This document shows positions 1 to 64,000 of a stretch of DNA of 64,000 nucleotides, piece by piece. Each line of letters starts with the position of its first letter. Position 1 is the first letter of the stretch. The notes under the pieces were generated by a model. The model saw only the letters and a list, made by a program, of their open reading frames with translations. It made no database searches and was not told the DNA's origin. The DNA is taken from assembly GCA_028714675.1 (NCBI GenBank), contig JAQTLV010000001.1, positions 165,507-229,506 of the forward strand, written 5' to 3'. This stretch comes from Sulfurovaceae bacterium (lineage in GTDB: Bacteria; Campylobacterota; Campylobacteria; Campylobacterales; Sulfurovaceae). Position numbers and translations under genes: made by a program.

Positions 1-546
1 GATGTATTGCTCTCTTTGGCTCGCGCTGCTATAGCTGAATCCGTTGGACTATCTCATAATGTTGATTTGCAAAAATTTTTAAAAGAAAACCCATGGCTTA
101 ATGAAAATGGTGCAGCATTTGTAACTCTTAATACAAAATCAAATCATGCACTAAGGGGATGTATAGGATCTTTGGTAGCACATCAAAAATTATACGAAGA
201 TGTAATCAATAATGCAGTCTCAGCTGCGAAACATGACCCTAGATTTTTACCATTAACACAAAGTGAATTTGATGAAATTTCTATAGAGGTTTCTGTTTTG
301 AGTGAGCCGAAAGAGTTATATTATGATGATATTGATGATCTAAAAAATAAAATTCGTCCAAACATTGATGGGGTTATCTTAAACTATGCAGGACATAGGG
401 CTACATTTTTGCCTCAAGTATGGGAAGAGCTGAGTGATTTTTATGATTTTTTTGGACACTTGTGTCAAAAAGCAGGTTTATCTGGAAATTGTTTAGAAAA
501 GCATCCTGAGATATCCATATACCAAGTTCAAAAATATAAAGAATAA
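1..546 (+). CDS. amrA: AMMECR1-domain protein (AmmeMemoRadiSam system protein A), 5' end missing
   Basis: The reading frame is open from the first base of the window, so the true start probably lies upstream; an in-frame TTG at 7 is only a fallback start. The protein has the AMMECR1 pattern: an N-terminal Leu-Ala-Arg helix, then an LRGCIGSL segment with the invariant Gly-Cys-Ile-Gly, then DPRF, and a C-terminal part that carries FLPQVWEEL. About 180 residues is the usual family length. In bacteria this domain usually sits with a Memo-family protein and a radical SAM protein (AmrB, AmrS). Those genes would be upstream, outside the window. The biochemical role of the family is not settled. Confidence 0.9.
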   Translation, partial: DVLLSLARAAIAESVGLSHNVDLQKFLKENPWLNENGAAFVTLNTKSNHALRGCIGSLVAHQKLYEDVINNAVSAAKHDPRFLPLTQSEFDEISIEVSVLSEPKELYYDDIDDLKNKIRPNIDGVILNYAGHRATFLPQVWEELSDFYDFFGHLCQKAGLSGNCLEKHPEISIYQVQKYKE

Positions 547-560
547 AAAGGTTTTTTAAA

Positions 561-971
561 ATGATTAAATATACTCAATTTACAAAAAAGTTTTCTCAAA
601 TAGCTGGCAAATCCATAACTTTTATTTTAGCTATCGCTTTTATCGCTGTATGGTTACTAACAGGACCATTGTTTCATTTTAGTGACACTTGGCAACTTGT
701 TATAAATACAGCAACCACAATTATAACTTTTATAATGGTTTTTGTTATACAAAATACACAAAATAGAGATACAGAAGCCATACAAGTAAAGCTTGATGAA
801 CTTATAAATGTAACAAAAAAGGCAAAAAATTCACTTCTTGATATCGAGGATCTCGATGATGAAGAGATTAATATTCTCAAAGAAAAATATGTAAAAATTG
901 CTAAATCAGCCATTGAAAAGCAGACATTAAGGAACAACAAAAAAACCAAGAATGCAATTAATCAAAAATAA
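561..971 (+). CDS. low-affinity iron permease family membrane protein
   Basis: This is a 136-residue protein with two hydrophobic segments (about residues 17-36 and 43-63). They are followed by the family signature with FHFSDTWQLVINT, then ITFIMVFVIQNTQNRD, and a charged cytoplasmic tail with a DEL-type helix. The pattern matches PF04120, named after a fungal low-affinity Fe(II) transporter. For the bacterial members iron transport is mostly assumed rather than shown. It lies 14 bases behind the amrA-like gene on the same strand and may be cotranscribed with it. The tail is rich in Lys and Asn. Confidence 0.75.
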   Translation: MIKYTQFTKKFSQIAGKSITFILAIAFIAVWLLTGPLFHFSDTWQLVINTATTIITFIMVFVIQNTQNRDTEAIQVKLDELINVTKKAKNSLLDIEDLDDEEINILKEKYVKIAKSAIEKQTLRNNKKTKNAINQK

Positions 972-999
972 ACAAAAAATCACTTTAAAATTTTTTTGA

Positions 1000-1005
1000 T
1001 ATAAT
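1000..1005 (+). promoter_or_regulatory. -10 element of the thrS-infC promoter
   Basis: A perfect TATAAT lies 44 bases before the thrS start in an AT-rich gap with T-runs. No convincing -35 hexamer is found 16-18 bases upstream. That is common for sigma-70 promoters in Campylobacterota, where periodic A/T tracts stand in for it. Confidence 0.5.
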
Positions 1006-1049
1006 AAGCCCATTTTTAACAATAAATGAGAATTTAAAAGGGTTCAAGT

Positions 1050-2864
1050 ATGGACAAAATAGTTATAGGTTACAAAGATATAAATGGTAACCTTATAGAC
1101 ACCCAAAGTGCAGATGATATTTCAAAATTGAGCGAAGTTTATTATGACAACAGCCCAGAAGCATTAGAGATTATTAGACACTCAACGGCTCATCTTATGG
1201 CTCAAGCGATTTTAGAGCTTTATGGAAATGTACAATTTTTTGTAGGACCTACTGTTGATGAAGGATTTTATTATGACTTTAGAGTTGAGGGAAAAATAGG
1301 CGAAGAAGATCTCAAAACTATAGAAAACAAAATGAAAGAGATCATCAAGAAAAAAGCCAAAATAGAAAAATATGAAATTTCAAAGAGTGATGCGTTGAGC
1401 AAATTTGCCAATGACGATTTAAAACAAGCAGTTCTATCAAGAATACCTGACGAAAAAGTTTCTATATATAAACAAGGTGATTTTGAAGATCTTTGTCGTG
1501 GACCACATGTGCCAACAACTGGAATGCTGCATAACTTCAAACTAACAAGAGTTGCTGGGGCATATTTAGGTGGAGACGAAAAAGCCGAAATGCTCACTCG
1601 TATATACGGTATAGCATTTGCAGACAAAGAGAGCCTAAAAGCACATATGGATATGATAGAAGAGGCAAAAAAAAGAGATCATAGGAAATTAGGCAATGAG
1701 CTTGAATTGTTTATGTTCAATGAAGAAGCTGGTGGAGGACTTCCATTTTGGTTACCAAAAGGCGCAAGACTTAGAGCTAAACTAGAAGCGATTTTGCACA
1801 AAGCTCATCGTCAAAGAGGGTATGAGCCAGTTCGTGGACCAGAGATATTAAAAGCCGATATGTGGAGAACATCTGGGCATTATGCATGTTATGGTGAAAA
1901 TATGTATTTGACCGAAATTGATGAACAAGAGTATGGTATAAAACCAATGAACTGCATAGGACATATACAGATATTTAAACAATCTGGCAAAAGCTACCGT
2001 GATTTACCACTCAAATACTATGAGTATGGCGTTGTTCATAGACATGAAAAATCAGGAGTTCTTCATGGACTACTTAGAGTTAGAGAATTTACACAAGATG
2101 ATGCACATATTTTCTGTACTCCTGAGCAAATCAAACCAGTTGTTCTTGAAGTTGTAGAATTTGTTGATAGTGTTATGAAAAAATTCGGTTTTGATTATAC
2201 TATGGAAATATCAACTAAGCCAGAAAAAGCTATAGGTGATGATGAGGTTTGGGATATTGCGACAAATGCACTTAAAGAGGCACTTAATGAAAATAATCTA
2301 CCTTATGGTATAGATGAAGGTGGTGGGGCATTTTATGGTCCAAAAATAGATGTTAAGATAACAGACGCACTTGGGCGTAAATGGCAGTGCGGAACTATAC
2401 AAGTTGATTTTAATTTACCACAAAGATTTAATGTTGAATATGTAGCAGAAGACAACTCAAGAAAACAGCCAGTTATGATTCATAGGGCTATATTGGGGTC
2501 TTTCGAGAGATTTATAGCGATACTAACTGAACATTTTGCAGGAGAGTTTCCATTGTTTATCGCTCCAACTGGGGTTATATTTGTTCCGATTGCCGAATCT
2601 CATGTAGAATATGCCAAAGAGTTGCAAAAAGCTATGATGAGTATAGATATCGATAGTGAGATATATGACAAAAACGATAGCTTAAACAAAAGAATCAGAA
2701 ATGCAGAAAAACAAAGAGTTCCCTATGTTGTTATCATAGGAGATGAAGAAGTAGCAAATAGAAGCGTTGCCGTTAGAGATAGAAGAGCAAAAGAGCAATA
2801 TAATCTTACACAAGAAGAATTTATGCTACAATTATCAAAACAACTACAAGAAGGAAAAATTTGA
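1050..2864 (+). CDS. thrS: threonine--tRNA ligase
   Basis: Class II synthetase that charges tRNA-Thr in the cytoplasm. The 604 residues show the editing-domain motif HSTAHLMAQAI near residue 47, the second editing-domain segment with CRGPH, the catalytic core with MNCIGH (Zn-binding Cys), and motif 3 in the HRAILGSFERF segment. A C-terminal anticodon-binding domain follows. It is shorter than the 642-residue E. coli enzyme because the N-terminal TGS domain is reduced to about 40 residues. An AAGGG-type ribosome site precedes the ATG. The stop overlaps the infC start by four bases (TTGA), so the two are translationally coupled. Confidence 0.97.
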   Translation: MDKIVIGYKDINGNLIDTQSADDISKLSEVYYDNSPEALEIIRHSTAHLMAQAILELYGNVQFFVGPTVDEGFYYDFRVEGKIGEEDLKTIENKMKEIIKKKAKIEKYEISKSDALSKFANDDLKQAVLSRIPDEKVSIYKQGDFEDLCRGPHVPTTGMLHNFKLTRVAGAYLGGDEKAEMLTRIYGIAFADKESLKAHMDMIEEAKKRDHRKLGNELELFMFNEEAGGGLPFWLPKGARLRAKLEAILHKAHRQRGYEPVRGPEILKADMWRTSGHYACYGENMYLTEIDEQEYGIKPMNCIGHIQIFKQSGKSYRDLPLKYYEYGVVHRHEKSGVLHGLLRVREFTQDDAHIFCTPEQIKPVVLEVVEFVDSVMKKFGFDYTMEISTKPEKAIGDDEVWDIATNALKEALNENNLPYGIDEGGGAFYGPKIDVKITDALGRKWQCGTIQVDFNLPQRFNVEYVAEDNSRKQPVMIHRAILGSFERFIAILTEHFAGEFPLFIAPTGVIFVPIAESHVEYAKELQKAMMSIDIDSEIYDKNDSLNKRIRNAEKQRVPYVVIIGDEEVANRSVAVRDRRAKEQYNLTQEEFMLQLSKQLQEGKI

Positions 2865-3412
2865 GCAAAGAGAAGTTCAATAATAACAAAGGCAAAAGCA
2901 AAGAACCTGAAACACAAATGAATGATGAGATTAGATCAAGCGAACTTAGAGTAATCTCAGATGATGGCGAACAACTTGGAATAATATCGAAACAAGAAGC
3001 ACTTAAAATTGCAGAAAGCAAAGGGCTAGATTTAGTTCTTATTTCACCTGATGCAACCCCTCCAGTTGCAAAAGTAATGGATTTCGGAAAACATCGCTAT
3101 GAGATGGAAAAACGAAAAAAAGAAGCAAAGAAAAATCAAAAAATTATTGAAATCAAAGAAATCAAATTTTCTTGTAAAATCGCAGAAAATGATGTTAACT
3201 ACAAAGTCAAACATGCTAGAGAATTTATAGAAAAAGGCAAACATGTAAAACTTCGCGTATTTTTGAGAGGTCGTGAGATGCAAAATCCTGAATGGGGCGA
3301 GGATGTGCTTAAAAAAGTATGGCCAATGCTAGAAGATGTTGCGGCTATCGAAAAAGACATACAACAAGAAGGTAGATACATATCTCTTTATATAGTTCCT
3401 AAGAAAAAATAA
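2861..3412 (+). CDS. infC: translation initiation factor IF-3
   Basis: IF-3 binds the 30S subunit and controls start-codon choice. The 183 residues contain the N-terminal domain (NDEIRSSELRVISDDGEQLG), a Lys-rich linker with YEMEKRKKEAKK, and the C-terminal domain (EIKFSCKIAENDVNYKVKHA, then VKLRVFLRGRE). The start is a TTG that overlaps the thrS stop. Rare infC starts are a known means of autoregulation in other bacteria (AUU in E. coli), so a TTG here fits that pattern. The thrS-infC order is conserved widely; rpmI-rplT follow 2.6 kb later instead of directly. Confidence 0.97.
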   Translation: MSKEKFNNNKGKSKEPETQMNDEIRSSELRVISDDGEQLGIISKQEALKIAESKGLDLVLISPDATPPVAKVMDFGKHRYEMEKRKKEAKKNQKIIEIKEIKFSCKIAENDVNYKVKHAREFIEKGKHVKLRVFLRGREMQNPEWGEDVLKKVWPMLEDVAAIEKDIQQEGRYISLYIVPKKK

Positions 3413-3446
3413 AACTCATAGGATATTTATTATTAGGATGTGATAA

Positions 3447-3977
3447 GTGCCAACCATAATTTCTCATGTTGCTGTTCCGCTTGCGGCCGGCGTTGGTTTA
3501 GGGCGTGATGTAATTTCGAGACGATTGATTTTCGTTGGATTTATAGCATCTATAATGCCTGACTTTGATGTTGTTGCATTTCGTTTAGGCATCGCCTATT
3601 CTGATCAATTGGGTCATCGTGGATTTACTCACTCTATTTTGTTTGCCATTATTCTCGGTATATTCGCCGCCCTATTTTATAGTAAATTAAAAACTAAACC
3701 TTTGGTTGCATTTATCTTTGTATTTATAGCTACAATATCACATGGGCTTCTTGATATGTTGACTAATGGTGGTTTGGGAATAGCCTTTTTTTGGCCTTTT
3801 ACAGAGCAAAGATTTTTCTTTCCTAAACAATTCATCCAAGTGTCTCCACTAAGTCTTCATCGTCTTTTTAGCCCAGCTGGATTAGCTGTTGTCAAATCAG
3901 AATTACTTTGGGTTTGGTTTCCAGCATTAAGTATTATGCTATTTTTTATTATAATAAGAAAAATAAAAAATAATTAA
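3447..3977 (+). CDS. YdjM-family membrane-bound metal-dependent hydrolase
   Basis: The 176-residue protein belongs to PF04307 (LexA-binding inner-membrane-associated hydrolase, YdjM-like). The putative metal ligands are visible: an N-terminal SHVAVPL, MPDFD, HRGFTHS and SHGLLDMLTNGG. Four to five hydrophobic segments indicate an inner-membrane location. The GTG start at 3447 follows a weak AGGATG ribosome site. Substrate unknown. It stands alone between infC and the TPR gene. Confidence 0.8.
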   Translation: MPTIISHVAVPLAAGVGLGRDVISRRLIFVGFIASIMPDFDVVAFRLGIAYSDQLGHRGFTHSILFAIILGIFAALFYSKLKTKPLVAFIFVFIATISHGLLDMLTNGGLGIAFFWPFTEQRFFFPKQFIQVSPLSLHRLFSPAGLAVVKSELLWVWFPALSIMLFFIIIRKIKNN

Positions 3978-4007
3978 TTTTTTTGAATACAAATAAAGGA
4001 TATAAGT

Positions 4008-5336
4008 ATGATAAGAGTAAAAACTATAATATTATCTTTAAGCGCAATCGCGTTATTAACTATGAACTTAAGTGCAAAAGATATAAGAGATAATTGCAAT
4101 GATGCTACCAAACAAGAGCCTATAGATATCAATCTCGTAAAAACATATTGTCATCAAGCAGGAGAAGAGTACAAAACAAACAAAGACGGTTCCGCTTCTT
4201 GGTATTATCTGCTTAGTGGAGAACTTGATAAAAGTATAAAAGTAGCCAAAAAAGCAGTATCAAAAGACAAACAATTTTTTGCATCCGCAAATGCAGGACA
4301 CAGCTATCTTCTTAGTGGAAATTTTAAAAAGGCTATAGAGAAATATAAAATATATTTAAAATATGTCAATGATGATGAGCCAATGCAAGATGATTTTAAA
4401 ACACTCTTTAAACTTTATCCAGACAAAAAAGATGCAATCCAAAAAGGACTAGATGGATGGAATGAGATGTATAAGCCATATAGTGCCATAGCACCTCTTC
4501 AAAAAAAAGCTCAAGAGTACGAAAATGATATCAAGTATCCACAAGCCATAAAAGCACTCAATGAAGTTATAAATCTTCAAAGAAAGTTATTAGGCAAAAA
4601 CAGTTTGGCATTAGCATATAGCTATAACGACTTAGGTTTGCTTTATGAACAAGTTGGCGAATATGAAAAATCTAAACAATGTTTTCAAAAATCAATCGTC
4701 ATATATGAAAAAGTGCTTGGATTTAAAAGCATAGATACCGCAAATGTTTATAATAATATTGGGTTGGCTTATCGGGATGGAGAAGATTTTCAAGAAGCTA
4801 TAAAATATTATAAAAAAGCTATTGCTATTTATAAAAAAGATTCAGATCCAAAGAATCTTTCCATAGCTACAACTTACAATAATTTAGGAGCACTTTATGA
4901 TAGTATGTCAAATTACTCTCAAGCTTTGGGCTACTATCTAAAAGCCATTGAAATTCGTGAACAAGGTTTAGATACCCAAAGTTCTGACATCGCAACGGTT
5001 TATAGTAATACAGGAGTAATTTATCATAATGTAATGAATTATCAAAAAGCAATAGAGTATTATGAAAAAGCTGTTACAATTAGAGAGAAAGTTCTAGGCT
5101 TGGAACATCCAGATACCGCCAATAGTTATGAGAATATAGGAACACTCTATTATGATACACAAGAATACAAAAAGGCATTAGGATATTATTTAAAATCTCT
5201 TGCTATTCGCGAAAAGGCATTTGGAGTAAATCATCCAAGTACAATCGCTACATATGGCAATCTTTGTAGGGTATATGATATGTTAGGCGATAGCAAAAAA
5301 TCAGATGAGTATTATATGAAACAATACAGAAAATAA
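4008..5336 (+). CDS. secreted TPR-repeat protein
   Basis: The 442-residue protein starts with a Sec signal peptide (about residues 1-23, ending near NLSAKD). From about residue 170 it carries kinesin-light-chain-like tetratricopeptide repeats of 42 residues with motifs such as YNDLGLLYEQVGEYEKS and YNNLGALYDSMSNYSQAL, at least six in a row. TPRs are protein-binding scaffolds. It is probably periplasmic. No enzymatic domain is seen. The AAAGGA ribosome site lies 8-13 bases before the ATG. The partner and role cannot be told from sequence. Confidence 0.8.
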   Translation: MIRVKTIILSLSAIALLTMNLSAKDIRDNCNDATKQEPIDINLVKTYCHQAGEEYKTNKDGSASWYYLLSGELDKSIKVAKKAVSKDKQFFASANAGHSYLLSGNFKKAIEKYKIYLKYVNDDEPMQDDFKTLFKLYPDKKDAIQKGLDGWNEMYKPYSAIAPLQKKAQEYENDIKYPQAIKALNEVINLQRKLLGKNSLALAYSYNDLGLLYEQVGEYEKSKQCFQKSIVIYEKVLGFKSIDTANVYNNIGLAYRDGEDFQEAIKYYKKAIAIYKKDSDPKNLSIATTYNNLGALYDSMSNYSQALGYYLKAIEIREQGLDTQSSDIATVYSNTGVIYHNVMNYQKAIEYYEKAVTIREKVLGLEHPDTANSYENIGTLYYDTQEYKKALGYYLKSLAIREKAFGVNHPSTIATYGNLCRVYDMLGDSKKSDEYYMKQYRK

Positions 5337-5356
5337 AAAATATACAAAGAGTTTAA

Positions 5357-5983
5357 ATGCAAGAAAATATAGAAAACAGAAGACCCATAAAAAGTCGCTC
5401 TGCCAAATGGGCTGAGTTTAGTGCACAAAAATTGGTTTCTTGGGGAATTACGCCAAATACTGTTTCAGTGGTTAGTATATTTTTTGCTGCCATAGGAGCT
5501 TTGGTGTTAATAGTAAGCAAATCTCCAGTTGCTCTTGTTTTTGTGGTGCTTATGATACAAGCAAGGTTAATTTGCAATCTACTAGACGGCATGGTAGCGA
5601 TAGAGGGTGGCAAAAAAACACCAGTTGGTGCAATGTACAATGAGATACCAGACCGTTTTGCGGATTCTTTTTTGATTATCGCTCTTGGATATGCCATAGG
5701 TATAGAGTGGTTAGGATGGGCTGGAGCACTTATGGCAATGTTTACTGCTTACATTCGTTTGCTTGGTGGATCTTTGGGGTTGGCACAGGATTTTAGAGGG
5801 CCTATGGCAAAACAACATAGAATGGCGGTTATGACTATAGCTTGTATCGTTGGAGCACTAGAAGGTTTAACTCTTTCTACAAATTATGCTTTGATTATAG
5901 CAGCATGGATAATATTTTTGGGCTCGTTTATTACTGTATTTACAAGGATGTTTGCAATCGCAAATGCCCTTAGAGCAAAATAG
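5357..5983 (+). CDS. CDP-alcohol phosphatidyltransferase family protein (variant motif)
   Basis: This is an integral membrane enzyme of phospholipid synthesis type, 208 residues with about five transmembrane helices. The family motif D-x2-DG-x2-AR-x8-G-x3-D-x3-D is present in altered form: it reads NLLDGMVAIEGG and then GAMYNEIPDRFAD. The first and third Asp are therefore Asn, and the Arg is missing. Other members that read NLLDGMVAVEGG are known to me, so this is a real subfamily rather than decay. Whether it transfers a phosphatidyl group is open. The gene follows the TPR gene by 20 bases. Confidence 0.8.
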   Translation: MQENIENRRPIKSRSAKWAEFSAQKLVSWGITPNTVSVVSIFFAAIGALVLIVSKSPVALVFVVLMIQARLICNLLDGMVAIEGGKKTPVGAMYNEIPDRFADSFLIIALGYAIGIEWLGWAGALMAMFTAYIRLLGGSLGLAQDFRGPMAKQHRMAVMTIACIVGALEGLTLSTNYALIIAAWIIFLGSFITVFTRMFAIANALRAK

Positions 5984-6021
5984 GGTATTTGTAGTTTAAT
6001 CTATAATTTATATTTTTATGG

Positions 6022-6027
6022 TAAAAT
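6022..6027 (+). promoter_or_regulatory. possible extended -10 for rpmI-rplT
   Basis: TAAAAT preceded by TGG (extended -10 form) lies 35 bases before the rpmI start. A second TATAAT lies at 6002-6007. No clear -35 is present. Confidence 0.4.
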
Positions 6028-6061
6028 AGCCACCCATTTTAAAAATGAAACGGAGAAGCAT

Positions 6062-6256
6062 ATGCCTAAAATGAAAAGCGTTAAGGGTGCTGTTAAGAGA
6101 TTTAAAATCAAAAAAAATGGAACAATTAAAAGAGGCACAGCCTTTAGAAGCCATATTTTGACAAAAGTTGACGGAAAACACCACAGACAAATGAATAGTC
6201 CAAAAACTGTTGATGCTGCTGATGCACATAAAATCAAGCACATGATAGTAGGATAA
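6062..6256 (+). CDS. rpmI: 50S ribosomal protein L35
   Basis: The 64 residues begin with MPKMKSVKGAVKRFKIKKNG and contain RSHILTK, typical of bacterial L35. A CGGAGAAG ribosome site lies just before the ATG. It is followed by rplT after an unusually long structured spacer. Confidence 0.97.
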   Translation: MPKMKSVKGAVKRFKIKKNGTIKRGTAFRSHILTKVDGKHHRQMNSPKTVDAADAHKIKHMIVG

Positions 6257-6366
6257 AATAATTTAGCTACCCGCGAGAAATCGCTAATTATAAAGATTGA
6301 CTCCCTTATAACGGGACAAGTTCAAGCCAAAGCTTGACACCTAAACAAAAAAGGTAAAGGAACACT
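6257..6366 (+). promoter_or_regulatory. rpmI-rplT spacer with three small hairpins, possible rplT leader
   Basis: The 110-base spacer contains three perfect inverted repeats in series. The first is 6273-6284 (GCGA, loop GAAA, TCGC). The second is 6302-6316 (TCCC, loop of 7, GGGA). The third is 6322-6337 (TCAAGC, loop CAAA, GCTTGA). The ribosome site AAAGG of rplT follows. L20 represses its own operon through RNA structures in E. coli and Bacillus, so a control role here is a reasonable inference. No sequence match to those leaders is claimed. Confidence 0.4.
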
Positions 6367-6723
6367 ATGAGAGTAAAAACAGGCGTCGTTAGACGAAGAA
6401 GACATAAAAAATTATTGAAACTAGCTAGAGGTTTCTATAGCGGAAGAAGAAAACACTTCAGAAAAGCAAAAGAGCAGCTAGAGAGATCTTTGGTATATGC
6501 TTACCGTGACAGAAGAAGAAAGAAAAGAGATTTTAGAAGACTTTGGATCATTAGAATCAATGCAGCAGCAAGACTTAATGATTTAAGCTATTCAAGATTT
6601 ATGCATGGACTTAAACTTGCAAATATTGAACTTGATAGAAAAATCTTATCTGATATGGCAATGAATGCACCAGAAAGTTTTGCTACATTAGCAAAGACTG
6701 CAAAAGAAGCAATTTCTAAATAA
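6367..6723 (+). CDS. rplT: 50S ribosomal protein L20
   Basis: The 118 residues show the L20 signature: the N-terminal [20 protein letters not shown], the segment with [16 protein letters not shown], and [16 protein letters not shown]20 binds 23S rRNA early in 50S assembly. In many bacteria it also represses its own synthesis. Confidence 0.98.
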
Positions 6724-6731
6724 ATTCTAAA

Positions 6732-6769
6732 TTTGTTAGCCATATCGGCTGGCAAAATTCATTTTTCTT
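6732..6769 (+). terminator. rho-independent terminator after rplT
   Basis: A stem of 10 pairs, including two G-T pairs (6732-6741 with 6747-6756, loop ATATC), starts eight bases after the rplT stop. A T-rich tract follows at 6762-6769. Confidence 0.7.
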
Positions 6770-6865
6770 AATCTAATAATTCAATCACATTTATATTCTG
6801 TTAATTTTTTTAAGATACAATTTTTATTAAATTAAAAAACCAATGCCAAAAAACAAAGGATTTTA

Positions 6866-7531
6866 ATGAAAAAAAATATTTTTTTTATTTCAGCACTACT
6901 ACTAATATCAAACTTTGCAGAAGCAAAAATTTATAAAATCAAACAAGGTGATACACTAACGGCTATTGCTCATTCAAACTGTATAGATACAGCTAAGCTT
7001 AGACGCACTAATAACATTTCAATAGGCGAAAAACTAGATATTGGAAGAAGCATAACTATACCAGAGGGCAGTTGCGAAAATAATCATAATATGTTTTCAT
7101 TTAACTTAAAGAGAACCAATGTAGAAAAGAAAAACTATGTAGCAGACTCTTTAAGCTATGCATCTGTTCCATTTAGTGCAAGTAAATTTTTGGGACATAG
7201 ATATGTATGGGGTGCATGTGGACCAAATACATTTGACTGTTCTGGATTTACATCGTTTATTTTTAAAAAACAAGGTGTTACATTGCCTAGAACAGCATAT
7301 GCACAATTTAACAGTGGTGAAAAAGTTGATAGAAGTGATATGAAAAAAGGTGATCTTGTATTTTTTGATACATCAAAACATATGACAGGAAAAGTAAATC
7401 ATGTTGGTATGTATATAGGAAACAACCAATTTATTCATGCAAGTTCTGCCAAGCATCAAGTTGTTATAGCGAGTTTATCAGGCGGATTTTATAGTGAAAG
7501 ATTTATGGGTGCTAGAAGGTATACAGTATAA
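6866..7531 (+). CDS. LysM and NlpC/P60 cell-wall endopeptidase
   Basis: The 221-residue exported protein has a signal peptide (about residues 1-20, cleavage near AEA). A single LysM peptidoglycan-binding domain follows (IYKIKQGDTLTAIAH to IGRSITIPEG). The C-terminal half is an NlpC/P60 cysteine peptidase domain. The catalytic Cys is in FDCSGFTSF, the His in VNHVGMYIG, and a third polar residue in FIHASS. Such enzymes cut peptide stems of peptidoglycan in the periplasm. The AAAGGA ribosome site is well placed before the ATG. Confidence 0.92.
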   Translation: MKKNIFFISALLLISNFAEAKIYKIKQGDTLTAIAHSNCIDTAKLRRTNNISIGEKLDIGRSITIPEGSCENNHNMFSFNLKRTNVEKKNYVADSLSYASVPFSASKFLGHRYVWGACGPNTFDCSGFTSFIFKKQGVTLPRTAYAQFNSGEKVDRSDMKKGDLVFFDTSKHMTGKVNHVGMYIGNNQFIHASSAKHQVVIASLSGGFYSERFMGARRYTV

Positions 7532-7578
7532 ATATATAGGCTTTTAAATTTTATAAAGAATAGCAAAGGTAGTCTATA

Positions 7579-7782
7579 ATGGAAGAAACCGTTTTTTTAT
7601 GGGGAGTATTCTTTGGGTTGTTTGGAATGTCTTTTTTTATATATGGCAAAAAGCAAGATAAAATAATACCACTCATTAGTGGTATTATACTTATGGTATT
7701 TCCTTATTTCATAGAAAATCTATATATTACCATAGCTGTTGGAGTAGGACTAATTATATTGCCCTTTGTTGTAAAAATTTAA
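7579..7782 (+). CDS. small two-helix membrane protein
   Basis: The 67-residue protein is hydrophobic almost throughout. It has an N-terminal helix (about 5-22), a short basic loop GKKQDK, and one or two further helices. I recognise the general pattern from other Campylobacterota genomes but no function. AAAGGTAG precedes the ATG. It sits 48 bases after the peptidase gene, and its stop is eight bases from that of the convergent ilvD. Confidence 0.6.
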   Translation: MEETVFLWGVFFGLFGMSFFIYGKKQDKIIPLISGIILMVFPYFIENLYITIAVGVGLIILPFVVKI

Positions 7783-7790
7783 TATATTTT

Positions 7791-9479
7791 TTACTCGGCT
7801 TCCAAAACGGCGCCACGGCTGGCGTTTGTAACTAATGCACGATACTGTTTAAGCCATCTACTTGTAAGCGGTTTTACAATTGGCTTGAAATTATCCTTTC
7901 TTTTTGCTATCTCTTCATCACTTAACTTTGCCTCTAAAGTATAATTGTCAACATCGATAAATATTTCATCTCCATCTTCAAGAAGTCCTATGAGACCTCC
8001 TTCTGCTGCTTCTGGGGATACATGTCCTATGCACATGCCTCTTGTAGCTCCACTAAATCTTCCATCTGTAATCAACGCTACATCAGCTCCTAACCCCATA
8101 CCCATGATTAAACTAGTAGGAGAGAGCATTTCTTGCATTCCTGGACCACCTTTTGGACCTTCATATCTTATAATTACAACATTACCTGCCTTTACTTTGC
8201 CGCCTATGATGCCTTTAATTGCATCGTCTTGTGAGTTAAAGCATACAGCAGTTCCTTTAAATACACGGCTTCCAGTAATTCCAGCTGTTTTGATAACGGC
8301 TCCTTGTTTAGCAAGATTGCCATAAAGTATAGCAAGTCCACCAACTTGACTATAAGGATTTTCTATAGTATGAATGATATTAGTGTCCAATATTTTGCTA
8401 TTAGCAATTCGCTCAGAGATAGTTTCACCACTAATTGTTAAGTTGTCAAGTAGTATATCATCACCTCTTTTACTCATTTCATGCATTACGGCACTAACCC
8501 CACCTGCTTTGTCAATGTCTTGCATATGTATCGTTGTCAAACTTGGACTTATTTTTGCAATATGAGAAACTCTTTTTGATATATCATTTATGTTTTCAAG
8601 TTTAAAGTCCACATTTGCTTCTCTCGCAATTGCTAGCATATGAAGAACCGTGTTTGAGCTTCCGCCCATTGCCATATCAACTGCAAAAGCATTATGAACT
8701 GCTTTTGCATTTAATATGTTTTGGATTTTAAATTTCTCTTGGTCTTTGTCATTCATCAATGCTATTTCACAAATACGTCTAGCAGCCTTTCTATAAAGTT
8801 CTTCACGTTCTTTCGTAAGTGCTAATATAGTTCCATTGCCTACAAGTGCTATTCCCATAGCCTCCATAAGTGTATTCATAGAGTTTGCTGTAAACATACC
8901 ACTACAGCTTCCGCCACTTGGACAAGCATTGCACTCAATGTCTATCAACTCATCTTCTGTTATTTGTCCAGCTTCAAATTTTCCAACAGCCTCAAATGCC
9001 GAATTAAGATCTATCGGAGTGCCATCTTTTTTGTATCCTTTTGCCATAGGACCACCACTTACAAATACAGTTGGCACATTAACTCTTAAAGCTCCCATTA
9101 TCATACCTGGAACGATTTTGTCACAGTTTGGAATGGCGATAAGTGCATCAAGTTTATGAGCATTCATAACCGTTTCAACAGAATTTGCAATAATTTCACG
9201 ACTAGGCAAAGAGTAGAGCATGCCATCATGTCCCATTGCTATACCATCATCAACACCAATGGTATTAAATTCAAACGGAACACAACCATTTGCTTTTATC
9301 TCATCTTTGATGATTTCGCTAACTTTATTTAAAAAGAAATGCCCAGGGATTATCTCTATAAAACTATTTGCAACACCAATGAATGGTTTATTGAAATCTT
9401 CATCAGTTAGTCCAGTTGCACGAAACAAAGAGCGATGCGGAGCTCTGTTATGACCAGTTTTGACTATATCACTTCTCAA
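7791..9479 (-). CDS. ilvD: dihydroxy-acid dehydratase
   Basis: IlvD dehydrates 2,3-dihydroxy-isovalerate and 2,3-dihydroxy-3-methylvalerate, the third shared step of valine and isoleucine synthesis. The 562 residues carry the Fe-S cluster cysteines in the [11 protein letters not shown] and [20 protein letters not shown] segments. Conserved C-terminal blocks include [14 protein letters not shown] and [13 protein letters not shown]. The gene stands alone on the minus strand between convergent and divergent neighbours. No other ilv gene lies nearby. Confidence 0.97.
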
Positions 9480-9557
9480 GTCTTATCCTTCAATTTTTAC
9501 TTTAATTATATCACTTTTAGACTTTATGAAAAATATCTTACATTTTTTTAAATCTTA

Positions 9558-9586
9558 TTTACTTTTAAAAATTTTTAGGCTATAAT
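9558..9586 (+). promoter_or_regulatory. promoter of the tRNA array
   Basis: TTTACT (9558-9563) and a perfect TATAAT (9581-9586) are separated by 17 bases. The first tRNA begins 22 bases after the -10. Confidence 0.65.
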
Positions 9587-9607
9587 TCTATCCCATTTAT
9601 GGTTCTT

Positions 9608-9682
9608 GCGGGCGTAGCTCAGGGGTAGAGCATAACCTTGCCAAGGTTAGGGTCGAGGGTTCGAATCCCTTCGCCCGCTCCA
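9608..9682 (+). tRNA. tRNA-Gly (GCC)
   Basis: The full cloverleaf is readable: acceptor GCGGGCG pairs with CGCCCGC, the anticodon loop holds GCC, the T arm is GGTTCGAATCC, and CCA is encoded. It is the first of four tRNAs transcribed together. Confidence 0.97.
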
Positions 9683-9711
9683 TAATAAAATACAAAACAT
9701 GGTGCCCATTT

Positions 9712-9798
9712 GCCCGGATGGTGGAATGGTAGACACAGGGGACTTAAAATCCCCCGACTATTGCAGTCGTGCTGGTTCAAGTCCAGTTCCGGGCACCA
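9712..9798 (+). tRNA. tRNA-Leu (TAA)
   Basis: The 87-base class II tRNA has acceptor GCCCGGA pairing with TCCGGGC, the anticodon loop CTTAAAA (anticodon TAA), a long variable arm and encoded CCA. Confidence 0.97.
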
Positions 9799-9812
9799 AA
9801 AAGCAGAAAAGT

Positions 9813-9886
9813 GGTGCTATCGCCAAGCGGTAAGGCCGCAGCCTGCAAAGCTGCTATCCCCGGTTCAAATCCGGGTGGCACCTCCA
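9813..9886 (+). tRNA. tRNA-Cys (GCA)
   Basis: Acceptor GGTGCTA pairs with TGGCACC through one G-T pair. The anticodon stem GCAGC/GCTGC flanks a loop with GCA. CCA is encoded. Confidence 0.97.
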
Positions 9887-9900
9887 TACAAAGACTCTAT

Positions 9901-9988
9901 CGGGAGATGGTAGAGCGGTTGAATACACCGGTCTTGAAAACCGGCGAGGGTAACACCTCCGGGGGTTCGAATCCCCCTCTCCCGGCCA
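9901..9988 (+). tRNA. tRNA-Ser (TGA)
   Basis: The 88-base class II tRNA has acceptor CGGGAGA pairing with TCTCCCG, the anticodon stem CCGGT/ACCGG with loop CTTGAAA (anticodon TGA), a long variable arm, the discriminator G and encoded CCA. Confidence 0.97.
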
Positions 9989-10093
9989 CTAATTTATACA
10001 CAATCAAAATTTTACAATATCAACATTCAAGAATAAATAAAAATTTATTTCCCAGTTTATCAAAATAGCTATGATAAAAGGAAAAATATCTTC

Positions 10094-11977
10094 CTAGTGT
10101 AAAAACTTATCTATGATTTCTTTGTATTTTTTCTCTATGACATGACGCTTTTTTTTGAATGTATTTGTCAACTCAACTCCCAGCTTAAACTCTTCATCTA
10201 AAAAATGAATATTTTGTAATTTTTCAAAAGGCTTAAATCCTTTAGAGTGATGCAGTAGTTCATTCATGTCATGCTTTATTTTGTTGAGTATATTTTTATC
10301 TTCTAAAACATTCTCCATATTATGCACTACCTTATTGAAATTTTCCAAAACATACTCTTTCATCTTTTCCATATCCGGAACAAGTAAGAGTCCCAGTCCT
10401 TTTTTGTCTTGTCCTACCAAAACATTATCAGCGATAAATGGGAGTATTGATATAGTCGATTCTATCCTGCTTGGATCCACATTTTCTCCATTTGCAAGAA
10501 CTATTATCTCTTTCGAACGCCCCGTAATGATAAGTTCTTTTCTTATCGTAAACTTTCCTAGATCACCTGTTTTGAAGTATCCATCATGGGTAAAAGATTT
10601 ATTATTTTCTTCATCATTTTTATAATACCCAGGAGTGATTTGATTACCTTTTATGATAATTTCTCCAACCTCTCCCGGTTTTGCATCTTCGCCGTTTTTG
10701 TTGACAATCCTTATCTCAGTACCTTCCACAGGAAGACCAAGTGTGCCAAAGGTATTACAGTTTAGTGCCCGCCCCGCAAGACCAGGAGCACCCTCGGTCA
10801 TGCCATAGGCATTAACTATGCGAATACCGATAGCATCTATCCAAGCATCTAAATATTCTGGCAAAGTTCCCCCGCCACTTATAGCTAAACGGAGTCTCCC
10901 ACCAAATTTTTCTTGAACAAGTTGAAGTTTTTTCTTAGCGATTACATTTGGGAGATAGAGAAAAATGAATTTTATAGTTGGGATAATTTTTTTACATGTT
11001 GAGAAAAATGTATTCTGCGTAAATCTTGGAAGTTCATCTTTGATAATTCGAAGATTATAATTATAAGAAACAGATATCCCTATGAGTTTTTTAAATATCT
11101 TTGCTTTTTTAGGGTCTTTTTTTTCTAAAGCATTGTTGATTTTTGTGTACATAGATTCCCAAAGCCTAGGAACTGTTGCGACGAGAGTTGGTCTATACTT
11201 TTCCAAATCATCTGCAAAAGTTTTGATAGTGGAGTAAACAGTACAGCATCCCTCAGAGATAGAGAGATACTCAGCCGCGCGCTCAAACATATGCCATGAG
11301 GGGAGGATCGAAACCCAAACATCATCACCCTTAAGTCCTATCAATCTTGGAAGATATAAGACATTGTGCATGATGTTTTTATGAGTTAAAATAACTCCTT
11401 TTGGGGAGCCTGTCGTTCCTGAGGTATATATGAGTGTAAACACATCATCCAAAGAAAGATTGTCTCTTAGAGCATAAAATTCGTCTATCTCATTTTGATA
11501 AATTTTCCTATTTTTTAAAAGATCAAGATAGGAGTAAGTGTTGTCAAAAAGAGTGTGAAGTTGTTTCGCCTCTAGTATAAAGATAGATTTTAGTTTTAAC
11601 TTTTTTATCATTTCTTCATGTTCTTGATAGAGCTTTTCATCCTCGACTATCAAAAAATTACATTCTGAGTGTGCCATGATAAATTCTAGTTCGATGGTTG
11701 GTGTATCGCTTCCTCTAGGTATGCTAATCGCCCCAAGTGACATAAGTGCCAAGTCTGTGACCATCCACTCATATCTGTTATCACATAAAAACATAACTTT
11801 TGAATTTTTTGTGATTTTTTTAGATTTGAATGCTCTTGAGAGAAGCAAAACATCTTCAAATAATTTCGCATATGTTATCGTATATTCTTTATCCAAAACG
11901 CTATATATAAAAGCTGTTTTATCTCTATTTTTTTCATATGCCTCCAAAAACACATGAAACAAAGTAGTATCGCCCAT
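10094..11977 (-). CDS. long-chain acyl-CoA synthetase (AMP-binding)
   Basis: This ANL-superfamily ligase of about 627 residues probably activates fatty acids to acyl-CoA at the inner membrane face. Motifs in order are TLIYTSGTTGSPKGVILTHK (ATP-binding P-loop), AYGMTEGAPG and GYFKTGDLGKF, then a C-terminal domain with GENVDPSRIE. Length and motifs fit the FadD15/eukaryotic-like long-chain group. I place the start at the ATG at 11977, eight bases behind AGGA; an in-frame TTG at 12028 would add 17 residues but has no ribosome site. It stands alone and convergent to the tRNA array. Confidence 0.88.
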   Translation of the reverse strand: MGDTTLFHVFLEAYEKNRDKTAFIYSVLDKEYTITYAKLFEDVLLLSRAFKSKKITKNSKVMFLCDNRYEWMVTDLALMSLGAISIPRGSDTPTIELEFIMAHSECNFLIVEDEKLYQEHEEMIKKLKLKSIFILEAKQLHTLFDNTYSYLDLLKNRKIYQNEIDEFYALRDNLSLDDVFTLIYTSGTTGSPKGVILTHKNIMHNVLYLPRLIGLKGDDVWVSILPSWHMFERAAEYLSISEGCCTVYSTIKTFADDLEKYRPTLVATVPRLWESMYTKINNALEKKDPKKAKIFKKLIGISVSYNYNLRIIKDELPRFTQNTFFSTCKKIIPTIKFIFLYLPNVIAKKKLQLVQEKFGGRLRLAISGGGTLPEYLDAWIDAIGIRIVNAYGMTEGAPGLAGRALNCNTFGTLGLPVEGTEIRIVNKNGEDAKPGEVGEIIIKGNQITPGYYKNDEENNKSFTHDGYFKTGDLGKFTIRKELIITGRSKEIIVLANGENVDPSRIESTISILPFIADNVLVGQDKKGLGLLLVPDMEKMKEYVLENFNKVVHNMENVLEDKNILNKIKHDMNELLHHSKGFKPFEKLQNIHFLDEEFKLGVELTNTFKKKRHVIEKKYKEIIDKFLH

Positions 11978-12119
11978 CCACATAATCCTAAAATAGTTTT
12001 GATGATATTGTATCTTTTTTTTATCCAATTTTTTAAACTAGGAATAGTTTTTGAGACTTCTCTACAAACATTAAATTTTAGTGTAAATGTAAAACATAGC
12101 TTTATTGTTTTGTAAATGT

Positions 12120-12125
12120 TATAAT
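12120..12125 (+). promoter_or_regulatory. -10 element before the beta-CASP hydrolase gene
   Basis: A perfect TATAAT lies 26 bases before the ATG, with an AAAGGAA ribosome site between. No clear -35 is present. Confidence 0.45.
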
Positions 12126-12151
12126 ACAACATACTAAATAAAGGAATCAAA

Positions 12152-13549
12152 ATGGCTACGGTTATCTCTTATGGTGCTGCTGGTACGGTTACAGGTTCTT
12201 GTCATTTGTTAGAAGTTAATGGCATCAAAATTCTTATAGATTGTGGCATGTTCCAAGGCAACGTTGAAGATAAAAACTATGAGCTATTTGGTTTTGATCC
12301 AACTGATATAGACTATCTAATCCTTACTCATGCACACATAGATCATATAGGACGTGTTCCAAAACTTGTTAAAGAAGGGTTTAATGGTGTAATTATCGCT
12401 ACAGAAGCAACGATAGATGTAGCTTATATCATGCTCCAAGATGCTGCAAAGATTTTAATTGAAGAGTATAATATAGTTTATAGAAAAGCACAACGAGCAG
12501 GAGAAGAAAGAAACACAAGACAACCTTTGTATGATTTAGATGATGTTGACAATACATTTACAAAAACTATAATGAAAGCCCAATATAATCAAAAGATAAA
12601 TTTATCAGATTTTCTCTTCATTACTTTTCATCAAGCTGGGCATATATTGGGATCTGCTTTTATAGAGGTTGAATTTATAGAGGGAGAGACTGATAAAAAA
12701 GTTGTTTTTTCTGGAGATATAGGGTGTAAAAAAAGACTTGTTATTGATGGACTTGAAAATGGCTTAACAACAAATACACTATATATTGAATCCACATATG
12801 GAGATAGATTGCACAAAAGCGTTTATGAAAGCATAGAGGAGTTTAAACAAGCAATCATAAAAACTATTGATAGGGGTGGAAATGTCATGATCCCCTCTTT
12901 TGCTCTTGAGAGAACACAGGAAATTTTGTATATTTTAAAACAAATGTCAGAAAACAAAGAGCTTGAGAATGTAAATATTTTTCTAGATAGTCCACTTGCT
13001 ATAAAAGCAACAGAACTTTACAATAAACACCCATTTTTTTTAAATGAAGAGAATGAAAAAGATGTATTGGAATTTGAAAATCCTTTTACATTTAAAAATC
13101 TCAACTTAACACAAAGTGTTCAACAGTCAATAGCAATTAATAATTTTCAAGATAGAACTATCATAATAGCTGGGAGCGGAATGTGTACAGGAGGGCGGAT
13201 ACTACAACACTTTAAGCATAGACTTTGGAATCCTGTAAATAGTTTAATATTTGTTGGTTATCAAGTTGAAGGCACATTGGGCCGTAAAATAATAGATGGC
13301 GCAGAGTTTATATCTGTTCATGGAGAAAAAATAGCTGTAAAAGCTGAAGTTTATACAATTAATGGTTTTTCTGCACATGGAGACCAAAAAGATATGCTTG
13401 ATTGGATAAGTACATTTAATGGTATTGAAACTATCTATCTAGTTCATGGGGAGGATTATCAAACCAAAGCTTTCAAAGATGTCATTAAAGCTAGATTTGA
13501 TAATGTTAAAGTACATATAGTCAAAGAGCGTGAGCATATTTACATTTAG
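12152..13549 (+). CDS. beta-CASP metallo-beta-lactamase fold hydrolase (putative RNA-processing)
   Basis: The 465-residue protein has the metallo-beta-lactamase motif LTHAHIDHIGRVP near residue 58, a later metal-binding HQAGHILGSA, and FSGDIGCK. The beta-CASP insert and the C-terminal RMMBL region follow, with GSGMCTGGRILQH, NGFSAHGDQKDML and LVHGE. This arrangement is that of CPSF73/YSH1-like RNases and their bacterial relatives. Endo- or exonuclease action on RNA is likely but unproven for bacterial members. The stop overlaps the convergent lipoprotein gene by four bases. Confidence 0.88.
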   Translation: MATVISYGAAGTVTGSCHLLEVNGIKILIDCGMFQGNVEDKNYELFGFDPTDIDYLILTHAHIDHIGRVPKLVKEGFNGVIIATEATIDVAYIMLQDAAKILIEEYNIVYRKAQRAGEERNTRQPLYDLDDVDNTFTKTIMKAQYNQKINLSDFLFITFHQAGHILGSAFIEVEFIEGETDKKVVFSGDIGCKKRLVIDGLENGLTTNTLYIESTYGDRLHKSVYESIEEFKQAIIKTIDRGGNVMIPSFALERTQEILYILKQMSENKELENVNIFLDSPLAIKATELYNKHPFFLNEENEKDVLEFENPFTFKNLNLTQSVQQSIAINNFQDRTIIIAGSGMCTGGRILQHFKHRLWNPVNSLIFVGYQVEGTLGRKIIDGAEFISVHGEKIAVKAEVYTINGFSAHGDQKDMLDWISTFNGIETIYLVHGEDYQTKAFKDVIKARFDNVKVHIVKEREHIYI

Positions 13550-13962
13550 TTAGATTTTGGTTCATTTGCTACACAATTATTTCCTTTTGAGCCCCACTTC
13601 ACAATCGTACCCTTTTTATCAGTTTCTATAAATAATGTACAAGATTGAACAACTTCATTATAGTCATTCCAACCAAATCCTAAAGGGAAACCTATATAGC
13701 CATTACTTCCTATATTGCGACCAAAATAGCCTCCAAATCCTATAGATGGACTTGTCAGAGTAGTATTTTTTGTATAAACATATACTTTGTTGCCATTTGG
13801 GATATCATAAGAGCTATTTGGATAACCAGATTGTCCAATAAGTTCACTTATATTTTTACCAATCCAGCCATTATATTTTGTGACAAAATTGGCATGAGTT
13901 GCACAACCATTTAATACAATTATTAAAAAAAGGACAACCATTGATACTATTATTTTTTTCAT
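13546..13962 (-). CDS. small lipoprotein of unknown function
   Basis: Start chosen at 13962, behind a strong AAGGAGATATAAG; a longer reading to 14052 has no ribosome site. The 138-residue protein opens MKKIIVSMVVLFLIIVLNGC, a signal peptide with a lipobox (LNGC), so it should be a lipid-anchored envelope protein. The mature part is Gly/Asn/Tyr-rich, with SIGFGGYFGRNIGSNGYIGF, and two more cysteines. An N-terminal NGWIGKNISELIGQSGYP resembles small outer-membrane-assembly-like lipoproteins, but I cannot assign it to a family. Confidence 0.75.
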   Translation of the reverse strand: MKKIIVSMVVLFLIIVLNGCATHANFVTKYNGWIGKNISELIGQSGYPNSSYDIPNGNKVYVYTKNTTLTSPSIGFGGYFGRNIGSNGYIGFPLGFGWNDYNEVVQSCTLFIETDKKGTIVKWGSKGNNCVANEPKSN

Positions 13963-14097
13963 CTTATATCTCCTTTTTTCAAGATATATAGTAATTATAT
14001 AACTTTTTAAGATTTTTATCCAATTTTCAATCGACAATGCTCTCATTAACAAAAATTATGCTATATTTACAGCAAATTGACAATAAGGTTGTTCAAA

Positions 14098-14787
14098 ATG
14101 GCAAAGCTTGTAAAGCCTTCTCAGTTCGCAAAAGATACTGGTATATCAAGGCAAGCTGTATATGCGAAACTAAAAAGAGGCACATTAAAGTCAAAAGAAG
14201 TTGACAATCAACTTTTTATAATTGTAGAAAACAGCAAATCAAAGCCAACATCTAATAAAGAAAACAATCAAAATAGTATTGATAATGATTTAGAAAATGA
14301 GAATTTAGAAGTTTTAACTTCACAAGGCATTAAAAAGTTAAAAAGTCAAAATAATTTTTCAGAATTTCAAACATTAATCGAATCAAAAAACGAAACCATA
14401 GAAACTTTAAAAGGTCGCATTAGGGATCTAAAAGAAAGCAATCAACAACTAACATCTGTGTTTAGAGGTGAAATAGATTTGCTCAAAGAGGCTTTTGTGG
14501 AAATGAAACGAATATATGTAGGTAAATTAGGGTTTGAGCAAAATAGAGAAATTGTTTTAGAAAATAGTTATACAGACAATATGTTTGACGAAGATATATC
14601 GTGGATAGGCGTAAAAAAGTTTTTAAAAATTTATGGGTATGACTTATCACACAAATCAAAGCTTAAAGATTATTTAGATTTTCTATATTCTGCTGGAGAT
14701 ACGAGAGTAGCAAGCATAAATGGGAAAATAAAAATAAATGAAAAATTTTGTTCAAAACAAATCATAAAAGATGCTTTAGCAGACTAA
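14098..14787 (+). CDS. MerR/Xre-like helix-turn-helix protein with coiled coil (possible DUF3972)
   Basis: The 229-residue protein starts with a helix-turn-helix: KPSQFAKDTGISRQAVYAKL, then KRGTLKSKEVDNQLFI. This is typical of excisionase or MerR-like DNA binding. A long charged coiled coil follows at about 60-140 (with IETLKGRIRDLKESNQQLTS), then a unique C-terminal domain with WIGVKKFLKIYGYDLSHKSK. It resembles Campylobacter proteins labelled DUF3972, but I cannot confirm that here. Start at the ATG 14098 with AAGG upstream; an in-frame TTG at 14077 is less likely. It lies just before feoB but is separated from it by Fur-box-like sequence. Confidence 0.65.
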   Translation: MAKLVKPSQFAKDTGISRQAVYAKLKRGTLKSKEVDNQLFIIVENSKSKPTSNKENNQNSIDNDLENENLEVLTSQGIKKLKSQNNFSEFQTLIESKNETIETLKGRIRDLKESNQQLTSVFRGEIDLLKEAFVEMKRIYVGKLGFEQNREIVLENSYTDNMFDEDISWIGVKKFLKIYGYDLSHKSKLKDYLDFLYSAGDTRVASINGKIKINEKFCSKQIIKDALAD

Positions 14788-14790
14788 CTT

Positions 14791-14863
14791 AATAATCATT
14801 ATCAAAATTAAGTGTGAATTAAGAAAAACTTCTGTATATTTAATAAATGATAATCAATATCAT
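14791..14863 (+). promoter_or_regulatory. Fur-box-like operators before feoB
   Basis: Two imperfect copies of the Fur consensus (GATAATGATAATCATTATC) lie in the 97 bases before feoB. One is at 14791-14810 (AATAATCATTATCAAAATTA). The other is at 14846-14863 (AATGATAATCAATATCAT), a near palindrome 22 bases before the start. Iron-dependent repression of feoB-feoA is the obvious inference. Confidence 0.65.
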
Positions 14864-14884
14864 GATATTTTAAAAGGTTAATTT

Positions 14885-16954
14885 ATGCAAAAGATAGTTG
14901 TTGCATTGGCTGGGCAACCAAATGTTGGCAAAAGTTCACTCATTAACGCGATTTCAAATGCAAAACTCAAAGTTGGAAATTTTTCTGGCGTTACAGTAGA
15001 AAAAAAAGAGGTAATTTATAAACTTTGTGACGAAAAGAGTTGCAAAAATTATGATGTACATATCATTGACTTGCCTGGAGCTTACTCGTTAAATGAATAT
15101 ACGATAGAAGAAAAAGTAACAAATAGTTTTTTAAAAAGTAGCGAATATGATATTATTGTCAATGTTGTTGATTCTACAAATCTGCAAAGAAACTTGATAT
15201 TTACATCTCAGTTGCTCGAAACTGGCAAAAAAGTAGTAGTTGCTCTAAATATGATAGATGAAGCAGAAAAAGAGGGCATACAGATAGATGAAAAACAACT
15301 TAGTCTTATTTTGGGGGCTCCTTGCATAAAAATTAGCTCTCATACAAAAGAAGGGATAGAGGAGCTTAAAGAGACAATTGTTTTTATGCATAATGAAGAG
15401 TATAAATTACCAAAAATAGTTTATAGTGATGCCATAGAAGAAGAGATAGAAAACATCGTAAATTTTTTAGAAGAAAAAAAATATAAAACCACCACTCCTT
15501 ATAGACTTGTTGCCATTAAGCTTTTGCAAGAAGATCAAGAAAAATATAAAAAATTTCATGATGAACCTATATGGATAGAACTGTTACCGATAGTTAGAGA
15601 AGCATTAGGGCATATATATTTACACAATGATACAAAAAATCTAAAAGAAATATTTTCAAATGAACATTTTGCTTTCGCTAAGGGTGCAAAGATGGAGGTC
15701 ATGTCTATAAAGGGGATGAAAGCAAAAAATTTAACACAAAAGATTGACAATCTTTTGATTAGCCCATACTTTGGTTTGCCAATATTTTTATTTTTTATGT
15801 GGGGACTTTTTACTCTTACTTTTGAGATAGGAAGCATTCCTATGGATGCAATAAATTCATTTTTTGTATGGCTAGGCGATAGCGTGAGAGTTCATATAGC
15901 AAATGAACAGTTAGCGTCTCTTGTGAGCGATGGCATAATTGCTGGCGTAGGCGCTGTTATAATGTTTTTGCCAAATATAATAATACTTTTTATAGGCATT
16001 GCACTTTTAGAAACAACTGGGTATATGAGTAGAGTTGCATTCTTGCTTGATGGGTTTTTTCACAAATTTGGTCTTCACGGTAAAAGCTTTATTCCCCTTG
16101 TAACAGGGTTTGGATGTTCTGTTCCAGCTTATATGGCTGCAAGAACATTAAAAAATGAAAAAGATAGATTAATCACGCTTTTTGTTATAGGGTTTATGAG
16201 TTGTGGTGCAAGATTGCCTATATATGTACTTTTTATAGGAGCTTTTTTTGCAAAAGAAAATGCTGGTAATATATTGTTTTTGATATATATATCTGGAGCA
16301 ATTCTCGGATTATTTGGAGCTAAAGTTTTAAAAACATTTGTTTTTAAAGGGGACGATGAACCATTCGTTATGGAAATGCCAAAATATCGCCTTCCTTCAT
16401 TTAAGCTAGTATGGCACACAGTTTACTATCAGGCAAAAAGCTATCTAAAAAAAGCAGGAACATTTATTCTTAGCGCATCTATACTTATCTGGTTTGCCAG
16501 CAGTTATCCAAAATCTGAAGTAAGGTTTGAAGACAACGTAGCACAGCAAAAATATGAGCTTGAAAATAGCTATCTAGGAAAGATAGGAAAAGCAAGCGAA
16601 CCAATTTTTTCTCCTTTGGGATTTGATTGGAAGATGAGTATCGCACTTGAGACTGGACTTGCCGCAAAAGAAGTTGTTGTATCAACCTTGGGAGTACTTT
16701 ATAGTTTAGGAGATGAGGTTGATGAAGAAAATAAAGGGTTGATTGAACAAATAAGAAAAAATATTCCCTTAGCTTCGGCTATATCTTTTATAGTTTTTGT
16801 AATGATTTATATTCCGTGCTTGGCTGCTTCCATGGTTTTTACAAAAGAGGCAGGAGGGTGGAAGTATTTGGGATATCTTTTTGTATTTACAACTAGTACA
16901 GCGTGGATTATGAGTTTTATTGTTTACAATATTGTGAAAATATTAGGGGCTTAA
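14885..16954 (+). CDS. feoB: ferrous iron transport protein B
   Basis: FeoB imports Fe(II) across the inner membrane. The 689 residues have the N-terminal GTPase domain: GQPNVGKSSL (G1), DLPGAYSL (G3) and NMIDEAE (G4). A helical GDI-like region follows (about 175-275), then a membrane domain with two Gate segments, with FGCSVPAYMAARTL in the first and a VPCLAA-like IPCLAAS in the second. It is shorter than the 773-residue E. coli protein, as is usual in this phylum. feoA follows after one base. Fur-like sites upstream suggest iron control. Confidence 0.96.
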   Translation: MQKIVVALAGQPNVGKSSLINAISNAKLKVGNFSGVTVEKKEVIYKLCDEKSCKNYDVHIIDLPGAYSLNEYTIEEKVTNSFLKSSEYDIIVNVVDSTNLQRNLIFTSQLLETGKKVVVALNMIDEAEKEGIQIDEKQLSLILGAPCIKISSHTKEGIEELKETIVFMHNEEYKLPKIVYSDAIEEEIENIVNFLEEKKYKTTTPYRLVAIKLLQEDQEKYKKFHDEPIWIELLPIVREALGHIYLHNDTKNLKEIFSNEHFAFAKGAKMEVMSIKGMKAKNLTQKIDNLLISPYFGLPIFLFFMWGLFTLTFEIGSIPMDAINSFFVWLGDSVRVHIANEQLASLVSDGIIAGVGAVIMFLPNIIILFIGIALLETTGYMSRVAFLLDGFFHKFGLHGKSFIPLVTGFGCSVPAYMAARTLKNEKDRLITLFVIGFMSCGARLPIYVLFIGAFFAKENAGNILFLIYISGAILGLFGAKVLKTFVFKGDDEPFVMEMPKYRLPSFKLVWHTVYYQAKSYLKKAGTFILSASILIWFASSYPKSEVRFEDNVAQQKYELENSYLGKIGKASEPIFSPLGFDWKMSIALETGLAAKEVVVSTLGVLYSLGDEVDEENKGLIEQIRKNIPLASAISFIVFVMIYIPCLAASMVFTKEAGGWKYLGYLFVFTTSTAWIMSFIVYNIVKILGA

Positions 16955-16955
16955 A

Positions 16956-17189
16956 ATGACACTTGATATGTTGAAAAAAGGACAAATCGCAACTATAAAA
17001 AAGATAAATGCCGATATGGTTCTAAAAGACAGACTTTTATCTTTTGGAATTATGCAGGATGAAAGCATAGAATTAAAAACTCATTCTTTGGCTAAAAATA
17101 CATTTGAAGTTCAAGTTGGCAGTACTTTGGTTGCACTTAGAGAAGAAGAAGCAAAAAAAATAGAAGTAAAAATAACAAATAATTTCTAA
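16956..17189 (+). CDS. feoA: FeoA-family protein
   Basis: The 77-residue SH3-like protein fits FeoA, with MTLDMLKKGQIATIKKINAD, then LLSFGIMQDESIEL and VALREEEAKKI at the end. FeoA is needed for FeoB function, probably by contact with its cytoplasmic domain. The order feoB-feoA is inverted relative to E. coli. Only one base separates them, so they are cotranscribed. Confidence 0.9.
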   Translation: MTLDMLKKGQIATIKKINADMVLKDRLLSFGIMQDESIELKTHSLAKNTFEVQVGSTLVALREEEAKKIEVKITNNF

Positions 17190-17229
17190 AAACTTATAAA
17201 ATACAAGTAATTAATATATAAAAAATTGA

Positions 17230-17235
17230 TATAAT
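17230..17235 (+). promoter_or_regulatory. -10 element before the L,D-transpeptidase gene
   Basis: A perfect TATAAT lies 28 bases before the TTG start, in the 74-base gap after feoA. This gives the transpeptidase its own promoter outside the iron operon. Confidence 0.45.
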
Positions 17236-17263
17236 TTCGTATTTTTTATACAAGGAGTATCTT

Positions 17264-18889
17264 TTGATACAATTTAGACTTAAATCAACCATGAAAATAT
17301 TGATTATAGCTCTGCTAATATCAACATTCGGTTTTAGTGGGGAGTACCATGAAGATGGTGGTGCGTTAATCAACTCAACACTGCAAACACAAGATAAAAA
17401 TAGTTTTTTAAGAAAATTTTATGAACAGCTATATTTTGTGCCAGTTTGGACACAAGAGGGCGATGTATCTAACTTCACAAAACAACTCCTTAAACAAATA
17501 GATGGCGATAAAACATTAGAAGCAAATTCTAATATCAGATTGAATGCTTTTGGAATACTATCCAAAGCAAATACTCAATACAGTAGTATGACACTTGATC
17601 AAAAAATTGCATTCGAATTTGAAATCGCAAATCTTTATAAAGATTATATAGATCATCTCTTAAATGGAAACATTAATTGGAGTGCCTTTAAAGGAATGCT
17701 TGTCAACCCAAGAGATGAAAATGAGATAAATGGTGGATGGGTTACATATCCAAGTAAATTCAACCTTTATAATATAATGCAAGATGCACTTATCAATGGA
17801 AGTTTGGCAGATACTTTGGATAGAGCCAGTCCAAAAGGTTTTAATTATGAAGCTATGAATAGAGAGCTTATCAAATATCTAGAGATTAAACAAAAAGGCG
17901 GCTGGAAAATCATATCAGCAAAAGGCCTTATAAAGCCTGGGCAAACAAGTAAATTTATACCACTTATAAGAGAAAGACTTAGTGTTACTGGAGAACTTGC
18001 AGGTTGTGACGTTAGTAATTCTCCCTTGTATGATTCATGTTTAGAAAAAGCCATTAAGAAGTTCCAAAAAAACAATGGGATAAATCCAAATGGAACAATT
18101 GATGATAGAACATTTAAAGCCCTTGGTGAAAGTGTAGATAAGAGAATTTCAAAAATAAGACTAAATATGGACCGTATGAAATGGCTAAATCATAGATTTG
18201 AGGCTAGAAGTATAATGATAAATATTCCAGACTTCAAATTGACATTTATAGAAAATGGTAAAGTCAGAAAAGAAATGCGTGTTATAACTGGAGCCAAAAA
18301 CCATAGAACACCGATATTTAGCAATAGAGTTTCAAATATAGTTTTAAATCCTTATTGGAATGTACCTCAAAGTATCATAAAAAAAGAGATGATTCCTAAA
18401 CTACTTAAAAACTCTGGTGCTATGGGTGGACAAGGGATAGAAGTATATAAAGGTGGATCAAAAATAGACCCAGCTTCTGTTGATTGGAGCCAATATAGAG
18501 GCAATAATATTCCATTTAGATTTGCCCAACCACCAGGATATCGTAATGCACTAGGGAAAATTAAATTTTTATTTCCAAATAATTTTGCAGTTTATATGCA
18601 CGATACTCCCACAAAGAATTTATTTAATAAAGATGTAAGAGCATTTAGCCATGGTTGTGTTAGACTTAGTGAACCTATGGAACTACTTAAAATATTTGCT
18701 TCTTTCGATGGTGCCGTTAATTTAGCATATGCAAATAAAGTTCTAAAAGGAAGTACGGAAACCAATTTGACTTTAAAAAATAGTATTCCTGTAGATATTG
18801 TTTATCTTACATGTTGGATGGATCAAGATGGAGAACTTCAATTTAGAGAAGATGTGTATGGCTATGATGCTATGCAAAGTAGGAAATAA
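17264..18889 (+). CDS. L,D-transpeptidase (YcbB-like) with peptidoglycan-binding domain
   Basis: The 541-residue periplasmic enzyme forms 3-3 peptidoglycan crosslinks or anchors proteins to the wall. A Sec signal covers about residues 1-26. A large N-terminal scaffold domain follows, then a PG_binding_1 domain near 255-275 (CLEKAIKKFQKNNGINPNG). The YkuD catalytic domain begins near residue 310 and has HDTP followed by FSHGCVRLSEP with the nucleophilic Cys. The TTG start sits five bases behind AAGGAG, while the in-frame ATG at 17291 lacks a good site. The order of domains matches YcbB/LdtD. Confidence 0.9.
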   Translation: MIQFRLKSTMKILIIALLISTFGFSGEYHEDGGALINSTLQTQDKNSFLRKFYEQLYFVPVWTQEGDVSNFTKQLLKQIDGDKTLEANSNIRLNAFGILSKANTQYSSMTLDQKIAFEFEIANLYKDYIDHLLNGNINWSAFKGMLVNPRDENEINGGWVTYPSKFNLYNIMQDALINGSLADTLDRASPKGFNYEAMNRELIKYLEIKQKGGWKIISAKGLIKPGQTSKFIPLIRERLSVTGELAGCDVSNSPLYDSCLEKAIKKFQKNNGINPNGTIDDRTFKALGESVDKRISKIRLNMDRMKWLNHRFEARSIMINIPDFKLTFIENGKVRKEMRVITGAKNHRTPIFSNRVSNIVLNPYWNVPQSIIKKEMIPKLLKNSGAMGGQGIEVYKGGSKIDPASVDWSQYRGNNIPFRFAQPPGYRNALGKIKFLFPNNFAVYMHDTPTKNLFNKDVRAFSHGCVRLSEPMELLKIFASFDGAVNLAYANKVLKGSTETNLTLKNSIPVDIVYLTCWMDQDGELQFREDVYGYDAMQSRK

Positions 18890-18926
18890 GCAAAATAATT
18901 AATAGAGAGAAGGGAAAAGCAGTGTC

Positions 18927-18946
18927 ATTCCTGCGAAAGCAGGAAT
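18927..18946 (+). repeat. dispersed hairpin (REP-like) element
   Basis: A perfect 8-bp inverted repeat, ATTCCTGC and GCAGGAAT, closes a GAAA tetraloop. The flanks GTC before and CCA after match the dispersed GTCATTCC...GGAATCCA hairpins seen between genes in many proteobacteria. It lies in the convergent gap after the L,D-transpeptidase gene and could act in 3'-end formation. Confidence 0.65.
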
Positions 18947-18992
18947 CCATTTTGGTAAGTTTTGAAATCTATTTTTATATCCTAAATCAAGT

Positions 18993-19610
18993 TTAGTACA
19001 CAATTGTCACCACATCTTCCAAATCAAGTCTTATTTTAGGGCTTTGTGCATTGGCTCTATAGCCTAATGCCACAAGTATAGCTATGCTTTCTTTTTTCTC
19101 ATCAATTCCTAGTTTTGTTTCTACTTTTTGTTTTTCAAATCCCTCTATAGGACAACTATCAATGCCAATAAGTGCTGAATAATTCATAATATTTGATGCA
19201 GTAATATAACACTGTTTTTCACTCCAACACTTTATAGATTTGAGATTTTTTAGATAATTTTCATATTTTTCTATGTACATTTTTGTCAAATCTTCATCAA
19301 GCCCTCTACGTGCGAACATCTTATGATAATATTCATACGAAGACACTTCTTTGTGTTTTGCTATTAAAACAACAAGTGAATCACAACTATCTATTTGATT
19401 TTGATTCCAACATATGGGCTTTAACTCTTTTTTTATTTCTTGATTTTTTATAACCAATAATCTGCAATGTTCCATGCCAAATGATGATGGAGCAAGCCTG
19501 GCTGATTCAAGTATAAAATTCATATCATCATCAGATATCTTTTTTGTTTCATCAAATAATTTACAAGCATGTCTAAAATTTAAAGTCTCAATTAGCAATT
19601 TTTTATCCAT
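18993..19610 (-). CDS. nitroreductase-family NAD(P)H oxidoreductase
   Basis: The 205-residue FMN enzyme of the nitroreductase fold has the N-terminal RHACKLFDETKKISDDDMNFI and ARLAPSSFGMEHCRLLVI (FMN contact), a central NIMNYSALIGIDSCPIEGF, and a C-terminal VALGYRANAQSPK. Substrates of such enzymes include quinones and nitro compounds; the natural one is unknown. An AAGGAG ribosome site is present. The gene is divergent from the spermidine-synthase-like gene, with 114 bases between them. Confidence 0.9.
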   Translation of the reverse strand: MDKKLLIETLNFRHACKLFDETKKISDDDMNFILESARLAPSSFGMEHCRLLVIKNQEIKKELKPICWNQNQIDSCDSLVVLIAKHKEVSSYEYYHKMFARRGLDEDLTKMYIEKYENYLKNLKSIKCWSEKQCYITASNIMNYSALIGIDSCPIEGFEKQKVETKLGIDEKKESIAILVALGYRANAQSPKIRLDLEDVVTIVY

Positions 19611-19724
19611 AAGTGTTTCTCCTTTTCATTTGTTTTAGACCAAAACAATATTTTTTATAAGTTTAAACTTTTTTTGTCTCTTTTTTGCTAAAATCGCTTA
19701 ACAAGCATAAAAAAGGATTTTAAA

Positions 19725-20303
19725 GTGTCAAAAGAATTAAATTCATATTTTGAGATGTTAGTGCATATTCCTATGTGTACACATGCGAACCCAAAAAATA
19801 TATTAATCATCTCAAATGATAGCGAAAATTTTATAATTGAACTAAAAAAGTATATAGATTTAAATATATCTATATGTAAAACAAGTGAGGCAATTGGAAA
19901 ATTGACAGATATGAATGAAAATGATTTAGATTTACTTATTGTTGATGATGAAAAGCTTATGAAAGATAAAATATTTTGTGGTCTTAGCAAGAGAGTTCTT
20001 GGGGCAAGAGGTGTGATGTCTGCTAAATCTAGTTCGCTTTCACAAAATACTAGTGATGCCAAAATAGAACTTGAAAATTTGGGTGAAAGTTTTAGGATAT
20101 TGATGCCATATAGTTTTATGGTTGATGATAAAACTTCATTTGCATATCTAGCAAGTGGATACTATCATCCAACAGCAGATATAAATCTTCAAAGAGCCGA
20201 TTTGACAGAAGGGTTTACATACTATAATTCTGACATAGCCATAGCAGCATTTAGTATGCCAAACTTTATAAGAAAAGAATATTTAGGGCTTATAAAATCA
20301 TAA
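19725..20303 (+). CDS. speE: short spermidine synthase-like protein
   Basis: The 192-residue protein resembles Helicobacter SpeE from its middle onward: EMLVHIPMCTHANPKNILII aligns with the ESELLAHMGGCTKK region, and the C-terminus YYNSDIAIAAFSMPNFI aligns with YYNEDIHRAAFALPKNL. The N-terminal beta-strand domain of normal SpeE (about 60 residues) is absent, and the SAM-site Gly-Gly/Gly-Asp-Gly motif is missing. It could be a much reduced aminopropyltransferase or a descendant with another role. GTG start behind AAAGGA. Its stop overlaps the coaE start by one base, so coaE, dapF and this gene form one operon. Confidence 0.7.
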   Translation: MSKELNSYFEMLVHIPMCTHANPKNILIISNDSENFIIELKKYIDLNISICKTSEAIGKLTDMNENDLDLLIVDDEKLMKDKIFCGLSKRVLGARGVMSAKSSSLSQNTSDAKIELENLGESFRILMPYSFMVDDKTSFAYLASGYYHPTADINLQRADLTEGFTYYNSDIAIAAFSMPNFIRKEYLGLIKS

Positions 20304-20908
20304 TGAAACTAAAATACGCCATAGCATTAACTGGAGGAATTGCCGTAGGCAAAAGCTCTGCTATGAGTTTTATGTCAATGTATGGTTTTAGATGTATTGA
20401 TGCTGATAAGATAGCTCATGATATACTTGATGAGCAAAGAGATAAGATAGCATCTATGTTTGGAAATGAAGTTTTGTCTACTAATGGCGTAAATAGAGCA
20501 GAACTTGGTAAAATAGTTTTTGCTGATGCAAACAAAAGAAAAGACTTAGAATCATTGCTTCATCCTCTCATTTATGATAAGATAATGGCACTAGCACAAG
20601 TTGAAGAAAAAAGAAAATTTCCATATTTTATTGATATTCCTCTTTTTTTTGAAAATGAAAGATACGATATAGATAAATCACTTGTTGTTTATGCACCAAA
20701 AGATTTGCAAATACAAAGGCTTATGAAACGAAATAGTTTATCATACGAAGATGCTATGCAACGAATCAACTCTCAAATGGATATAGAAGAAAAAAAGCTA
20801 AAAGCAACATACATAATTGACAATACAAAAGATATTAAGCATTTACAAAATGAATGTGAGAAGGTTCGTGGTATAATTTTAGAAGACTTTAAAGAAGGTG
20901 GAATATGA
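20303..20908 (+). CDS. coaE: dephospho-CoA kinase
   Basis: CoaE phosphorylates the 3'-hydroxyl of the ribose of dephospho-CoA, the last step of CoA synthesis. The 201 residues show the Walker A ALTGGIAVGKSSAMSF, the CoA-domain DADKIAHDIL, FIDIPLFFE and LMKRNSLSYEDAMQRI (lid region). It overlaps dapF by four bases (ATGA). Confidence 0.94.
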   Translation: MKLKYAIALTGGIAVGKSSAMSFMSMYGFRCIDADKIAHDILDEQRDKIASMFGNEVLSTNGVNRAELGKIVFADANKRKDLESLLHPLIYDKIMALAQVEEKRKFPYFIDIPLFFENERYDIDKSLVVYAPKDLQIQRLMKRNSLSYEDAMQRINSQMDIEEKKLKATYIIDNTKDIKHLQNECEKVRGIILEDFKEGGI

Positions 20909-21657
20909 CAGTTACAAAATATAATGCAAGTGGTAATGATTTTATCATATTTCATTCCCATAAAAAAGATGATAGATCTGACATGGCAATAAAACTTTGT
21001 GATAGACATAGCGGTGTTGGAGCTGATGGCATGGTTGTATTGGTTCCTAGTGAGACTTATGATTTTGAATGGGAATTTTATAATAGCAATGGAAGCACAG
21101 CCCCTATGTGCGGAAATGCTTCACGAGCAACCGCACATTACGCATGCGAAAAAGGCATTTCTTTGAACAATAAAGCCATATTTTTAACAGGCGCTGGTGT
21201 TATTAGCGTAGCTGTAAATGGAGACTATGCGACAACAGATATGACTCGTCCAGAGGTATTGGATAAAACAATTGAAGAGTTTGGTAGAGAGTGGTGGCTA
21301 ATCGATACTGGCGTTCCTCATTTGGTTGCTTTTGTTGAAGATATTTCTATCTTTGATATACAAATTGCAAAAGAGCTTAGATATAAATATAACGCAAATG
21401 TTAATATTGCTTTTGTTGATATAAATAATGATTGTTTAAATGTTAGAACTTATGAGCGTGGAGTTGAAGATGAAACTTTGGCTTGTGGTACTGGCATGGT
21501 GGCATGTTTTGTTAGAGCAAACATTGAAAAGTTAGTTGGGAATAATGTAAAAGTTTACCCAAAAAGCAAAGAAGAGATATATATAAGTTTGGATGAAGGT
21601 ATATATAAATTTGGTGGCCGTATAAGCAAAGTATTTGAAGCAGAGGTTTTTATATAA
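20905..21657 (+). CDS. dapF: diaminopimelate epimerase
   Basis: DapF converts L,L-DAP to meso-DAP for lysine and peptidoglycan. The 250 residues contain ASGNDFIIF, the first catalytic Cys in MCGNASRATAHYA and the second in ACGTGMVACF, plus YERGVEDETL. The length fits the family. meso-DAP use agrees with the DNPR motif in MurE later in the window. Confidence 0.96.
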   Translation: MTVTKYNASGNDFIIFHSHKKDDRSDMAIKLCDRHSGVGADGMVVLVPSETYDFEWEFYNSNGSTAPMCGNASRATAHYACEKGISLNNKAIFLTGAGVISVAVNGDYATTDMTRPEVLDKTIEEFGREWWLIDTGVPHLVAFVEDISIFDIQIAKELRYKYNANVNIAFVDINNDCLNVRTYERGVEDETLACGTGMVACFVRANIEKLVGNNVKVYPKSKEEIYISLDEGIYKFGGRISKVFEAEVFI

Positions 21658-21667
21658 AAGGGTGCAA

Positions 21668-22312
21668 GTGAAAAAAATAATATTAATGATATTTATGGGA
21701 TTTTCTTTTTTGAATTCTGCTACTATTGATGATGGTATGGCTTACTATAATAAAGGTAACTATAACAAAGCATTTGAAACATTTTATATTTTGGCAAAAG
21801 ACAACAATGATACAAAAGCTCAATATAACACAGCTTTAATGTTTTTAAAAGGACAAGGTGTCAATAAAAGCAGAAAAGATGCATTGTATTGGTATACAAA
21901 AGCAGCAAATCAAAACCATGCTCCTTCGCAATATACACTTGGATATTTGTATCAAAAAGATGCAAAAGCAAGCCCTATTCTTATAAAGCAAGCTAAGTAT
22001 TGGTATGAAAGAGCTATGAAAAATAATTTTAGAGAAGCATACACAAATATGGCGTTTTTATATTACAATGGATATGGCAAAATGATTCCAAAAAATACAC
22101 GCAAAGCTATAATACTTTTTAGCAAAGCAGCAGCTATGGGAGATAGTAATGCACAATTAAATCTAGGAATAATTTATGGCTGGAGTGACGAAGTTTTGAA
22201 AAACAAACTAAAGTCGTATGATTATCTCAAACAAGCTTTACAAAACGGAAGAGGAGAGGCTGGAGGGTATCTTGATATTCTTTGCAAAGAAAGTAGCTGG
22301 ATCTGCCGTTAG
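21668..22312 (+). CDS. secreted Sel1-repeat (TPR-like) protein
   Basis: I chose the GTG at 21668, behind AAAAGGG; a longer reading from 21635 would overlap dapF and spoil the signal peptide. The 214-residue product has a signal peptide (MKKIILMIFMGFSFLNSA). At least four Sel1 repeats follow, such as AQYNTALMFLKGQGVNKSRK, QYTLGYLYQKDAKAS and AYTNMAFLYYNGYG. Two C-terminal cysteines (CKESSWIC) may form a disulfide, as in Helicobacter Hcp proteins. It is probably periplasmic and of scaffold type. Confidence 0.8.
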   Translation: MKKIILMIFMGFSFLNSATIDDGMAYYNKGNYNKAFETFYILAKDNNDTKAQYNTALMFLKGQGVNKSRKDALYWYTKAANQNHAPSQYTLGYLYQKDAKASPILIKQAKYWYERAMKNNFREAYTNMAFLYYNGYGKMIPKNTRKAIILFSKAAAMGDSNAQLNLGIIYGWSDEVLKNKLKSYDYLKQALQNGRGEAGGYLDILCKESSWICR

Positions 22313-23439
22313 GCAGAAACTGTATGCTTAGCTTTGTTTTTTATCCAAACCAACACAGGCATTATTTTTACAGTTGTAAATCCTACGATAAAGCCAAATA
22401 TAATTTCAACTAAAAGTACCAATAAAAAACTAATGCTGTTTAGGCGATGTTCTATGAAGCTTTCTATTCCATGAAGTATGCCTGTTTGATGAGCTATAAT
22501 CCCGCCTCCAACTGCCAACATAGCAATTGTTCCTATAACTGATATTGATTTGATAAGTGGTGGAACTATGGCTACCAATAAGTCCCCAGCTTTTTTTATA
22601 ATTGTATTTGTTTTTGATTGCAAAAAGAATCCTATGTCGTCAAGTTTGATAATAATTGCAACAACTCCATATACACCGATTGTTGTTATTATGGCTACTG
22701 CGAAAAGAGTTACTATTTTTACAATAAACTCAGCATTTCCAAGTAAAGATAGAGCTAAGATCATAATTTCTAATGAAAGTATGAAATCAGTTTTAATGGC
22801 ACTCTTTATCTTTTGTTCCTCAAATTTTTCTGTATTTAATTCTTTGATAGTTTCATCTGCACTATGTTCTTCGTTGTGGCCAAAGAATTTTTCTAAAACA
22901 CTTTCCACGCCTTCATAGGCGAGGTATAATCCACCCATAATCAAAATAGGCTTCATTAGAATTGGTAGATAAAGGTTTATCAATATTATTAGAGGAACTA
23001 TAATGAGCTTATTTAAAAAACTTCCTTTGGCTATTTTGGCAACTATTGGAAGTTCTCTAGCCGCTGCTTTTTGTTTGGCTTGTGTTGATATTTGGTTTCT
23101 TAACCTTTCAAGCTCTGCAGCTATAAGTTTTTTATTTTTTTTATCCAAGTGTGCTATGTTAGATTTTAGTTCTTCCATAGAGTTGGCTTTTTGTATCTCT
23201 TGCGTTAAAATACTAGAAGTTGTTTCGTTTGCAAGATTGGCTATAGCTGCCAAGTCATCTACAACGACACCAGACGATTTGGCACTTGCTATTTTAGTAT
23301 AAGTTGCTATATCGTCCAACATCACTGATGTATTATCGAGCGAACCTGCTACACTTTTTGTTGCTCCAGCCATTGTTTTGCCAGCAAGTGAGCTAATATC
23401 ATCAGCTAGTGCTGCTAAGTATCCTAAAATTCCTGCCAT
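22309..23439 (-). CDS. DUF808 family inner-membrane protein
   Basis: The 376-residue protein has the DUF808 (YedI-like) N-terminus, with ALADDISSLAG, TSVMLDDIATYTKIASAKSS and GVVVDDLAAIAN, then a charged insert and AAARELPIVAKIAKGSF. Several transmembrane helices follow, and the C-terminus ends IMPVLVWIKNKAKHTVSA. The family function is unknown; members are conserved multi-pass membrane proteins. The stop overlaps the convergent Sel1 gene end by four bases, and the start is divergent from the biosynthetic operon at 23576. Confidence 0.85.
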   Translation of the reverse strand: MAGILGYLAALADDISSLAGKTMAGATKSVAGSLDNTSVMLDDIATYTKIASAKSSGVVVDDLAAIANLANETTSSILTQEIQKANSMEELKSNIAHLDKKNKKLIAAELERLRNQISTQAKQKAAARELPIVAKIAKGSFLNKLIIVPLIILINLYLPILMKPILIMGGLYLAYEGVESVLEKFFGHNEEHSADETIKELNTEKFEEQKIKSAIKTDFILSLEIMILALSLLGNAEFIVKIVTLFAVAIITTIGVYGVVAIIIKLDDIGFFLQSKTNTIIKKAGDLLVAIVPPLIKSISVIGTIAMLAVGGGIIAHQTGILHGIESFIEHRLNSISFLLVLLVEIIFGFIVGFTTVKIMPVLVWIKNKAKHTVSA

Positions 23440-23540
23440 TAATATTCCTTTTTGTATTATGTTATTTTACCAAAATATATTTGCATTTTAAATTGATTAT
23501 TTTTATAATATTTTTTATTTTTTTATATTAAATTAAAATA

Positions 23541-23561
23541 ATTGTAATAAACTAATACAAT
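23541..23561 (+). promoter_or_regulatory. inverted repeat before the biosynthetic operon
   Basis: ATTGTA and TACAAT form a perfect 6-bp inverted repeat with a 9-base spacer, 15 bases before the first ATG. The right arm TACAAT could itself be a -10 element. It is a candidate operator only. Confidence 0.3.
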
Positions 23562-23575
23562 AAAAAGGAGAAAAC

Positions 23576-24397
23576 ATGGGACTAAATATACAAAAAACAA
23601 TGATTGCGACTATGGGGGAAGTTTTGGATATGTTACCAGAGGGGGACATAAAAAAAACTATTAAACAATCAGTACAAAACAAAGCTGATAAATTTTCATC
23701 TTTAGAAAAAGCATTTGAAAAAATGTGTAGTAAAAAATACTCAGATGAAACTATGAATCTTTTTCTTAATGGATGGAAAGCAACACATTTGAAAATGTTA
23801 CCAATATATGGACTTTCTTGTAGATTGAATCAGCTTGGAATGGCAAGTGAAGATAAAGAGCAAAAGCTAGCTTTTCTAGAATCATCTGCTTATAATGCAA
23901 AAACTAGCCATGAGGATTTGGGCATGGGTTTTGATGCTATCTCTCATGGACAACTTTATGATGAATTTGCTTTTTCAATGGTAAAAAGTGATGAATGGAA
24001 ACTCTCTAAATATGATACAAAAGAGGCAAATGATTTTTCTAGTTGGGTGTATAGAAGTATGCTACTTGAGTCTATACCATATGCACTTTGTATCAATATG
24101 TTTTCAGAATTCTATAATCATGCAGAATATGCCTACTCTTTTCTGACTTTTAAATACAGTATGGATAATTTTTATGGCATAAAAGGGCAAGAGTTAGAAG
24201 ATGCAATCAGATATATAGATGTGCATAATCAATATGAAACAGAGATTCATCACTTTATGGCAGTAATTAATGCGATAGAAAAATATGAAAAAGCATCGAA
24301 AGAAAAAGTATCAACTGAAATTATGAATCAAGTTATTTCAATATATATAGATAAAGTATGTGAGGCAATAGAGACAATAGCAAAAAAGTTTGACTAA
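23576..24397 (+). CDS. putative haem-oxygenase-like diiron protein (HDO type), first gene of biosynthetic operon
   Basis: The 273-residue all-helical soluble protein has no family I can name with certainty. Residues 107-131 (NAKTSHEDLGMGFDAISHGQ and on) resemble the N-x-DELG-x-GD-x-HS-x-L signature of haem-oxygenase-like iron oxidases. Potential ligands there are Glu113 and His124. A second cluster, DVHNQYETEIHH (215-226), resembles the H-x3-D-x2-H signature, shifted by one residue. HDO enzymes perform N-oxygenations or C-C and C-N cleavages of amino or fatty acids. Strong AAGGAG site. The next gene starts at the base after its stop, so it heads a tight operon. A non-metal helical role remains possible. 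Confidence 0.5.
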   Translation: MGLNIQKTMIATMGEVLDMLPEGDIKKTIKQSVQNKADKFSSLEKAFEKMCSKKYSDETMNLFLNGWKATHLKMLPIYGLSCRLNQLGMASEDKEQKLAFLESSAYNAKTSHEDLGMGFDAISHGQLYDEFAFSMVKSDEWKLSKYDTKEANDFSSWVYRSMLLESIPYALCINMFSEFYNHAEYAYSFLTFKYSMDNFYGIKGQELEDAIRYIDVHNQYETEIHHFMAVINAIEKYEKASKEKVSTEIMNQVISIYIDKVCEAIETIAKKFD

Positions 24398-25297
24398 TTG
24401 ATGATTGACTTTAAGCCGACCTTTTTAAAAGAAGCTACAGATACCAATGAGATGATGTGTTATCTTAATGAGTACGAAGTGTTATTAAAGAGTAATGCTA
24501 AAAAGCTTCAATCTCAGGGAGTAAAGATTCGAGATCAAGTTTTTGAGTGTTGCGCTTTTTCTATGGTTTCAAATAATCCAAAAGATAAGCACATTCTTCT
24601 TTTGGGTGGAATGGGACCATTAGCAGGAGTTCATGGAGCAAAAGATGTAATCAATATGATAGGGAATAGCGCCTCTATCACACTCTTTCAAGCTTGTGGA
24701 ATTCCTGAGCGAAGAATTGATGCAGAGGTGCCTAAATATCTTCTATCTGCGCTCAATAGCGCTATTAAGATATGTCCAAAAAACAAGAAGATAGAGTTTG
24801 TTATTTTGTGTAATAGTGCTCATAAATATATACAAGATATTATTTCTCATAGTAATTTTCAAGATAAACTCAATTTTTATTCTTTTATTGATGGAGTGAA
24901 AAAATATTCTGATATATTTAAAGATGAAAAAAGTATCGTTTTGCAGACTGATTTTACTGCTAAAAATAGACTCTATAATGGAGTAAAAAATCTCTTTTGT
25001 CTTGATGATATTTTTGCTTCAGCAACACAAAAAAAATATTTATCATCAATAATTGATGGTGTTAAAACTTTTGATAAAGATAAAATTCTAAAAAATAGTA
25101 CACCTTTGTTTAAAGCACTTAAAGATTATGGAATAAAAAAAGTATTGCTCGGCTGCACAGAACTTCCAGTTGCAATAGAGTGCATTAAAACATATGCAGA
25201 TGAAGAAACAAAGAACCTTCTTGATGCATTTGAATTTGTCAATCCTTTGCATTTAAGTATCCGTGAGCTACAAAAAAATCAAGAGAAAATGAAATGA
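24398..25297 (+). CDS. aspartate/glutamate racemase family protein
   Basis: The 299 residues carry the Asp/Glu racemase hallmarks: GGMGPLAG at 70-77, the first catalytic Cys at about 138 in ILCNSAHKY, and the second at about 253 in LLGCTELP. Both cysteines needed for two-base racemisation are kept, so activity is plausible. An unusual extension of about 60 residues precedes the domain. The family includes aspartate racemases, glutamate racemases and broad-substrate enzymes. No clear MurI feature suggests the housekeeping glutamate racemase. In this operon it probably supplies a D-amino acid building block. Start overlaps next-gene context: it abuts the upstream stop and overlaps the downstream start by four bases. 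Confidence 0.8.
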   Translation: MMIDFKPTFLKEATDTNEMMCYLNEYEVLLKSNAKKLQSQGVKIRDQVFECCAFSMVSNNPKDKHILLLGGMGPLAGVHGAKDVINMIGNSASITLFQACGIPERRIDAEVPKYLLSALNSAIKICPKNKKIEFVILCNSAHKYIQDIISHSNFQDKLNFYSFIDGVKKYSDIFKDEKSIVLQTDFTAKNRLYNGVKNLFCLDDIFASATQKKYLSSIIDGVKTFDKDKILKNSTPLFKALKDYGIKKVLLGCTELPVAIECIKTYADEETKNLLDAFEFVNPLHLSIRELQKNQEKMK

Positions 25298-26799
25298 ATA
25301 CAATAGTGTCTTATCTCAAAAAAAGAGTTCAAAGCACACCAAATAAGATATTTTTAAGAGATGAAGAAAGAATATGGAGTTTTCAAGATTTTTATGATGA
25401 TGCAGCAAGATTTTCAACTTTTTTACTCAATCATGGGATACAAAATGGAGATTTTGTCATAATTCATTTAGATAAAAAAATAGAACATCTCATAACATAT
25501 GTCGCTTTACTAAATATCGGTGCGATTAGTGTACATACATATCCAGAGCGCGAAGATGAATATATAGAGTTTGCCATCAAGCACACCAAAGCAAAAGCAG
25601 TAATTAGCAATAAATTTGCGGGCAATTGTGCAAAAGCAAAATTATTTGAATTTGTGTCTGATGATACACTTGAGCCTGCATATAAAGAAAATGCAAATGA
25701 TATAGCTTATATTATGTTTACAAGCGGAACAACATCTTTGTCAAAAGCAGTAGTTACAACACAAAAAAATGTTATTTTTGTTACTAAAACATTGATTGAA
25801 TTAGCACAAATGCGACAAGGACACGAAAGAGAGATTATATTGCTTCCACTTGGTTCAACAGGAGGGCTTGGGCATTTTCATGCATGCATGTTTTTAGGTA
25901 ATTATGCACGACTGTATCCTGGCTTCTACGCAAATTTAGATGAGCAAAGTATCACTGTTTTTTTAGACACTCTTGCACAAGAAAAGATAACAGGTGTTCT
26001 TTTAACTCCTGGAATTATAGGCAGGATACTTAAAACCCATAAAGATAAATTTAAAAATTCAGCAACAACCCTAAAGTATGCTTTGGCTAACGTTATGCCG
26101 ATGAAAAAAGAAACTATAAAAGAGCTTCTTGATCTTTTGCCCAATCTTCGGTTTTGTACATATTATGGCTCAACAGAAGCAAGCAGAAGTATCATCAATG
26201 TATGCAGAGAAAACATAGGCTTTGAGCATATAACAGGAAGACCTGTAAATGGAGTTGCAATAAGGATAGATAAACAAGGCGAGATATTTATACGAGGCGA
26301 TAATGTTATGAAAGGATATCTGTACGAAGAAGATAAATCATTACAAGATGGCTGGTTTGCAACAGGAGACATTGGATTTATTGACAATCAAGGTTATATT
26401 ACTGTGCTTGGTAGAGCAAAAGAAACTATTAGTTTAGACGGACTTAAAGTTTTTCCTCATGAGGTAGAAAGCATTATTAATACGCACAAATCAATTTATG
26501 ATGTGGGAGTTTCTTCTGTTGAAACAGAAATTGGGGCAGATGAGTTGTGCATGGCAATTGTTACTGATGATTTGGCGGATAAAGATGAGCTTAGTAAAGA
26601 GATAGTAAGTATGCTCAAAAAGCATTTTAAAATAGACAAAACCAATCTTTATAGTTATAAAATTCCTTCAAGAATATATTTTGTAAAATTAATTCCTAGA
26701 ACCGATTTAGGAAAGATAAAAAGAGGAGAACTTAGTAAAATACTATTAGTACAAAAAGATTTTATCTCAACAAAGGATAGACGTGATACAAGAGTATAA
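25294..26799 (+). CDS. AMP-binding (ANL superfamily) adenylating enzyme
   Basis: The full-length 501-residue adenylate-forming enzyme has the P-loop MFTSGTTSLSKAV at about 141-153, YGSTEASRS at about 291-299, GWFATGDIGFID near 353-364, and the hinge region GRAKETISLDG. The C-terminal domain carries the catalytic Lys at about 474 (PRTDLGKIKRGEL). The pattern is closer to stand-alone amino-acid or aryl/acyl ligases than to fatty acyl-CoA synthetases. The P-loop has SLSKA where GxPKG is usual. No carrier protein gene is seen nearby, so the acceptor (CoA, an amine or a distant carrier) is unknown. Confidence 0.85.
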   Translation: MNTIVSYLKKRVQSTPNKIFLRDEERIWSFQDFYDDAARFSTFLLNHGIQNGDFVIIHLDKKIEHLITYVALLNIGAISVHTYPEREDEYIEFAIKHTKAKAVISNKFAGNCAKAKLFEFVSDDTLEPAYKENANDIAYIMFTSGTTSLSKAVVTTQKNVIFVTKTLIELAQMRQGHEREIILLPLGSTGGLGHFHACMFLGNYARLYPGFYANLDEQSITVFLDTLAQEKITGVLLTPGIIGRILKTHKDKFKNSATTLKYALANVMPMKKETIKELLDLLPNLRFCTYYGSTEASRSIINVCRENIGFEHITGRPVNGVAIRIDKQGEIFIRGDNVMKGYLYEEDKSLQDGWFATGDIGFIDNQGYITVLGRAKETISLDGLKVFPHEVESIINTHKSIYDVGVSSVETEIGADELCMAIVTDDLADKDELSKEIVSMLKKHFKIDKTNLYSYKIPSRIYFVKLIPRTDLGKIKRGELSKILLVQKDFISTKDRRDTRV

Positions 26800-27988
26800 A
26801 AAATACTATAGCAAAAATTACACACCACAGAGATATAGACAATATCAAAATGATTTTCAAAAAGAGGTAGGAAAGCTTTATGCACTTTCTACAGGTCCAT
26901 ATTTTTTAAAAAAAACAAATGCCGCAAAAATAAAAGAAGCCATTTTGCCATCAATTATGAATCTTTTAAATTCTAAAAAGTATCAAGAAAGCGTATACCA
27001 AAGAGGTTGGTTTTTGCCTAAAATAGAAGTTAAAAAATTTGATTTTTTTGGAAGTGCTGATTTTCATATAAATGGTGACGAGATACGATTGATAGAGTTA
27101 AATTTCTTTATGCCAGGGCATTTTGGATTGATAGAACTTTTCCCAAAACTTTTTTCAAAAAACTTTGATTTTGAACTTGAAATTTTTACTGATGGCTTTG
27201 AGAGAAAATTGACAGATTTTTTAAAAGAGAGATTTGATGGCGATAAAATAGCATTATGTGTTAATCATCTAGGTCGAAGTGAACACTATCTTGATCATTA
27301 TAGATATATAGAGAATTTTTTAAATAAAAATGGCCTGAATGCTAAAGTTGTATATGCAAAAGATGCAGATATTTCGGATAATAACAGACCGATGTGGGAT
27401 AATGAAGAATATGATGGAGTGTTCAATATAGTAATTCCAAGAAATTGGGAGCACAATAAAGATGAATTTTTAAATTACACAACACTTTTTGAAAAGATAC
27501 CAGAATACTTTTTCCCAAATCCTTGGTGCTGGACTATTGGCGATAAAAGATTTTTAAATATTCTTGCCAATTTAGACAATGTGGACTATGGATTGAGTAA
27601 AAATGATGAGGTTGCCCTAAAAAGCATAACGCTAAAATCTGCTATGGTCAATAATTTTACAAATGCACAAGAGCTATACTCTTTTTTCGGAAATTCTAAA
27701 AACTTTGTTCTCAAGCCAATAGATAATTATCATACCGAAGGAGTCTATATAAAGCCTTCTGTTGAAATCATTGAAAAAATTATAAAAGAAGAGGCAGATT
27801 TTTATATCGCACAAGAGTATTTTGAAGCGGAAAATATATACTATGAAGATGAAAATGGAAAGCAAATTGAACCATACAAAGGACAACTTCGAGTGGAATT
27901 TTTTGATGGCGAATTTTTAAATTTTAGAACATATGGCTTTAGTAATCCTTTTGGACTTAGCCCAATGATGCCAGTTGTGATAAAATGA
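26783..27988 (+). CDS. putative ATP-grasp-type peptide/amide ligase
   Basis: The 401-residue protein starts at a GTG placed behind AAAGGATAG, inside the end of the ANL gene (17-base overlap). Features suggest an ATP-grasp ligase of the glutathionylspermidine-synthase-like kind: IRLIELNFFMPG (102-112), PWCWTIGDKRFLNIL (247-261), FVLKPIDNYHTEGVYIKP (308-325, candidate ATP-binding Lys311), IAQEYFEAE (342-350) and GQLRVEFFDGEFLNFRTY (367-384). The fold would couple a carboxylate to an amine with ATP hydrolysis. Similarity to named families is weak to my eye. Confidence 0.55.
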   Translation: MIQEYKKYYSKNYTPQRYRQYQNDFQKEVGKLYALSTGPYFLKKTNAAKIKEAILPSIMNLLNSKKYQESVYQRGWFLPKIEVKKFDFFGSADFHINGDEIRLIELNFFMPGHFGLIELFPKLFSKNFDFELEIFTDGFERKLTDFLKERFDGDKIALCVNHLGRSEHYLDHYRYIENFLNKNGLNAKVVYAKDADISDNNRPMWDNEEYDGVFNIVIPRNWEHNKDEFLNYTTLFEKIPEYFFPNPWCWTIGDKRFLNILANLDNVDYGLSKNDEVALKSITLKSAMVNNFTNAQELYSFFGNSKNFVLKPIDNYHTEGVYIKPSVEIIEKIIKEEADFYIAQEYFEAENIYYEDENGKQIEPYKGQLRVEFFDGEFLNFRTYGFSNPFGLSPMMPVVIK

Positions 27989-29286
27989 AAATAACAAATA
28001 GAGCTTTTTTTATTGTTGTAGTTTCCGCCATAGGATATTTGCTAAATCTTATTTTGAATCGTTACCTAACACACAATATTACCCCAGCTGCTTATGGAGA
28101 TTTTTGTATAGGATTAAATGCTTTAGAAATTGCATCAACCTTTTTGCTTTTAGGTACAGAAATAAGTGCCATGAGGTTTATTCCTCTACTTGAAAAAGAC
28201 AATAATTCATTGAGCTTTATAAAGTGGAATTTTTATTTCATAAAAAAACTTTTCTATATTTTTGTTATATTGTTATTTGTATTTTTTTTAGGCTTGATAC
28301 TGCTTGATAAAACAAAAGATATTCATACATCTTTTTTGATGCTTGGTGTTACACCAATCGCAGCAATTTATGCATTGATAATTGTATATTTAAATAGTCA
28401 AAACCATATTTTTATATCAACACTTATAGATTCCGTGTTGCGATATATTTTGCTTATCGCTACATTTTTCTTGTTGTTTAATCTCGCATCAGTAAAAGAA
28501 AATAGTATGGCACTATCTATGGCTTATGTTGGAGTATTTTTTATATTAGCATTATTTACAGCCTCTTTGTATAATAGAAAAAATAAAACACACTTACCTT
28601 TTAGTATATTTTTTTCAAAGGAAAAACCATTTTTTGATAAACACAAAGAGTGGGAAAGCGTCTCTATAAAATATTTGTTTTCAAATTTGATTTTTTTGTT
28701 TTTTATGTATATTGACAAAATGGTTTTGGATATTGTTCATGAAAATGAAGATATTGTAGGGCACTATTCTGCTGTTGTTGTTTTGGTTGGACTTTTTAGT
28801 TTGATTTCTCAATCTTCAGGAATATTTTTATCTCCAAAGATAAGTAAATTTATCAAAGATAAGAATGGTATAGGTATATTACAAGGGATGATTTATAAAG
28901 CAAATAAAAATATGTTTATACTTTTTGTTGTACTTTTGACAACCTATATCTTTTTTGGCAAAAATATACTTGGATATTTTGGTAAAAATGGCGAATATAC
29001 CATTATTTATTATGGATTGATATCTCTTTCTTTTTCTCAGATTTTATTAGAGATAGGAAATCTTTCTATGAGATTTCTTCTTTATGGAGGTTATGCAGAC
29101 TATATCAATAAAATACTTTCCGTGTCACTAGCGGCTTTATTGATTTTTGGAATTATATTGACATATTATGTTGGGATATATGGCATCATCATAGCTCATA
29201 TCCTAACAAGCTTTTTTTATATGATTGCTTTTGCAATTAAGGCAAAAAAAGAGTTTGGGCAACTCAAAATACTAAGTTTATACTAA
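27985..29286 (+). CDS. polysaccharide-biosynthesis-type flippase (MATE/MOP superfamily)
   Basis: The 433-residue inner membrane protein has about twelve transmembrane helices. It shows the Wzx-like N-terminus with LNLILNRYLTHNITPAAYGDF and a later LGTEISAMRFIPLLEKD. Such proteins flip lipid-linked oligosaccharides or similar molecules across the membrane. It overlaps the ATP-grasp gene by four bases (ATGA), so it is the last gene of the operon and the likely exporter of its product. No glycosyltransferase genes are nearby. Confidence 0.8.
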   Translation: MKITNRAFFIVVVSAIGYLLNLILNRYLTHNITPAAYGDFCIGLNALEIASTFLLLGTEISAMRFIPLLEKDNNSLSFIKWNFYFIKKLFYIFVILLFVFFLGLILLDKTKDIHTSFLMLGVTPIAAIYALIIVYLNSQNHIFISTLIDSVLRYILLIATFFLLFNLASVKENSMALSMAYVGVFFILALFTASLYNRKNKTHLPFSIFFSKEKPFFDKHKEWESVSIKYLFSNLIFLFFMYIDKMVLDIVHENEDIVGHYSAVVVLVGLFSLISQSSGIFLSPKISKFIKDKNGIGILQGMIYKANKNMFILFVVLLTTYIFFGKNILGYFGKNGEYTIIYYGLISLSFSQILLEIGNLSMRFLLYGGYADYINKILSVSLAALLIFGIILTYYVGIYGIIIAHILTSFFYMIAFAIKAKKEFGQLKILSLY

Positions 29287-29292
29287 AAGCGA

Positions 29293-30087
29293 TTATTTAA
29301 ATATTTTTTTAGACTGTTTAAAAGCTTTTTTAATTAGTTTTTTTTGTATATCGCCAATATATTTTTTAAGCAAAGTGTATTCTTTTTCACTTTGATATTT
29401 TTGCGTATATTGTTCAAACAAATCTATATCATGAATTTTGCCCAAAGTAGAAGTTAATTTATTTAGTTGTTTCATTATTTTTTGTGAACAATGAATATTT
29501 CCTTCTAAAGCTTGAAGTTGATACATGTAATATTTGGCATACTTTCGGAAATGATGTATATCTTCTATTTTGTTTGTTTTTATGGCAACATTTAGTAACC
29601 TAGATGTTTTTTTATATGTTTCTTTGAGTCTTTTATTGATATCTTTTTTGGATACATGAACATGCTTGTAAGCACATAAATTTCCAAATGCTCTTAGTAT
29701 AGATTCTTGTGTCTCATCAATATGGGCAGTTTCTTTATTCAATAGACTAATCTCATCATCAATATGTTTTTTGATATTTGGAAAATCATCATATTGTAAT
29801 CCACTTTTTTTGATTATGAAGTTAAAAGTTTTACTTAGAACTTGTGCTTCTCTTTTTTGTTCCAAATTTTTAGATATTTGTTTATAAAATTCTTTTTGGC
29901 TTTGTATAAATTCTTTATTTTTGAAAAATGGTTTTATAAAATATAAAATAGATCTAATATTTTTAGATACTACCCTAATACCATGTATTTTTTTATTTGA
30001 ATTTGAACATGAACCTTCAATCAGGTAATATGCGTTTATTAAGGTTGTTGATAAATAATCAAATGGATTAAATACATCCGATTTCAT
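29293..30087 (-). CDS. CHAD domain protein
   Basis: The 264-residue protein is helical and basic. It has the two half-repeats of the CHAD fold: KIHGIRVVSKNIRSILYFI near the N-terminus, and IHHFRKYAKYYMYQLQALE followed by LTSTLGKIHDIDLFEQY in the second half. The conserved His, Arg and Lys line a polyphosphate-binding channel in studied members. Binding polyphosphate granules is likely. No CYTH domain or ppk gene lies nearby. Its end is convergent with the flippase gene at six bases. Confidence 0.85.
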   Translation of the reverse strand: MKSDVFNPFDYLSTTLINAYYLIEGSCSNSNKKIHGIRVVSKNIRSILYFIKPFFKNKEFIQSQKEFYKQISKNLEQKREAQVLSKTFNFIIKKSGLQYDDFPNIKKHIDDEISLLNKETAHIDETQESILRAFGNLCAYKHVHVSKKDINKRLKETYKKTSRLLNVAIKTNKIEDIHHFRKYAKYYMYQLQALEGNIHCSQKIMKQLNKLTSTLGKIHDIDLFEQYTQKYQSEKEYTLLKKYIGDIQKKLIKKAFKQSKKIFK

Positions 30088-30289
30088 AATTCAGCCTTTT
30101 ATTTGTAATCTTTACCAATGATACCATAATTTTTCAATCACAACAATAAAAATATTTTTCAAGATGTTTTGTATTATTTTTGATTAAAAATTCAACTGCG
30201 AGATGCAAGAATTTAAAGAGTAAAATTTGACAGTTTTTGGGTTATAAAAAGTTTTTCTTGCTAATATTTTACAAAACTAAAGGGCTTTA

Positions 30290-31165
30290 GTGGAAAAAAG
30301 TGAAAATACTTATAAATATTTTATAGCGATGATTATAGCCATGTTGCTATGGGGAGTTGCTTGGACTTCAGGGAAAGTAGCAGCAGAGCATGCAAATGCA
30401 CCTGTGGCAGCTTTTTGGCGTTATGCCATATCATTATTATCATTGATACCTGTGATAATTTATTTTCAAACCTCACTCAAGACAAGTGCAAAAGGATATT
30501 TTTATATGTTTTTAGCAGGTCTTTTGACAGCCCTTTTTAATTATCTATTTTTCAAGGGATTATCTCATGGACAAGCTGGGTATGGTGGAACTTTAGTAAC
30601 AGCACTCGCACCAATTTTTACATATCTCATGTCGATAGTTATATTTAAAGTACAAGTAACAAATAGACAGATTTTTGCATTATTTATAGGAGCCATAGGG
30701 GCAGTTATACTTTTAAAGATACCTTTTGAGGGACTTGGGTTTTTAAATGCAGATAGTTTATATTTTTTAGAGTGTGCAATAGTTTGGTCACTTGTAACTA
30801 TTTTTTCTCAAAAAGCATCGAAAAGAGCAAATGCTATGTTTTATACATTGGTTGTATTTACTGTTACTTGTTTTGTAAATATGATGTTTGCTTTGCCATA
30901 TCATCCTTTTGATTTTAGTGCATATGATAAACTGTTTTGGGCAAATATTATTTTTATAGGAATTTTGCCAGGCACATTTAGTACCACGCTATTTTTTCTA
31001 TCAGCTGGAAAGATTGGTGCTCATCGCACGGGAGTATTTATGTTTATAGTGCCTATCGGAGCTATCGTATCAAGTCAAATCGTATATGGGGAAAAGGTTG
31101 CTATATCAACCCTCATAGGATGTTTACTTGCTTTTTTAGCTGTATTTATATTCAATAAAAAATGA
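30290..31165 (+). CDS. EamA/DMT-family transporter
   Basis: The 291-residue membrane protein has ten predicted helices and the duplicated EamA architecture: the first half has LLWGVAWTSGKVAAEH and GLSHGQAGYGGTLVTALAPI, the second FFLSAGKIGAHRTGVFMFIVPIGA and STLIGCLLAFLAVFIF. Family members export metabolites or amino acids; the substrate is unknown. The GTG start at 30290 is preceded by AAAGGG. Confidence 0.88.
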   Translation: MEKSENTYKYFIAMIIAMLLWGVAWTSGKVAAEHANAPVAAFWRYAISLLSLIPVIIYFQTSLKTSAKGYFYMFLAGLLTALFNYLFFKGLSHGQAGYGGTLVTALAPIFTYLMSIVIFKVQVTNRQIFALFIGAIGAVILLKIPFEGLGFLNADSLYFLECAIVWSLVTIFSQKASKRANAMFYTLVVFTVTCFVNMMFALPYHPFDFSAYDKLFWANIIFIGILPGTFSTTLFFLSAGKIGAHRTGVFMFIVPIGAIVSSQIVYGEKVAISTLIGCLLAFLAVFIFNKK

Positions 31166-31194
31166 GATACACATAAATTTCAAATATAGGAGCA

Positions 31195-31764
31195 ATGATC
31201 ATGAAATTTAAAATAGCCGAAATTAGTGATATAGATAAAGTTTTAAAACTCCATTATAAATATCAAATCGATTCCATAAATGAAGAAGATAAAAAAGATG
31301 GTTTTATCACTACACCTTTTACCAAAGAACAATTAGAAAGATTGATAAACGAGGAGCATGGACTTTTTATAGCACTCAAAAATGATGAGGTGGTAGCTTA
31401 TGTGATGGCAGCATCTTGGGAATTTTGGTCAGCTTGGCAAATGTTTGCTCATATGATAAAAGATTTGCCAAATTTAGAGTATTTAGGACAAAGACTAAGC
31501 GTGGATAACTCATATCAATATGGTCCAGTATGTGTGGATAAGAGCGTGAGAGGAAATGGTGTTTTAGAATCTATTTTTGATTTTGCGAGAGAAGAAATGT
31601 CAAAGAGGTATCCAATACTAGTAACTTTTATCAATAAAATCAATCCGAGATCATACGAAGCACACACTAGAAAATTGGGGCTTGAGGTTATAAAAGAATT
31701 TACATATAACAATAACAATTATTATGAGCTTGTTTATGATACATCCAAGAAGTTAACCTTATAA
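31195..31764 (+). CDS. GNAT-family acetyltransferase
   Basis: The protein has 189 residues, or 187 if the second ATG (31201) is used, which sits at the better distance from AGGAGC. It has the GNAT core: IAEISDIDKVLKLHY at the N-terminus, LFIALKNDEVVAYVMA and the acetyl-CoA site VCVDKSVRGNGVLESIFDF, where the usual R-x2-G-x-G is RGNG. The segment KINPRSYEAHTRKLGLEVI is also typical. Substrate unknown. Confidence 0.85.
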   Translation: MIMKFKIAEISDIDKVLKLHYKYQIDSINEEDKKDGFITTPFTKEQLERLINEEHGLFIALKNDEVVAYVMAASWEFWSAWQMFAHMIKDLPNLEYLGQRLSVDNSYQYGPVCVDKSVRGNGVLESIFDFAREEMSKRYPILVTFINKINPRSYEAHTRKLGLEVIKEFTYNNNNYYELVYDTSKKLTL

Positions 31765-31786
31765 GGCAAGCAAGAGAACTTGCCTT
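31763..31786. terminator. bidirectional terminator between convergent genes
   Basis: A perfect 8-bp stem, AAGGCAAG and CTTGCCTT, with an 8-base loop overlaps the GNAT stop codon. A/T-rich tracts follow on both sides. It separates the GNAT gene from the convergent gene family that ends at 31801. Confidence 0.55.
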
Positions 31787-31800
31787 TAAGCTTGTATATT

Positions 31801-32178
31801 TTATGGTGCGAGGATAAGTGCTGGAGCTACGGTTTTATCATCTTTTGTTTTTGCATACCCAGCATTAAAGATAGGGGTTCCATTGAGAAAATCCCACTCT
31901 AGTGTAGCAGCACCATTTTTTACCAAGTAACCACCACCTAAACTAACACCAAATTTATTTGTTAGAGGATAATATGTTACCCCACCACTAACTACTCCAC
32001 TATCTTCTTTGTTTGTTGATAAAGCTTTTAATGATATACCCACACCACCGCCAAAGCTATATGTTACACCCAAAAATGCCGTAGGGTGACTCTTGGTATT
32101 TTGAACTGGCGCAATACCAGCATTTACATAGGTACTGCCTATAAATAAAATACCCATTGCTATTAAAAGCTTTTTCAT
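31801..32178 (-). CDS. small secreted protein, third (diverged) member of a tandem family
   Basis: The 125-residue protein has a signal peptide (MKKLLIAMGILFIGSTYVNA). Its Gly-rich beta-type mature part holds FLGVTYSFGGGVGISLKALS, KEDSGVVSGGVTYYPLTNK, FGVSLGGGYLVKNGAATLEW and FNAGYAKTKDD. It has the same layout as the two genes before it but is clearly diverged, with a longer N-terminus and tail. The alternating Gly/aromatic pattern suggests a small beta-structure in the envelope. I recognise no function. It is downstream in the same minus-strand run, 22 bases from its neighbour. Confidence 0.75.
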   Translation of the reverse strand: MKKLLIAMGILFIGSTYVNAGIAPVQNTKSHPTAFLGVTYSFGGGVGISLKALSTNKEDSGVVSGGVTYYPLTNKFGVSLGGGYLVKNGAATLEWDFLNGTPIFNAGYAKTKDDKTVAPALILAP

Positions 32179-32200
32179 ATCTATATGCCCTTTTTATAAT

Positions 32201-32533
32201 TTATTTAATATTCACTGGTGCATCATCTTTCGTATGAGCATAACCAGCACTAAATGTAGGAAGACCATTTAGAAAATCCCACTCAACAGTAGTGGCACCA
32301 TTTTTTACTAAGTACCCACCACCTATACTAGCACCAAACTTATTTGTTAGAGGATAATATGTAACACCACCACTCAATACACCACTATCTTCTTTATCTG
32401 TAGATAGAGCTTTGAGTGATAATCCAACACCACCGCCAAAACCATAGGTTACACCTGCAAATACTGAAGGCGAAGCACTTGCATATGTACTACTTATGAG
32501 TAAGATACTCGCTACTGCTAAAAGTTTTTTCAT
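32201..32533 (-). CDS. small secreted protein, second tandem copy
   Basis: The 110-residue protein has signal peptide MKKLLAVASILLISSTYASA and the same Gly-rich body as the neighbours. Over about 315 bases it differs from the next copy (32567-32902) at only about three bases. It ends differently (DDAPVNIK). The near identity points to a very recent tandem duplication or gene conversion. The 33-base gap before it has no room for a separate promoter, so it is probably transcribed from the promoter before the first copy. Confidence 0.75.
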   Translation of the reverse strand: MKKLLAVASILLISSTYASASPSVFAGVTYGFGGGVGLSLKALSTDKEDSGVLSGGVTYYPLTNKFGASIGGGYLVKNGATTVEWDFLNGLPTFSAGYAHTKDDAPVNIK

Positions 32534-32566
32534 AGTGATACTCCTTTAATAATATATTTCAGATCT

Positions 32567-32902
32567 TTAGTCTGGCATAGGCGCTGGCACATCATCTTTC
32601 GTATGAGCATAACCAGCACTAAATGTAGGAAGACCATTTAGAAAATCCCACTCAACAGTAGTGGCACCATTTTTTACTAAGTACCCACCGCCTATACTAG
32701 CACCAAACTTATTTGTTAGAGGATAATATGTAACACCACCACTCAATACACCACTATCTTCTTTATCTGTAGATAGAGCTTTGAGTGATAATCCAACACC
32801 ACCGCCAAAACCATAGGTTACACCTGCAAATACTGAAGGTGAAGCACTTACATATGTACTACTTATGAGTAAGATACTCGCTACTGCTAAAAGTTTTTTC
32901 AT
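32567..32902 (-). CDS. small secreted protein, first tandem copy
   Basis: The 111-residue protein has signal peptide MKKLLAVASILLISSTYVSA and the body VFAGVTYGFGGGVGLSLKAL, KEDSGVLSGGVTYYPLTNKF and ASIGGGYLVKNGATTVEWDF. It ends DDVPAPMPD. It is the promoter-proximal member of the family, behind a good AGGAG site and a promoter-like sequence that is repeated before the YegP gene. Function unknown. Confidence 0.75.
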   Translation of the reverse strand: MKKLLAVASILLISSTYVSASPSVFAGVTYGFGGGVGLSLKALSTDKEDSGVLSGGVTYYPLTNKFGASIGGGYLVKNGATTVEWDFLNGLPTFSAGYAHTKDDVPAPMPD

Positions 32903-32920
32903 AGTTGTACTCCTTTTTAA

Positions 32921-32978
32921 TTGGTATGTTATATTGTATGATGATGTAACTTAAATAGATGTTAAAGTAAAAAATCTA
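32921..32978 (-). repeat. promoter-region repeat, copy A
   Basis: About 58 bases match copy B at 33391-33447 with few changes. The shared parts include GGTATGTTATATTGTATG and, further on, GATGTTAAAG. On the minus strand both hold TTTAAG, 16 bases, then TATAAC, a plausible sigma-70 promoter for the gene downstream. Confidence 0.65.
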
Positions 32979-33014
32979 TAAGTTATAATAAAAAAAATAT
33001 AGTTAATGTCAAGC

Positions 33015-33043
33015 TGGACTTTGGGAGCAAATGGGGATATAAT
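33015..33043 (+). promoter_or_regulatory. promoter of the Lys-rich small gene
   Basis: TGGACT (33015-33020) and TATAAT (33038-33043) are 17 bases apart. The ATG follows 28 bases later behind AAAGGA. Confidence 0.5.
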
Positions 33044-33070
33044 GAACAGATATAAACAAAAGGATATATT

Positions 33071-33172
33071 ATGGCAAAAGGTAAAGACGCACAAAAGACT
33101 GTTAAGAAAAAATCGGAAAAAACATTGAAAGAAAAACGCAATGACAAAAAGGCGAAGAAAGCAAAAAGCTAG
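33071..33172 (+). CDS. 33-residue Lys-rich small protein
   Basis: The 33 residues begin MAKGKDAQKTVKKKSEKT and end KKAKKAKS; nearly half are Lys or Arg. An AAAAGGATATATT ribosome region and a promoter-like pair lie upstream. Very small proteins with a MAKGKDA start and Lys-rich body occur in other proteobacteria. Nucleic-acid or acidic-polymer binding is a guess from charge. Confidence 0.6.
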   Translation: MAKGKDAQKTVKKKSEKTLKEKRNDKKAKKAKS

Positions 33173-33214
33173 GTAGCCTTATGCTTTAGTGTTAATATAT
33201 GGGCAAATCAAATA

Positions 33215-33370
33215 TTAGTCTATGTACCCATTTCTTTTTGCATTATCAACACAATCGCTTTTGTTAACATAGCCTTGTGATGAAGCACCAACGATATTTC
33301 CATTCGGAGAGATTCTTCTCCATCTCCATTCCCCTTTGGCATCTTTATAGAATTCCCATTTATCATTCAT
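33215..33370 (-). CDS. YegP/DUF1508 family small protein
   Basis: The 51-residue protein fits one YegP (DUF1508) repeat: WEFYKDAKGEWRWRRISPNG followed by NIVGASSQGYVNKSDC and NAKRNGY. The start lies behind a strong AAGGAGGAG. The family forms a small alpha-beta fold; its role is unsettled. Its upstream sequence repeats that of the tandem secreted family, which suggests joint control. Confidence 0.85.
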   Translation of the reverse strand: MNDKWEFYKDAKGEWRWRRISPNGNIVGASSQGYVNKSDCVDNAKRNGYID

Positions 33371-33390
33371 GATTACTCCTCCTTACTTGG

Positions 33391-33447
33391 ATGGTATGTT
33401 ATATTGTATGACTATACAACTTAAATGGATGTTAAAGAAAAAATCTA
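33391..33447 (-). repeat. promoter-region repeat, copy B
   Basis: This is the second copy of the sequence at 32921-32978, placed about the same distance before the YegP start as copy A is before the first secreted-family gene. The -35-like TTTAAG and -10-like TATAAC are both conserved. Confidence 0.65.
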
Positions 33448-33587
33448 CAAAATTTGGGCATAGAAAATTAGCCTGTCCTCTTTTCTATATCTTTAAGATA
33501 TACTGTGCCAGATGATTTCGCAAGTTTTATGAGAAGAAAGTATTTTTCCCTCATATTTTAATAAATTGTTCACTATAAAGGAGCAAT

Positions 33588-33857
33588 ATGCGTAAAATTT
33601 TTATATTCATGGCACTAATTATATCCATTGCATTTTCTGTATCAGATGACAGCTCAATAATTAATAAATTGGATTTACAAAATAGTAAAATACTTGAAAA
33701 GCAACAAAAGTGCAATACACTAATTGCAAAAAATACTACTCTAGAAGAGATACAAAGACGAGGATGTTGTTCTCATCATAGTGGAGTATGTGATTGTGTG
33801 AATGGGCGTGCTAAATGTTGCGATGGAACATTAAGTCCAACATGTGGATGCGATTGA
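33588..33857 (+). CDS. small secreted Cys-rich protein
   Basis: The 89 residues comprise a signal peptide (about 1-19), a short helical segment with one Cys (42), and a compact C-terminal module with eight cysteines at 60, 61, 68, 70, 77, 78, 86 and 88. The module reads GCCSHHSGVCDC, then GRAKCCDGTLSPTCGCD. The HHSGVC and CDGTLSPTC segments recall a small disulfide or zinc module seen at the ends of other bacterial secreted proteins. Strong AAAGGAGC site. Function unknown. Confidence 0.75.
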   Translation: MRKIFIFMALIISIAFSVSDDSSIINKLDLQNSKILEKQQKCNTLIAKNTTLEEIQRRGCCSHHSGVCDCVNGRAKCCDGTLSPTCGCD

Positions 33858-33880
33858 GTTTTTTATTCAGCATCATGTCA

Positions 33881-33910
33881 TTGACTTAATATGATAAAAT
33901 GTGCTATTAT
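33881..33910 (+). promoter_or_regulatory. promoter before the small membrane ORF and TIR gene
   Basis: TTGACT (33881-33886) and TATTAT (33905-33910) are separated by 18 bases. This is one of the few promoters in the window with a recognisable -35. Confidence 0.5.
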
Positions 33911-33927
33911 CTGAATGTAATATTTTT

Positions 33928-34170
33928 ATGCCAACAGGTGTTGGAAGAGGAGTGCAATTCTCCTTGCTACAATCTTGTATTATCATTGGTGGTCTTATCT
34001 TATTCAAATTAGGTGCAGAATTCCTGCTTTCAAAACTTAATATAGACAAAGGACGCAAAATGAAAAATCGCAAAAAATCACTTAAAAAAGTTAAATCAAT
34101 TATTGAAGCAACTAGAGAGGTGACCATCGCGATAGGTGCAAATGTAGCGACTAGTGTCCTTTTGACATAA
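33928..34170 (+). CDS. putative small membrane protein before the TIR gene
   Basis: The frame is open from a GTG at 33901, but a promoter overlaps that point, so I prefer the ATG at 33928 (80 residues). No good ribosome site is seen for either. The product has one hydrophobic helix (IIIGGLILFKLGAEFLL), then a strongly basic stretch with KGRKMKNRKKSLKKVK, and a second weakly hydrophobic end. It would be a single-pass protein with a basic cytoplasmic face. It may be cotranscribed with the TIR gene 43 bases later. An open frame on the opposite strand is less convincing. Confidence 0.45.
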   Translation: MPTGVGRGVQFSLLQSCIIIGGLILFKLGAEFLLSKLNIDKGRKMKNRKKSLKKVKSIIEATREVTIAIGANVATSVLLT

Positions 34171-34213
34171 GAATATTTATTTTTTAAAAAATAGCTACAT
34201 GCTAAGGGATACC

Positions 34214-35155
34214 ATGAACCCAAAAGTTTTTATCAGTCATGCAAGTGAAGACAAAGAAAGGTTTGTAATAGGTTTTGCCAGTAAATTACGAGCAAATGGA
34301 GTCGATGCTTGGCTTGATAAATGGGAAATGCTCCCAGGCGATAGTTTAGTTGAGAAGATTTTTGAAGAAGGTATAAAAGAAGCTGATGCTTTCATCATCG
34401 TGCTTTCCAATCACAGCGTAAATAAACCATGGGTACGAGAAGAATTAAATGCCAGCTTTGTTAAAAGAATAGGCAAGAACAGTAAAATTATTCCAATCGT
34501 TCTTGATAATTGTATAGTTCCAGAATGCCTACAATCAACTATTTGGGAAAATATAAATAATCATCAAAACTATGAAGAAAGCTTTACGAGAATCCTAAAC
34601 TCTATACTTGGATTATTTGACAAACCTGCATTGGGCCATACCCCATCTTATGCCACAAGTAAAATTAATGAGCTTCAGGGCTTACTCAAGATTGACACAC
34701 TCATTTTTACTCAAGCATGCCAAACAGTTTTATCTAAAGATCACAAAAGCGTTAATTTATCTGAGATTTATGATGACTTGAAGGCACTAGGAATTTCAGA
34801 TGAAGATATTTTGGACTCGTTAGAAATACTTGATTCAAAAGGTTATATTAAAGCCACAAAAGCAATTTCGGGTATGATACCTTTTTTTACAATTAGTACT
34901 TTTGGATTTAACGAATTTGCACAAGCAAATATTGAAAATTACGAAGAAATTATCAATGATGTATGTATTAAATTAATCAATCATTCGTTAAATAATAATG
35001 TTGATGTTGCAGATATGACCAAGTATCCACTGGCATTAGTAAACCATATTTTTGACCTTTTGGAGAATAAAGGTTTGATAAAAACAGCTAAACGAATTGA
35101 GGGATTATATCATATCGTAAATATCTCACCTGAACTGAAGCGTATGTTTAAATGA
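34214..35155 (+). CDS. TIR-domain protein with C-terminal helical region
   Basis: Start at the ATG 34214 behind AGGGAT. The 313 residues have a TIR domain at about 1-140: KVFISHASEDKERFV, VDAWLDKWEMLPGDSL, AFIIVLSNHSVNKPWVREEL and IIPIVLDNC. Glu38 in DKWEML is at the position of the catalytic Glu of NAD-cleaving TIRs such as SARM1, so NADase activity is plausible. The rest (about 160-313) has two similar winged-helix-like blocks that end GYIKATKAISGMIPFFTIST and GLIKTAKRIEGLYHIVNISP. A sensing or DNA-binding role is an inference. Standalone TIR proteins often act in phage defence. No known Thoeris or CBASS partner is present. Confidence 0.85.
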   Translation: MNPKVFISHASEDKERFVIGFASKLRANGVDAWLDKWEMLPGDSLVEKIFEEGIKEADAFIIVLSNHSVNKPWVREELNASFVKRIGKNSKIIPIVLDNCIVPECLQSTIWENINNHQNYEESFTRILNSILGLFDKPALGHTPSYATSKINELQGLLKIDTLIFTQACQTVLSKDHKSVNLSEIYDDLKALGISDEDILDSLEILDSKGYIKATKAISGMIPFFTISTFGFNEFAQANIENYEEIINDVCIKLINHSLNNNVDVADMTKYPLALVNHIFDLLENKGLIKTAKRIEGLYHIVNISPELKRMFK

Positions 35156-35224
35156 TATTAACAAATTAAATTATGGAAAATCCAAATATGTTGATTTTAA
35201 AGTTATCAAATTAATAATTGAATA

Positions 35225-35310
35225 TGGCGGACAGAGGGGGATTCGAACCCCCGGTACTCTCGTACGGCCGCGTTCCAGGCGACTAGATTAAACCACTCTC
35301 CCATCTGTCC
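35225..35310 (-). tRNA. tRNA-Ser (GGA)
   Basis: On the minus strand the acceptor GGACAGA pairs with TCTGTCC. The anticodon stem GTCGC/GCGGC flanks CTGGAAC (anticodon GGA). A long variable arm, discriminator G and encoded CCA are present. It borders the accessory islet. Confidence 0.97.
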
Positions 35311-35365
35311 AAGAACTGGAATTGTATCTTAATCTATTTTAAGAGAAATTGAGTTATACTTTCAT

Positions 35366-35476
35366 CCGCCTCTCTTTAGACCTATGCAACGGCTACTCAA
35401 GGAACCGAGTCAGGATGGGAACATAGCAGCTCACCTTGTTTGGTTGTGTGCCGTAGGTATCTGGGGGGAGGTTTTT
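35366..35476 (+). ncRNA. ffs: signal recognition particle RNA (4.5S, small type)
   Basis: The apical domain shows the conserved GTCAGGATGGGAACATAGCA segment (SRP54/Ffh-binding internal loops and tetraloop region). The 5' part (CCTCTC..., GACCTATGC, ACGGC) pairs with the 3' part (GCCGT, AGGTATC, GGGGGAGG). A T-run at 35473-35477 ends the transcript and runs into the stop of the convergent ATPase gene. It works with Ffh to target membrane proteins. End positions are approximate. Confidence 0.85.
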
Positions 35477-36542
35477 AAACCTCAAAATCAGCTAAACTCC
35501 ACTCATAAAATGGCATCGCCTCAAATCTAATCCCATCAATTATATATTCATAAGTATTTGCAACTGTAATGATTTTTGCATCTTGAATTTCGGCAAGTTT
35601 TAGTTTAGATATGTTTTTTTGACACTTTGCCCATACCGCCTCTTCACTATCAAAGGGTGCCAAGATAGTCAAAACCCCATCAGTATAGAGATACCCTAGA
35701 TTATAAAATGAGCAGATCTCCTCATCTTTTTTTAAAAGTTCAAGTACTACGGCTTGTTCAAAAAGCATTATAAATGTTAGATTTTGGTTTAGATATTTTG
35801 TGATGGCGTTATCATAAAATATTAGCTTTTTTGATGCACTTGGTTGATAGTCTTCTACTAGATGGATAACTCCTTCGGCATGTAATCGGTCTATAGTTTT
35901 ATATAACCAGTCTTTGGAGATTTTAAAATACTCCTTGCATCTCGTGTAGATTTGATTGACACTTATCTGCTTAGTTGCAAACAGAGCAAGAAATCCTAGT
36001 AGTCTCATCTCTTCAGGGCTAAATCTACTTTTTAGAAACTCTTTTGTTTCAAAAGGTGTAGCTTTATGTGATATAGCAAATCGTGGCAATGAACCTATTT
36101 TGAGATAGTGAGAGAAACTCGCAGTTGTATTCGCAGAATTTTCAAATGCCAAAAACTCTTCAAAGTCAAGAGGTGTAAGTTTGATTTGCATAAAGTTATC
36201 ATCTTCTATAGGTTCTCTAGTTAGTATTATCAACTGGTTTACTTTTGGCAAAGATATATCTTTATCATCATAATGATCAAGGACGAGGGTTTCTATCTCT
36301 TGTTTGACTATAAAGTTTTGTATATTGGCTAGTGGGCTAAAAAGTATATTGGGATCATCCAAATCTATATAAAGTATATTTTTTTTATTTAAGTTCGCTA
36401 GATAATCAAGCACCAATGCACTCTTGCCTACACCTCTAGCACCAAAAAGGTTTATGCGAGGATGGTCATCAATCATACATTTTCTAGGTACAAAATTTTC
36501 ATTTTGCGGTAGATTTTGGTAAAAATATTCTAACATTTCCAT
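35475..36542 (-). CDS. P-loop ATPase with winged-helix and DUF4143-like C-terminus
   Basis: The 355-residue protein has Walker A GARGVGKSALV at about 34-44, and a Walker-B-like ILYIDLDD and later TLVLDHYDD. A C-terminal region with TRCKEYFKISKDWLYKTIDR (winged helix) follows. This matches the AAA_14/ATPase group of unknown role found as single genes in many Campylobacterota. It is divergent from the S10 operon (146 bases), and its stop abuts the SRP RNA terminator. Confidence 0.75.
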   Translation of the reverse strand: MEMLEYFYQNLPQNENFVPRKCMIDDHPRINLFGARGVGKSALVLDYLANLNKKNILYIDLDDPNILFSPLANIQNFIVKQEIETLVLDHYDDKDISLPKVNQLIILTREPIEDDNFMQIKLTPLDFEEFLAFENSANTTASFSHYLKIGSLPRFAISHKATPFETKEFLKSRFSPEEMRLLGFLALFATKQISVNQIYTRCKEYFKISKDWLYKTIDRLHAEGVIHLVEDYQPSASKKLIFYDNAITKYLNQNLTFIMLFEQAVVLELLKKDEEICSFYNLGYLYTDGVLTILAPFDSEEAVWAKCQKNISKLKLAEIQDAKIITVANTYEYIIDGIRFEAMPFYEWSLADFEV

Positions 36543-36604
36543 ATTTTTATCCTTTTCAAAAGGAAACTATTTTTAAAATTATACAAAATTTTGCTTTAAA
36601 CCTC

Positions 36605-36633
36605 TTGAGATTTTTAAGCGCTTCTGGTATAAT
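36605..36633 (+). promoter_or_regulatory. promoter of the S10-spc-alpha operon
   Basis: TTGAGA (36605-36610), 17 bases, then TATAAT (36628-36633) preceded by TGG (extended -10). It is the best sigma-70 promoter in the window. A small hairpin GTTGG/CCAAC (36652-36666) lies in the leader before rpsJ. Confidence 0.75.
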
Positions 36634-36688
36634 CTCGGTTCCAAAATTTATGTTGGCGATACCAACGAGTTCTTTAGAAAGGTAAAAT

Positions 36689-37000
36689 ATGGAAAGAATA
36701 AGACTTAAGCTTAAAGCTTATGATCACCGTGTTTTGGATAGATCAGTTGCATCTATCATAGACGCTGTTAAACGCACAGGTGCGGAGATACGAGGGCCAA
36801 TCCCAATGCCTACAAATATCAAACGCTACACAGTTTTGAGATCACCACATGTTAACAAAGACAGTCGTGAACAATTCGAAATAAGAATTCACGCGAGAAT
36901 GATTGATATCGTTTCTGCTACAGGAGATACTATAGATTCACTTATGAAACTTGACCTTGCTCCCGAGATAGAAGTAGAAATAAGATCAATGGACAAATAA
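36689..37000 (+). CDS. rpsJ: 30S ribosomal protein S10
   Basis: The 103 residues match S10: [36 protein letters not shown] and [13 protein letters not shown]10 is in the 30S head and also serves NusA-NusB antitermination. First gene of the operon, with an AAAGG site. Confidence 0.98.
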
Positions 37001-37011
37001 GGAGTAAAGAA

Positions 37012-37593
37012 ATGGAATTTATCGTAGAAAAAATCGGTATGAGCAGAACTATTGATATCGCTAGTGCTCCTGTTACTTTACTTAAAGTGATTGAAACAAA
37101 AGTGTGCGAAGTAAGAGAAGACGGTAAAGCGTTGGTTGCTTATAACAGCTCTAAAAAATTAAACAAAAGTATAGAAGGTCAACAAGCTAAGTACGGTGTT
37201 ACAAAAGAGTTCAATAAGTTTATGACTATTGAAGTAGCAACAGGTACTGAGGCTGGTGATTTGAATGTAGCCGCTCTTGGAGAAGCAGTGTTAGTTAAAA
37301 CAACTTTAACTTCAAAAGGTAGAGGTTTTACTGGTGTTGTAAAAAGACATGGGTTTGCTGGCGGTAGAGCTTCTCATGGACATAGAATGGGCAGAAGAAC
37401 AGGATCAATTGGTAACTGTGAATGGCCAGGTCGTGTTCAACCAGGTAAAAAAATGCCAGGTCAACACGGAAATACACAAGTAACTGTTAAAAATGATGTA
37501 CTTTCATTTGATAGTGAAAATGGCATATTAGTTTTGAAAGGTTCAATCCCAGGTCACAATGGTGCAAGAGGATTGGTAAGGATTGTTAAATGA
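37012..37593 (+). CDS. rplC: 50S ribosomal protein L3
   Basis: The 193 residues contain the L3 signature with [31 protein letters not shown] and [12 protein letters not shown]3 starts 50S assembly near the peptidyl transferase centre. It overlaps rplD by four bases (ATGA). Confidence 0.98.
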
Positions 37594-38183
37594 GTAAACC
37601 AGTATTAATCAAAAGCGATGCACTTCCAAAAGAATTTTTAGAAGTACATCCGCATAATTTATATCTTTATTGTAAGTCTTATGCTGCATCAGTTAGATCA
37701 AATACAGCTAAAACAAAAACAAGAGCAGAAGTAAGCGGTGGTGGTAAAAAACCATTTGCACAAAAAGGTGGCGGTAGAGCTAGACAAGGTTCGATTAGAG
37801 CTCCACACTATAAAGGTGGCGGTGTTGCATTCGGTCCAACAAACAATAGAAACTACAACCAAAAAATTAACAAAAAACAAAAGAAATTGGCTCTTTGGCA
37901 TGCAATTGCTGAAAAAACTGCTAATGATAGATTGTTTGTAACTGATTCAATAGTAATCGAATCTGGTAAAACAAAAGATGCAATTGCTCTTATAAATGCA
38001 CTTGGTCAAAGAGATGTATTAATAGTAAAAGAGATGATTGATGATAAAACATTTTTGGCGTTTAGAAATGTTAACAATGCTTACCTAATAGAGAGTAATG
38101 AGTTAAATGCATATCTTGCAGCTGCTTATAGTTCTATTATTATGGAAAAAGCAGTATTTGAAAAAATGACGAAAGAGGCTTAA
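37590..38183 (+). CDS. rplD: 50S ribosomal protein L4
   Basis: The 197 residues contain the L4 loop region with [39 protein letters not shown] and [11 protein letters not shown]4 lines the exit tunnel, and in E. coli it also represses the S10 operon. An E. coli-like S10 leader is not obvious here. Confidence 0.97.
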
Positions 38184-38184
38184 G

Positions 38185-38466
38185 ATGGCAGATATTACAG
38201 ATATAAAAACAATCATGTATACCGAAAAATCACTTGGTCTTCAAGAGGCTGGCATAATAGTAGTTCAAACTTCTCCAAAAATGACAAAAAACGGTCTTAA
38301 AGAAGTATTTAGAGAATTTTTTGGTATCAGCCCACTTAAAATCAATTCTATGAGAGTTAATGGCAAGGTTAAAAGATTCAAAGGTATCCAAGGTAAAAGA
38401 AATGACACTAAGAAATTCTATGTTAAATTGCCTGAAGATGCAAAAATAGAAAGCTTAGCGGTATAA
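38185..38466 (+). CDS. rplW: 50S ribosomal protein L23
   Basis: The 93 residues fit L23: [33 protein letters not shown] and the basic loop [21 protein letters not shown]23 forms the docking site for trigger factor and SRP at the tunnel exit. It starts two bases after the rplD stop. Confidence 0.96.
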
Positions 38467-38476
38467 GGAGTAGAGA

Positions 38477-39304
38477 ATGGCAATAAAAACATATAAACCA
38501 TATACGCCTAGCAGAAGATATATGTCAAATCTTGACAATAGCGATATCACGGCTAAGGCAAGTGTTAGAAGTTTGCTTATAAAACTTCCTGCAACGGCTG
38601 GTAGAAACAATAACGGTAGAATCACTTCAAGACATAAAGAAGCAGGTGCTAAAAAACTATATCGTATCATCGATTTCAAAAGAAACAAATTTGAAATAGA
38701 AGGAACAGTTGCTACTGTTGAGTACGATCCAAATAGAAACTGTAGAATTTGTCTTGTTAAATATGTTGATGGAGATAGAAGATATATACTTCAACCAAAA
38801 GGTCTAAATGTTGGCGATAAAGTAATTTCATCTAAAGAAATAGTTGATATTAAAGCTGGCAACACTATGAAACTAGCTAACATCCCAGTTGGTACACTTG
38901 TACACAACATAGAACTTAGCCCAGGTCATGGTGGACAACTTGCAAGAAGTGCTGGTGGATATGCTCAAATCATGGGTAGAGATGGCAAATATGTATCTCT
39001 AAGACTTCCATCAAGCGAGATGAGATATGTATTGGGTGAGTGTTTAGCTACAGTTGGTGCTGTTGGTAATGAAGATTTTTCTAACATCGTTATCGGTAAA
39101 GCTGGTAGAAACAGACATCTTGGCATCAGACCTCAAACTAGAGGTAGTGCGATGAACCCAGTAGATCACCCACATGGTGGTGGTGAAGGTAAGACAGGTT
39201 CTTCTGGACATCCAGTTTCACCTTGGGGCACACCTGCTAAAGGTTATAAAACTCGTAAGAAAAAAGCTAGCGATAAATTAATTATCTCTAGAAGAAAAAA
39301 GTAA
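38477..39304 (+). CDS. rplB: 50S ribosomal protein L2
   Basis: The 275 residues match L2: [17 protein letters not shown], the RNA-binding middle with [19 protein letters not shown], and the C-terminal [15 protein letters not shown] with the conserved His. L2 supports peptidyl transfer and subunit joining. AAGGAG precedes the start. Confidence 0.98.
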
Positions 39305-39315
39305 GGGGTTAAGAT

Positions 39316-39594
39316 ATGGCAAGATCAACTAAAAAAGGTCCATTTATCGATGAGCATCTTAAAAAGAAAGTTCTAAAAGCTAAAGAAGAAGGTTCAAATA
39401 AACCTATAAAAACTTGGTCAAGAAGATCTACGATTTTCCCAGAGTTTATTGGACTAACTATTAATGTTCACAATGGAAGACAATTTATTCCTGTATTTGT
39501 AACTGAAAACCATGTTGGTTACAAACTTGGCGAATTTGCACCAACAAGAACATTTAAAGGCCATAAAGGCACTGTTCAGAAGAAGGTAGGTTAA
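39316..39594 (+). CDS. rpsS: 30S ribosomal protein S19
   Basis: The 92 residues match S19: [39 protein letters not shown] and [14 protein letters not shown]. It binds the 16S rRNA 3' domain with S13. Confidence 0.98.
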
Positions 39595-39596
39595 TC

Positions 39597-40163
39597 ATGA
39601 GTAGAGCATTAGTAAAACATGTAAGAGTTTCGCCTACAAAAGCAAGACTTATTGCACAAGAAGTACAAGGCATGAATGCTGAGCTTGCAATCGCAAGTTT
39701 GGAATTTATGGCAAACAAAGCAGCTGGTATCATATCTAAAGCTATCGCTTCTGCTGTAGCAAATGGTGATTTTGAACCACAAGAAGTAGAAATCACAAGC
39801 TGTAGAATAGATAGAGCATCTTATATAAAAAGATGGACTCCAAGAGCTAGAGGAACTGCAACAAGAATCCTCAAGCCAACTTCTCACATACTTGTAGAAG
39901 TTGCTCCAACTGGTAGTAAAAAAGAAGTAGAAGCTCCTAAAAAAGTTGCTGCAAAAGCTCCTAAAGTAGAAGCAAAAGAAACTCCAGCAAAAGAGACTCC
40001 AGTGAAAAAAGCTCCAGCAAAAAAAGCTGAAGTAGTAAGCGAAGAGAAGCCAAAAAAAGCTCCAGCAAAAAAAGTTGAAACTTCGAAAGAAGAGGAACCT
40101 AAAAAAGCTCCAGCAAAAAAAGCTGCTCCAAAAGCTAAAAAATCAGACGAGAAGGATGCATAA
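39597..40163 (+). CDS. rplV: 50S ribosomal protein L22 with long Lys/Ala/Pro C-terminal tail
   Basis: Residues 1 to about 104 are a normal L22 ([47 protein letters not shown]), which lines the exit tunnel and is a macrolide site. The remaining 84 residues are an added tail made of KKAPAKK-type repeats mixed with Glu-rich spacers. A usual L22 is about 110 residues. Its DNA is repetitive (39960-40140). Such tails are known in some Campylobacterota ribosomal proteins. Its role is unknown. The stop overlaps the rpsC start by one base. Confidence 0.95.
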
Positions 40164-40876
40164 TGGGACAAAAAGTTAATCCTATTGGTCTAAGACTTGG
40201 AATAAATAGAAACTGGGAATCAAGATGGTTCCCAGCAAAAGACAGAGCAGCAAATTTTATAGCTGAAGATTATAAAATCAGAAAATATCTTAAAAAAGAG
40301 CTTTTCTTTGCTGGCATTAGTAACATTATAATTGAGAGAACTGCTAAAAAAGTTAGAATCACTCTTGTTACTGCAAGACCAGGTATCGTAATCGGTAAAA
40401 AAGGTGAAGATATAGAGAAACTAAAAAACAAAGTTGCTGCAATGGTTGGCAAAGATGTTGCTCTTAATATAAAAGAAGAAAAAAGACCACAAGCTTCAGC
40501 TCAACTTGCTAGTGAAAGTATTGCTACTCAACTAGAAAGAAGGGTTGCATTTAGAAGAGCTATGAAAAAAGTTATTCAAGGTGCATTGAAATCTGGCGCT
40601 AAAGGAATCAAAATTTCTGTTGCTGGAAGACTTGGTGGTGCTGAGATAGCTAGAACTGAATGGTATCTAGAAGGAAGAGTTCCACTTCACACACTTAGAG
40701 CTAAAATCGATTACGGTTTTGCAGAAGCTCATACTACTTATGGAATCATAGGTATCAAAGTGTGGATATTTAAAGGCGAAGTACTTCAAAAAGGTATCCA
40801 AGCTGAAGTAAAAGAAGATAGAAAAGATAGTAGAAAACCTGCTAGAAGAAGAGGTGACCAAAATGTTAATGCCTAA
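40163..40876 (+). CDS. rpsC: 30S ribosomal protein S3
   Basis: The 237 residues match S3: [20 protein letters not shown], the KH domain with [20 protein letters not shown], and a second domain with [21 protein letters not shown]3 guards the mRNA entry channel. Overlaps the rplP start. Confidence 0.98.
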
Positions 40877-41288
40877 AAGAAGTAAATACAGAAAAGTAAT
40901 GAAGGGCCGTAACCGTGGTATGGCTCAAAATGGTAATAGAATCGAATTTGGCGAGTATGCTATCAAAGCTACTGAAGCTGGAAGAATTGATTCTAGACAA
41001 ATAGAATCAGCTCGTATCTCTATGACAAGAAAAGTTGCGAGACAAGGTAAAAGCTGGATTAGAGTATTCCCTGCAAAACCAATTACTAAAAAACCACTTG
41101 AAACAAGAATGGGTAAAGGTAAAGGTGGCGTTGATAAATGGGTTATGAATATTGAGCCAGGCAGAATTATATTTGAGATGGCAGGAGTAAGTGAAGAATT
41201 AGCAAGAGAAGCTTTGGCTTTGGCTTGTTACAAACTTCCATTTAAAACTAAAATCATCTCTTTGAAGGATAGCAATGAAGTATATTGA
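40863..41288 (+). CDS. rplP: 50S ribosomal protein L16
   Basis: Start at the ATG 40863, which gives the canonical [19 protein letters not shown] and lies behind GAGGTG; the GTG nine bases earlier is less likely. The 141 residues include AMGKGKGG-like [14 protein letters not shown]16 helps position tRNA in the A site. Overlaps both neighbours. Confidence 0.97.
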
Positions 41289-41466
41289 TTTAGAAGCTAA
41301 AAACGAAGTAGAACTTTTAGAAATGCTAAAAGCTAAAAAAATAGAGTTATTCACACTTAATGCAAAGTTGAAAACTATGCAATTAACAAATACAAGTGAA
41401 TTAAGAAGTGCGAAAAAAGATATCGCAAGAATCCAAACAGCCTTAAGTGCTGTGAGATCAAAATAA
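41275..41466 (+). CDS. rpmC: 50S ribosomal protein L29
   Basis: The 63 residues form two helices with [20 protein letters not shown] and the L29 signature near [18 protein letters not shown]. It sits at the tunnel exit beside L23. The start overlaps the rplP end by 14 bases. Confidence 0.95.
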
Positions 41467-41476
41467 AGGACTGGAT

Positions 41477-41725
41477 ATGCCAAAAAGAGAAATCACAGGA
41501 ACAGTCATAAAAAGAGCTGGCGATAAATCAGCAACTGTTTTGGTAGAAAGAAAAGTATTACATCCTAGATATCATAAAACAGTTAAAAGATTTAAAAAAT
41601 ATATCATACATGATGAAGCAAATACACTTAATGTTGGTGATGTTGTAAGTGCTGTTGAGTGCAGACCATTATCAAAAAGCAAAAGCTTTAGACTGCTTAA
41701 TATCGTAAAAAGAGGAGAACTATAA
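41477..41725 (+). CDS. rpsQ: 30S ribosomal protein S17
   Basis: The 82 residues match S17: [39 protein letters not shown] and [20 protein letters not shown]. One-base overlap with rplN. Confidence 0.97.
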
Positions 41726-42093
41726 TGATCCAAAGTTTTACAAGATTAACAGTTGCTGACAATAGTGGTGCTAAAGAAATTATGTGTATCAAGGTACTCG
41801 GCGGAAGTAAAAGAAGATATGCAACAGTTGGTGATGTTATCATCGCTTCAGTTAAAAAAGCTTTACCAAATGGAAAAATCAAAAAAGGTAAAGTTGTAAA
41901 AGCTGTTGTTGTTAGAACAAAAAAAGAAGTTCAAAGAGAAAATGGTGCACTTATCAGATTTGATGATAATGCAGCGGTTATCATAGATGACAAAAGAGAA
42001 CCAATCGGTACTCGTATTTTTGGACCAGTAAGCCGTGAAACTAGATATGCTGGATTTATGAAAATCGTTTCACTAGCACCGGAGGTATGGTAA
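41725..42093 (+). CDS. rplN: 50S ribosomal protein L14
   Basis: The 122 residues match L14: [40 protein letters not shown] and [12 protein letters not shown]14 forms intersubunit bridges. Confidence 0.98.
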
Positions 42094-42323
42094 TGAAAAA
42101 GTTTAAAATCAAAAAAGGCGATAATGTGCAAATTATCGCTGGTGATGATAAAGGCAAAACTGGGGTAGTTCTTGAAGTGCTAACAAAAAAAGATGCCGTT
42201 ATCATAGCAGGATGCAAAGTAGCTAAAAAAGCTATCAAGCCAACTGAAGAGAACAAAAGCGGTGGATTTGCAAACAAAGAAATGCCGATTCATATCTCTA
42301 ATGTAAAAAAAGTAGAGGAATAG
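42093..42323 (+). CDS. rplX: 50S ribosomal protein L24
   Basis: I place the start at the ATG 42093, seven bases behind GGAGG; an ATG at 42087 is too close to it. The 76 residues match L24: [20 protein letters not shown] and [10 protein letters not shown]. The start overlaps the rplN stop by one base. Confidence 0.96.
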
Positions 42324-42327
42324 TCCA

Positions 42328-42873
42328 ATGAGTAGAATGAAGCAAAAGTACAATGACATCGTTCCAGCACTAAGAGAAGCTTGTGGTGTGGAAAATGCGA
42401 TGCAGACACCAAAGCTTGAAAAAATAGTAATTAGTGTAGGAGCTGGTGAAGAGGGTAAAGATGCAAAACTTATCCAAAACATGGCTGATACAATTTCTCT
42501 AATTGCTGGTCAAAAAGCAATTATAACTAATGCAAAAAAATCAGTTGCTGGTTTCAAAGCTAGAGAAGGTGCTCCAAGTGGTATCAAAGTTACATTGAGA
42601 GGTACAAATATGTACACTTTCTTTGATAAACTTATCTCAATCGCTCTTCCAAGAGTTAAAGACTTCAGAGGAGTTCCAAGACGTGGATTTGATGGTAGAG
42701 GTAACTATAACTTTGGATTACAAGAGCAATTGATGTTCCCAGAAGTTGTATATGATAATATTATAAAAACTCACGGTATGAATATCACAATCATTACTAG
42801 CACCGAAGATGACAAACAAGCTTTTACCCTTTTAGAAAAGCTTGGTATGCCATTTGCTAAAGGGAGAAACTAA
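42328..42873 (+). CDS. rplE: 50S ribosomal protein L5
   Basis: The 181 residues match L5: [55 protein letters not shown] and [17 protein letters not shown]5 binds 5S rRNA. One-base overlap with rpsZ. Confidence 0.98.
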
Positions 42874-43058
42874 TGGCTAAAAAATCAATGATCAACAAGC
42901 AACAAAGAAAAGCTAAATTTTCTTCAAGAGCTTACACAAGATGTTCAATTTGCGGAAGACCTCACTCAGTATATCAAGATTTTGGTATTTGTCGTGTGTG
43001 TTTAAGAAAAATGGCCAATGAAGGTCTAATACCTGGCATGCGTAAAGCTAGCTGGTAA
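42873..43058 (+). CDS. rpsZ: 30S ribosomal protein S14, zinc-binding type
   Basis: The 61 residues are the short C+ form of S14. The zinc ribbon is [20 protein letters not shown] (Cys-x2-Cys-x12-Cys-x2-Cys). The short zinc form is normal for this phylum, in contrast to the longer Cys-free S14 of gammaproteobacteria. Confidence 0.97.
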
Positions 43059-43072
43059 TTAAGGAGTAAAAG

Positions 43073-43468
43073 ATGATGACAGACATAATTGCAGACTCTC
43101 TTACTCGAATAAGAAATGCTGCACAAAGAAGATTGGATGTAACTACACTATTACACGCTAACTCTATTGAAGCAATTGTTTCTATTCTTGTAAACAAGGG
43201 CTACCTTGAGAGTTACACGGTAAATGAAGATGGTAATAAAAAAACTATTTCAGTAGTTGTAAAATACGATGAAAATGGCAGAAGCATGATTAATGAAATC
43301 AAAAGAATTTCTAGCCCAGGTCGTCGTGTACATAAAGGTAAAGATGAAATTAGATCATTTAAAAATGGTTATGGTACGCTAGTGGTTTCAACTAGCAAAG
43401 GCGTTTTGCCAAATGATGAAGCATATAAGCTCGGCGTTGGCGGCGAAGTTATGTGTAGTGTATGGTAA
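43073..43468 (+). CDS. rpsH: 30S ribosomal protein S8
   Basis: The 131 residues match S8: [33 protein letters not shown] and the C-terminal [20 protein letters not shown]. Two ATGs in tandem (43073, 43076) follow AAGGAG; either could serve. S8 represses the spc operon in E. coli. Confidence 0.97.
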
Positions 43469-43477
43469 GGAGATAAT

Positions 43478-44020
43478 ATGTCAAGAGTTGGAAAAAAACC
43501 AGTAGAAATAGCAAATGGCATAAATGTTTCACTTGATGGTACACAACTAGTAGCTAAAAAAGGCAATCTAGAAAAAAGACTTGAAACACATGGCCGTGTA
43601 GATGTTAAAATTGAAGACGGAAAAGTTGAATTTGTAAGAAATGGCGAAGATAAACAAAGTGCAGCATATTGGGGTACTTATAGATCATTGTTTAACAATA
43701 TTGTAGTAGGTCTTGATCAAGGCTTTACTAAAACTTTAGAAATCAATGGTGTTGGTTACAGAGCAAATATTCAAGGTAATACATTAGTTATGCAACTAGG
43801 TTTTTCACATGATATTAACTTTGAGATACCAGCTGGAGTTGAGATTAAAGTTGAGAAAAATATCATTACTATAAATGGTACTGATAAACAACAAGTTGGT
43901 CAGACGGCAGCTGAAATCAGAGAATTTAGACCACCTGAGCCTTACAAAGGTAAAGGTGTTAAATATACTGACGAAGTTATTATTAGAAAAGCTGGTAAAT
44001 CAGCTGGTAAGAAAAAGTAA
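43478..44020 (+). CDS. rplF: 50S ribosomal protein L6
   Basis: The 180 residues match L6: [36 protein letters not shown] and [18 protein letters not shown] with the C-terminal Lys-rich end. It contacts the GTPase centre. Confidence 0.98.
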
Positions 44021-44031
44021 GGGGGAGCTAG

Positions 44032-44388
44032 ATGTTAAAAAGTATTCAAAAAAGAAAAAATAGACTTCTATCCCAAAGAAAAGCTAGAGTTAGAAGCAAA
44101 GTGTCTGGCTGTGAAACAATGCCAAGATTGACAGTTTTCAAATCAAACAAATATTTTTATGCGCAAGCCATAAATGACACAACTGGGCATACTATAGCTT
44201 ATGCAGATGGTAGAAAAATGGGTTTAAAAGCGAATAAAGAAGATGTTAAGAAAGTTGCAGCTGCTATGGCAGAAGCACTTAAAAAAGCTAATATCGAAAC
44301 TGTAAAATTTGACAGAAACGGTTATCTCTATCATGGCGTAATTGCATCTTTTGCTGATGCTCTTAGAGAATCTGGTATAAAGTTGTAA
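44032..44388 (+). CDS. rplR: 50S ribosomal protein L18
   Basis: The 118 residues match L18: [32 protein letters not shown] and [20 protein letters not shown]. It binds 5S rRNA with L5. GGGGGAG ribosome site. Confidence 0.97.
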
Positions 44389-44397
44389 GGATAAGAA

Positions 44398-44841
44398 ATG
44401 GAAGCGATAAACAGAGAAAATTTCGAAGAATCAATAGTTAATATTGGTCGTGTAACAAAAGTTGTTAAGGGTGGTAGAAGATTTAGATTTACTGCTCTTG
44501 TCGTTGTTGGCGATAAAAACGGTACAGTAGGGTATGGTTTTGGTAAAGCCAAAGAGGTTCCAGATGCAATTAAAAAAGCAGTTGATGATGCATTTAAAAA
44601 TTTAGTTAAAATCAATATCAAAGGCTCAACAATAGCTCACGATATTGAACACAAATTTAATGCAAGCCGTATACTTCTTAGACCTGCTAGTGAAGGTACA
44701 GGGGTAATCGCCGGTGGAGCTGCTCGTCCTGTAATAGAGCTTGCTGGAATTAAAGATATCCTTACTAAATCAATTGGTTCTAACAATCCAAACAATCTTG
44801 TAAGAGCAACAATTCAAGCTCTTTCAAGAATCAAAGCATAA
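44398..44841 (+). CDS. rpsE: 30S ribosomal protein S5
   Basis: The 147 residues match S5: [16 protein letters not shown]-like [38 protein letters not shown] and [20 protein letters not shown]. rplO follows after nine bases, so there is no room for rpmD (L30). Confidence 0.98.
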
Positions 44842-44850
44842 GGAGAAGAT

Positions 44851-45249
44851 ATGTCTTTACACAATTTACAACCAGCCGTTGGTTCTACTAGAGAAACAAA
44901 AAGACTTGGTCGTGGACAAGGTTCAGGACAAGGTAAAACATCTGGTAAAGGGCACAAAGGTCAAAAAGCTAGAAAAGGTTACAATGAAAAAAGAGGTTTT
45001 GAAGGCGGACAACAACCACTTTACAAAAGACTTCCTAAAATTGGATTTACCTCTAGAGTAGAAAAACCATATGTAATCAATGTAGAAAAAGTAACAGCAG
45101 TAGCTGAACTTGCTGAGATTACAATGGAAAGTATCAGAAGCGTTTATAAACTACAAAAAAGTGTAACAAGAGTTAAACTAATAGGTAGCAGCGCTAAAAC
45201 CCTAGCTTCAAAAATAAAAGATGAAGCAGTAACTACAACTGGAAAATAA
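44851..45249 (+). CDS. rplO: 50S ribosomal protein L15
   Basis: The 132 residues match L15: [39 protein letters not shown] and [18 protein letters not shown]. It follows rpsE directly. Confidence 0.97.
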
Positions 45250-45250
45250 T

Positions 45251-46510
45251 ATGTCAAATCCTTTAGTACATAAAATTATGATTACTTTAGGATTTTTGTT
45301 GGTTTACAGAGTGTTGGCTTATATACCAACACCTGGAGTTGATTTCGAAGTTATTAAACATTTTTTTGATTCAAATACCAACAATGCCTTAGGTTTGGCA
45401 AATATGTTTAGCGGTAATGCAATAAGCCGTTTAAGTATAATCTCTCTTGGCATAATGCCTTATATCACAGCTTCGATTGTTATGGAACTACTTGCAGCAA
45501 CATTCCCAACTCTTGGTCAAATGAAAAAAGAGCGAGATGGTATGCAAAAATATATGCAAATTATCAGATACTTTACTATTTTCATTACTGTTATCCAAGC
45601 AATAGGTGTTTCTATGGGTTTGCAAAACATGTCAAAAGATGGACAAAGTGCAATTATAATTGATCCAGCAGTATTTACGGTAATCGCAGTGTTTTCAATG
45701 CTAACTGGGACAATGCTATTGATGTGGATAGGTGAACAGATTACCCAAAAAGGTATTGGAAATGGTATTTCTTTGATTATCTTTTCTGGAATTGTATCTG
45801 GTATTCCTTCGGCAATATCACATACAGTTACATCTGTAAATACATCAGAAATGAATCCACTTTCAGTCATTGCTATTTTGGCAATCATGGTAATAACAAT
45901 ACTTGCTATTATATATGTTGAGTTAGGCGAGAGAAGAGTGCCTATATCGTACTCTAGAAAAACAATTGTTCAAAATCAACATAGAAGGGTTATGAATTAT
46001 ATTCCAGTTAAAGTCAATTTATCAGGCGTAATCCCACCTATTTTTGCAAGTGCTGTTATGATGTTTCCTTTGACAATGCTAAAATCAAGTACTAATGAGT
46101 GGGCATTGAAAATAGGAGATTTACTTTCTCCAGGTGGAGTGGTATTTAATATAGCTACATTTTTAATGATTATATTTTTTGCATTTTTTTACGCTTCTAT
46201 AGCTTTTAACTCAAAAGATATAGCGGATAACCTAAAAAGACAAGGCGGCTTCATCCCTGGTATTAGACCAGGAGAGCATACAAAAGACTTCTTGAATGAA
46301 GTTGCAAGTAGATTGACAGGATTTGGATCTTTTTATTTGGCGATTATCTCAACAGTACCGTTTATATTTGTAAATGGACTAGGAGCTAGTTTCTATTTTG
46401 GTGGAACTGCTATATTGATTGTTGTACAAGTTGCAATGGATATGATGAGAAAAATTGAAGCCCAAAGAACTATGAACAAATATGACATACTAGGTCATGT
46501 AGGTTTCTAA
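45251..46510 (+). CDS. secY: protein translocase subunit SecY
   Basis: SecY forms the protein-conducting channel of the Sec translocase. The 419-residue protein has ten transmembrane helices, the plug-adjacent GLANMFSGNAISRLSIISLG, the loop with ERRVPISYSRKTI, and GGFIPGIRPGEHTKDFL near the C-terminal third. It starts two bases after rplO, the usual spc-operon position. Its stop overlaps the map start by one base. Confidence 0.98.
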   Translation: MSNPLVHKIMITLGFLLVYRVLAYIPTPGVDFEVIKHFFDSNTNNALGLANMFSGNAISRLSIISLGIMPYITASIVMELLAATFPTLGQMKKERDGMQKYMQIIRYFTIFITVIQAIGVSMGLQNMSKDGQSAIIIDPAVFTVIAVFSMLTGTMLLMWIGEQITQKGIGNGISLIIFSGIVSGIPSAISHTVTSVNTSEMNPLSVIAILAIMVITILAIIYVELGERRVPISYSRKTIVQNQHRRVMNYIPVKVNLSGVIPPIFASAVMMFPLTMLKSSTNEWALKIGDLLSPGGVVFNIATFLMIIFFAFFYASIAFNSKDIADNLKRQGGFIPGIRPGEHTKDFLNEVASRLTGFGSFYLAIISTVPFIFVNGLGASFYFGGTAILIVVQVAMDMMRKIEAQRTMNKYDILGHVGF

Positions 46511-47274
46511 TGGCAATAGCTATAAGAAAACCAAACGAAATCGCCAAGCTAAGACAAGCTGGCGAGATTGTTGGAAATACACTCCAATTTCTTCAAAACA
46601 ATATTAAACCAGGCATGAGCCTTCTTGAGATAGACAAGATGACAGAAGATTTTATAACCAAGAATGGCGGTACCCCATCATTTAAGGGATTATACGGCTT
46701 CCCAGCATCAGTTTGTACTTCTTTGAATGAAGTGATAATTCACGGCATACCAACAGAAATGAAAGTTAAAGATGGCGATATTTTGGGTCTTGATATTGGA
46801 GTTAAACTTGATGGATATTATGGAGATGCAGCTATAACTATGCCAATCGGCAAGATATCAAAAGAGGACGAAGATATAATAGCCTGTTCTAAGGATGCTC
46901 TTTTTTATGCCATATCACAAATAAAAGTTGATATGAGATTTAAAGAACTTTCACATATACTAGAACAGTTTATACTAGATAGAGGCTTTGCCCCACTTAG
47001 AGATTATTGTGGTCATGGCATAGGTACACGTCCTCATGAAGAGCCAAATATACCAAACTATTTAGATGGTAAGCCAAACCAAGGTCCAAAAATAAAAAAT
47101 GGTATGGTTTTTTGTATAGAACCTATGATTTGTCAAAAAAGCTCTTATCCACTTCACTTAGATGATGAATGGTCTGTTGTTAGTGAAGATGGTCTTAGAA
47201 CAAGTCATTATGAGCACCAAGTGGCAGTAGTTGATGGAAAAGCAGTAATACTAACTGATCCAACAAGTAATTAG
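46510..47274 (+). CDS. map: methionine aminopeptidase, type I
   Basis: Map removes the initiator methionine. The 254 residues carry the five metal ligands in GLDIGVKLDGYYGDAAIT (Asp, Asp), CGHGIGTRPHEEP (His), FCIEPMICQ (Glu) and HYEHQVAVVDG (Glu). No N-terminal zinc finger is present. The location between secY and infA is usual in this phylum, without adk. Confidence 0.97.
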   Translation: MAIAIRKPNEIAKLRQAGEIVGNTLQFLQNNIKPGMSLLEIDKMTEDFITKNGGTPSFKGLYGFPASVCTSLNEVIIHGIPTEMKVKDGDILGLDIGVKLDGYYGDAAITMPIGKISKEDEDIIACSKDALFYAISQIKVDMRFKELSHILEQFILDRGFAPLRDYCGHGIGTRPHEEPNIPNYLDGKPNQGPKIKNGMVFCIEPMICQKSSYPLHLDDEWSVVSEDGLRTSHYEHQVAVVDGKAVILTDPTSN

Positions 47275-47289
47275 TAAAAAAGGAATAAA

Positions 47290-47508
47290 ATGGCAAAAGA
47301 TGACGTTATAGAAATTGATGGCAAAGTGGTTGAAGCATTGCCAAACGCTACTTTTAGAGTAGAGCTTGATAATGGTCATATTATATTGTGTCATATCGCT
47401 GGAAAGATGAGAATGCACTATATAAAAATACTACCTGGTGACAAAGTTAAAATCGAAATTACACCATATAGTTTAGATAAAGGTAGAATTACTTTTAGGT
47501 ATAAGTAA
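47290..47508 (+). CDS. infA: translation initiation factor IF-1
   Basis: The 72-residue S1-fold protein matches IF-1: [40 protein letters not shown] and [19 protein letters not shown]. It blocks the A site during initiation. Confidence 0.98.
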
Positions 47509-47527
47509 TTTTTAATAAAAAATAAGA

Positions 47528-47533
47528 TATAAT
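47528..47533 (+). promoter_or_regulatory. internal -10 before rpmJ
   Basis: A perfect TATAAT lies 20 bases after the infA stop and 150 bases before rpmJ. It would start a second transcript for rpmJ-rpsM-rpsK-rpsD-rpoA-rplQ. No clear -35. Confidence 0.45.
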
Positions 47534-47539
47534 ATAGCC

Positions 47540-47686
47540 CCTTATGTGAAAACCAAAAGGGAAACTGCGAGAAGAGTCTTTGTATAATTGGCACTGATTA
47601 TCCAAGGACTGGTTTGCTTATGTATGAGAAATCTCAGCAATCCACGCAACAAAAATTAAGTGCAAAATTATCACAGGAGTAACCAA
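47540..47686 (+). promoter_or_regulatory. structured leader before rpmJ (alpha-type operon)
   Basis: The longest gap in the operon. It contains a strong hairpin at 47575-47610: AGTCTTTG pairs with CAAGGACT, then after a 1x1 mismatch ATAAT pairs with ATTAT, and the loop is TGGCACTG. Flanking it are a CCCTT/AAGGG pairing (from 47539) and a small TGAG/CTCA stem near 47625. The AGGAG ribosome site of rpmJ ends it. A regulator role, for example by S4, is an inference. Confidence 0.45.
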
Positions 47687-47800
47687 ATGAAGGTTAGGGC
47701 GTCGGTAAAAAAAATGTGCGATGATTGTAAAATCATCAAACGAAACGGCATAGTTCGAGTGATTTGTAAAAATCCAAAACACAAACAAAGACAAGGATAA
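47687..47800 (+). CDS. rpmJ: 50S ribosomal protein L36
   Basis: The 37 residues [20 protein letters not shown] followed by [17 protein letters not shown] are a canonical zinc-type L36, with ligands Cys-x2-Cys, Cys and His. ACAGGAG site upstream. rpsM starts three bases after the stop. Confidence 0.97.
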
Positions 47801-47802
47801 GT

Positions 47803-48165
47803 ATGGCACGTATAGCAGGTGTTGATTTGCCTCTAAAGAAAAGAATGGAGTATGCTTTAACATATATTTTTGGAATAGGCTTACATACTTCAAGAAAAAT
47901 TCTTGATGCAACAGGCGTAGATTATAATAAAAGAGTTCATGAATTAACTGATGCTGAAGCAGCTTTGATTCGTAATGAAATTCAAGCAAACTATAGAGTT
48001 GAGGGTGATTTGCGTAAAAAAGTTATGCTTGATATCAAAACTCTTATGGATTTGGGTAACTATAGAGGTCTTAGACATAGAAAAGGTCTTCCGGTTCGTG
48101 GTCAAAAAACAAAAACCAATGCGAGAACTCGTAAAGGTAAAAGAAAAACTGTCGGTTCAGCGTGA
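47803..48165 (+). CDS. rpsM: 30S ribosomal protein S13
   Basis: The 120 residues match S13: [34 protein letters not shown] and [20 protein letters not shown] with the basic C-terminus. S13 contacts P-site tRNA. Confidence 0.98.
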
Positions 48166-48182
48166 TAAAGGGAGAATGATAA

Positions 48183-48557
48183 ATGGCTAAGAAAAAAGTT
48201 AAAAAAAGTATAGCAAAAGGTGTAGTTTATGTTGCTGCTACCTTTAATAATACCGTTATCACTGTAACAGATGAAATGGGTAATGTTATTGCTTGGAGTA
48301 GCGCAGGTTCCCTTGGTTTTAAAGGTAGTAAAAAATCTACACCATTTGCAGCTCAACAAGCAGTTGAAGATGCAATGAATAAAGCTAAAGAAAATGGCGT
48401 AAAAGAAGTTGGCATAAAAGTACAAGGTCCAGGTGCTGGTAGAGATACTGCAGTTAAATCAATCGGTGCAATTGAAGGTATTAGAGTAACTTACCTAAAA
48501 GACATTACACCGCTTCCACATAATGGATGCAGACCACCTAAAAAGAGAAGAGTGTAA
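48183..48557 (+). CDS. rpsK: 30S ribosomal protein S11
   Basis: The 124 residues match S11: [37 protein letters not shown] and [18 protein letters not shown]. It lies in the platform of the 30S subunit. Confidence 0.98.
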
Positions 48558-48603
48558 TACACAATTTGTGTAATGCGACAATAATACAAGCATTAAAATG
48601 CTT
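48558..48603 (+). other. two hairpins between rpsK and rpsD
   Basis: TACACA/TGTGTA (48558-48572) directly follows the rpsK stop, and AAGCATT/AATGCTT (48588-48603) follows before an A-rich tract. They could be processing or attenuation sites inside the operon. The 77-base gap is wider than most here. Confidence 0.4.
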
Positions 48604-48634
48604 TAAAAAATAAAGATATATTAAAGGGTTTGAG

Positions 48635-49261
48635 ATGGCAAGATATAGAGGTCCAGTTGAAAAACTAGAGAGACGACTTGGCGTTGATCTTGGACTTAAG
48701 GGTGAGCGAAGATTAGCTGGTAAAAGCGCTTTGGAAAAAAGACCTTATGCCCCAGGACAACATGGACAAAGAAGAACAAAAATTAGCGAATATGGTTTAC
48801 AACTTCGTGAAAAACAAAAAGCTAAATTTATGTATGGTGTTAGTGAAAAACAATTTAGAAAACTATTTACAGAAGCAAATAGAAGAGAAGGTAATACAGG
48901 TAACTTACTTATCCAACTTTTAGAGCAAAGACTTGATAATGTAGTTTATAGAATGGGTTTTGCAACAACAAGAGCATTTGCAAGACAATTAGTAACACAT
49001 GGACACATCTTAGTAGATGGTAAAAGAGTAGACATTCCATCATGTGTTGTTAAAACAGGGCAAAAAATAGAAATTAGAGAAAAAAGTAAAACAAATCCAC
49101 AAATAGTTAGAGCAATCGAACTTACAAATCAAACAGGTATGGTTGAATGGGTAAATGTTGATAAAGATAAACTATTTGGATTGTTTTCAAGAATTCCTGA
49201 TAGAGAAGAAATAAGCATACCAGTTGAAGAGCGTTTAATCGTTGAACTTTACTCTAAATAA
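48635..49261 (+). CDS. rpsD: 30S ribosomal protein S4
   Basis: The 208 residues match S4: [32 protein letters not shown] and the S4 domain ([37 protein letters not shown]). S4 nucleates 30S assembly and in E. coli represses the alpha operon. No zinc cysteines in the N-terminal part. Confidence 0.98.
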
Positions 49262-49281
49262 TAAATACTAAAGGTTAATCG

Positions 49282-50286
49282 ATGAGAAAAATAAAAGTTA
49301 CACCATTTATGCCTACAGAAGTAGAGGTAAATGAATTGGGTACTAATAGGGCTGAAATAGTTGCATATCCATTTGAAAGCGGATATGCGGTAACCTTGGC
49401 ACATCCTCTTAGAAGATTAGTTTTAGGAAGCTCTATAGGTTATGCTCCAATATCGGTTAAGATTAAAAATGTTGCTCATGAATTTGATACCATTAGAGGT
49501 ATGCATGAAGATGTTGCAGTATTTATAATAAATCTAAAAAATATTCGTTTCAAAATTAAAAATGAAGAGACAGATAAGGTTCAATTAAGCTATAGTTTTA
49601 ATGGTCCGAAAGAAGTTAAAGCTTCGGATTTGGTAAATGATTTAGTTGATATAATTGATGGCGATTTGCCACTTGCAACGCTTAATGAAGATGCTGAGCT
49701 TACATTTACTCTTACTGTAGCAAAAGGTATGGGTTATGTTTCAAGTGAAGATTTAGCTGATGACATTGATGCTGATGCTATTGCACTTGATGCATTTTTT
49801 ACACCAGTTAGAAAAGTAAATTATAAAATAGAAAATATTCTTGTAGAAGATAGTCCAAATTATGAAAAAATCATATTTGACATTACAACTGATGGACAAG
49901 TAAGTCCTGTTGATTCATTTGCTAATGCACTTCAAACAATGAGTAAGCAATTATCTATTTTTAGTGGCGTGCTAAATGTTGATATAAATTCATCATTTGA
50001 GAAAAAAAGTGGCGATGATAACCAACTAAAACCATTTTTGAAAACAGTTGATAATTTAGGACTAAGTGCTAGATCATTTAATTCATTAGATAGAGAAGGC
50101 ATCAAGTTTTTAGGCGAATTGGTTTTGATGAGTGATGCGGAACTTAAAAACATTAAAAATCTAGGTAAGAAATCATTAGATGAAATTACTGATTGTTTGG
50201 CAGAGCATGGCTTTGGAAATGACTATGAAATGGACATTTCTACAAGAGAATCATTAAAGAAAAAAATAGAACAATTAAAAGGATAA
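49282..50286 (+). CDS. rpoA: RNA polymerase alpha subunit
   Basis: The 334 residues have the N-terminal assembly domain (GYAVTLAHPLRRLVLGSSIG, VAHEFDTIRGMHEDV) and the C-terminal DNA- and activator-binding domain (LGLSARSFNSLDREGIKFLG, LKNIKNLGKKSLDEI). GGTTAAT precedes the ATG. Length close to the usual 330. Confidence 0.98.
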   Translation: MRKIKVTPFMPTEVEVNELGTNRAEIVAYPFESGYAVTLAHPLRRLVLGSSIGYAPISVKIKNVAHEFDTIRGMHEDVAVFIINLKNIRFKIKNEETDKVQLSYSFNGPKEVKASDLVNDLVDIIDGDLPLATLNEDAELTFTLTVAKGMGYVSSEDLADDIDADAIALDAFFTPVRKVNYKIENILVEDSPNYEKIIFDITTDGQVSPVDSFANALQTMSKQLSIFSGVLNVDINSSFEKKSGDDNQLKPFLKTVDNLGLSARSFNSLDREGIKFLGELVLMSDAELKNIKNLGKKSLDEITDCLAEHGFGNDYEMDISTRESLKKKIEQLKG

Positions 50287-50289
50287 GGC

Positions 50290-50640
50290 ATGAGACATAG
50301 ACATGGTTATAGAAAACTTGGCCGTACATCATCTCATAGAGCAGCATTGCTTAAAAACCTCTCTATAGCACTTACAAAAGAAGGTCGTATTGAGACAACT
50401 TTGCCAAAAGCAAAAGAGCTTAGAAGTTACTATGAAAAATTAATCACAAAAGCATCAAGTGCTGATTTAAACTCACACAGAGCAATTTTTGCTATGCTTC
50501 AAGATAAAGAGTGTACAAATAAACTTGTAACAGTTATTGCACCAGAGTACAAAGATAGAAATGGTGGTTATACAAGAATTATTAAAACTCGTCTTAGAAA
50601 AGGCGATGCTGCCCCTATGGCAATAATCGAACTAGTATAA
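50290..50640 (+). CDS. rplQ: 50S ribosomal protein L17
   Basis: The 116 residues match L17: [39 protein letters not shown] and [20 protein letters not shown]. Last gene of the operon, three bases after rpoA. Confidence 0.98.
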
Positions 50641-50651
50641 TCTACTAACAA

Positions 50652-50673
50652 TTATCAAGGGTTTCCTTGATAA
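50652..50673 (+). terminator. terminator-like hairpin after rplQ
   Basis: A perfect 9-bp stem, TTATCAAGG and CCTTGATAA, with loop GTTT lies 11 bases after the rplQ stop. No strong T-run follows, so release may be weak. Confidence 0.6.
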
Positions 50674-50777
50674 ATCTCTCAATTAATACAATCATTATTA
50701 TTAATCATTTTTATAAGTATATTTCATTTTTTAAAATAGATATTTTTTTGTAAAATTTCATAAAAAATGGATATTTT

Positions 50778-51116
50778 ATGTTAAATAAAAATGAAATAAA
50801 CTCAAATGAACTTATAGAATTAGTAGAAAAAAGAAAAAATAAAGAAATAGATTTTTTACTCATAGATGTTAGAGAAGATATGGAATATAATATGGGCTAT
50901 ATCGATGGTGTTGATATGTTAAAACCAACTTCAGCATTCAATGAGTGGGCAAAAGATTTGCTAGAAAATTCAAAAGATAAAAAAGTTATATTTACATGCA
51001 GAACTGGCAACAGAAGCGGGCAAGTTACACAGATTTTTAAAGCAAATGGTCATAATGGTGCCATAAACCACAATGGTGGCATTATGTCTTATAACGGAAA
51101 AACTCTAAGACCATAA
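50778..51116 (+). CDS. rhodanese-domain protein
   Basis: The 112-residue single-domain rhodanese has the fold segments FLLIDVREDMEYNMGYIDG and KVIFTCRTGNRSGQVTQIF; Cys75 in the active loop CRTGNRS can carry a persulfide. No signal peptide, so it is cytoplasmic. It may act in sulfur transfer. It stands alone, with a possible TAAAAT -10 at 50751-50756. The 217 bases after it hold nothing I recognise except a TATAAT before the next gene. Confidence 0.88.
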   Translation: MLNKNEINSNELIELVEKRKNKEIDFLLIDVREDMEYNMGYIDGVDMLKPTSAFNEWAKDLLENSKDKKVIFTCRTGNRSGQVTQIFKANGHNGAINHNGGIMSYNGKTLRP

Positions 51117-51294
51117 GCTACACTTGTTGTTTCTTGTATCAAAAATTATCGAGAAGCATTACCTAAAATATTAGTATACAGAACATCATAATGATACAAA
51201 TCTTAGCTTATATATCAACAAAACTAGTCAAGATTAAATAAATTTACTGACAAATTACCATACCACACGACCCATAAAAGATTATAAGATAAGG

Positions 51295-51300
51295 TATAAT
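51295..51300 (+). promoter_or_regulatory. -10 element before the WG-repeat gene
   Basis: A perfect TATAAT lies 33 bases before the ATG, in an otherwise unremarkable gap. No -35. Confidence 0.45.
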
Positions 51301-51333
51301 CATTGCTATAAATTTTATAAAATTAGGAAATAA

Positions 51334-52959
51334 ATGAAAAGCTTAATAAGTACTCTGATGATATTTTTAATAATTAATATTGCTCAAGCAAAAAATATAG
51401 ATGGTGTGGCTAAATATAAATGGGGATATATAAATACAAAAGGTGAAATGGTCATTAAGCCACAATTTGAAGAGATAGATTTATATGGTTTTGCCTCAAA
51501 CGGTATGAGTGCTTTTAAGCAAGGAGAAAAGTGGGGATATATAAATACAAAAGGCGAAATAGTTATCAAACCACAATTTGATGAGGCATATCAATTTTCA
51601 TCATATGGATTGGCGCAAATTGAGACAAATTGTCATGATAGCCATGATGAAAATGAAAATTTATTAGAACATGGACAATATTGTAAAAGTGGGTATATTG
51701 ATGCCAATGGCAATATTGTGATAAAACCTCAATTTGAAAAAAGTCGTAACTTCCAGTCAAATGGTTTAGCTGTTTTTGAAAAATATTATCGTGTTAGTGA
51801 ATATGGGTTTAACACAAGCTCTGGTTTAATAGATAGTTTAGGGAATGTGATTGTTGAGCCTATTTTCCATAACATTTCAAATTTTAATACAGAACAATTA
51901 TGTATTGTTACACAAAAAACGACAATGAGAAATGGCATTATGGACAGTAAAGGGAAAATTCTATTTTGGTTACCTAAAAACTTCTCATTTGCTGGTAGTA
52001 CAGATGAGATATTCGATTCAAATGGACTAGCAAAGGTACAAAGAAGTGATGGAACTGGAAATTATGACACAATGTGTTATGTAAACAAAACTGGTGTTTT
52101 GGTGGGGTGCAAAATGCAAAGTATTGAGTTTCAAGACGGCAACAAGATAGGCAAATTCCAAAAAAACGAAAAATGGGGTTATATAGATGCATCAGGTAAA
52201 GTAATAATTAAACCAAAATTTGATGAAGTAGAGCATTTTGATAAATATGGTATGGCCCTAGTTAAGCATGGTAATGGATGGCGGTACATAAATAAAACTG
52301 GAGATTTTGCAATCAAAGAGTCATTTGAATCAGCAGTTGATTTTTATAATGATGAATTGGCTCCTGTGAAAAAGAATAATTTATGGGGATACATAAACAG
52401 ACAAGGAGAGATGATAATAGAGCCAAAGTTTGATGATGCAAATGCATTTAATTTAGATAGCGGCTTGACTAGAGTTATAAAAAATGGAAAGCTTGGATAT
52501 ATTGACAAAAATGGCACAATGGTGATATCTACAAAAATAGAGTCCAGTGATTGTTGTGATAATAACCATTTTCTTACAAAATATATAGCATCATTCGAAG
52601 AAAACAACAAGATAGGTATTATGGATAATAAAGGAAGAATAATCATACCTGCGATTTTAAGTGATGCAAAGGTAATTATGTATAAAGATATCAAGTTAAT
52701 CATCATTCGTTATAGTAAAGATGGAAAATATGCCTATCTAAATGAAAAAGGGAAGATGATAATCAAGCCAATTTATGATTATATTGCAAATGAAGGTAAT
52801 CCTTATTTGAGCCCTTTTTCAGATGAGGGAATAGCCATGGTTAGAAAAAATAATCTCTATGGGTATATCGATATAAATGGGGATATAATCGCCAAACCAC
52901 AATTTAAAAATGCGAGTGAATTTAAGAATGGTTTTGCAGCTGTTCTTTCTAAAGAATAA
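51334..52959 (+). CDS. secreted WG-repeat protein
   Basis: The 541-residue protein has a signal peptide (about 1-19, cleavage near AQA). About ten WG (KWG) repeats fill the rest, with units such as KWGYINTKGEMVIKPQF, WGYIDASGKVIIKPKFDEV and WGYINRQGEMIIEPKFDDA. They make beta-propeller-like or elongated beta scaffolds, probably in the periplasm. The two first repeats are nearly identical at the DNA level (51418-51472 and 51532-51586). Four cysteines occur between repeats. Function unknown. Confidence 0.85.
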   Translation: MKSLISTLMIFLIINIAQAKNIDGVAKYKWGYINTKGEMVIKPQFEEIDLYGFASNGMSAFKQGEKWGYINTKGEIVIKPQFDEAYQFSSYGLAQIETNCHDSHDENENLLEHGQYCKSGYIDANGNIVIKPQFEKSRNFQSNGLAVFEKYYRVSEYGFNTSSGLIDSLGNVIVEPIFHNISNFNTEQLCIVTQKTTMRNGIMDSKGKILFWLPKNFSFAGSTDEIFDSNGLAKVQRSDGTGNYDTMCYVNKTGVLVGCKMQSIEFQDGNKIGKFQKNEKWGYIDASGKVIIKPKFDEVEHFDKYGMALVKHGNGWRYINKTGDFAIKESFESAVDFYNDELAPVKKNNLWGYINRQGEMIIEPKFDDANAFNLDSGLTRVIKNGKLGYIDKNGTMVISTKIESSDCCDNNHFLTKYIASFEENNKIGIMDNKGRIIIPAILSDAKVIMYKDIKLIIIRYSKDGKYAYLNEKGKMIIKPIYDYIANEGNPYLSPFSDEGIAMVRKNNLYGYIDINGDIIAKPQFKNASEFKNGFAAVLSKE

Positions 52960-53110
52960 ATTATCAATATACATCAAACTTTGTCTTGTAAAATAATAAG
53001 ACTATAGTGATAAACTATTGTCATTGATATTCTTAAAGCTTACCAAAGTTTAAAGTTGCTAAAGTTGCAGATACTTTTTTGGCAATGCTTTTAGCAAAGG
53101 ATATAGTGTA

Positions 53111-53527
53111 ATGGCAATATTTACAAAAAAAATTATAGTAAAAAAAGATGATATTGATGTCAATGGTCATGTAAGTAATATTCGTTACTTAGAATGGTTC
53201 ATGGAATCTGCTGTTGAACATTCAGACTTTTTAGGTGTCGGTGTCAGAACCCTTCAACAAATAAATCGTACATGGGTTGCAAAAGAGCATCATATTTCTT
53301 ATAAACAAAGCGCCTTTGAAGGCGATGAGCTTATCTTGAAAACATGGGTAGATAGTGTTAAAATTGCCCAATCTATACGCAAGTATGAGCTATGTAATGC
53401 TAAAACTAACAAAATAGTTTGTGAAGGTTGGACTAATTGGGTTTTTGTAGAAGCACAAAATTATCGTCCACATAAGATTCCAATCGAACTTATAGGAAAG
53501 TATTTGGAAACGAAAGATAATTCATAA
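53111..53527 (+). CDS. hotdog-fold acyl-CoA thioesterase
   Basis: The 138 residues match the 4HBT/FatA-like group: VKKDDIDVNGHVSNIRYLEW with the catalytic Asp in DVNGHV, and AKEHHISYKQSAFEGDELIL. It probably hydrolyses acyl-CoA or acyl-ACP in the cytoplasm. It stands alone; the 151 bases upstream hold AT-rich sequence only. The ATG is behind AAAGGATATAGTGTA. Confidence 0.85.
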   Translation: MAIFTKKIIVKKDDIDVNGHVSNIRYLEWFMESAVEHSDFLGVGVRTLQQINRTWVAKEHHISYKQSAFEGDELILKTWVDSVKIAQSIRKYELCNAKTNKIVCEGWTNWVFVEAQNYRPHKIPIELIGKYLETKDNS

Positions 53528-53595
53528 AAAGTATATATTTTTGCATGACTAGAACATGTAAAATAGATAAAAATAAAAAAGTTTTTTGTTTATGA

Positions 53596-53601
53596 TATAA
53601 T
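53596..53601 (+). promoter_or_regulatory. -10 element before the nifU-like gene
   Basis: A perfect TATAAT lies 26 bases before the ATG, after an A-rich tract. No -35. Confidence 0.45.
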
Positions 53602-53626
53602 TACACAAAAAAAGTCAAGGTGTTTT

Positions 53627-53905
53627 ATGATTCCTTTTACAAATGAAGAATTAGAACCTGCCGTTAATAATGTTATAGAAAAAGTTAGACCATCTATCAA
53701 ACTAGATGGAGGAGATATAAAACTGATAGGAATAAAAGACGGCAAGGTATATGTACAGCTTCAAGGAGCATGTGTAGGATGTGCGAGTAGTGGAACAACA
53801 TTGAAATATGGTGTTGAAAGACAGATGAAAATACTCATACATCCAGATATCGAAGTTGTTAATGTACCAGTTGGTTATGAAGATAAATGGAGTGAATTAG
53901 GGTGA
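53627..53905 (+). CDS. NifU C-terminal domain protein (Fe-S scaffold)
   Basis: The 92 residues are a stand-alone NifU C-terminal (Nfu) domain: VIEKVRPSIKLDGGDIKLIG and the cluster-binding ACVGCASSGTTLKYG with Cys-x2-Cys. It carries and hands over Fe-S clusters. Clients in this window would include IlvD, RimO and MiaB. Overlaps the next gene by four bases (GTGA). Confidence 0.93.
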   Translation: MIPFTNEELEPAVNNVIEKVRPSIKLDGGDIKLIGIKDGKVYVQLQGACVGCASSGTTLKYGVERQMKILIHPDIEVVNVPVGYEDKWSELG

Positions 53906-54456
53906 ATAACGAGAGATTACTTAAATTAGCAGAATCACAATTTTTAAAAAAAGAGTACAAAAGTGCACTTCAATCATATGGGGAAATTTTAAAAGATAAC
54001 CCAAAAATGGATGAAGCAAAAATGGGTGTATATCTAAGTGATTTGGGATTAGATAGTGATGATGAAGCTCAAGCACTATTTGACTATTATCATACTATCA
54101 AAGATAGTAGTGAAAATGCCGTAGATATTATCAATGGAATTATAGAATCATTAGACGAAACAAAATATTCTATAAGCCAACTCATATCAAAACAGGTAGC
54201 TATGCAAGAAGAAGTTGATGGCATAGCGTATAGTGATTTTATGGATCTTGTTAAAGAAAGAGGTGATTTTAAAAAAGTGTTTGAAAATATTATGTTTTCA
54301 ACTAAAGTTGTTATCACATCAAAAGAGGATTTAATCGATTTTATAACCAGATTAAGTGAAAATGGTTTTAAAGATATGGCTTTAGCATATCTTGATGATA
54401 TGTCAAATATATTTCCTAAAGACCAAGAAATTTTAAAACTCTATAAGTTATTTTAA
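53902..54456 (+). CDS. TPR-like helical protein
   Basis: The 184-residue GTG-start protein has an N-terminal TPR-like pair (ERLLKLAESQFLKKEYKSAL, SYGEILKDNPKMDEAKMGVY). The acidic helical remainder ends FKDMALAYLDDMSNIFPKDQ. It is cytoplasmic, with no signal peptide. It lies between nifU-like and murE in one operon. The order is familiar from this phylum but no function is known to me. Confidence 0.75.
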   Translation: MNNERLLKLAESQFLKKEYKSALQSYGEILKDNPKMDEAKMGVYLSDLGLDSDDEAQALFDYYHTIKDSSENAVDIINGIIESLDETKYSISQLISKQVAMQEEVDGIAYSDFMDLVKERGDFKKVFENIMFSTKVVITSKEDLIDFITRLSENGFKDMALAYLDDMSNIFPKDQEILKLYKLF

Positions 54457-54468
54457 AAAGGGCAAACA

Positions 54469-55752
54469 TTGAAGGTACCATTTTCATATCTTAAATACAA
54501 TTATATAACCGATAATACAAAAGATATTGATGATGTAACAATCTTTTTGCAAACAAGTCAAAATAGCAAATACTTAGAAGGTTTAGATGTTGAGAGCATT
54601 ACTCCAGATAAGCTTATAGAAATTTGGGATTTGGACCAGCTTAGAGTTGTTGGTGTAACTGGAACAAATGGAAAGACAACAGTAAGTGGTGCTATCTACT
54701 CCATTCTTTTGGATCTTGGAGAAAAAGTTGGTTTGCAAGGCACTAGAGGGTTTTTTGCAAATGAAGAGAGATTAGAAGAAAAGGTGATGACAACGCCATC
54801 TGTTTTTGAGACGATTTATCATATGAAACAATCTTTAGATATGGGATGTAGATATTTTATAATGGAAGTAAGTTCTCATGCGATTGAACAAAAAAGAATT
54901 GAGGGCATAGATTTTGCACTTAAAATTCACACAAATGTTACTGCAGATCATCTTGATTATCATAAAACAATCCAAGAGTATAGAAGAGTAAAAAGTCTAT
55001 TTTTTGAAGATGAGTCCATGAAACTTTTGAATAAAGATGATTTAACTCATTTAAAATACAATCCAACTAATGCTTATAGTTATGGGGTTGATAATCCTGC
55101 AACATTTAAAGTCCAAGCTTTTTCTCTCCAAGAGGGAATAACTGCATATATAAAAAATTTAGAGATAGAAGCTACATTTCATTCTCACATGGTAGGACTT
55201 TTTAATCTTTATAATTTGATGGCAGCAATCGGAGGGGTATCCCTTTTGACTAAAAAGCCATTACAGCAAATTTGTGATGTGGTGGAAGATTTTGGTGGTG
55301 TTGCTGGTAGAATGGAAGTTATTAGTAGAGATCCTTTGGTCATTGTAGATTTTGCACATACTGATGACGGAATACTGCAAGTGCTTCAAAGTATGAAAGA
55401 TAAAAAACTTTCAGTTGTATTTGGAGCTGGTGGCAATAGAGATAAGCTCAAAAGACCTCGTATGGGTAATGTGGTAGGAAGATTTGCAAATAAAATATAT
55501 GTTACAAGTGACAATCCAAGAGATGAAGAGCCCCAAGATATTATAGATGAGATAATAGTTGGACTTGACGGTAAAGATAATGTTAATGTAATAGTTGACA
55601 GAAGAGAAGCAATACACAAGGCTATAGATGAGCTTGGTAGTGGTGATGCATTGTTAATTCTTGGCAAAGGCGATGAAGATTATCAAGAGATAAAAGGTGT
55701 AAAGCATCATTTTGACGATAGAGAAGTTGTTAGAGAATATTTGAATAAATAG
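54469..55752 (+). CDS. murE: UDP-MurNAc-L-Ala-D-Glu:meso-DAP ligase
   Basis: MurE adds meso-diaminopimelate to the peptidoglycan precursor in the cytoplasm. The 427 residues show the Mur ligase ATP site VGVTGTNGKTTVSGAI, the central VIVDFAHTDDGI and the C-terminal SDNPRDEEPQ, where DNPR marks DAP specificity. It is shorter than the 495-residue E. coli enzyme because the N-terminal UDP-binding domain is reduced. TTG start, 12 bases after the TPR-like gene. dapF earlier in the window makes its substrate. Confidence 0.95.
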   Translation: MKVPFSYLKYNYITDNTKDIDDVTIFLQTSQNSKYLEGLDVESITPDKLIEIWDLDQLRVVGVTGTNGKTTVSGAIYSILLDLGEKVGLQGTRGFFANEERLEEKVMTTPSVFETIYHMKQSLDMGCRYFIMEVSSHAIEQKRIEGIDFALKIHTNVTADHLDYHKTIQEYRRVKSLFFEDESMKLLNKDDLTHLKYNPTNAYSYGVDNPATFKVQAFSLQEGITAYIKNLEIEATFHSHMVGLFNLYNLMAAIGGVSLLTKKPLQQICDVVEDFGGVAGRMEVISRDPLVIVDFAHTDDGILQVLQSMKDKKLSVVFGAGGNRDKLKRPRMGNVVGRFANKIYVTSDNPRDEEPQDIIDEIIVGLDGKDNVNVIVDRREAIHKAIDELGSGDALLILGKGDEDYQEIKGVKHHFDDREVVREYLNK

Positions 55753-55789
55753 TCATGTTTGTGAGTTTGGGTGTGGGCGATGAGTTGTT

Positions 55790-55810
55790 ATGCTGAGCTT
55801 GTTTTAGCAT
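55790..55810 (+). repeat. dispersed hairpin (REP-like) element
   Basis: ATGCTGAG and TTTTAGCAT pair around CTTG. The form (GTTATGCTGAGCTTGTTTTA, then GCATCT) matches the GTCATGCTGAACTTGTTTCA...GCATCT type of intergenic hairpin known in many bacteria. It lies after murE. The rest of the 189-base gap is AT-rich and unremarkable. Confidence 0.6.
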
Positions 55811-55941
55811 CTATTTGAGATAAATATAAACAAGTTTGGGACAACAATACCCCTTTTTGAATAAATTTTTCACAAATTTAAGAAATCTTAAAAAAACTTT
55901 GGTATTATTAGGACAAAATTACTCTTATTTAAGGAAAACAA

Positions 55942-56322
55942 ATGGACTATTCAATACCACAGCCAGCATTTTATATTTTTAAATGCCAACAAAGTGCACC
56001 ACCTGGCATGCCAAAACCAAGTTGTGTAAGTGGGGCAAATGCAGAGTCACAACAGCTTTTTATGCATATGGCTCAAAGTCTTATGCAAAAGGGCATTATA
56101 TCTACAGTTCAACCTATACAAGCAGGCTGTATGAATAGATGCCAGTTAGGACCTATTATGTTAGTAGAGCCAGGGCATACTATGTATGTAAATCTCAATA
56201 AAGAAAAAATTGATAGAATTATAGAAGAACACATAATAGGCGGCAAAGTAGTCGAAGAATATATTATACCAAGTGAGATGTGGGGTGATGCAATTGACCC
56301 TAAGACTTTATTGCAACAATAA
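55942..56322 (+). CDS. thioredoxin-like [2Fe-2S] ferredoxin-domain protein
   Basis: The 126 residues begin with AFYIFKCQQSAPPGMPKPSC, the first cysteines of the thioredoxin-like 2Fe-2S fold. The remaining ligands lie in QAGCMNRCQLGPIMLVEPG. A C-terminal part carries NLNKEKIDRIIEEHIIGG and VVEEYIIPSEMW. This is the pattern of small ferredoxins related to NuoE C-termini. An electron carrier role is likely; partner unknown. Confidence 0.88.
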   Translation: MDYSIPQPAFYIFKCQQSAPPGMPKPSCVSGANAESQQLFMHMAQSLMQKGIISTVQPIQAGCMNRCQLGPIMLVEPGHTMYVNLNKEKIDRIIEEHIIGGKVVEEYIIPSEMWGDAIDPKTLLQQ

Positions 56323-56376
56323 AATCACAATTTTTTAGTATAATTGCACTAAAATTTAATATTAGAGGACAAGGCG

Positions 56377-56745
56377 TTGACTATAACTATGCTTCAAAGC
56401 AAAATTCATCGTGCAACTGTTACGGATGCTAATCTTAACTATGTTGGTTCAATCACAGTAGATAGCGATTTGCTAGATGCTGCTGGTATGCTAATAGGTC
56501 AAAAAGTTGATATAGTAAATATAAACAATGGCGAGAGATTTTCTACATACATTATAGCAGGAGAGGCTGGAATGGGCGATATTTGTCTCAACGGTGCAGC
56601 TGCTAGAAGAGTTCATGTTGGGGATAAGATTATCATTATTGCATATGCACAGATGGATCATAAAGAGGCTTCTTTGTATAAACCAAAATTGGTTATTTTA
56701 GAAGAGGATAATACAATAGCACAACTTTTAGAAGGCCTTGAATAG
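56377..56745 (+). CDS. panD: aspartate 1-decarboxylase
   Basis: PanD makes beta-alanine for pantothenate and CoA. The 122 residues match the pyruvoyl family: [20 protein letters not shown] and the self-cleavage site Gly-Ser in VGSITVD, plus [15 protein letters not shown] and [14 protein letters not shown]. The TTG at 56377 aligns with the start of the E. coli enzyme; the ATG at 56389 would be four residues shorter. It connects with coaE at 20303 in the same pathway. Confidence 0.95.
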
Positions 56746-56763
56746 TTTTTGAAAGAGTAAGGA

Positions 56764-56889
56764 CTATTTGTAGATATCTACTAAATAAAAAAATTCTTTT
56801 GACTTAGTTAACTCTTTTACTTTATAAGAGACTTGTGAGTTTTTACTTTCATTTTTAAGTATTTTTTTTAGTACACTTTTAAACTTCAT
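56764..56889 (-). CDS. possible 41-residue basic small protein
   Basis: A short frame on the minus strand, MKFKSVLKKILKNESKNSQ and on to FFYLVDIYK, sits behind AAAGGAAACAA, a good ribosome site. It lies entirely in the 236-base gap between panD and the ankyrin gene. Lys-rich, one amphipathic helix. Only the site and placement support it. Confidence 0.35.
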   Translation of the reverse strand: MKFKSVLKKILKNESKNSQVSYKVKELTKSKEFFYLVDIYK

Positions 56890-56981
56890 TTGTTTCCTTT
56901 TTTATATTTTATTTAGGTTTAAACTAAACAAAATAACTATAAATAAAAAGTGTTACAATATAGTTACGATAAAGGATAGAT

Positions 56982-57500
56982 TTGAATAACTTATCAAATG
57001 CCATAGATAGAGATTCTATAATTGAGCTTAAAAAACTTATTGAAAATGGAGAAAATCTAAATCAAACATTAATCATAGGCGAAGAGTATGATTTGGATAG
57101 TCCTGATGAAGTGGGCGTGATTAATTATGCAATAAGAAAAAATGCCAGTTTAGAGTTGATTGTGTTTTTAGTTGAGCATGGAGCAGACATATTTGAGGTT
57201 GATTCGGAAGGCATAAGTATTTTAGACATTGCTATCAAATTTAAAAGATATGATGTAGTCCAATTTTGTATTGATAAGGGCATAGATATCAATATCACAA
57301 AAAGAAAAAGTGGGATCCTCCCGATTATATTGGCTAGTTGTTTTAATGATGTAGAAATGATAAAATTACTCATAAAAAATGGTGTCAAGATAGATGGGTT
57401 GGATAAAAGTGGTATGTGTGCTGCAGATTATGCTCTAAAGATGGGACAAAAAGATGTAGCTAAATTTTTAGAAGAGTTGGAAAAAGAAAAAGATGAGTAA
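56982..57500 (+). CDS. ankyrin-repeat protein
   Basis: The 172 residues contain about four ankyrin repeats, e.g. LIVFLVEHGADIFEVDSEG, ISILDIAIKFKRYDVVQFCI and MIKLLIKNGVKIDGLDKSG. Ankyrin repeats bind proteins; no signal peptide, so it is cytoplasmic. TTG start behind AAAGGATAG. It overlaps rimO by eight bases, so the two are cotranscribed. Confidence 0.85.
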   Translation: MNNLSNAIDRDSIIELKKLIENGENLNQTLIIGEEYDLDSPDEVGVINYAIRKNASLELIVFLVEHGADIFEVDSEGISILDIAIKFKRYDVVQFCIDKGIDINITKRKSGILPIILASCFNDVEMIKLLIKNGVKIDGLDKSGMCAADYALKMGQKDVAKFLEELEKEKDE

Positions 57501-58812
57501 AGAAAAAACACTACATTTAGTAAGTTTGGGATGCACTAAAAACTTAGTAGATAGTGAAGTAATGCTGGGGCGTTTGAGTGAATACAAACTAGTTGACACT
57601 CCAGAATCGGCTGATGTAATTATTGTAAACACTTGCGGATTTATAGATGCAGCAAAAGAAGAGTCAATAAATACTATACTGAGCCTACACGAAGCGCGAA
57701 AAGAAGACTCTTTGTTAGTCATGAGTGGATGCTTGAGCCAAAGATACAAAAGCGATTTACAAGCCGAACTAAAAGAGGTTGACATATTTACAGGTGTTGG
57801 CGATTATGACAAGATAGATGAACTTATAGCTCTTAAAAAAAGTAATTTTTCAGACAGTATATTTTTGGCAAACGAAACAAATGAGAGAATTATAACAGGT
57901 TCAAATTATCATGCATATATCAAAATAGCAGAAGGGTGCAATCAAGCTTGTTCTTTTTGCGCTATTCCACATTTCAAAGGCAAGCTGCATTCAAGAACAT
58001 TAAACTCAATAGTAAAAGAAATTAAATCACTTGTAAAAAAAGGTTTTTGGGATTTTAGTTTTGTTTCGCAAGATAGCTCAAGTTATGGAAGAGATATTGG
58101 GCTAAGAGATGGGCTTGTTGATTTGATAGAAGAAGTTGAAAAAATAGAAGGTGTAAAAAGTGCAAGGATATTGTATCTTTATCCAAGTACTACGACTTTT
58201 GAACTTATAGATAAAATTGCCGATTCGAAAATTTTTCAAACCTACTATGATATGCCTATTCAGCATATAGATGATGATATGCTTCGCATTATGAAAAGAG
58301 GTTTTGGAGACAATAAAACAAAAGCATTACTTGAGTATATGAAAAGTAAAGAAGGAGCATTTATAAGAACTACTTTTATAGTCGGACATCCAGGAGAAAG
58401 CCAAGATAGTTTTGATAAGCTTTGCGATTTTACAAAAAGTTTTGAATTTGATAGAGCCAATGTGTTTAGTTACTCCAATGAAGAAGAAACGGCAGCCTTT
58501 TCAATGGAACAGCTTCCTCAAAAAGTGATTGATAAAAGAGCAAAAATACTTGGCGATATAGTTGCAATGACAACTCTTAAATCTTTAGAGACAATGGTTA
58601 ACAAGAGTGTTGATATTGTCATTGACGGTGTGAGTGATGAACATGAATATTTATTGAGTGCAAGACCGCTTGGTTGGGCAGTTGAAGTTGATGGAGAGAT
58701 ACTTGTCAATGATACAAATGATTTGACAATAGAGTTTGGTAAAGTTTACAAGGCGAAAATTACCGAGCTTGTGGGTAATCAACTTTTGGTAAAGATTATA
58801 GAAAAATCATGA
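57493..58812 (+). CDS. rimO: ribosomal protein S12 methylthiotransferase
   Basis: RimO adds a methylthio group to an Asp of S12. The 439 residues have the N-terminal MTTase domain (VSLGCTKNLVDSEVMLGR, NTCGFIDAAKEESI, SGCLSQRY), the radical SAM motif GCNQACSFCAIPHFKGK (Cys-x3-Cys-x2-Cys), and a C-terminal TRAM domain. SLGCTKN and the CAIPHFKG form favour RimO over MiaB, which is encoded separately at 61269. Overlaps tilS by four bases. Confidence 0.94.
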   Translation: MSKEKTLHLVSLGCTKNLVDSEVMLGRLSEYKLVDTPESADVIIVNTCGFIDAAKEESINTILSLHEARKEDSLLVMSGCLSQRYKSDLQAELKEVDIFTGVGDYDKIDELIALKKSNFSDSIFLANETNERIITGSNYHAYIKIAEGCNQACSFCAIPHFKGKLHSRTLNSIVKEIKSLVKKGFWDFSFVSQDSSSYGRDIGLRDGLVDLIEEVEKIEGVKSARILYLYPSTTTFELIDKIADSKIFQTYYDMPIQHIDDDMLRIMKRGFGDNKTKALLEYMKSKEGAFIRTTFIVGHPGESQDSFDKLCDFTKSFEFDRANVFSYSNEEETAAFSMEQLPQKVIDKRAKILGDIVAMTTLKSLETMVNKSVDIVIDGVSDEHEYLLSARPLGWAVEVDGEILVNDTNDLTIEFGKVYKAKITELVGNQLLVKIIEKS

Positions 58813-59792
58813 CTTTATCATCTAATATTTACTCATTGTTGACTGACAAAAAGATTTTACTTGCATTTTCTGGCGGTATTGATTCGACAGCACTATTTTT
58901 TTTACTAAATGAGCATGGCATAAAATGTGATTTGGCAATTGTTGATTATGGCATTAGAGAACAGAGTAAAGATGAAGTTGCATATGCAAAAGAGTTAGCA
59001 TCTATTTATAATATCAAATGTTTTACTACAACCGCCCCAAAGTTTGAAAGTCATTTTGAACAAAATGCTAGAAATTTTCGTTATGAGTTTTTTGAAGATA
59101 TTATAAATAAAGAAGGCTATGAGATTTTGCTAACCGCGCATCAATTAAACGACAACCTTGAATGGTTGCTTATGAGATTATGTAAGGGCGCTGGTGTTAG
59201 CGAGCTTGTAGGTTTAAATGAAATTACCAAAAAGAAAAACTATCTACTTGTTAGACCATTGCTTGATTTTACAAAAGATGAGTTGTTGGAATATCTAAAA
59301 ACAAATAATCATAAATATTTTATTGACCAAACAAACAGCGATGAAGGATATGAGAGAAATTATTTTAGGGTAAATTATTCGGATAAGCTAATCAAAAAAT
59401 ATGAAAATGGCATAAAGAAAAGTTTCAAATATCTCAATGCTGATATTTTATTGCTCAAAAGTAAATATGAGATTATTTTTGAGCAAAAAGAGCTAAAAGT
59501 TGCCAAGTTAGAAGACCTAAACTATATGACCAAAACAGTTGATTTGATACTAAAAGAGCTTGGATACCTTATGTCATCAAAACAAAGAGAAGAGATACAA
59601 GAAAATAAAAATGTAGTAATAGGCGGGCTTTGGGCGATTGGTTTATCGAACAATATTCTCTTCATTGCGCCACATCGCAAAGTAGTCTTGCCAAAAGAGT
59701 TCAAAGAGATGTGCAGAATCAATAATATACCACCACTTGTTCGAGGATACATTTATGATGAAAGCATTGACACAATAGGGTTTAAAGTTTAA
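58809..59792 (+). CDS. tilS: tRNA(Ile)-lysidine synthase
   Basis: TilS makes lysidine at C34 of tRNA-Ile(CAU) so that it reads AUA. The 327 residues carry the PP-loop LAFSGGIDSTALFFLL, AIVDYGIREQS and LTAHQLNDNLEWLLMRLC. The C-terminal extension of the E. coli enzyme is reduced, as usual in this phylum. Start ATG overlaps the rimO stop. Confidence 0.93.
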   Translation: MTLSSNIYSLLTDKKILLAFSGGIDSTALFFLLNEHGIKCDLAIVDYGIREQSKDEVAYAKELASIYNIKCFTTTAPKFESHFEQNARNFRYEFFEDIINKEGYEILLTAHQLNDNLEWLLMRLCKGAGVSELVGLNEITKKKNYLLVRPLLDFTKDELLEYLKTNNHKYFIDQTNSDEGYERNYFRVNYSDKLIKKYENGIKKSFKYLNADILLLKSKYEIIFEQKELKVAKLEDLNYMTKTVDLILKELGYLMSSKQREEIQENKNVVIGGLWAIGLSNNILFIAPHRKVVLPKEFKEMCRINNIPPLVRGYIYDESIDTIGFKV

Positions 59793-59804
59793 CGATTATT
59801 ACAT

Positions 59805-60638
59805 TTATCCTTTTGCTAAAGGATGAGCTTTCATGTATTCTTGAAGCTTTTTGGTACTTCCTAATTTAGTGTATATTTGAGTGGTTGCCATAGTAGAGTG
59901 TCCTAGAAGTTCGCTAACATCAGATATTCTAGCACCGCTATTTAGAAGATGAGTGGCAAATGAGTGTCTAAGTTGATGTGGGGTTGCTTTAATTCCATGC
60001 GAGGCAAAAAGTTTGGTTAATTTATATCTAAGAGATGCAGATCCCAAGCTGGCTTTATTTTTTTCAAATAAATATTTTGTTGGTTTATAAATATCCAAAT
60101 ACTCTTTTATGCTCTTTTCTAATTCTAAAAGTAATGGCAGTTGTCTAACTTTGCCTCCTTTCCCATGTACTATAATCCAACCATTTTTAATGTCTTCAAT
60201 TTTTAAATTTGCAAGTTCACTTATCCTAAGCCCAAGTCCATAAAGTATATAAACAATAGTTTTTTCTTCAATATTTGCATTTTCTAGTATCTCTTGTATG
60301 TAACCTTGTTCTATTGGTTTTGGCAATGTTGAAGGTACTTTTATGCTCTCATTTGGGAAGTATTTGACATTTAGGTTTTTTTGATTATTGAGATATTTTG
60401 TAAAAGAGCGAATAGCACTAAGTTTTTTTGCTATCGTTTTTTTTGTATTTTTAATGATTTGAAATCTAAATGGAGTTATATCGATTGTTATGACGCCATC
60501 AAGTTCATTTATATGGCTTACTTCAATCATTTGTCTCAAAGCTATTTCATATGTGATAATAGTCGTATCACTATAACCTCTAATTTGATATAGATAGTCT
60601 AAAAAATCATCTGTTAATTCTAGGAATTCATCTTTCAT
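59805..60638 (-). CDS. xerH: XerH-type tyrosine recombinase
   Basis: The 277 residues have the SAM-like N-terminal core-binding domain (FLDYLYQIRGYSDTTIITY) and the catalytic domain with all six residues: Arg in GLGLRISELANL, Lys in GKGGKVRQLPL, His-x2-Arg in HQLRHSFATHLL, His in LLGHSTMATTQ and Tyr in IYTKLG. One such enzyme resolves chromosome dimers at difH in Campylobacterota. No difH-like site is recognised in this window. A phage-type integrase is less likely given housekeeping neighbours. Confidence 0.88.
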   Translation of the reverse strand: MKDEFLELTDDFLDYLYQIRGYSDTTIITYEIALRQMIEVSHINELDGVITIDITPFRFQIIKNTKKTIAKKLSAIRSFTKYLNNQKNLNVKYFPNESIKVPSTLPKPIEQGYIQEILENANIEEKTIVYILYGLGLRISELANLKIEDIKNGWIIVHGKGGKVRQLPLLLELEKSIKEYLDIYKPTKYLFEKNKASLGSASLRYKLTKLFASHGIKATPHQLRHSFATHLLNSGARISDVSELLGHSTMATTQIYTKLGSTKKLQEYMKAHPLAKG

Positions 60639-60640
60639 GG

Positions 60641-61267
60641 CTATATTGTAGTATTTTTTAACATAGTTTCACGAATTAAGTTTTTTGCTTCATCATTTGT
60701 TAGTTTTTGAATATCTATGATTTGAGAATATATAGTTACTTTACTAAATGGTTTTGGTATGACAAATTTATCCCAACTTTTTAATTGCCAGTAATTATGT
60801 GCTTGGAAATTTATCATAAAAATTTCTAAATTTGATTTTTGTGCAAGAGCAATAGTGCCATCGCTTATTGTAAATCTAGGACCCTTTGGACCATCAGGTG
60901 TAATCATGACATTATCGCCATTTTTTAAAGCATTTAGGGAATTTATGAGAGCTTTTACGCCACCTTTTGATGTTGAGCCTTCTATAGGGTATGTATCAAA
61001 ATATTTTAATGTGTTTGATACGATTTTCCCATCTTTATGACTTGATGCTATGGCACCTGTTTTGTGTTTTGGAAAAAGTTTACGATAATACTGAGGTGAG
61101 ATGAGAAGTTCGCTGTGCCAACATGCACAGACATAGTTTTTATGTTTATTTGGCAATATGGCACAAGGAAACTCTTTTTTTATTGTAAACCAAATTATTC
61201 TCATTAAAGTATAGATTAAAAATGGAACAATTTCATATGTTAAAAAATTTGAGATAAATTTTTTCAT
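60641..61267 (-). CDS. DUF374-type lysophospholipid acyltransferase family protein
   Basis: The 208 residues match the DUF374/LPLAT-like group: VCACWHSELLISPQYY, ASSHKDGKIVSNTLKYF and PIEGSTSKGGVKAL, with MITPDGPKGPRFTISDGTIA. The HKDG box replaces the usual HxxxxD of glycerolipid acyltransferases. The function is presumed acyl transfer in lipid A or lipid synthesis. Two bases separate it from xerH and one from miaB, so these three and the HP0268-like gene form one minus-strand operon. Confidence 0.85.
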   Translation of the reverse strand: MKKFISNFLTYEIVPFLIYTLMRIIWFTIKKEFPCAILPNKHKNYVCACWHSELLISPQYYRKLFPKHKTGAIASSHKDGKIVSNTLKYFDTYPIEGSTSKGGVKALINSLNALKNGDNVMITPDGPKGPRFTISDGTIALAQKSNLEIFMINFQAHNYWQLKSWDKFVIPKPFSKVTIYSQIIDIQKLTNDEAKNLIRETMLKNTTI

Positions 61268-61268
61268 A

Positions 61269-62573
61269 TTAGTTTTCTACAACTTTTCCCTCAAGAAGAC
61301 TTCTTGAAGTTTTAGTAATAAGTACAGGTTTTATAAGACCCAATAACTCTTCACTTCCCCCTACAAAAATAAGTTTTCCATCATCACTTCTGCCTGCAAT
61401 CTTGCCATTTGGCTTAAGCTCATCAAAATATACTTCATGAATAGTGTTAAGCTGTGATTGCATTATATCATCAAGTATCTCAGTGTGTCTATCTTGTAAG
61501 ACTTGTAGTCTCTTTGAAGATACAGAAGAATCCACTTGATTTTCATAGGTTGCAGCAGGGGTATGTGGTCTTGGAGAATATGCAAATGAAAAAAGTTGAT
61601 CAAACTTGACTTTCTCAAGAACATCCATCGTATTAGCAAAATCTTCATCACTCTCCCCTGGAAAGCCAACTATAATGTCAGTTGATATTGTGGCATTTGG
61701 GGCAAGCGAACGAATCATCTCACATCTATTTAAAAACCATTCTTTTGTATATCCTCTTTTCATTTCTTTCAAGATACGAGTTGAGCCACTTTGGAGTGGG
61801 ACATGTATCTGTTTACATATTTTTGGATTTTGTGCGAACTCTCTGATAAACTCATCATCCATATGTAGAGGGTGTGGAGAGGTAAATCGGATTCTTTCTA
61901 TGCCTTCTATTTTGCTAATTTCTCGAAGTAAATTTGTAAAATCTTTTATTTTACTTTGGCTACTAAATCTTCTACCATAGTTGTTTACATTTTGTCCAAG
62001 AAGCATAACTTCTTTCGCACCACTTAAAACAGATTTTTTAATCTCTTCTATGATTAATTCACTTGGTATTGATATCTCTTCACCTCGTGTCACTGGTACT
62101 ATGCAAAATGTACAACCCTTGTCACAACCCATAGAAATATTGACCATAGCCTTAAAAGGATTGGTTCTAAATTCACCAAACGCATAAGTACTGTCATCAT
62201 AGTTGGTATCGATTTCTATAGAGTGTTTTTTGTGTAAAACATTTGTAATTTTAGATATATTTCTAGCACCCAATACAAAATCTACATAAGGAGCTCGTTT
62301 TATAATCTCATCACCCAAATGGCTAGCAGTACATCCGCAAACACCAAGTTTAGCATTTGCTTTTTTTTGCTTTTTAAAAACACCAAGTTCGGAAAAAAGT
62401 TTTGCAACAGGTTTTTCTCTGACGCTGCATGTATTTATGACAATCAAATCAGCATCTTTAATATCGTCGGTTAAGTGATAGTTTTCTTTGAGTGATAGTT
62501 CTGCAATGAGATGTTCAGAGTCCCTGACATTCATTGCACAACCGAGTGTTTCAATGTAGAGTTTTTTTTCCAT
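61269..62573 (-). CDS. miaB: tRNA-2-methylthio-N6-isopentenyladenosine synthase
   Basis: MiaB methylthiolates i6A37 in tRNA. The 434 residues show the MTTase domain ([41 protein letters not shown]), the radical SAM motif [17 protein letters not shown], and a TRAM C-terminus. NVRDSEH and VPVTRGEE are MiaB-specific, which separates it from RimO. Confidence 0.96.
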
Positions 62574-62579
62574 TAAAAT

Positions 62580-62816
62580 TTATATTATATGAACTTCGTA
62601 GATATACTCATCCTCATTAAGTCCGTATTTTACCTCTCTCATATATACATTGTGACCTTTTTCTTCGAAGTAGTTAACCATATCTATTATATCTTTATGA
62701 CTATTTTCTTTATCAAAATAAAATATTGATTTATCTGGCATTTGTTCTACAATTTCTTCTATTTCTACTATTTTAGGCTTTGATTTTAAACTAGTTCTTG
62801 CCAATTTTAATTTCAT
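62580..62816 (-). CDS. HP0268-family small nuclease
   Basis: The 78 residues match Helicobacter pylori HP0268 along the whole length, e.g. DKSIFYFDKENSHKDIIDMV, NYFEEKGHNVYMREVKYG and the C-terminal EYIYEVHII. HP0268 is described as a small metal-dependent nuclease with nicking activity. The family is limited to Campylobacterota, which supports the assignment of the organism. Strong AAGGAG site. First gene of the miaB operon, divergent from nusA. Confidence 0.9.
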   Translation of the reverse strand: MKLKLARTSLKSKPKIVEIEEIVEQMPDKSIFYFDKENSHKDIIDMVNYFEEKGHNVYMREVKYGLNEDEYIYEVHII

Positions 62817-62936
62817 AAAGTCTCCTTGTTGGATGAATAAATCTTATACTAACTCATATTATACTAAAAGGCATCTTTATAAACCCTGTACAGATTTTAA
62901 AAGATACCTTTAATTTTGAGTAAAGAATTGTTTAGA

Positions 62937-62942
62937 TATAAT
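62937..62942 (+). promoter_or_regulatory. -10 element before nusA
   Basis: A perfect TATAAT lies 78 bases before the nusA start in the 204-base divergent gap. TTTTGA lies 17 bases further upstream, a weak -35. The rest of the gap is AT-rich with nothing else recognisable. Confidence 0.45.
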
Positions 62943-63020
62943 CGTATTCTACAAAAACAAAAAATCACATTAAGATATATTGTCATTGTTACTTTTTTAA
63001 AATATTTAAAAGGATTTTAT

Positions 63021-64000
63021 TTGGAAAAAATTATTGATACAGTTGAAGCCATAGCACACGAAAAGGGCATTTCTATAGAGCATGCCATAGCGGCTTTTAA
63101 AGAAGCACTTATAAATACAGCAAAAAAACTAACATCTCCAGAGAACATATTTGAGGTTACTATTGATAACCAAAAGAAAGACTATAAAATTTTTAGAACA
63201 ATTACTATAGTTGATGATGCAGATGAAAGACTTGCTGGTAACAAAGAAGGTTTTATGGCATTAAGTACTGCTGCAGAATTTGATAGTTCTATAGAAGTTG
63301 GCGATACATTCAAATCGGAGTTTAATTTGGAAGATTATGGCAGAACTGCTTCTGCAAATCTTTTTCGTGAATTAGAATATCATATACAAAGAGAGATAGA
63401 ACAAAGCATACTTGAGAGGTATAAAGAAAAAGTTGGCACAATCATAATCGGGACAGTTACAAGAATTGATGCTGAAGACAATACTTATGTTGAGGTTGGC
63501 GAATTAAGAGGTGTTTTGACACAAAGAAATCGTATAAAAGGCGAGAAATTCAAACCAGGTGATACAATCAAAGCTCTATTGAGATATGTAAGTATAAATC
63601 CAAAATTTGGACTATTTTTAGAACTATCTAGAACATCACCAAAATTTTTAGAAGCACTTATGGAAAGAGAAGTTCCAGAGATTGCAGATGGTGTACTTGA
63701 AATCACAAATTGTGCAAGAATTCCAGGAGAGAGAGCAAAAATTTCTCTAAGAGCATTAACTTCAAATGTAGATCCAGTAGGTGCTGCTGTTGGTGTTAAA
63801 GGCGTGAGAATAAATGCAGTTAGTAATGAGCTAATCGGAGAAAATATAGACTGTATAGAGCATTCCGATGTCAAAGAAATTTTAGTTACTAGAGCCATGA
63901 GTCCAGCAGCAGTTAGATCTGTAAAGATAAGTGGTGAAAAGGCGATAGTATCTATCACTGGTGATCAAAAGGCAAAAGCAATAGGCAAAAGTGGAATAAA
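63021..64000 (+). CDS. nusA: transcription elongation factor NusA, 3' end beyond the window
   Basis: NusA binds RNA polymerase and controls pausing, termination and antitermination. The first 326 residues are present: the N-terminal domain (KIIDTVEAIAHEKGISIEHA), the S1 domain (GTIIIGTVTRIDAEDNTYVE), and KH1/KH2 with ISLRALTSNVDPVGAAVGVK and GVRINAVSNELIGENIDCIE. The start is a TTG behind AAAGGA. The sequence runs off the end before the C-terminal part. Confidence 0.96.
   Translation, partial: MEKIIDTVEAIAHEKGISIEHAIAAFKEALINTAKKLTSPENIFEVTIDNQKKDYKIFRTITIVDDADERLAGNKEGFMALSTAAEFDSSIEVGDTFKSEFNLEDYGRTASANLFRELEYHIQREIEQSILERYKEKVGTIIIGTVTRIDAEDNTYVEVGELRGVLTQRNRIKGEKFKPGDTIKALLRYVSINPKFGLFLELSRTSPKFLEALMEREVPEIADGVLEITNCARIPGERAKISLRALTSNVDPVGAAVGVKGVRINAVSNELIGENIDCIEHSDVKEILVTRAMSPAAVRSVKISGEKAIVSITGDQKAKAIGKSGI

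What the first reader, a model, noticed from the sequence alone, without database searches (positions are those of the whole stretch)
23576..29286. Compact five-gene operon that looks like an undescribed amino-acid-derived natural product pathway
Seen: five plus-strand genes abut or overlap by 0-17 bases, so they are one transcription unit. The products are a possible HDO-type metalloenzyme, an Asp/Glu racemase family protein with both catalytic Cys, a full-length ANL adenylating enzyme, an ATP-grasp-like ligase and a Wzx-like flippase. Known: racemase plus adenylation plus ATP-grasp is typical of D-amino-acid-containing peptides or amides, and HDO enzymes modify amino acids by N-oxygenation or bond cleavage. 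Inference: the operon makes and exports a small modified D-amino acid or peptide-like molecule, perhaps a surface or lipid-linked one. No carrier protein, NRPS, PKS, siderophore synthetase or glycosyltransferase is present, so it matches no standard cluster type I know.
Basis: partly seen in the sequence, partly recalled or inferred. Interest (0 to 1): 0.85.

Follow-up and report, generated by a model that had tools for sequence, protein, structure and literature searches.

The report
Conserved mobile small-molecule operon, product unknown
Five packed genes in a Campylobacterota bacterium form a real, horizontally exchanged enzyme set that probably oxidises an amino acid and stitches it into a small peptide-like compound without the usual giant assembly-line enzymes; a related set occurs in a cyanobacterium, but the product is unknown.

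Summary
In detail: five plus-strand genes abut or overlap over 23576-29286. The four enzyme genes are a unit: in about 400 sampled genomes each, gene 1 (5 of 397) and gene 4 (5 of 399) occur in exactly the same five genomes, always in the order 1-2-3-4. Gene 5 is a flippase in three of them and a GT9 glycosyltransferase in two. Between this genome and G009, genes 1-4 were exchanged recently (dS 0.31-0.53 against 1.58 for dapF and 1.72 for the flippase), under purifying selection. A Nostoc plasmid carries gene 1, a remnant of gene 2 fused to an adenylation-carrier protein, and a GT9 50% identical to the one replacing gene 5. Gene 4 folds like glutathione-synthetase-type ATP-grasp ligases. Gene 1 as an HDO rests on motif register and a weak profile match, with a non-canonical third helix; its fold model failed. 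Best reading: a carrier-free pseudopeptide pathway with the logic of dapdiamide, E-64 and mangotoxin, in a new enzyme combination. Substrate, D-configuration and product are not shown.

The parts
23565..23570 (+). ribosome-binding site of gene 1 (AAGGAG)
   Evidence: read directly from the sequence
23576..24397 (+). gene 1: putative heme-oxygenase-like diiron oxidase (HDO-like), 273 aa; invariant H112-E113-D114-L-G, H124, E178, H182, E184, H217, E223, H226
   Evidence: homologues in G009, G304, G223, G402, Nostoc, Azospirillum
24398..25297 (+). gene 2: Asp/Glu-racemase-family protein, 299 aa from TTG (298 from the ATG at 24401), C138 and C253 conserved, about 60 extra residues at the N-terminus
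25294..26799 (+). gene 3: ANL-superfamily adenylating enzyme, 501 aa; P-loop FTSGTTS..K, A10 lysine K474, no Asp at the position of GrsA Asp235 (Thr189)
26783..27988 (+). gene 4: ATP-grasp carboxylate-amine ligase of the eukaryote-type glutathione synthetase / YjfC-YgiC fold group, 401 aa
   Evidence: distant relative on a Methylophaga plasmid
27985..29286 (+). gene 5: MOP-superfamily (Wzx-like) membrane protein, 433 aa; exchangeable position, GT9 in G304/G223

Best explanation
The operon encodes a carrier-free pathway to a small modified pseudopeptide. Proposed order (inferred): gene 2 sets or inverts a stereocentre of an amino acid or amino-acid-derived acid; gene 1, an O2-using dimetal HDO-like oxidase, oxidises that building block so that it no longer presents an ordinary alpha-amino group; gene 3 adenylates the carboxylate and passes it to an amine; gene 4 forms a second amide from a carboxylate and an amine via an acyl phosphate. 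The product is then moved out by the gene-5 transporter, or glycosylated by the GT9 that takes its place or sits elsewhere in some relatives. Shown: the gene set, its conservation and lateral movement, the fold match of gene 4, the families of genes 2, 3 and 5. Inferred: all reactions, their order, substrate and product.
For: Same gene order 1-2-3-4 in five genomes of three families; genes 1 and 4 occur in the same five genomes and in no other of about 400 sampled for each. dN/dS 0.05-0.16 for genes 1-4 between window and G009. Gene 4 model matches 2HGS, YjfC, YgiC, trypanothione synthetase and the E-64 amide ligase Cp1B (best E 1e-7). Gene 3 keeps the ATP-binding and A10 residues. Gene 1 aligns with PF14518-type HDOs in register at E113, H124, E184 and H217; score 32.5, reached by 1 of 200 block shuffles and 0 of 200 column shuffles. 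Neither gene 3 nor the Nostoc partner A domain has Asp235. In Nostoc, gene 1 stands directly before an adenylation-carrier protein and an NRPS. GT9: in 3 of 397 genomes, all three with the operon, once about 0.5 Mb away from it. Precedents for the logic: E-64 (PMC12568646), mangotoxin (PMC13185094).
Against: Gene 1 model has pLDDT 59 and no fold hit; its third-helix motif is H-x5-E-x2-H, not HxxxDxxH. The gene 4 model is also low (pLDDT 56), though its fold match is specific. Gene 3 cannot be told from a CoA ligase by sequence. No self-resistance, regulator or redox partner gene is present. In Nostoc the racemase is reduced to about 80 residues without either Cys, so it is not needed there. 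The window genome has no homologue of the GT9.
Confidence: 0.6

Rival explanations
1. Surface decoration: genes 1-4 make an unusual amino-acid-derived acyl or amide substituent that is attached to a lipid-linked or LPS/capsule glycan; the flippase moves the lipid-linked unit and the GT9 adds a (heptose-like) sugar. It works as a sugar-tailoring island rather than a free secreted metabolite pathway.
For: Both alternative fifth genes are surface-glycan families: PF01943 in G000 and G009, with a homologue of that protein in G402, and PF01075 in G304 (with its 86% identical counterpart in G223); the Nostoc cluster also has a GT4 and a second GT9.
Against: No sugar-nucleotide, initiating transferase or polymerase gene was seen next to any copy. 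In Nostoc the pathway appears to feed an NRPS.
Confidence: 0.25
2. Metallophore pathway: the product binds a metal or oxyanion and is re-imported.
For: In G009 a TonB-dependent receptor and a TupA-like solute-binding protein lie directly upstream on the same strand. HDOs are known in chalkophore pathways (PMC13108848).
Against: These genes are not beside the operon in the other four genomes; a 60% identical homologue of the receptor occurs in a genome without gene 1 (G007) and a 56% one is unlinked in G402. About 100 bases separate them from gene 1.
Confidence: 0.08
3. Gene 1 is not an oxygenase of the HDO kind but another helical protein (ferritin-like metalloenzyme, or a TenA/PqqC-like protein without a metal site); the rest of the pathway stands.
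For: No family or fold hit; non-canonical third-helix spacing; ExxxH and ExxH motifs that also occur in ferritin-like oxygenases.
Against: EDLG-x7-H-x2-LY and the following ligands fall in register with PF14518 proteins, better than nearly all shuffles.
Confidence: 0.25

Closest known systems
E-64 pathway of fungi (cp1A-D; PMC12568646)
   Same: oxygenase plus stand-alone ATP-grasp ligase plus ANL amide bond synthetase, no NRPS; Cp1B is among the fold matches of gene 4
   Different: Fe/2-oxoglutarate oxygenase and PLP decarboxylase instead of HDO-like protein and racemase; no flippase or GT9 among its four genes
Mangotoxin operon mboABCDEF (PMC13185094) and the HDO + ATP-grasp clusters surveyed there
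   Same: HDO with ATP-grasp ligase(s), short peptide product, no NRPS
   Different: mbo has two ATP-grasp ligases, a redox partner and an arginine deiminase; the main text mentions no racemase, adenylating enzyme or flippase. I could not see the survey's list of 25 cluster types, so this family may be in it
Dapdiamide pathway (DdaG ANL + DdaF ATP-grasp; cited in PMC12568646)
   Same: pairing of an ANL amide synthetase with an ATP-grasp ligase
   Different: dapdiamide uses a carrier-bound intermediate and a 2-oxoglutarate oxygenase; no HDO or racemase of this family known to me
Nostoc sp. UHCC 0926 plasmid pn1 NRPS cluster (L009 11890-23954)
   Same: homologous gene 1 (34%), N-terminal remnant of gene 2, adenylation enzyme without Asp235, GT9 50% identical to that of G304
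   Different: adenylation domain fused to a carrier domain, C-A-T-C NRPS downstream, extra glycosyltransferases; no ATP-grasp or flippase seen in the stretch read; I found no paper describing its product

Membership tests
HDO superfamily (heme-oxygenase-like dimetal oxidases) | seven-helix heme-oxygenase fold | tested here: inconclusive
   model pLDDT 59, no fold hit with E<=0.001
HDO superfamily (heme-oxygenase-like dimetal oxidases) | first-helix Glu and His, second-helix Glu | tested here: met
   E113, H124, E178 and E184 invariant in seven homologues; E113, H124, E184 in register with PF14518-type proteins
HDO superfamily (heme-oxygenase-like dimetal oxidases) | third-helix HxxxDxxH | tested here: not met
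   H217-x5-E223-x2-H226 (H-x4-E-x2-H in Azospirillum) instead; ligand types fit, spacing does not
HDO superfamily (heme-oxygenase-like dimetal oxidases) | significant match to a family profile | tested here: inconclusive
   no Pfam/NCBIfam hit; hhalign against three PF14518-type proteins 23% probability, p 9e-4, above 199 of 200 block shuffles
Cofactor-independent Asp/Glu racemase family | two catalytic Cys in CNSxH and GCTE contexts | tested here: met
   LCNSAH C138 and GCTE C253 invariant in five sequences
Cofactor-independent Asp/Glu racemase family | profile score over curated cut-off | tested here: not met
   PF01177 24.7 bits against 31; CuyB 52 against 190; a divergent subfamily
ANL adenylating enzymes | AMP-binding domains, P-loop and A10 Lys | tested here: met
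   PF00501 and PF13193 over cut-off; FTSGTTS, GSTE, K474
NRPS-type amino-acid A domain | Asp at GrsA position 235 | tested here: not met
   Thr189 (Ala in the Nostoc partner)
ATP-grasp ligase, glutathione-synthetase/YjfC fold group | fold | tested here: met
   Foldseek 19 hits with E<=0.001, all ligases of this kind, best 1e-7, from a low-confidence model
ATP-grasp ligase, glutathione-synthetase/YjfC fold group | ligase activity | not testable with these tools
   needs purified protein
MOP-superfamily polysaccharide transporter (Wzx-like) | family profile | tested here: met
   PF01943 39.5 bits against 28.2; substrate unknown

The most novel reading that the evidence does not exclude
An undescribed class of natural product, shared across Campylobacterota and Cyanobacteria, whose reactive part is made by a new HDO subfamily with a rearranged third-helix metal site acting with a cofactor-independent racemase, and which is assembled either carrier-free (ANL + ATP-grasp) or on an NRPS, and glycosylated by a dedicated GT9.
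Probability: 0.35. Interest if true: 0.75.

Novelty: new variant of a known kind. Interest (0 to 1): 0.55.

Why it matters
To my knowledge few natural products are known from Campylobacterota. A compact four-enzyme set that moves between families and connects to a cyanobacterial NRPS cluster gives a tractable route (four soluble proteins) to possibly new oxidative chemistry and a new metabolite, and offers a natural comparison of carrier-free and carrier-bound assembly of a related building block.

Tried and rejected
Viral contigs and phage records gave nothing. One whole-collection scan with gene 4 found only the G009 contig. AF2 of gene 1 failed and its Foldseek list is noise, so the AetD hit at rank 35 (E 2.0) was not used. 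Profile search of gene 1 against PDB sequences: nothing. The metallophore idea from the TonB/TupA genes in G009 was tested and largely rejected. The FeeM-like acyltransferase upstream in G304/G223 is divergent and was not seen beside the other copies; not counted. The ATP-grasp relative beside copper genes in Methylophaga (22% identity) has none of the other genes beside it and was not used. Defence system: no PADLOC hit for genes 1-5. No Rfam element in the region. Promoter-like sites do not exceed chance.

Full report
Observation. Five plus-strand ORFs lie at 23576-24397, 24398-25297, 25294-26799, 26783-27988 and 27985-29286, with a gap of 0 and overlaps of 4, 17 and 4 bases. Gene 1 has a good ribosome site (AAGGAG at 23565-23570); gene 2 more likely starts at the ATG at 24401, in line with its homologue in G009. 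The neighbours on both sides run on the other strand (DUF808 22309-23439, CHAD 29293-30087), so the operon stands alone. GC (0.27-0.33) is close to that of the window.

Families. Gene 3 is a full ANL enzyme with P-loop and A10 lysine, and Thr189 where NRPS A domains have Asp235; lack of this Asp is read in the literature as a sign of a substrate without a free alpha-amino group (PMC11356792). Gene 2 belongs to the Asp/Glu racemase family as a divergent member: GGMGP signature, CNSAH and GCTE cysteines invariant in five sequences, scores below curated cut-offs. Gene 5 is a Polysacc_synt (MOP) protein. Gene 4 has no significant sequence hit, but its model, though of low confidence (pLDDT 56), matches eukaryote-type glutathione synthetases, YjfC/YgiC, trypanothione synthetase and the E-64 ligase Cp1B with E down to 1e-7: an ATP-grasp carboxylate-amine ligase.

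Gene 1. No family or PDB hit; the AF2 model from five sequences failed (pLDDT 59) and gave no fold match. Seven homologues keep HEDLG, a His eight residues on followed by xxLY (two residues nearer in Azospirillum), SE-YNH-EY and VH...TE..HF. PF14518-type proteins taken from the phylum and from plasmids show E[EL]xG-x7-H-x2-LY-like, GGE-like and H..D..H motifs; hhalign puts the two groups in register over residues 101-240 with score 32.5 (23% probability), reached by 1 of 200 block shuffles and none of 200 column shuffles. The third-helix spacing departs from HxxxDxxH. I take HDO-like as likely, not shown.

Conservation. Gene 1 was found in 5 of 397 genomes sampled from the phylum and gene 4 in 5 of 399 sampled from the order; they are the same five genomes: the window genome, G009 (same genus), G304 and G223 (another family), G402 (a third family). 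All hold genes 1-2-3-4 in order. Gene 5 is the flippase in G000, G009 and G402 but a GT9 glycosyltransferase in G304 and G223. G402 has a GT9 80% identical to that of G304, about 0.5 Mb from its operon; this GT9 was found in 3 of 397 genomes, all with the operon. These counts ignore kinship, so they are indications, not probabilities.

Lateral movement. The operon lies between different neighbours in G000, G009, G402 and the G304/G223 pair. Between G000 and G009, genes 1-4 differ by dS 0.31-0.53, the flippase by 1.72 and dapF by 1.58. So genes 1-4 were exchanged recently without the fifth gene, or the fifth was replaced afterwards. dN/dS of 0.05-0.16 shows selection to keep the enzymes. G007 and G005, closer to the window genome in dapF (70 and 69% against 63% for G009), lack gene 1.

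Cross-phylum link. On a Nostoc sp. UHCC 0926 plasmid a gene 1 homologue (34%, E 1e-51) overlaps a gene whose first ~80 residues match the N-terminus of gene 2 (hhalign 96%) and which continues directly into an adenylation and a carrier domain, without the racemase part that bears the two cysteines; a C-A-T-C NRPS, a GT4, a GT9 50% identical over 303 residues to that of G304, and a second GT9 follow. The A domain next to gene 1 also lacks Asp235. By my own reading of the pocket the second A domain looks Thr-type; this was not tested. An Azospirillum plasmid has a gene 1 homologue beside an MFS transporter, without genes 2-4 in the 25 kb read.

Mechanism. Oxidation of an amino-acid building block by gene 1, stereochemical adjustment by gene 2, adenylation and amide formation by gene 3, second amide by gene 4, and export or glycosylation, is the simplest reading. 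It follows the logic of E-64 (oxygenase, ATP-grasp, ANL amide synthetase; PMC12568646), dapdiamide (cited there) and mangotoxin (HDO + ATP-grasp; PMC13185094). None of the steps has been shown here; gene 3 could make a CoA ester, and the order of the steps is open. Whether a D-amino acid is formed is unknown, and the loss of the racemase core in Nostoc suggests that it is not always needed.

Verdict. A real, conserved, laterally moving biosynthetic operon; a new combination within a known kind of carrier-free pathway.

Noticed in passing
L013 14866-17744 (G009): TonB-dependent receptor followed by a TupA-like (tungstate) solute-binding protein directly upstream of the operon in G009 only; looks like a separate oxyanion uptake module.
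   Followed up: partly
window 34199-35155, with tRNA-Ser at 35225-35310: TIR/SEFIR-type protein (best PADLOC match bSEFIR, 8.7e-28) next to a tRNA-Ser gene, a candidate single-gene defence element.
   Followed up: no
window 31801-32902, - strand: Three tandem, very similar small secreted proteins (110-125 aa), a recent local duplication.
   Followed up: no
window 33588-33857: Small secreted Cys-rich protein ending in CCSHHSGVCDCVNGRAKCCDGTLSPTCGCD.
   Followed up: no
L011 4634-5413 and L012 13286-14077: FeeM-type N-acyl amino acid synthase gene (PF21926, matched in L011) divergent from the operon in G304, with a similar ORF at the same place in G223; link to the pathway untested.
   Followed up: no
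L005 11791-13068 (Methylophaga plasmid): Distant relative of gene 4 (22% identity) inside a copper resistance gene region.
   Followed up: no
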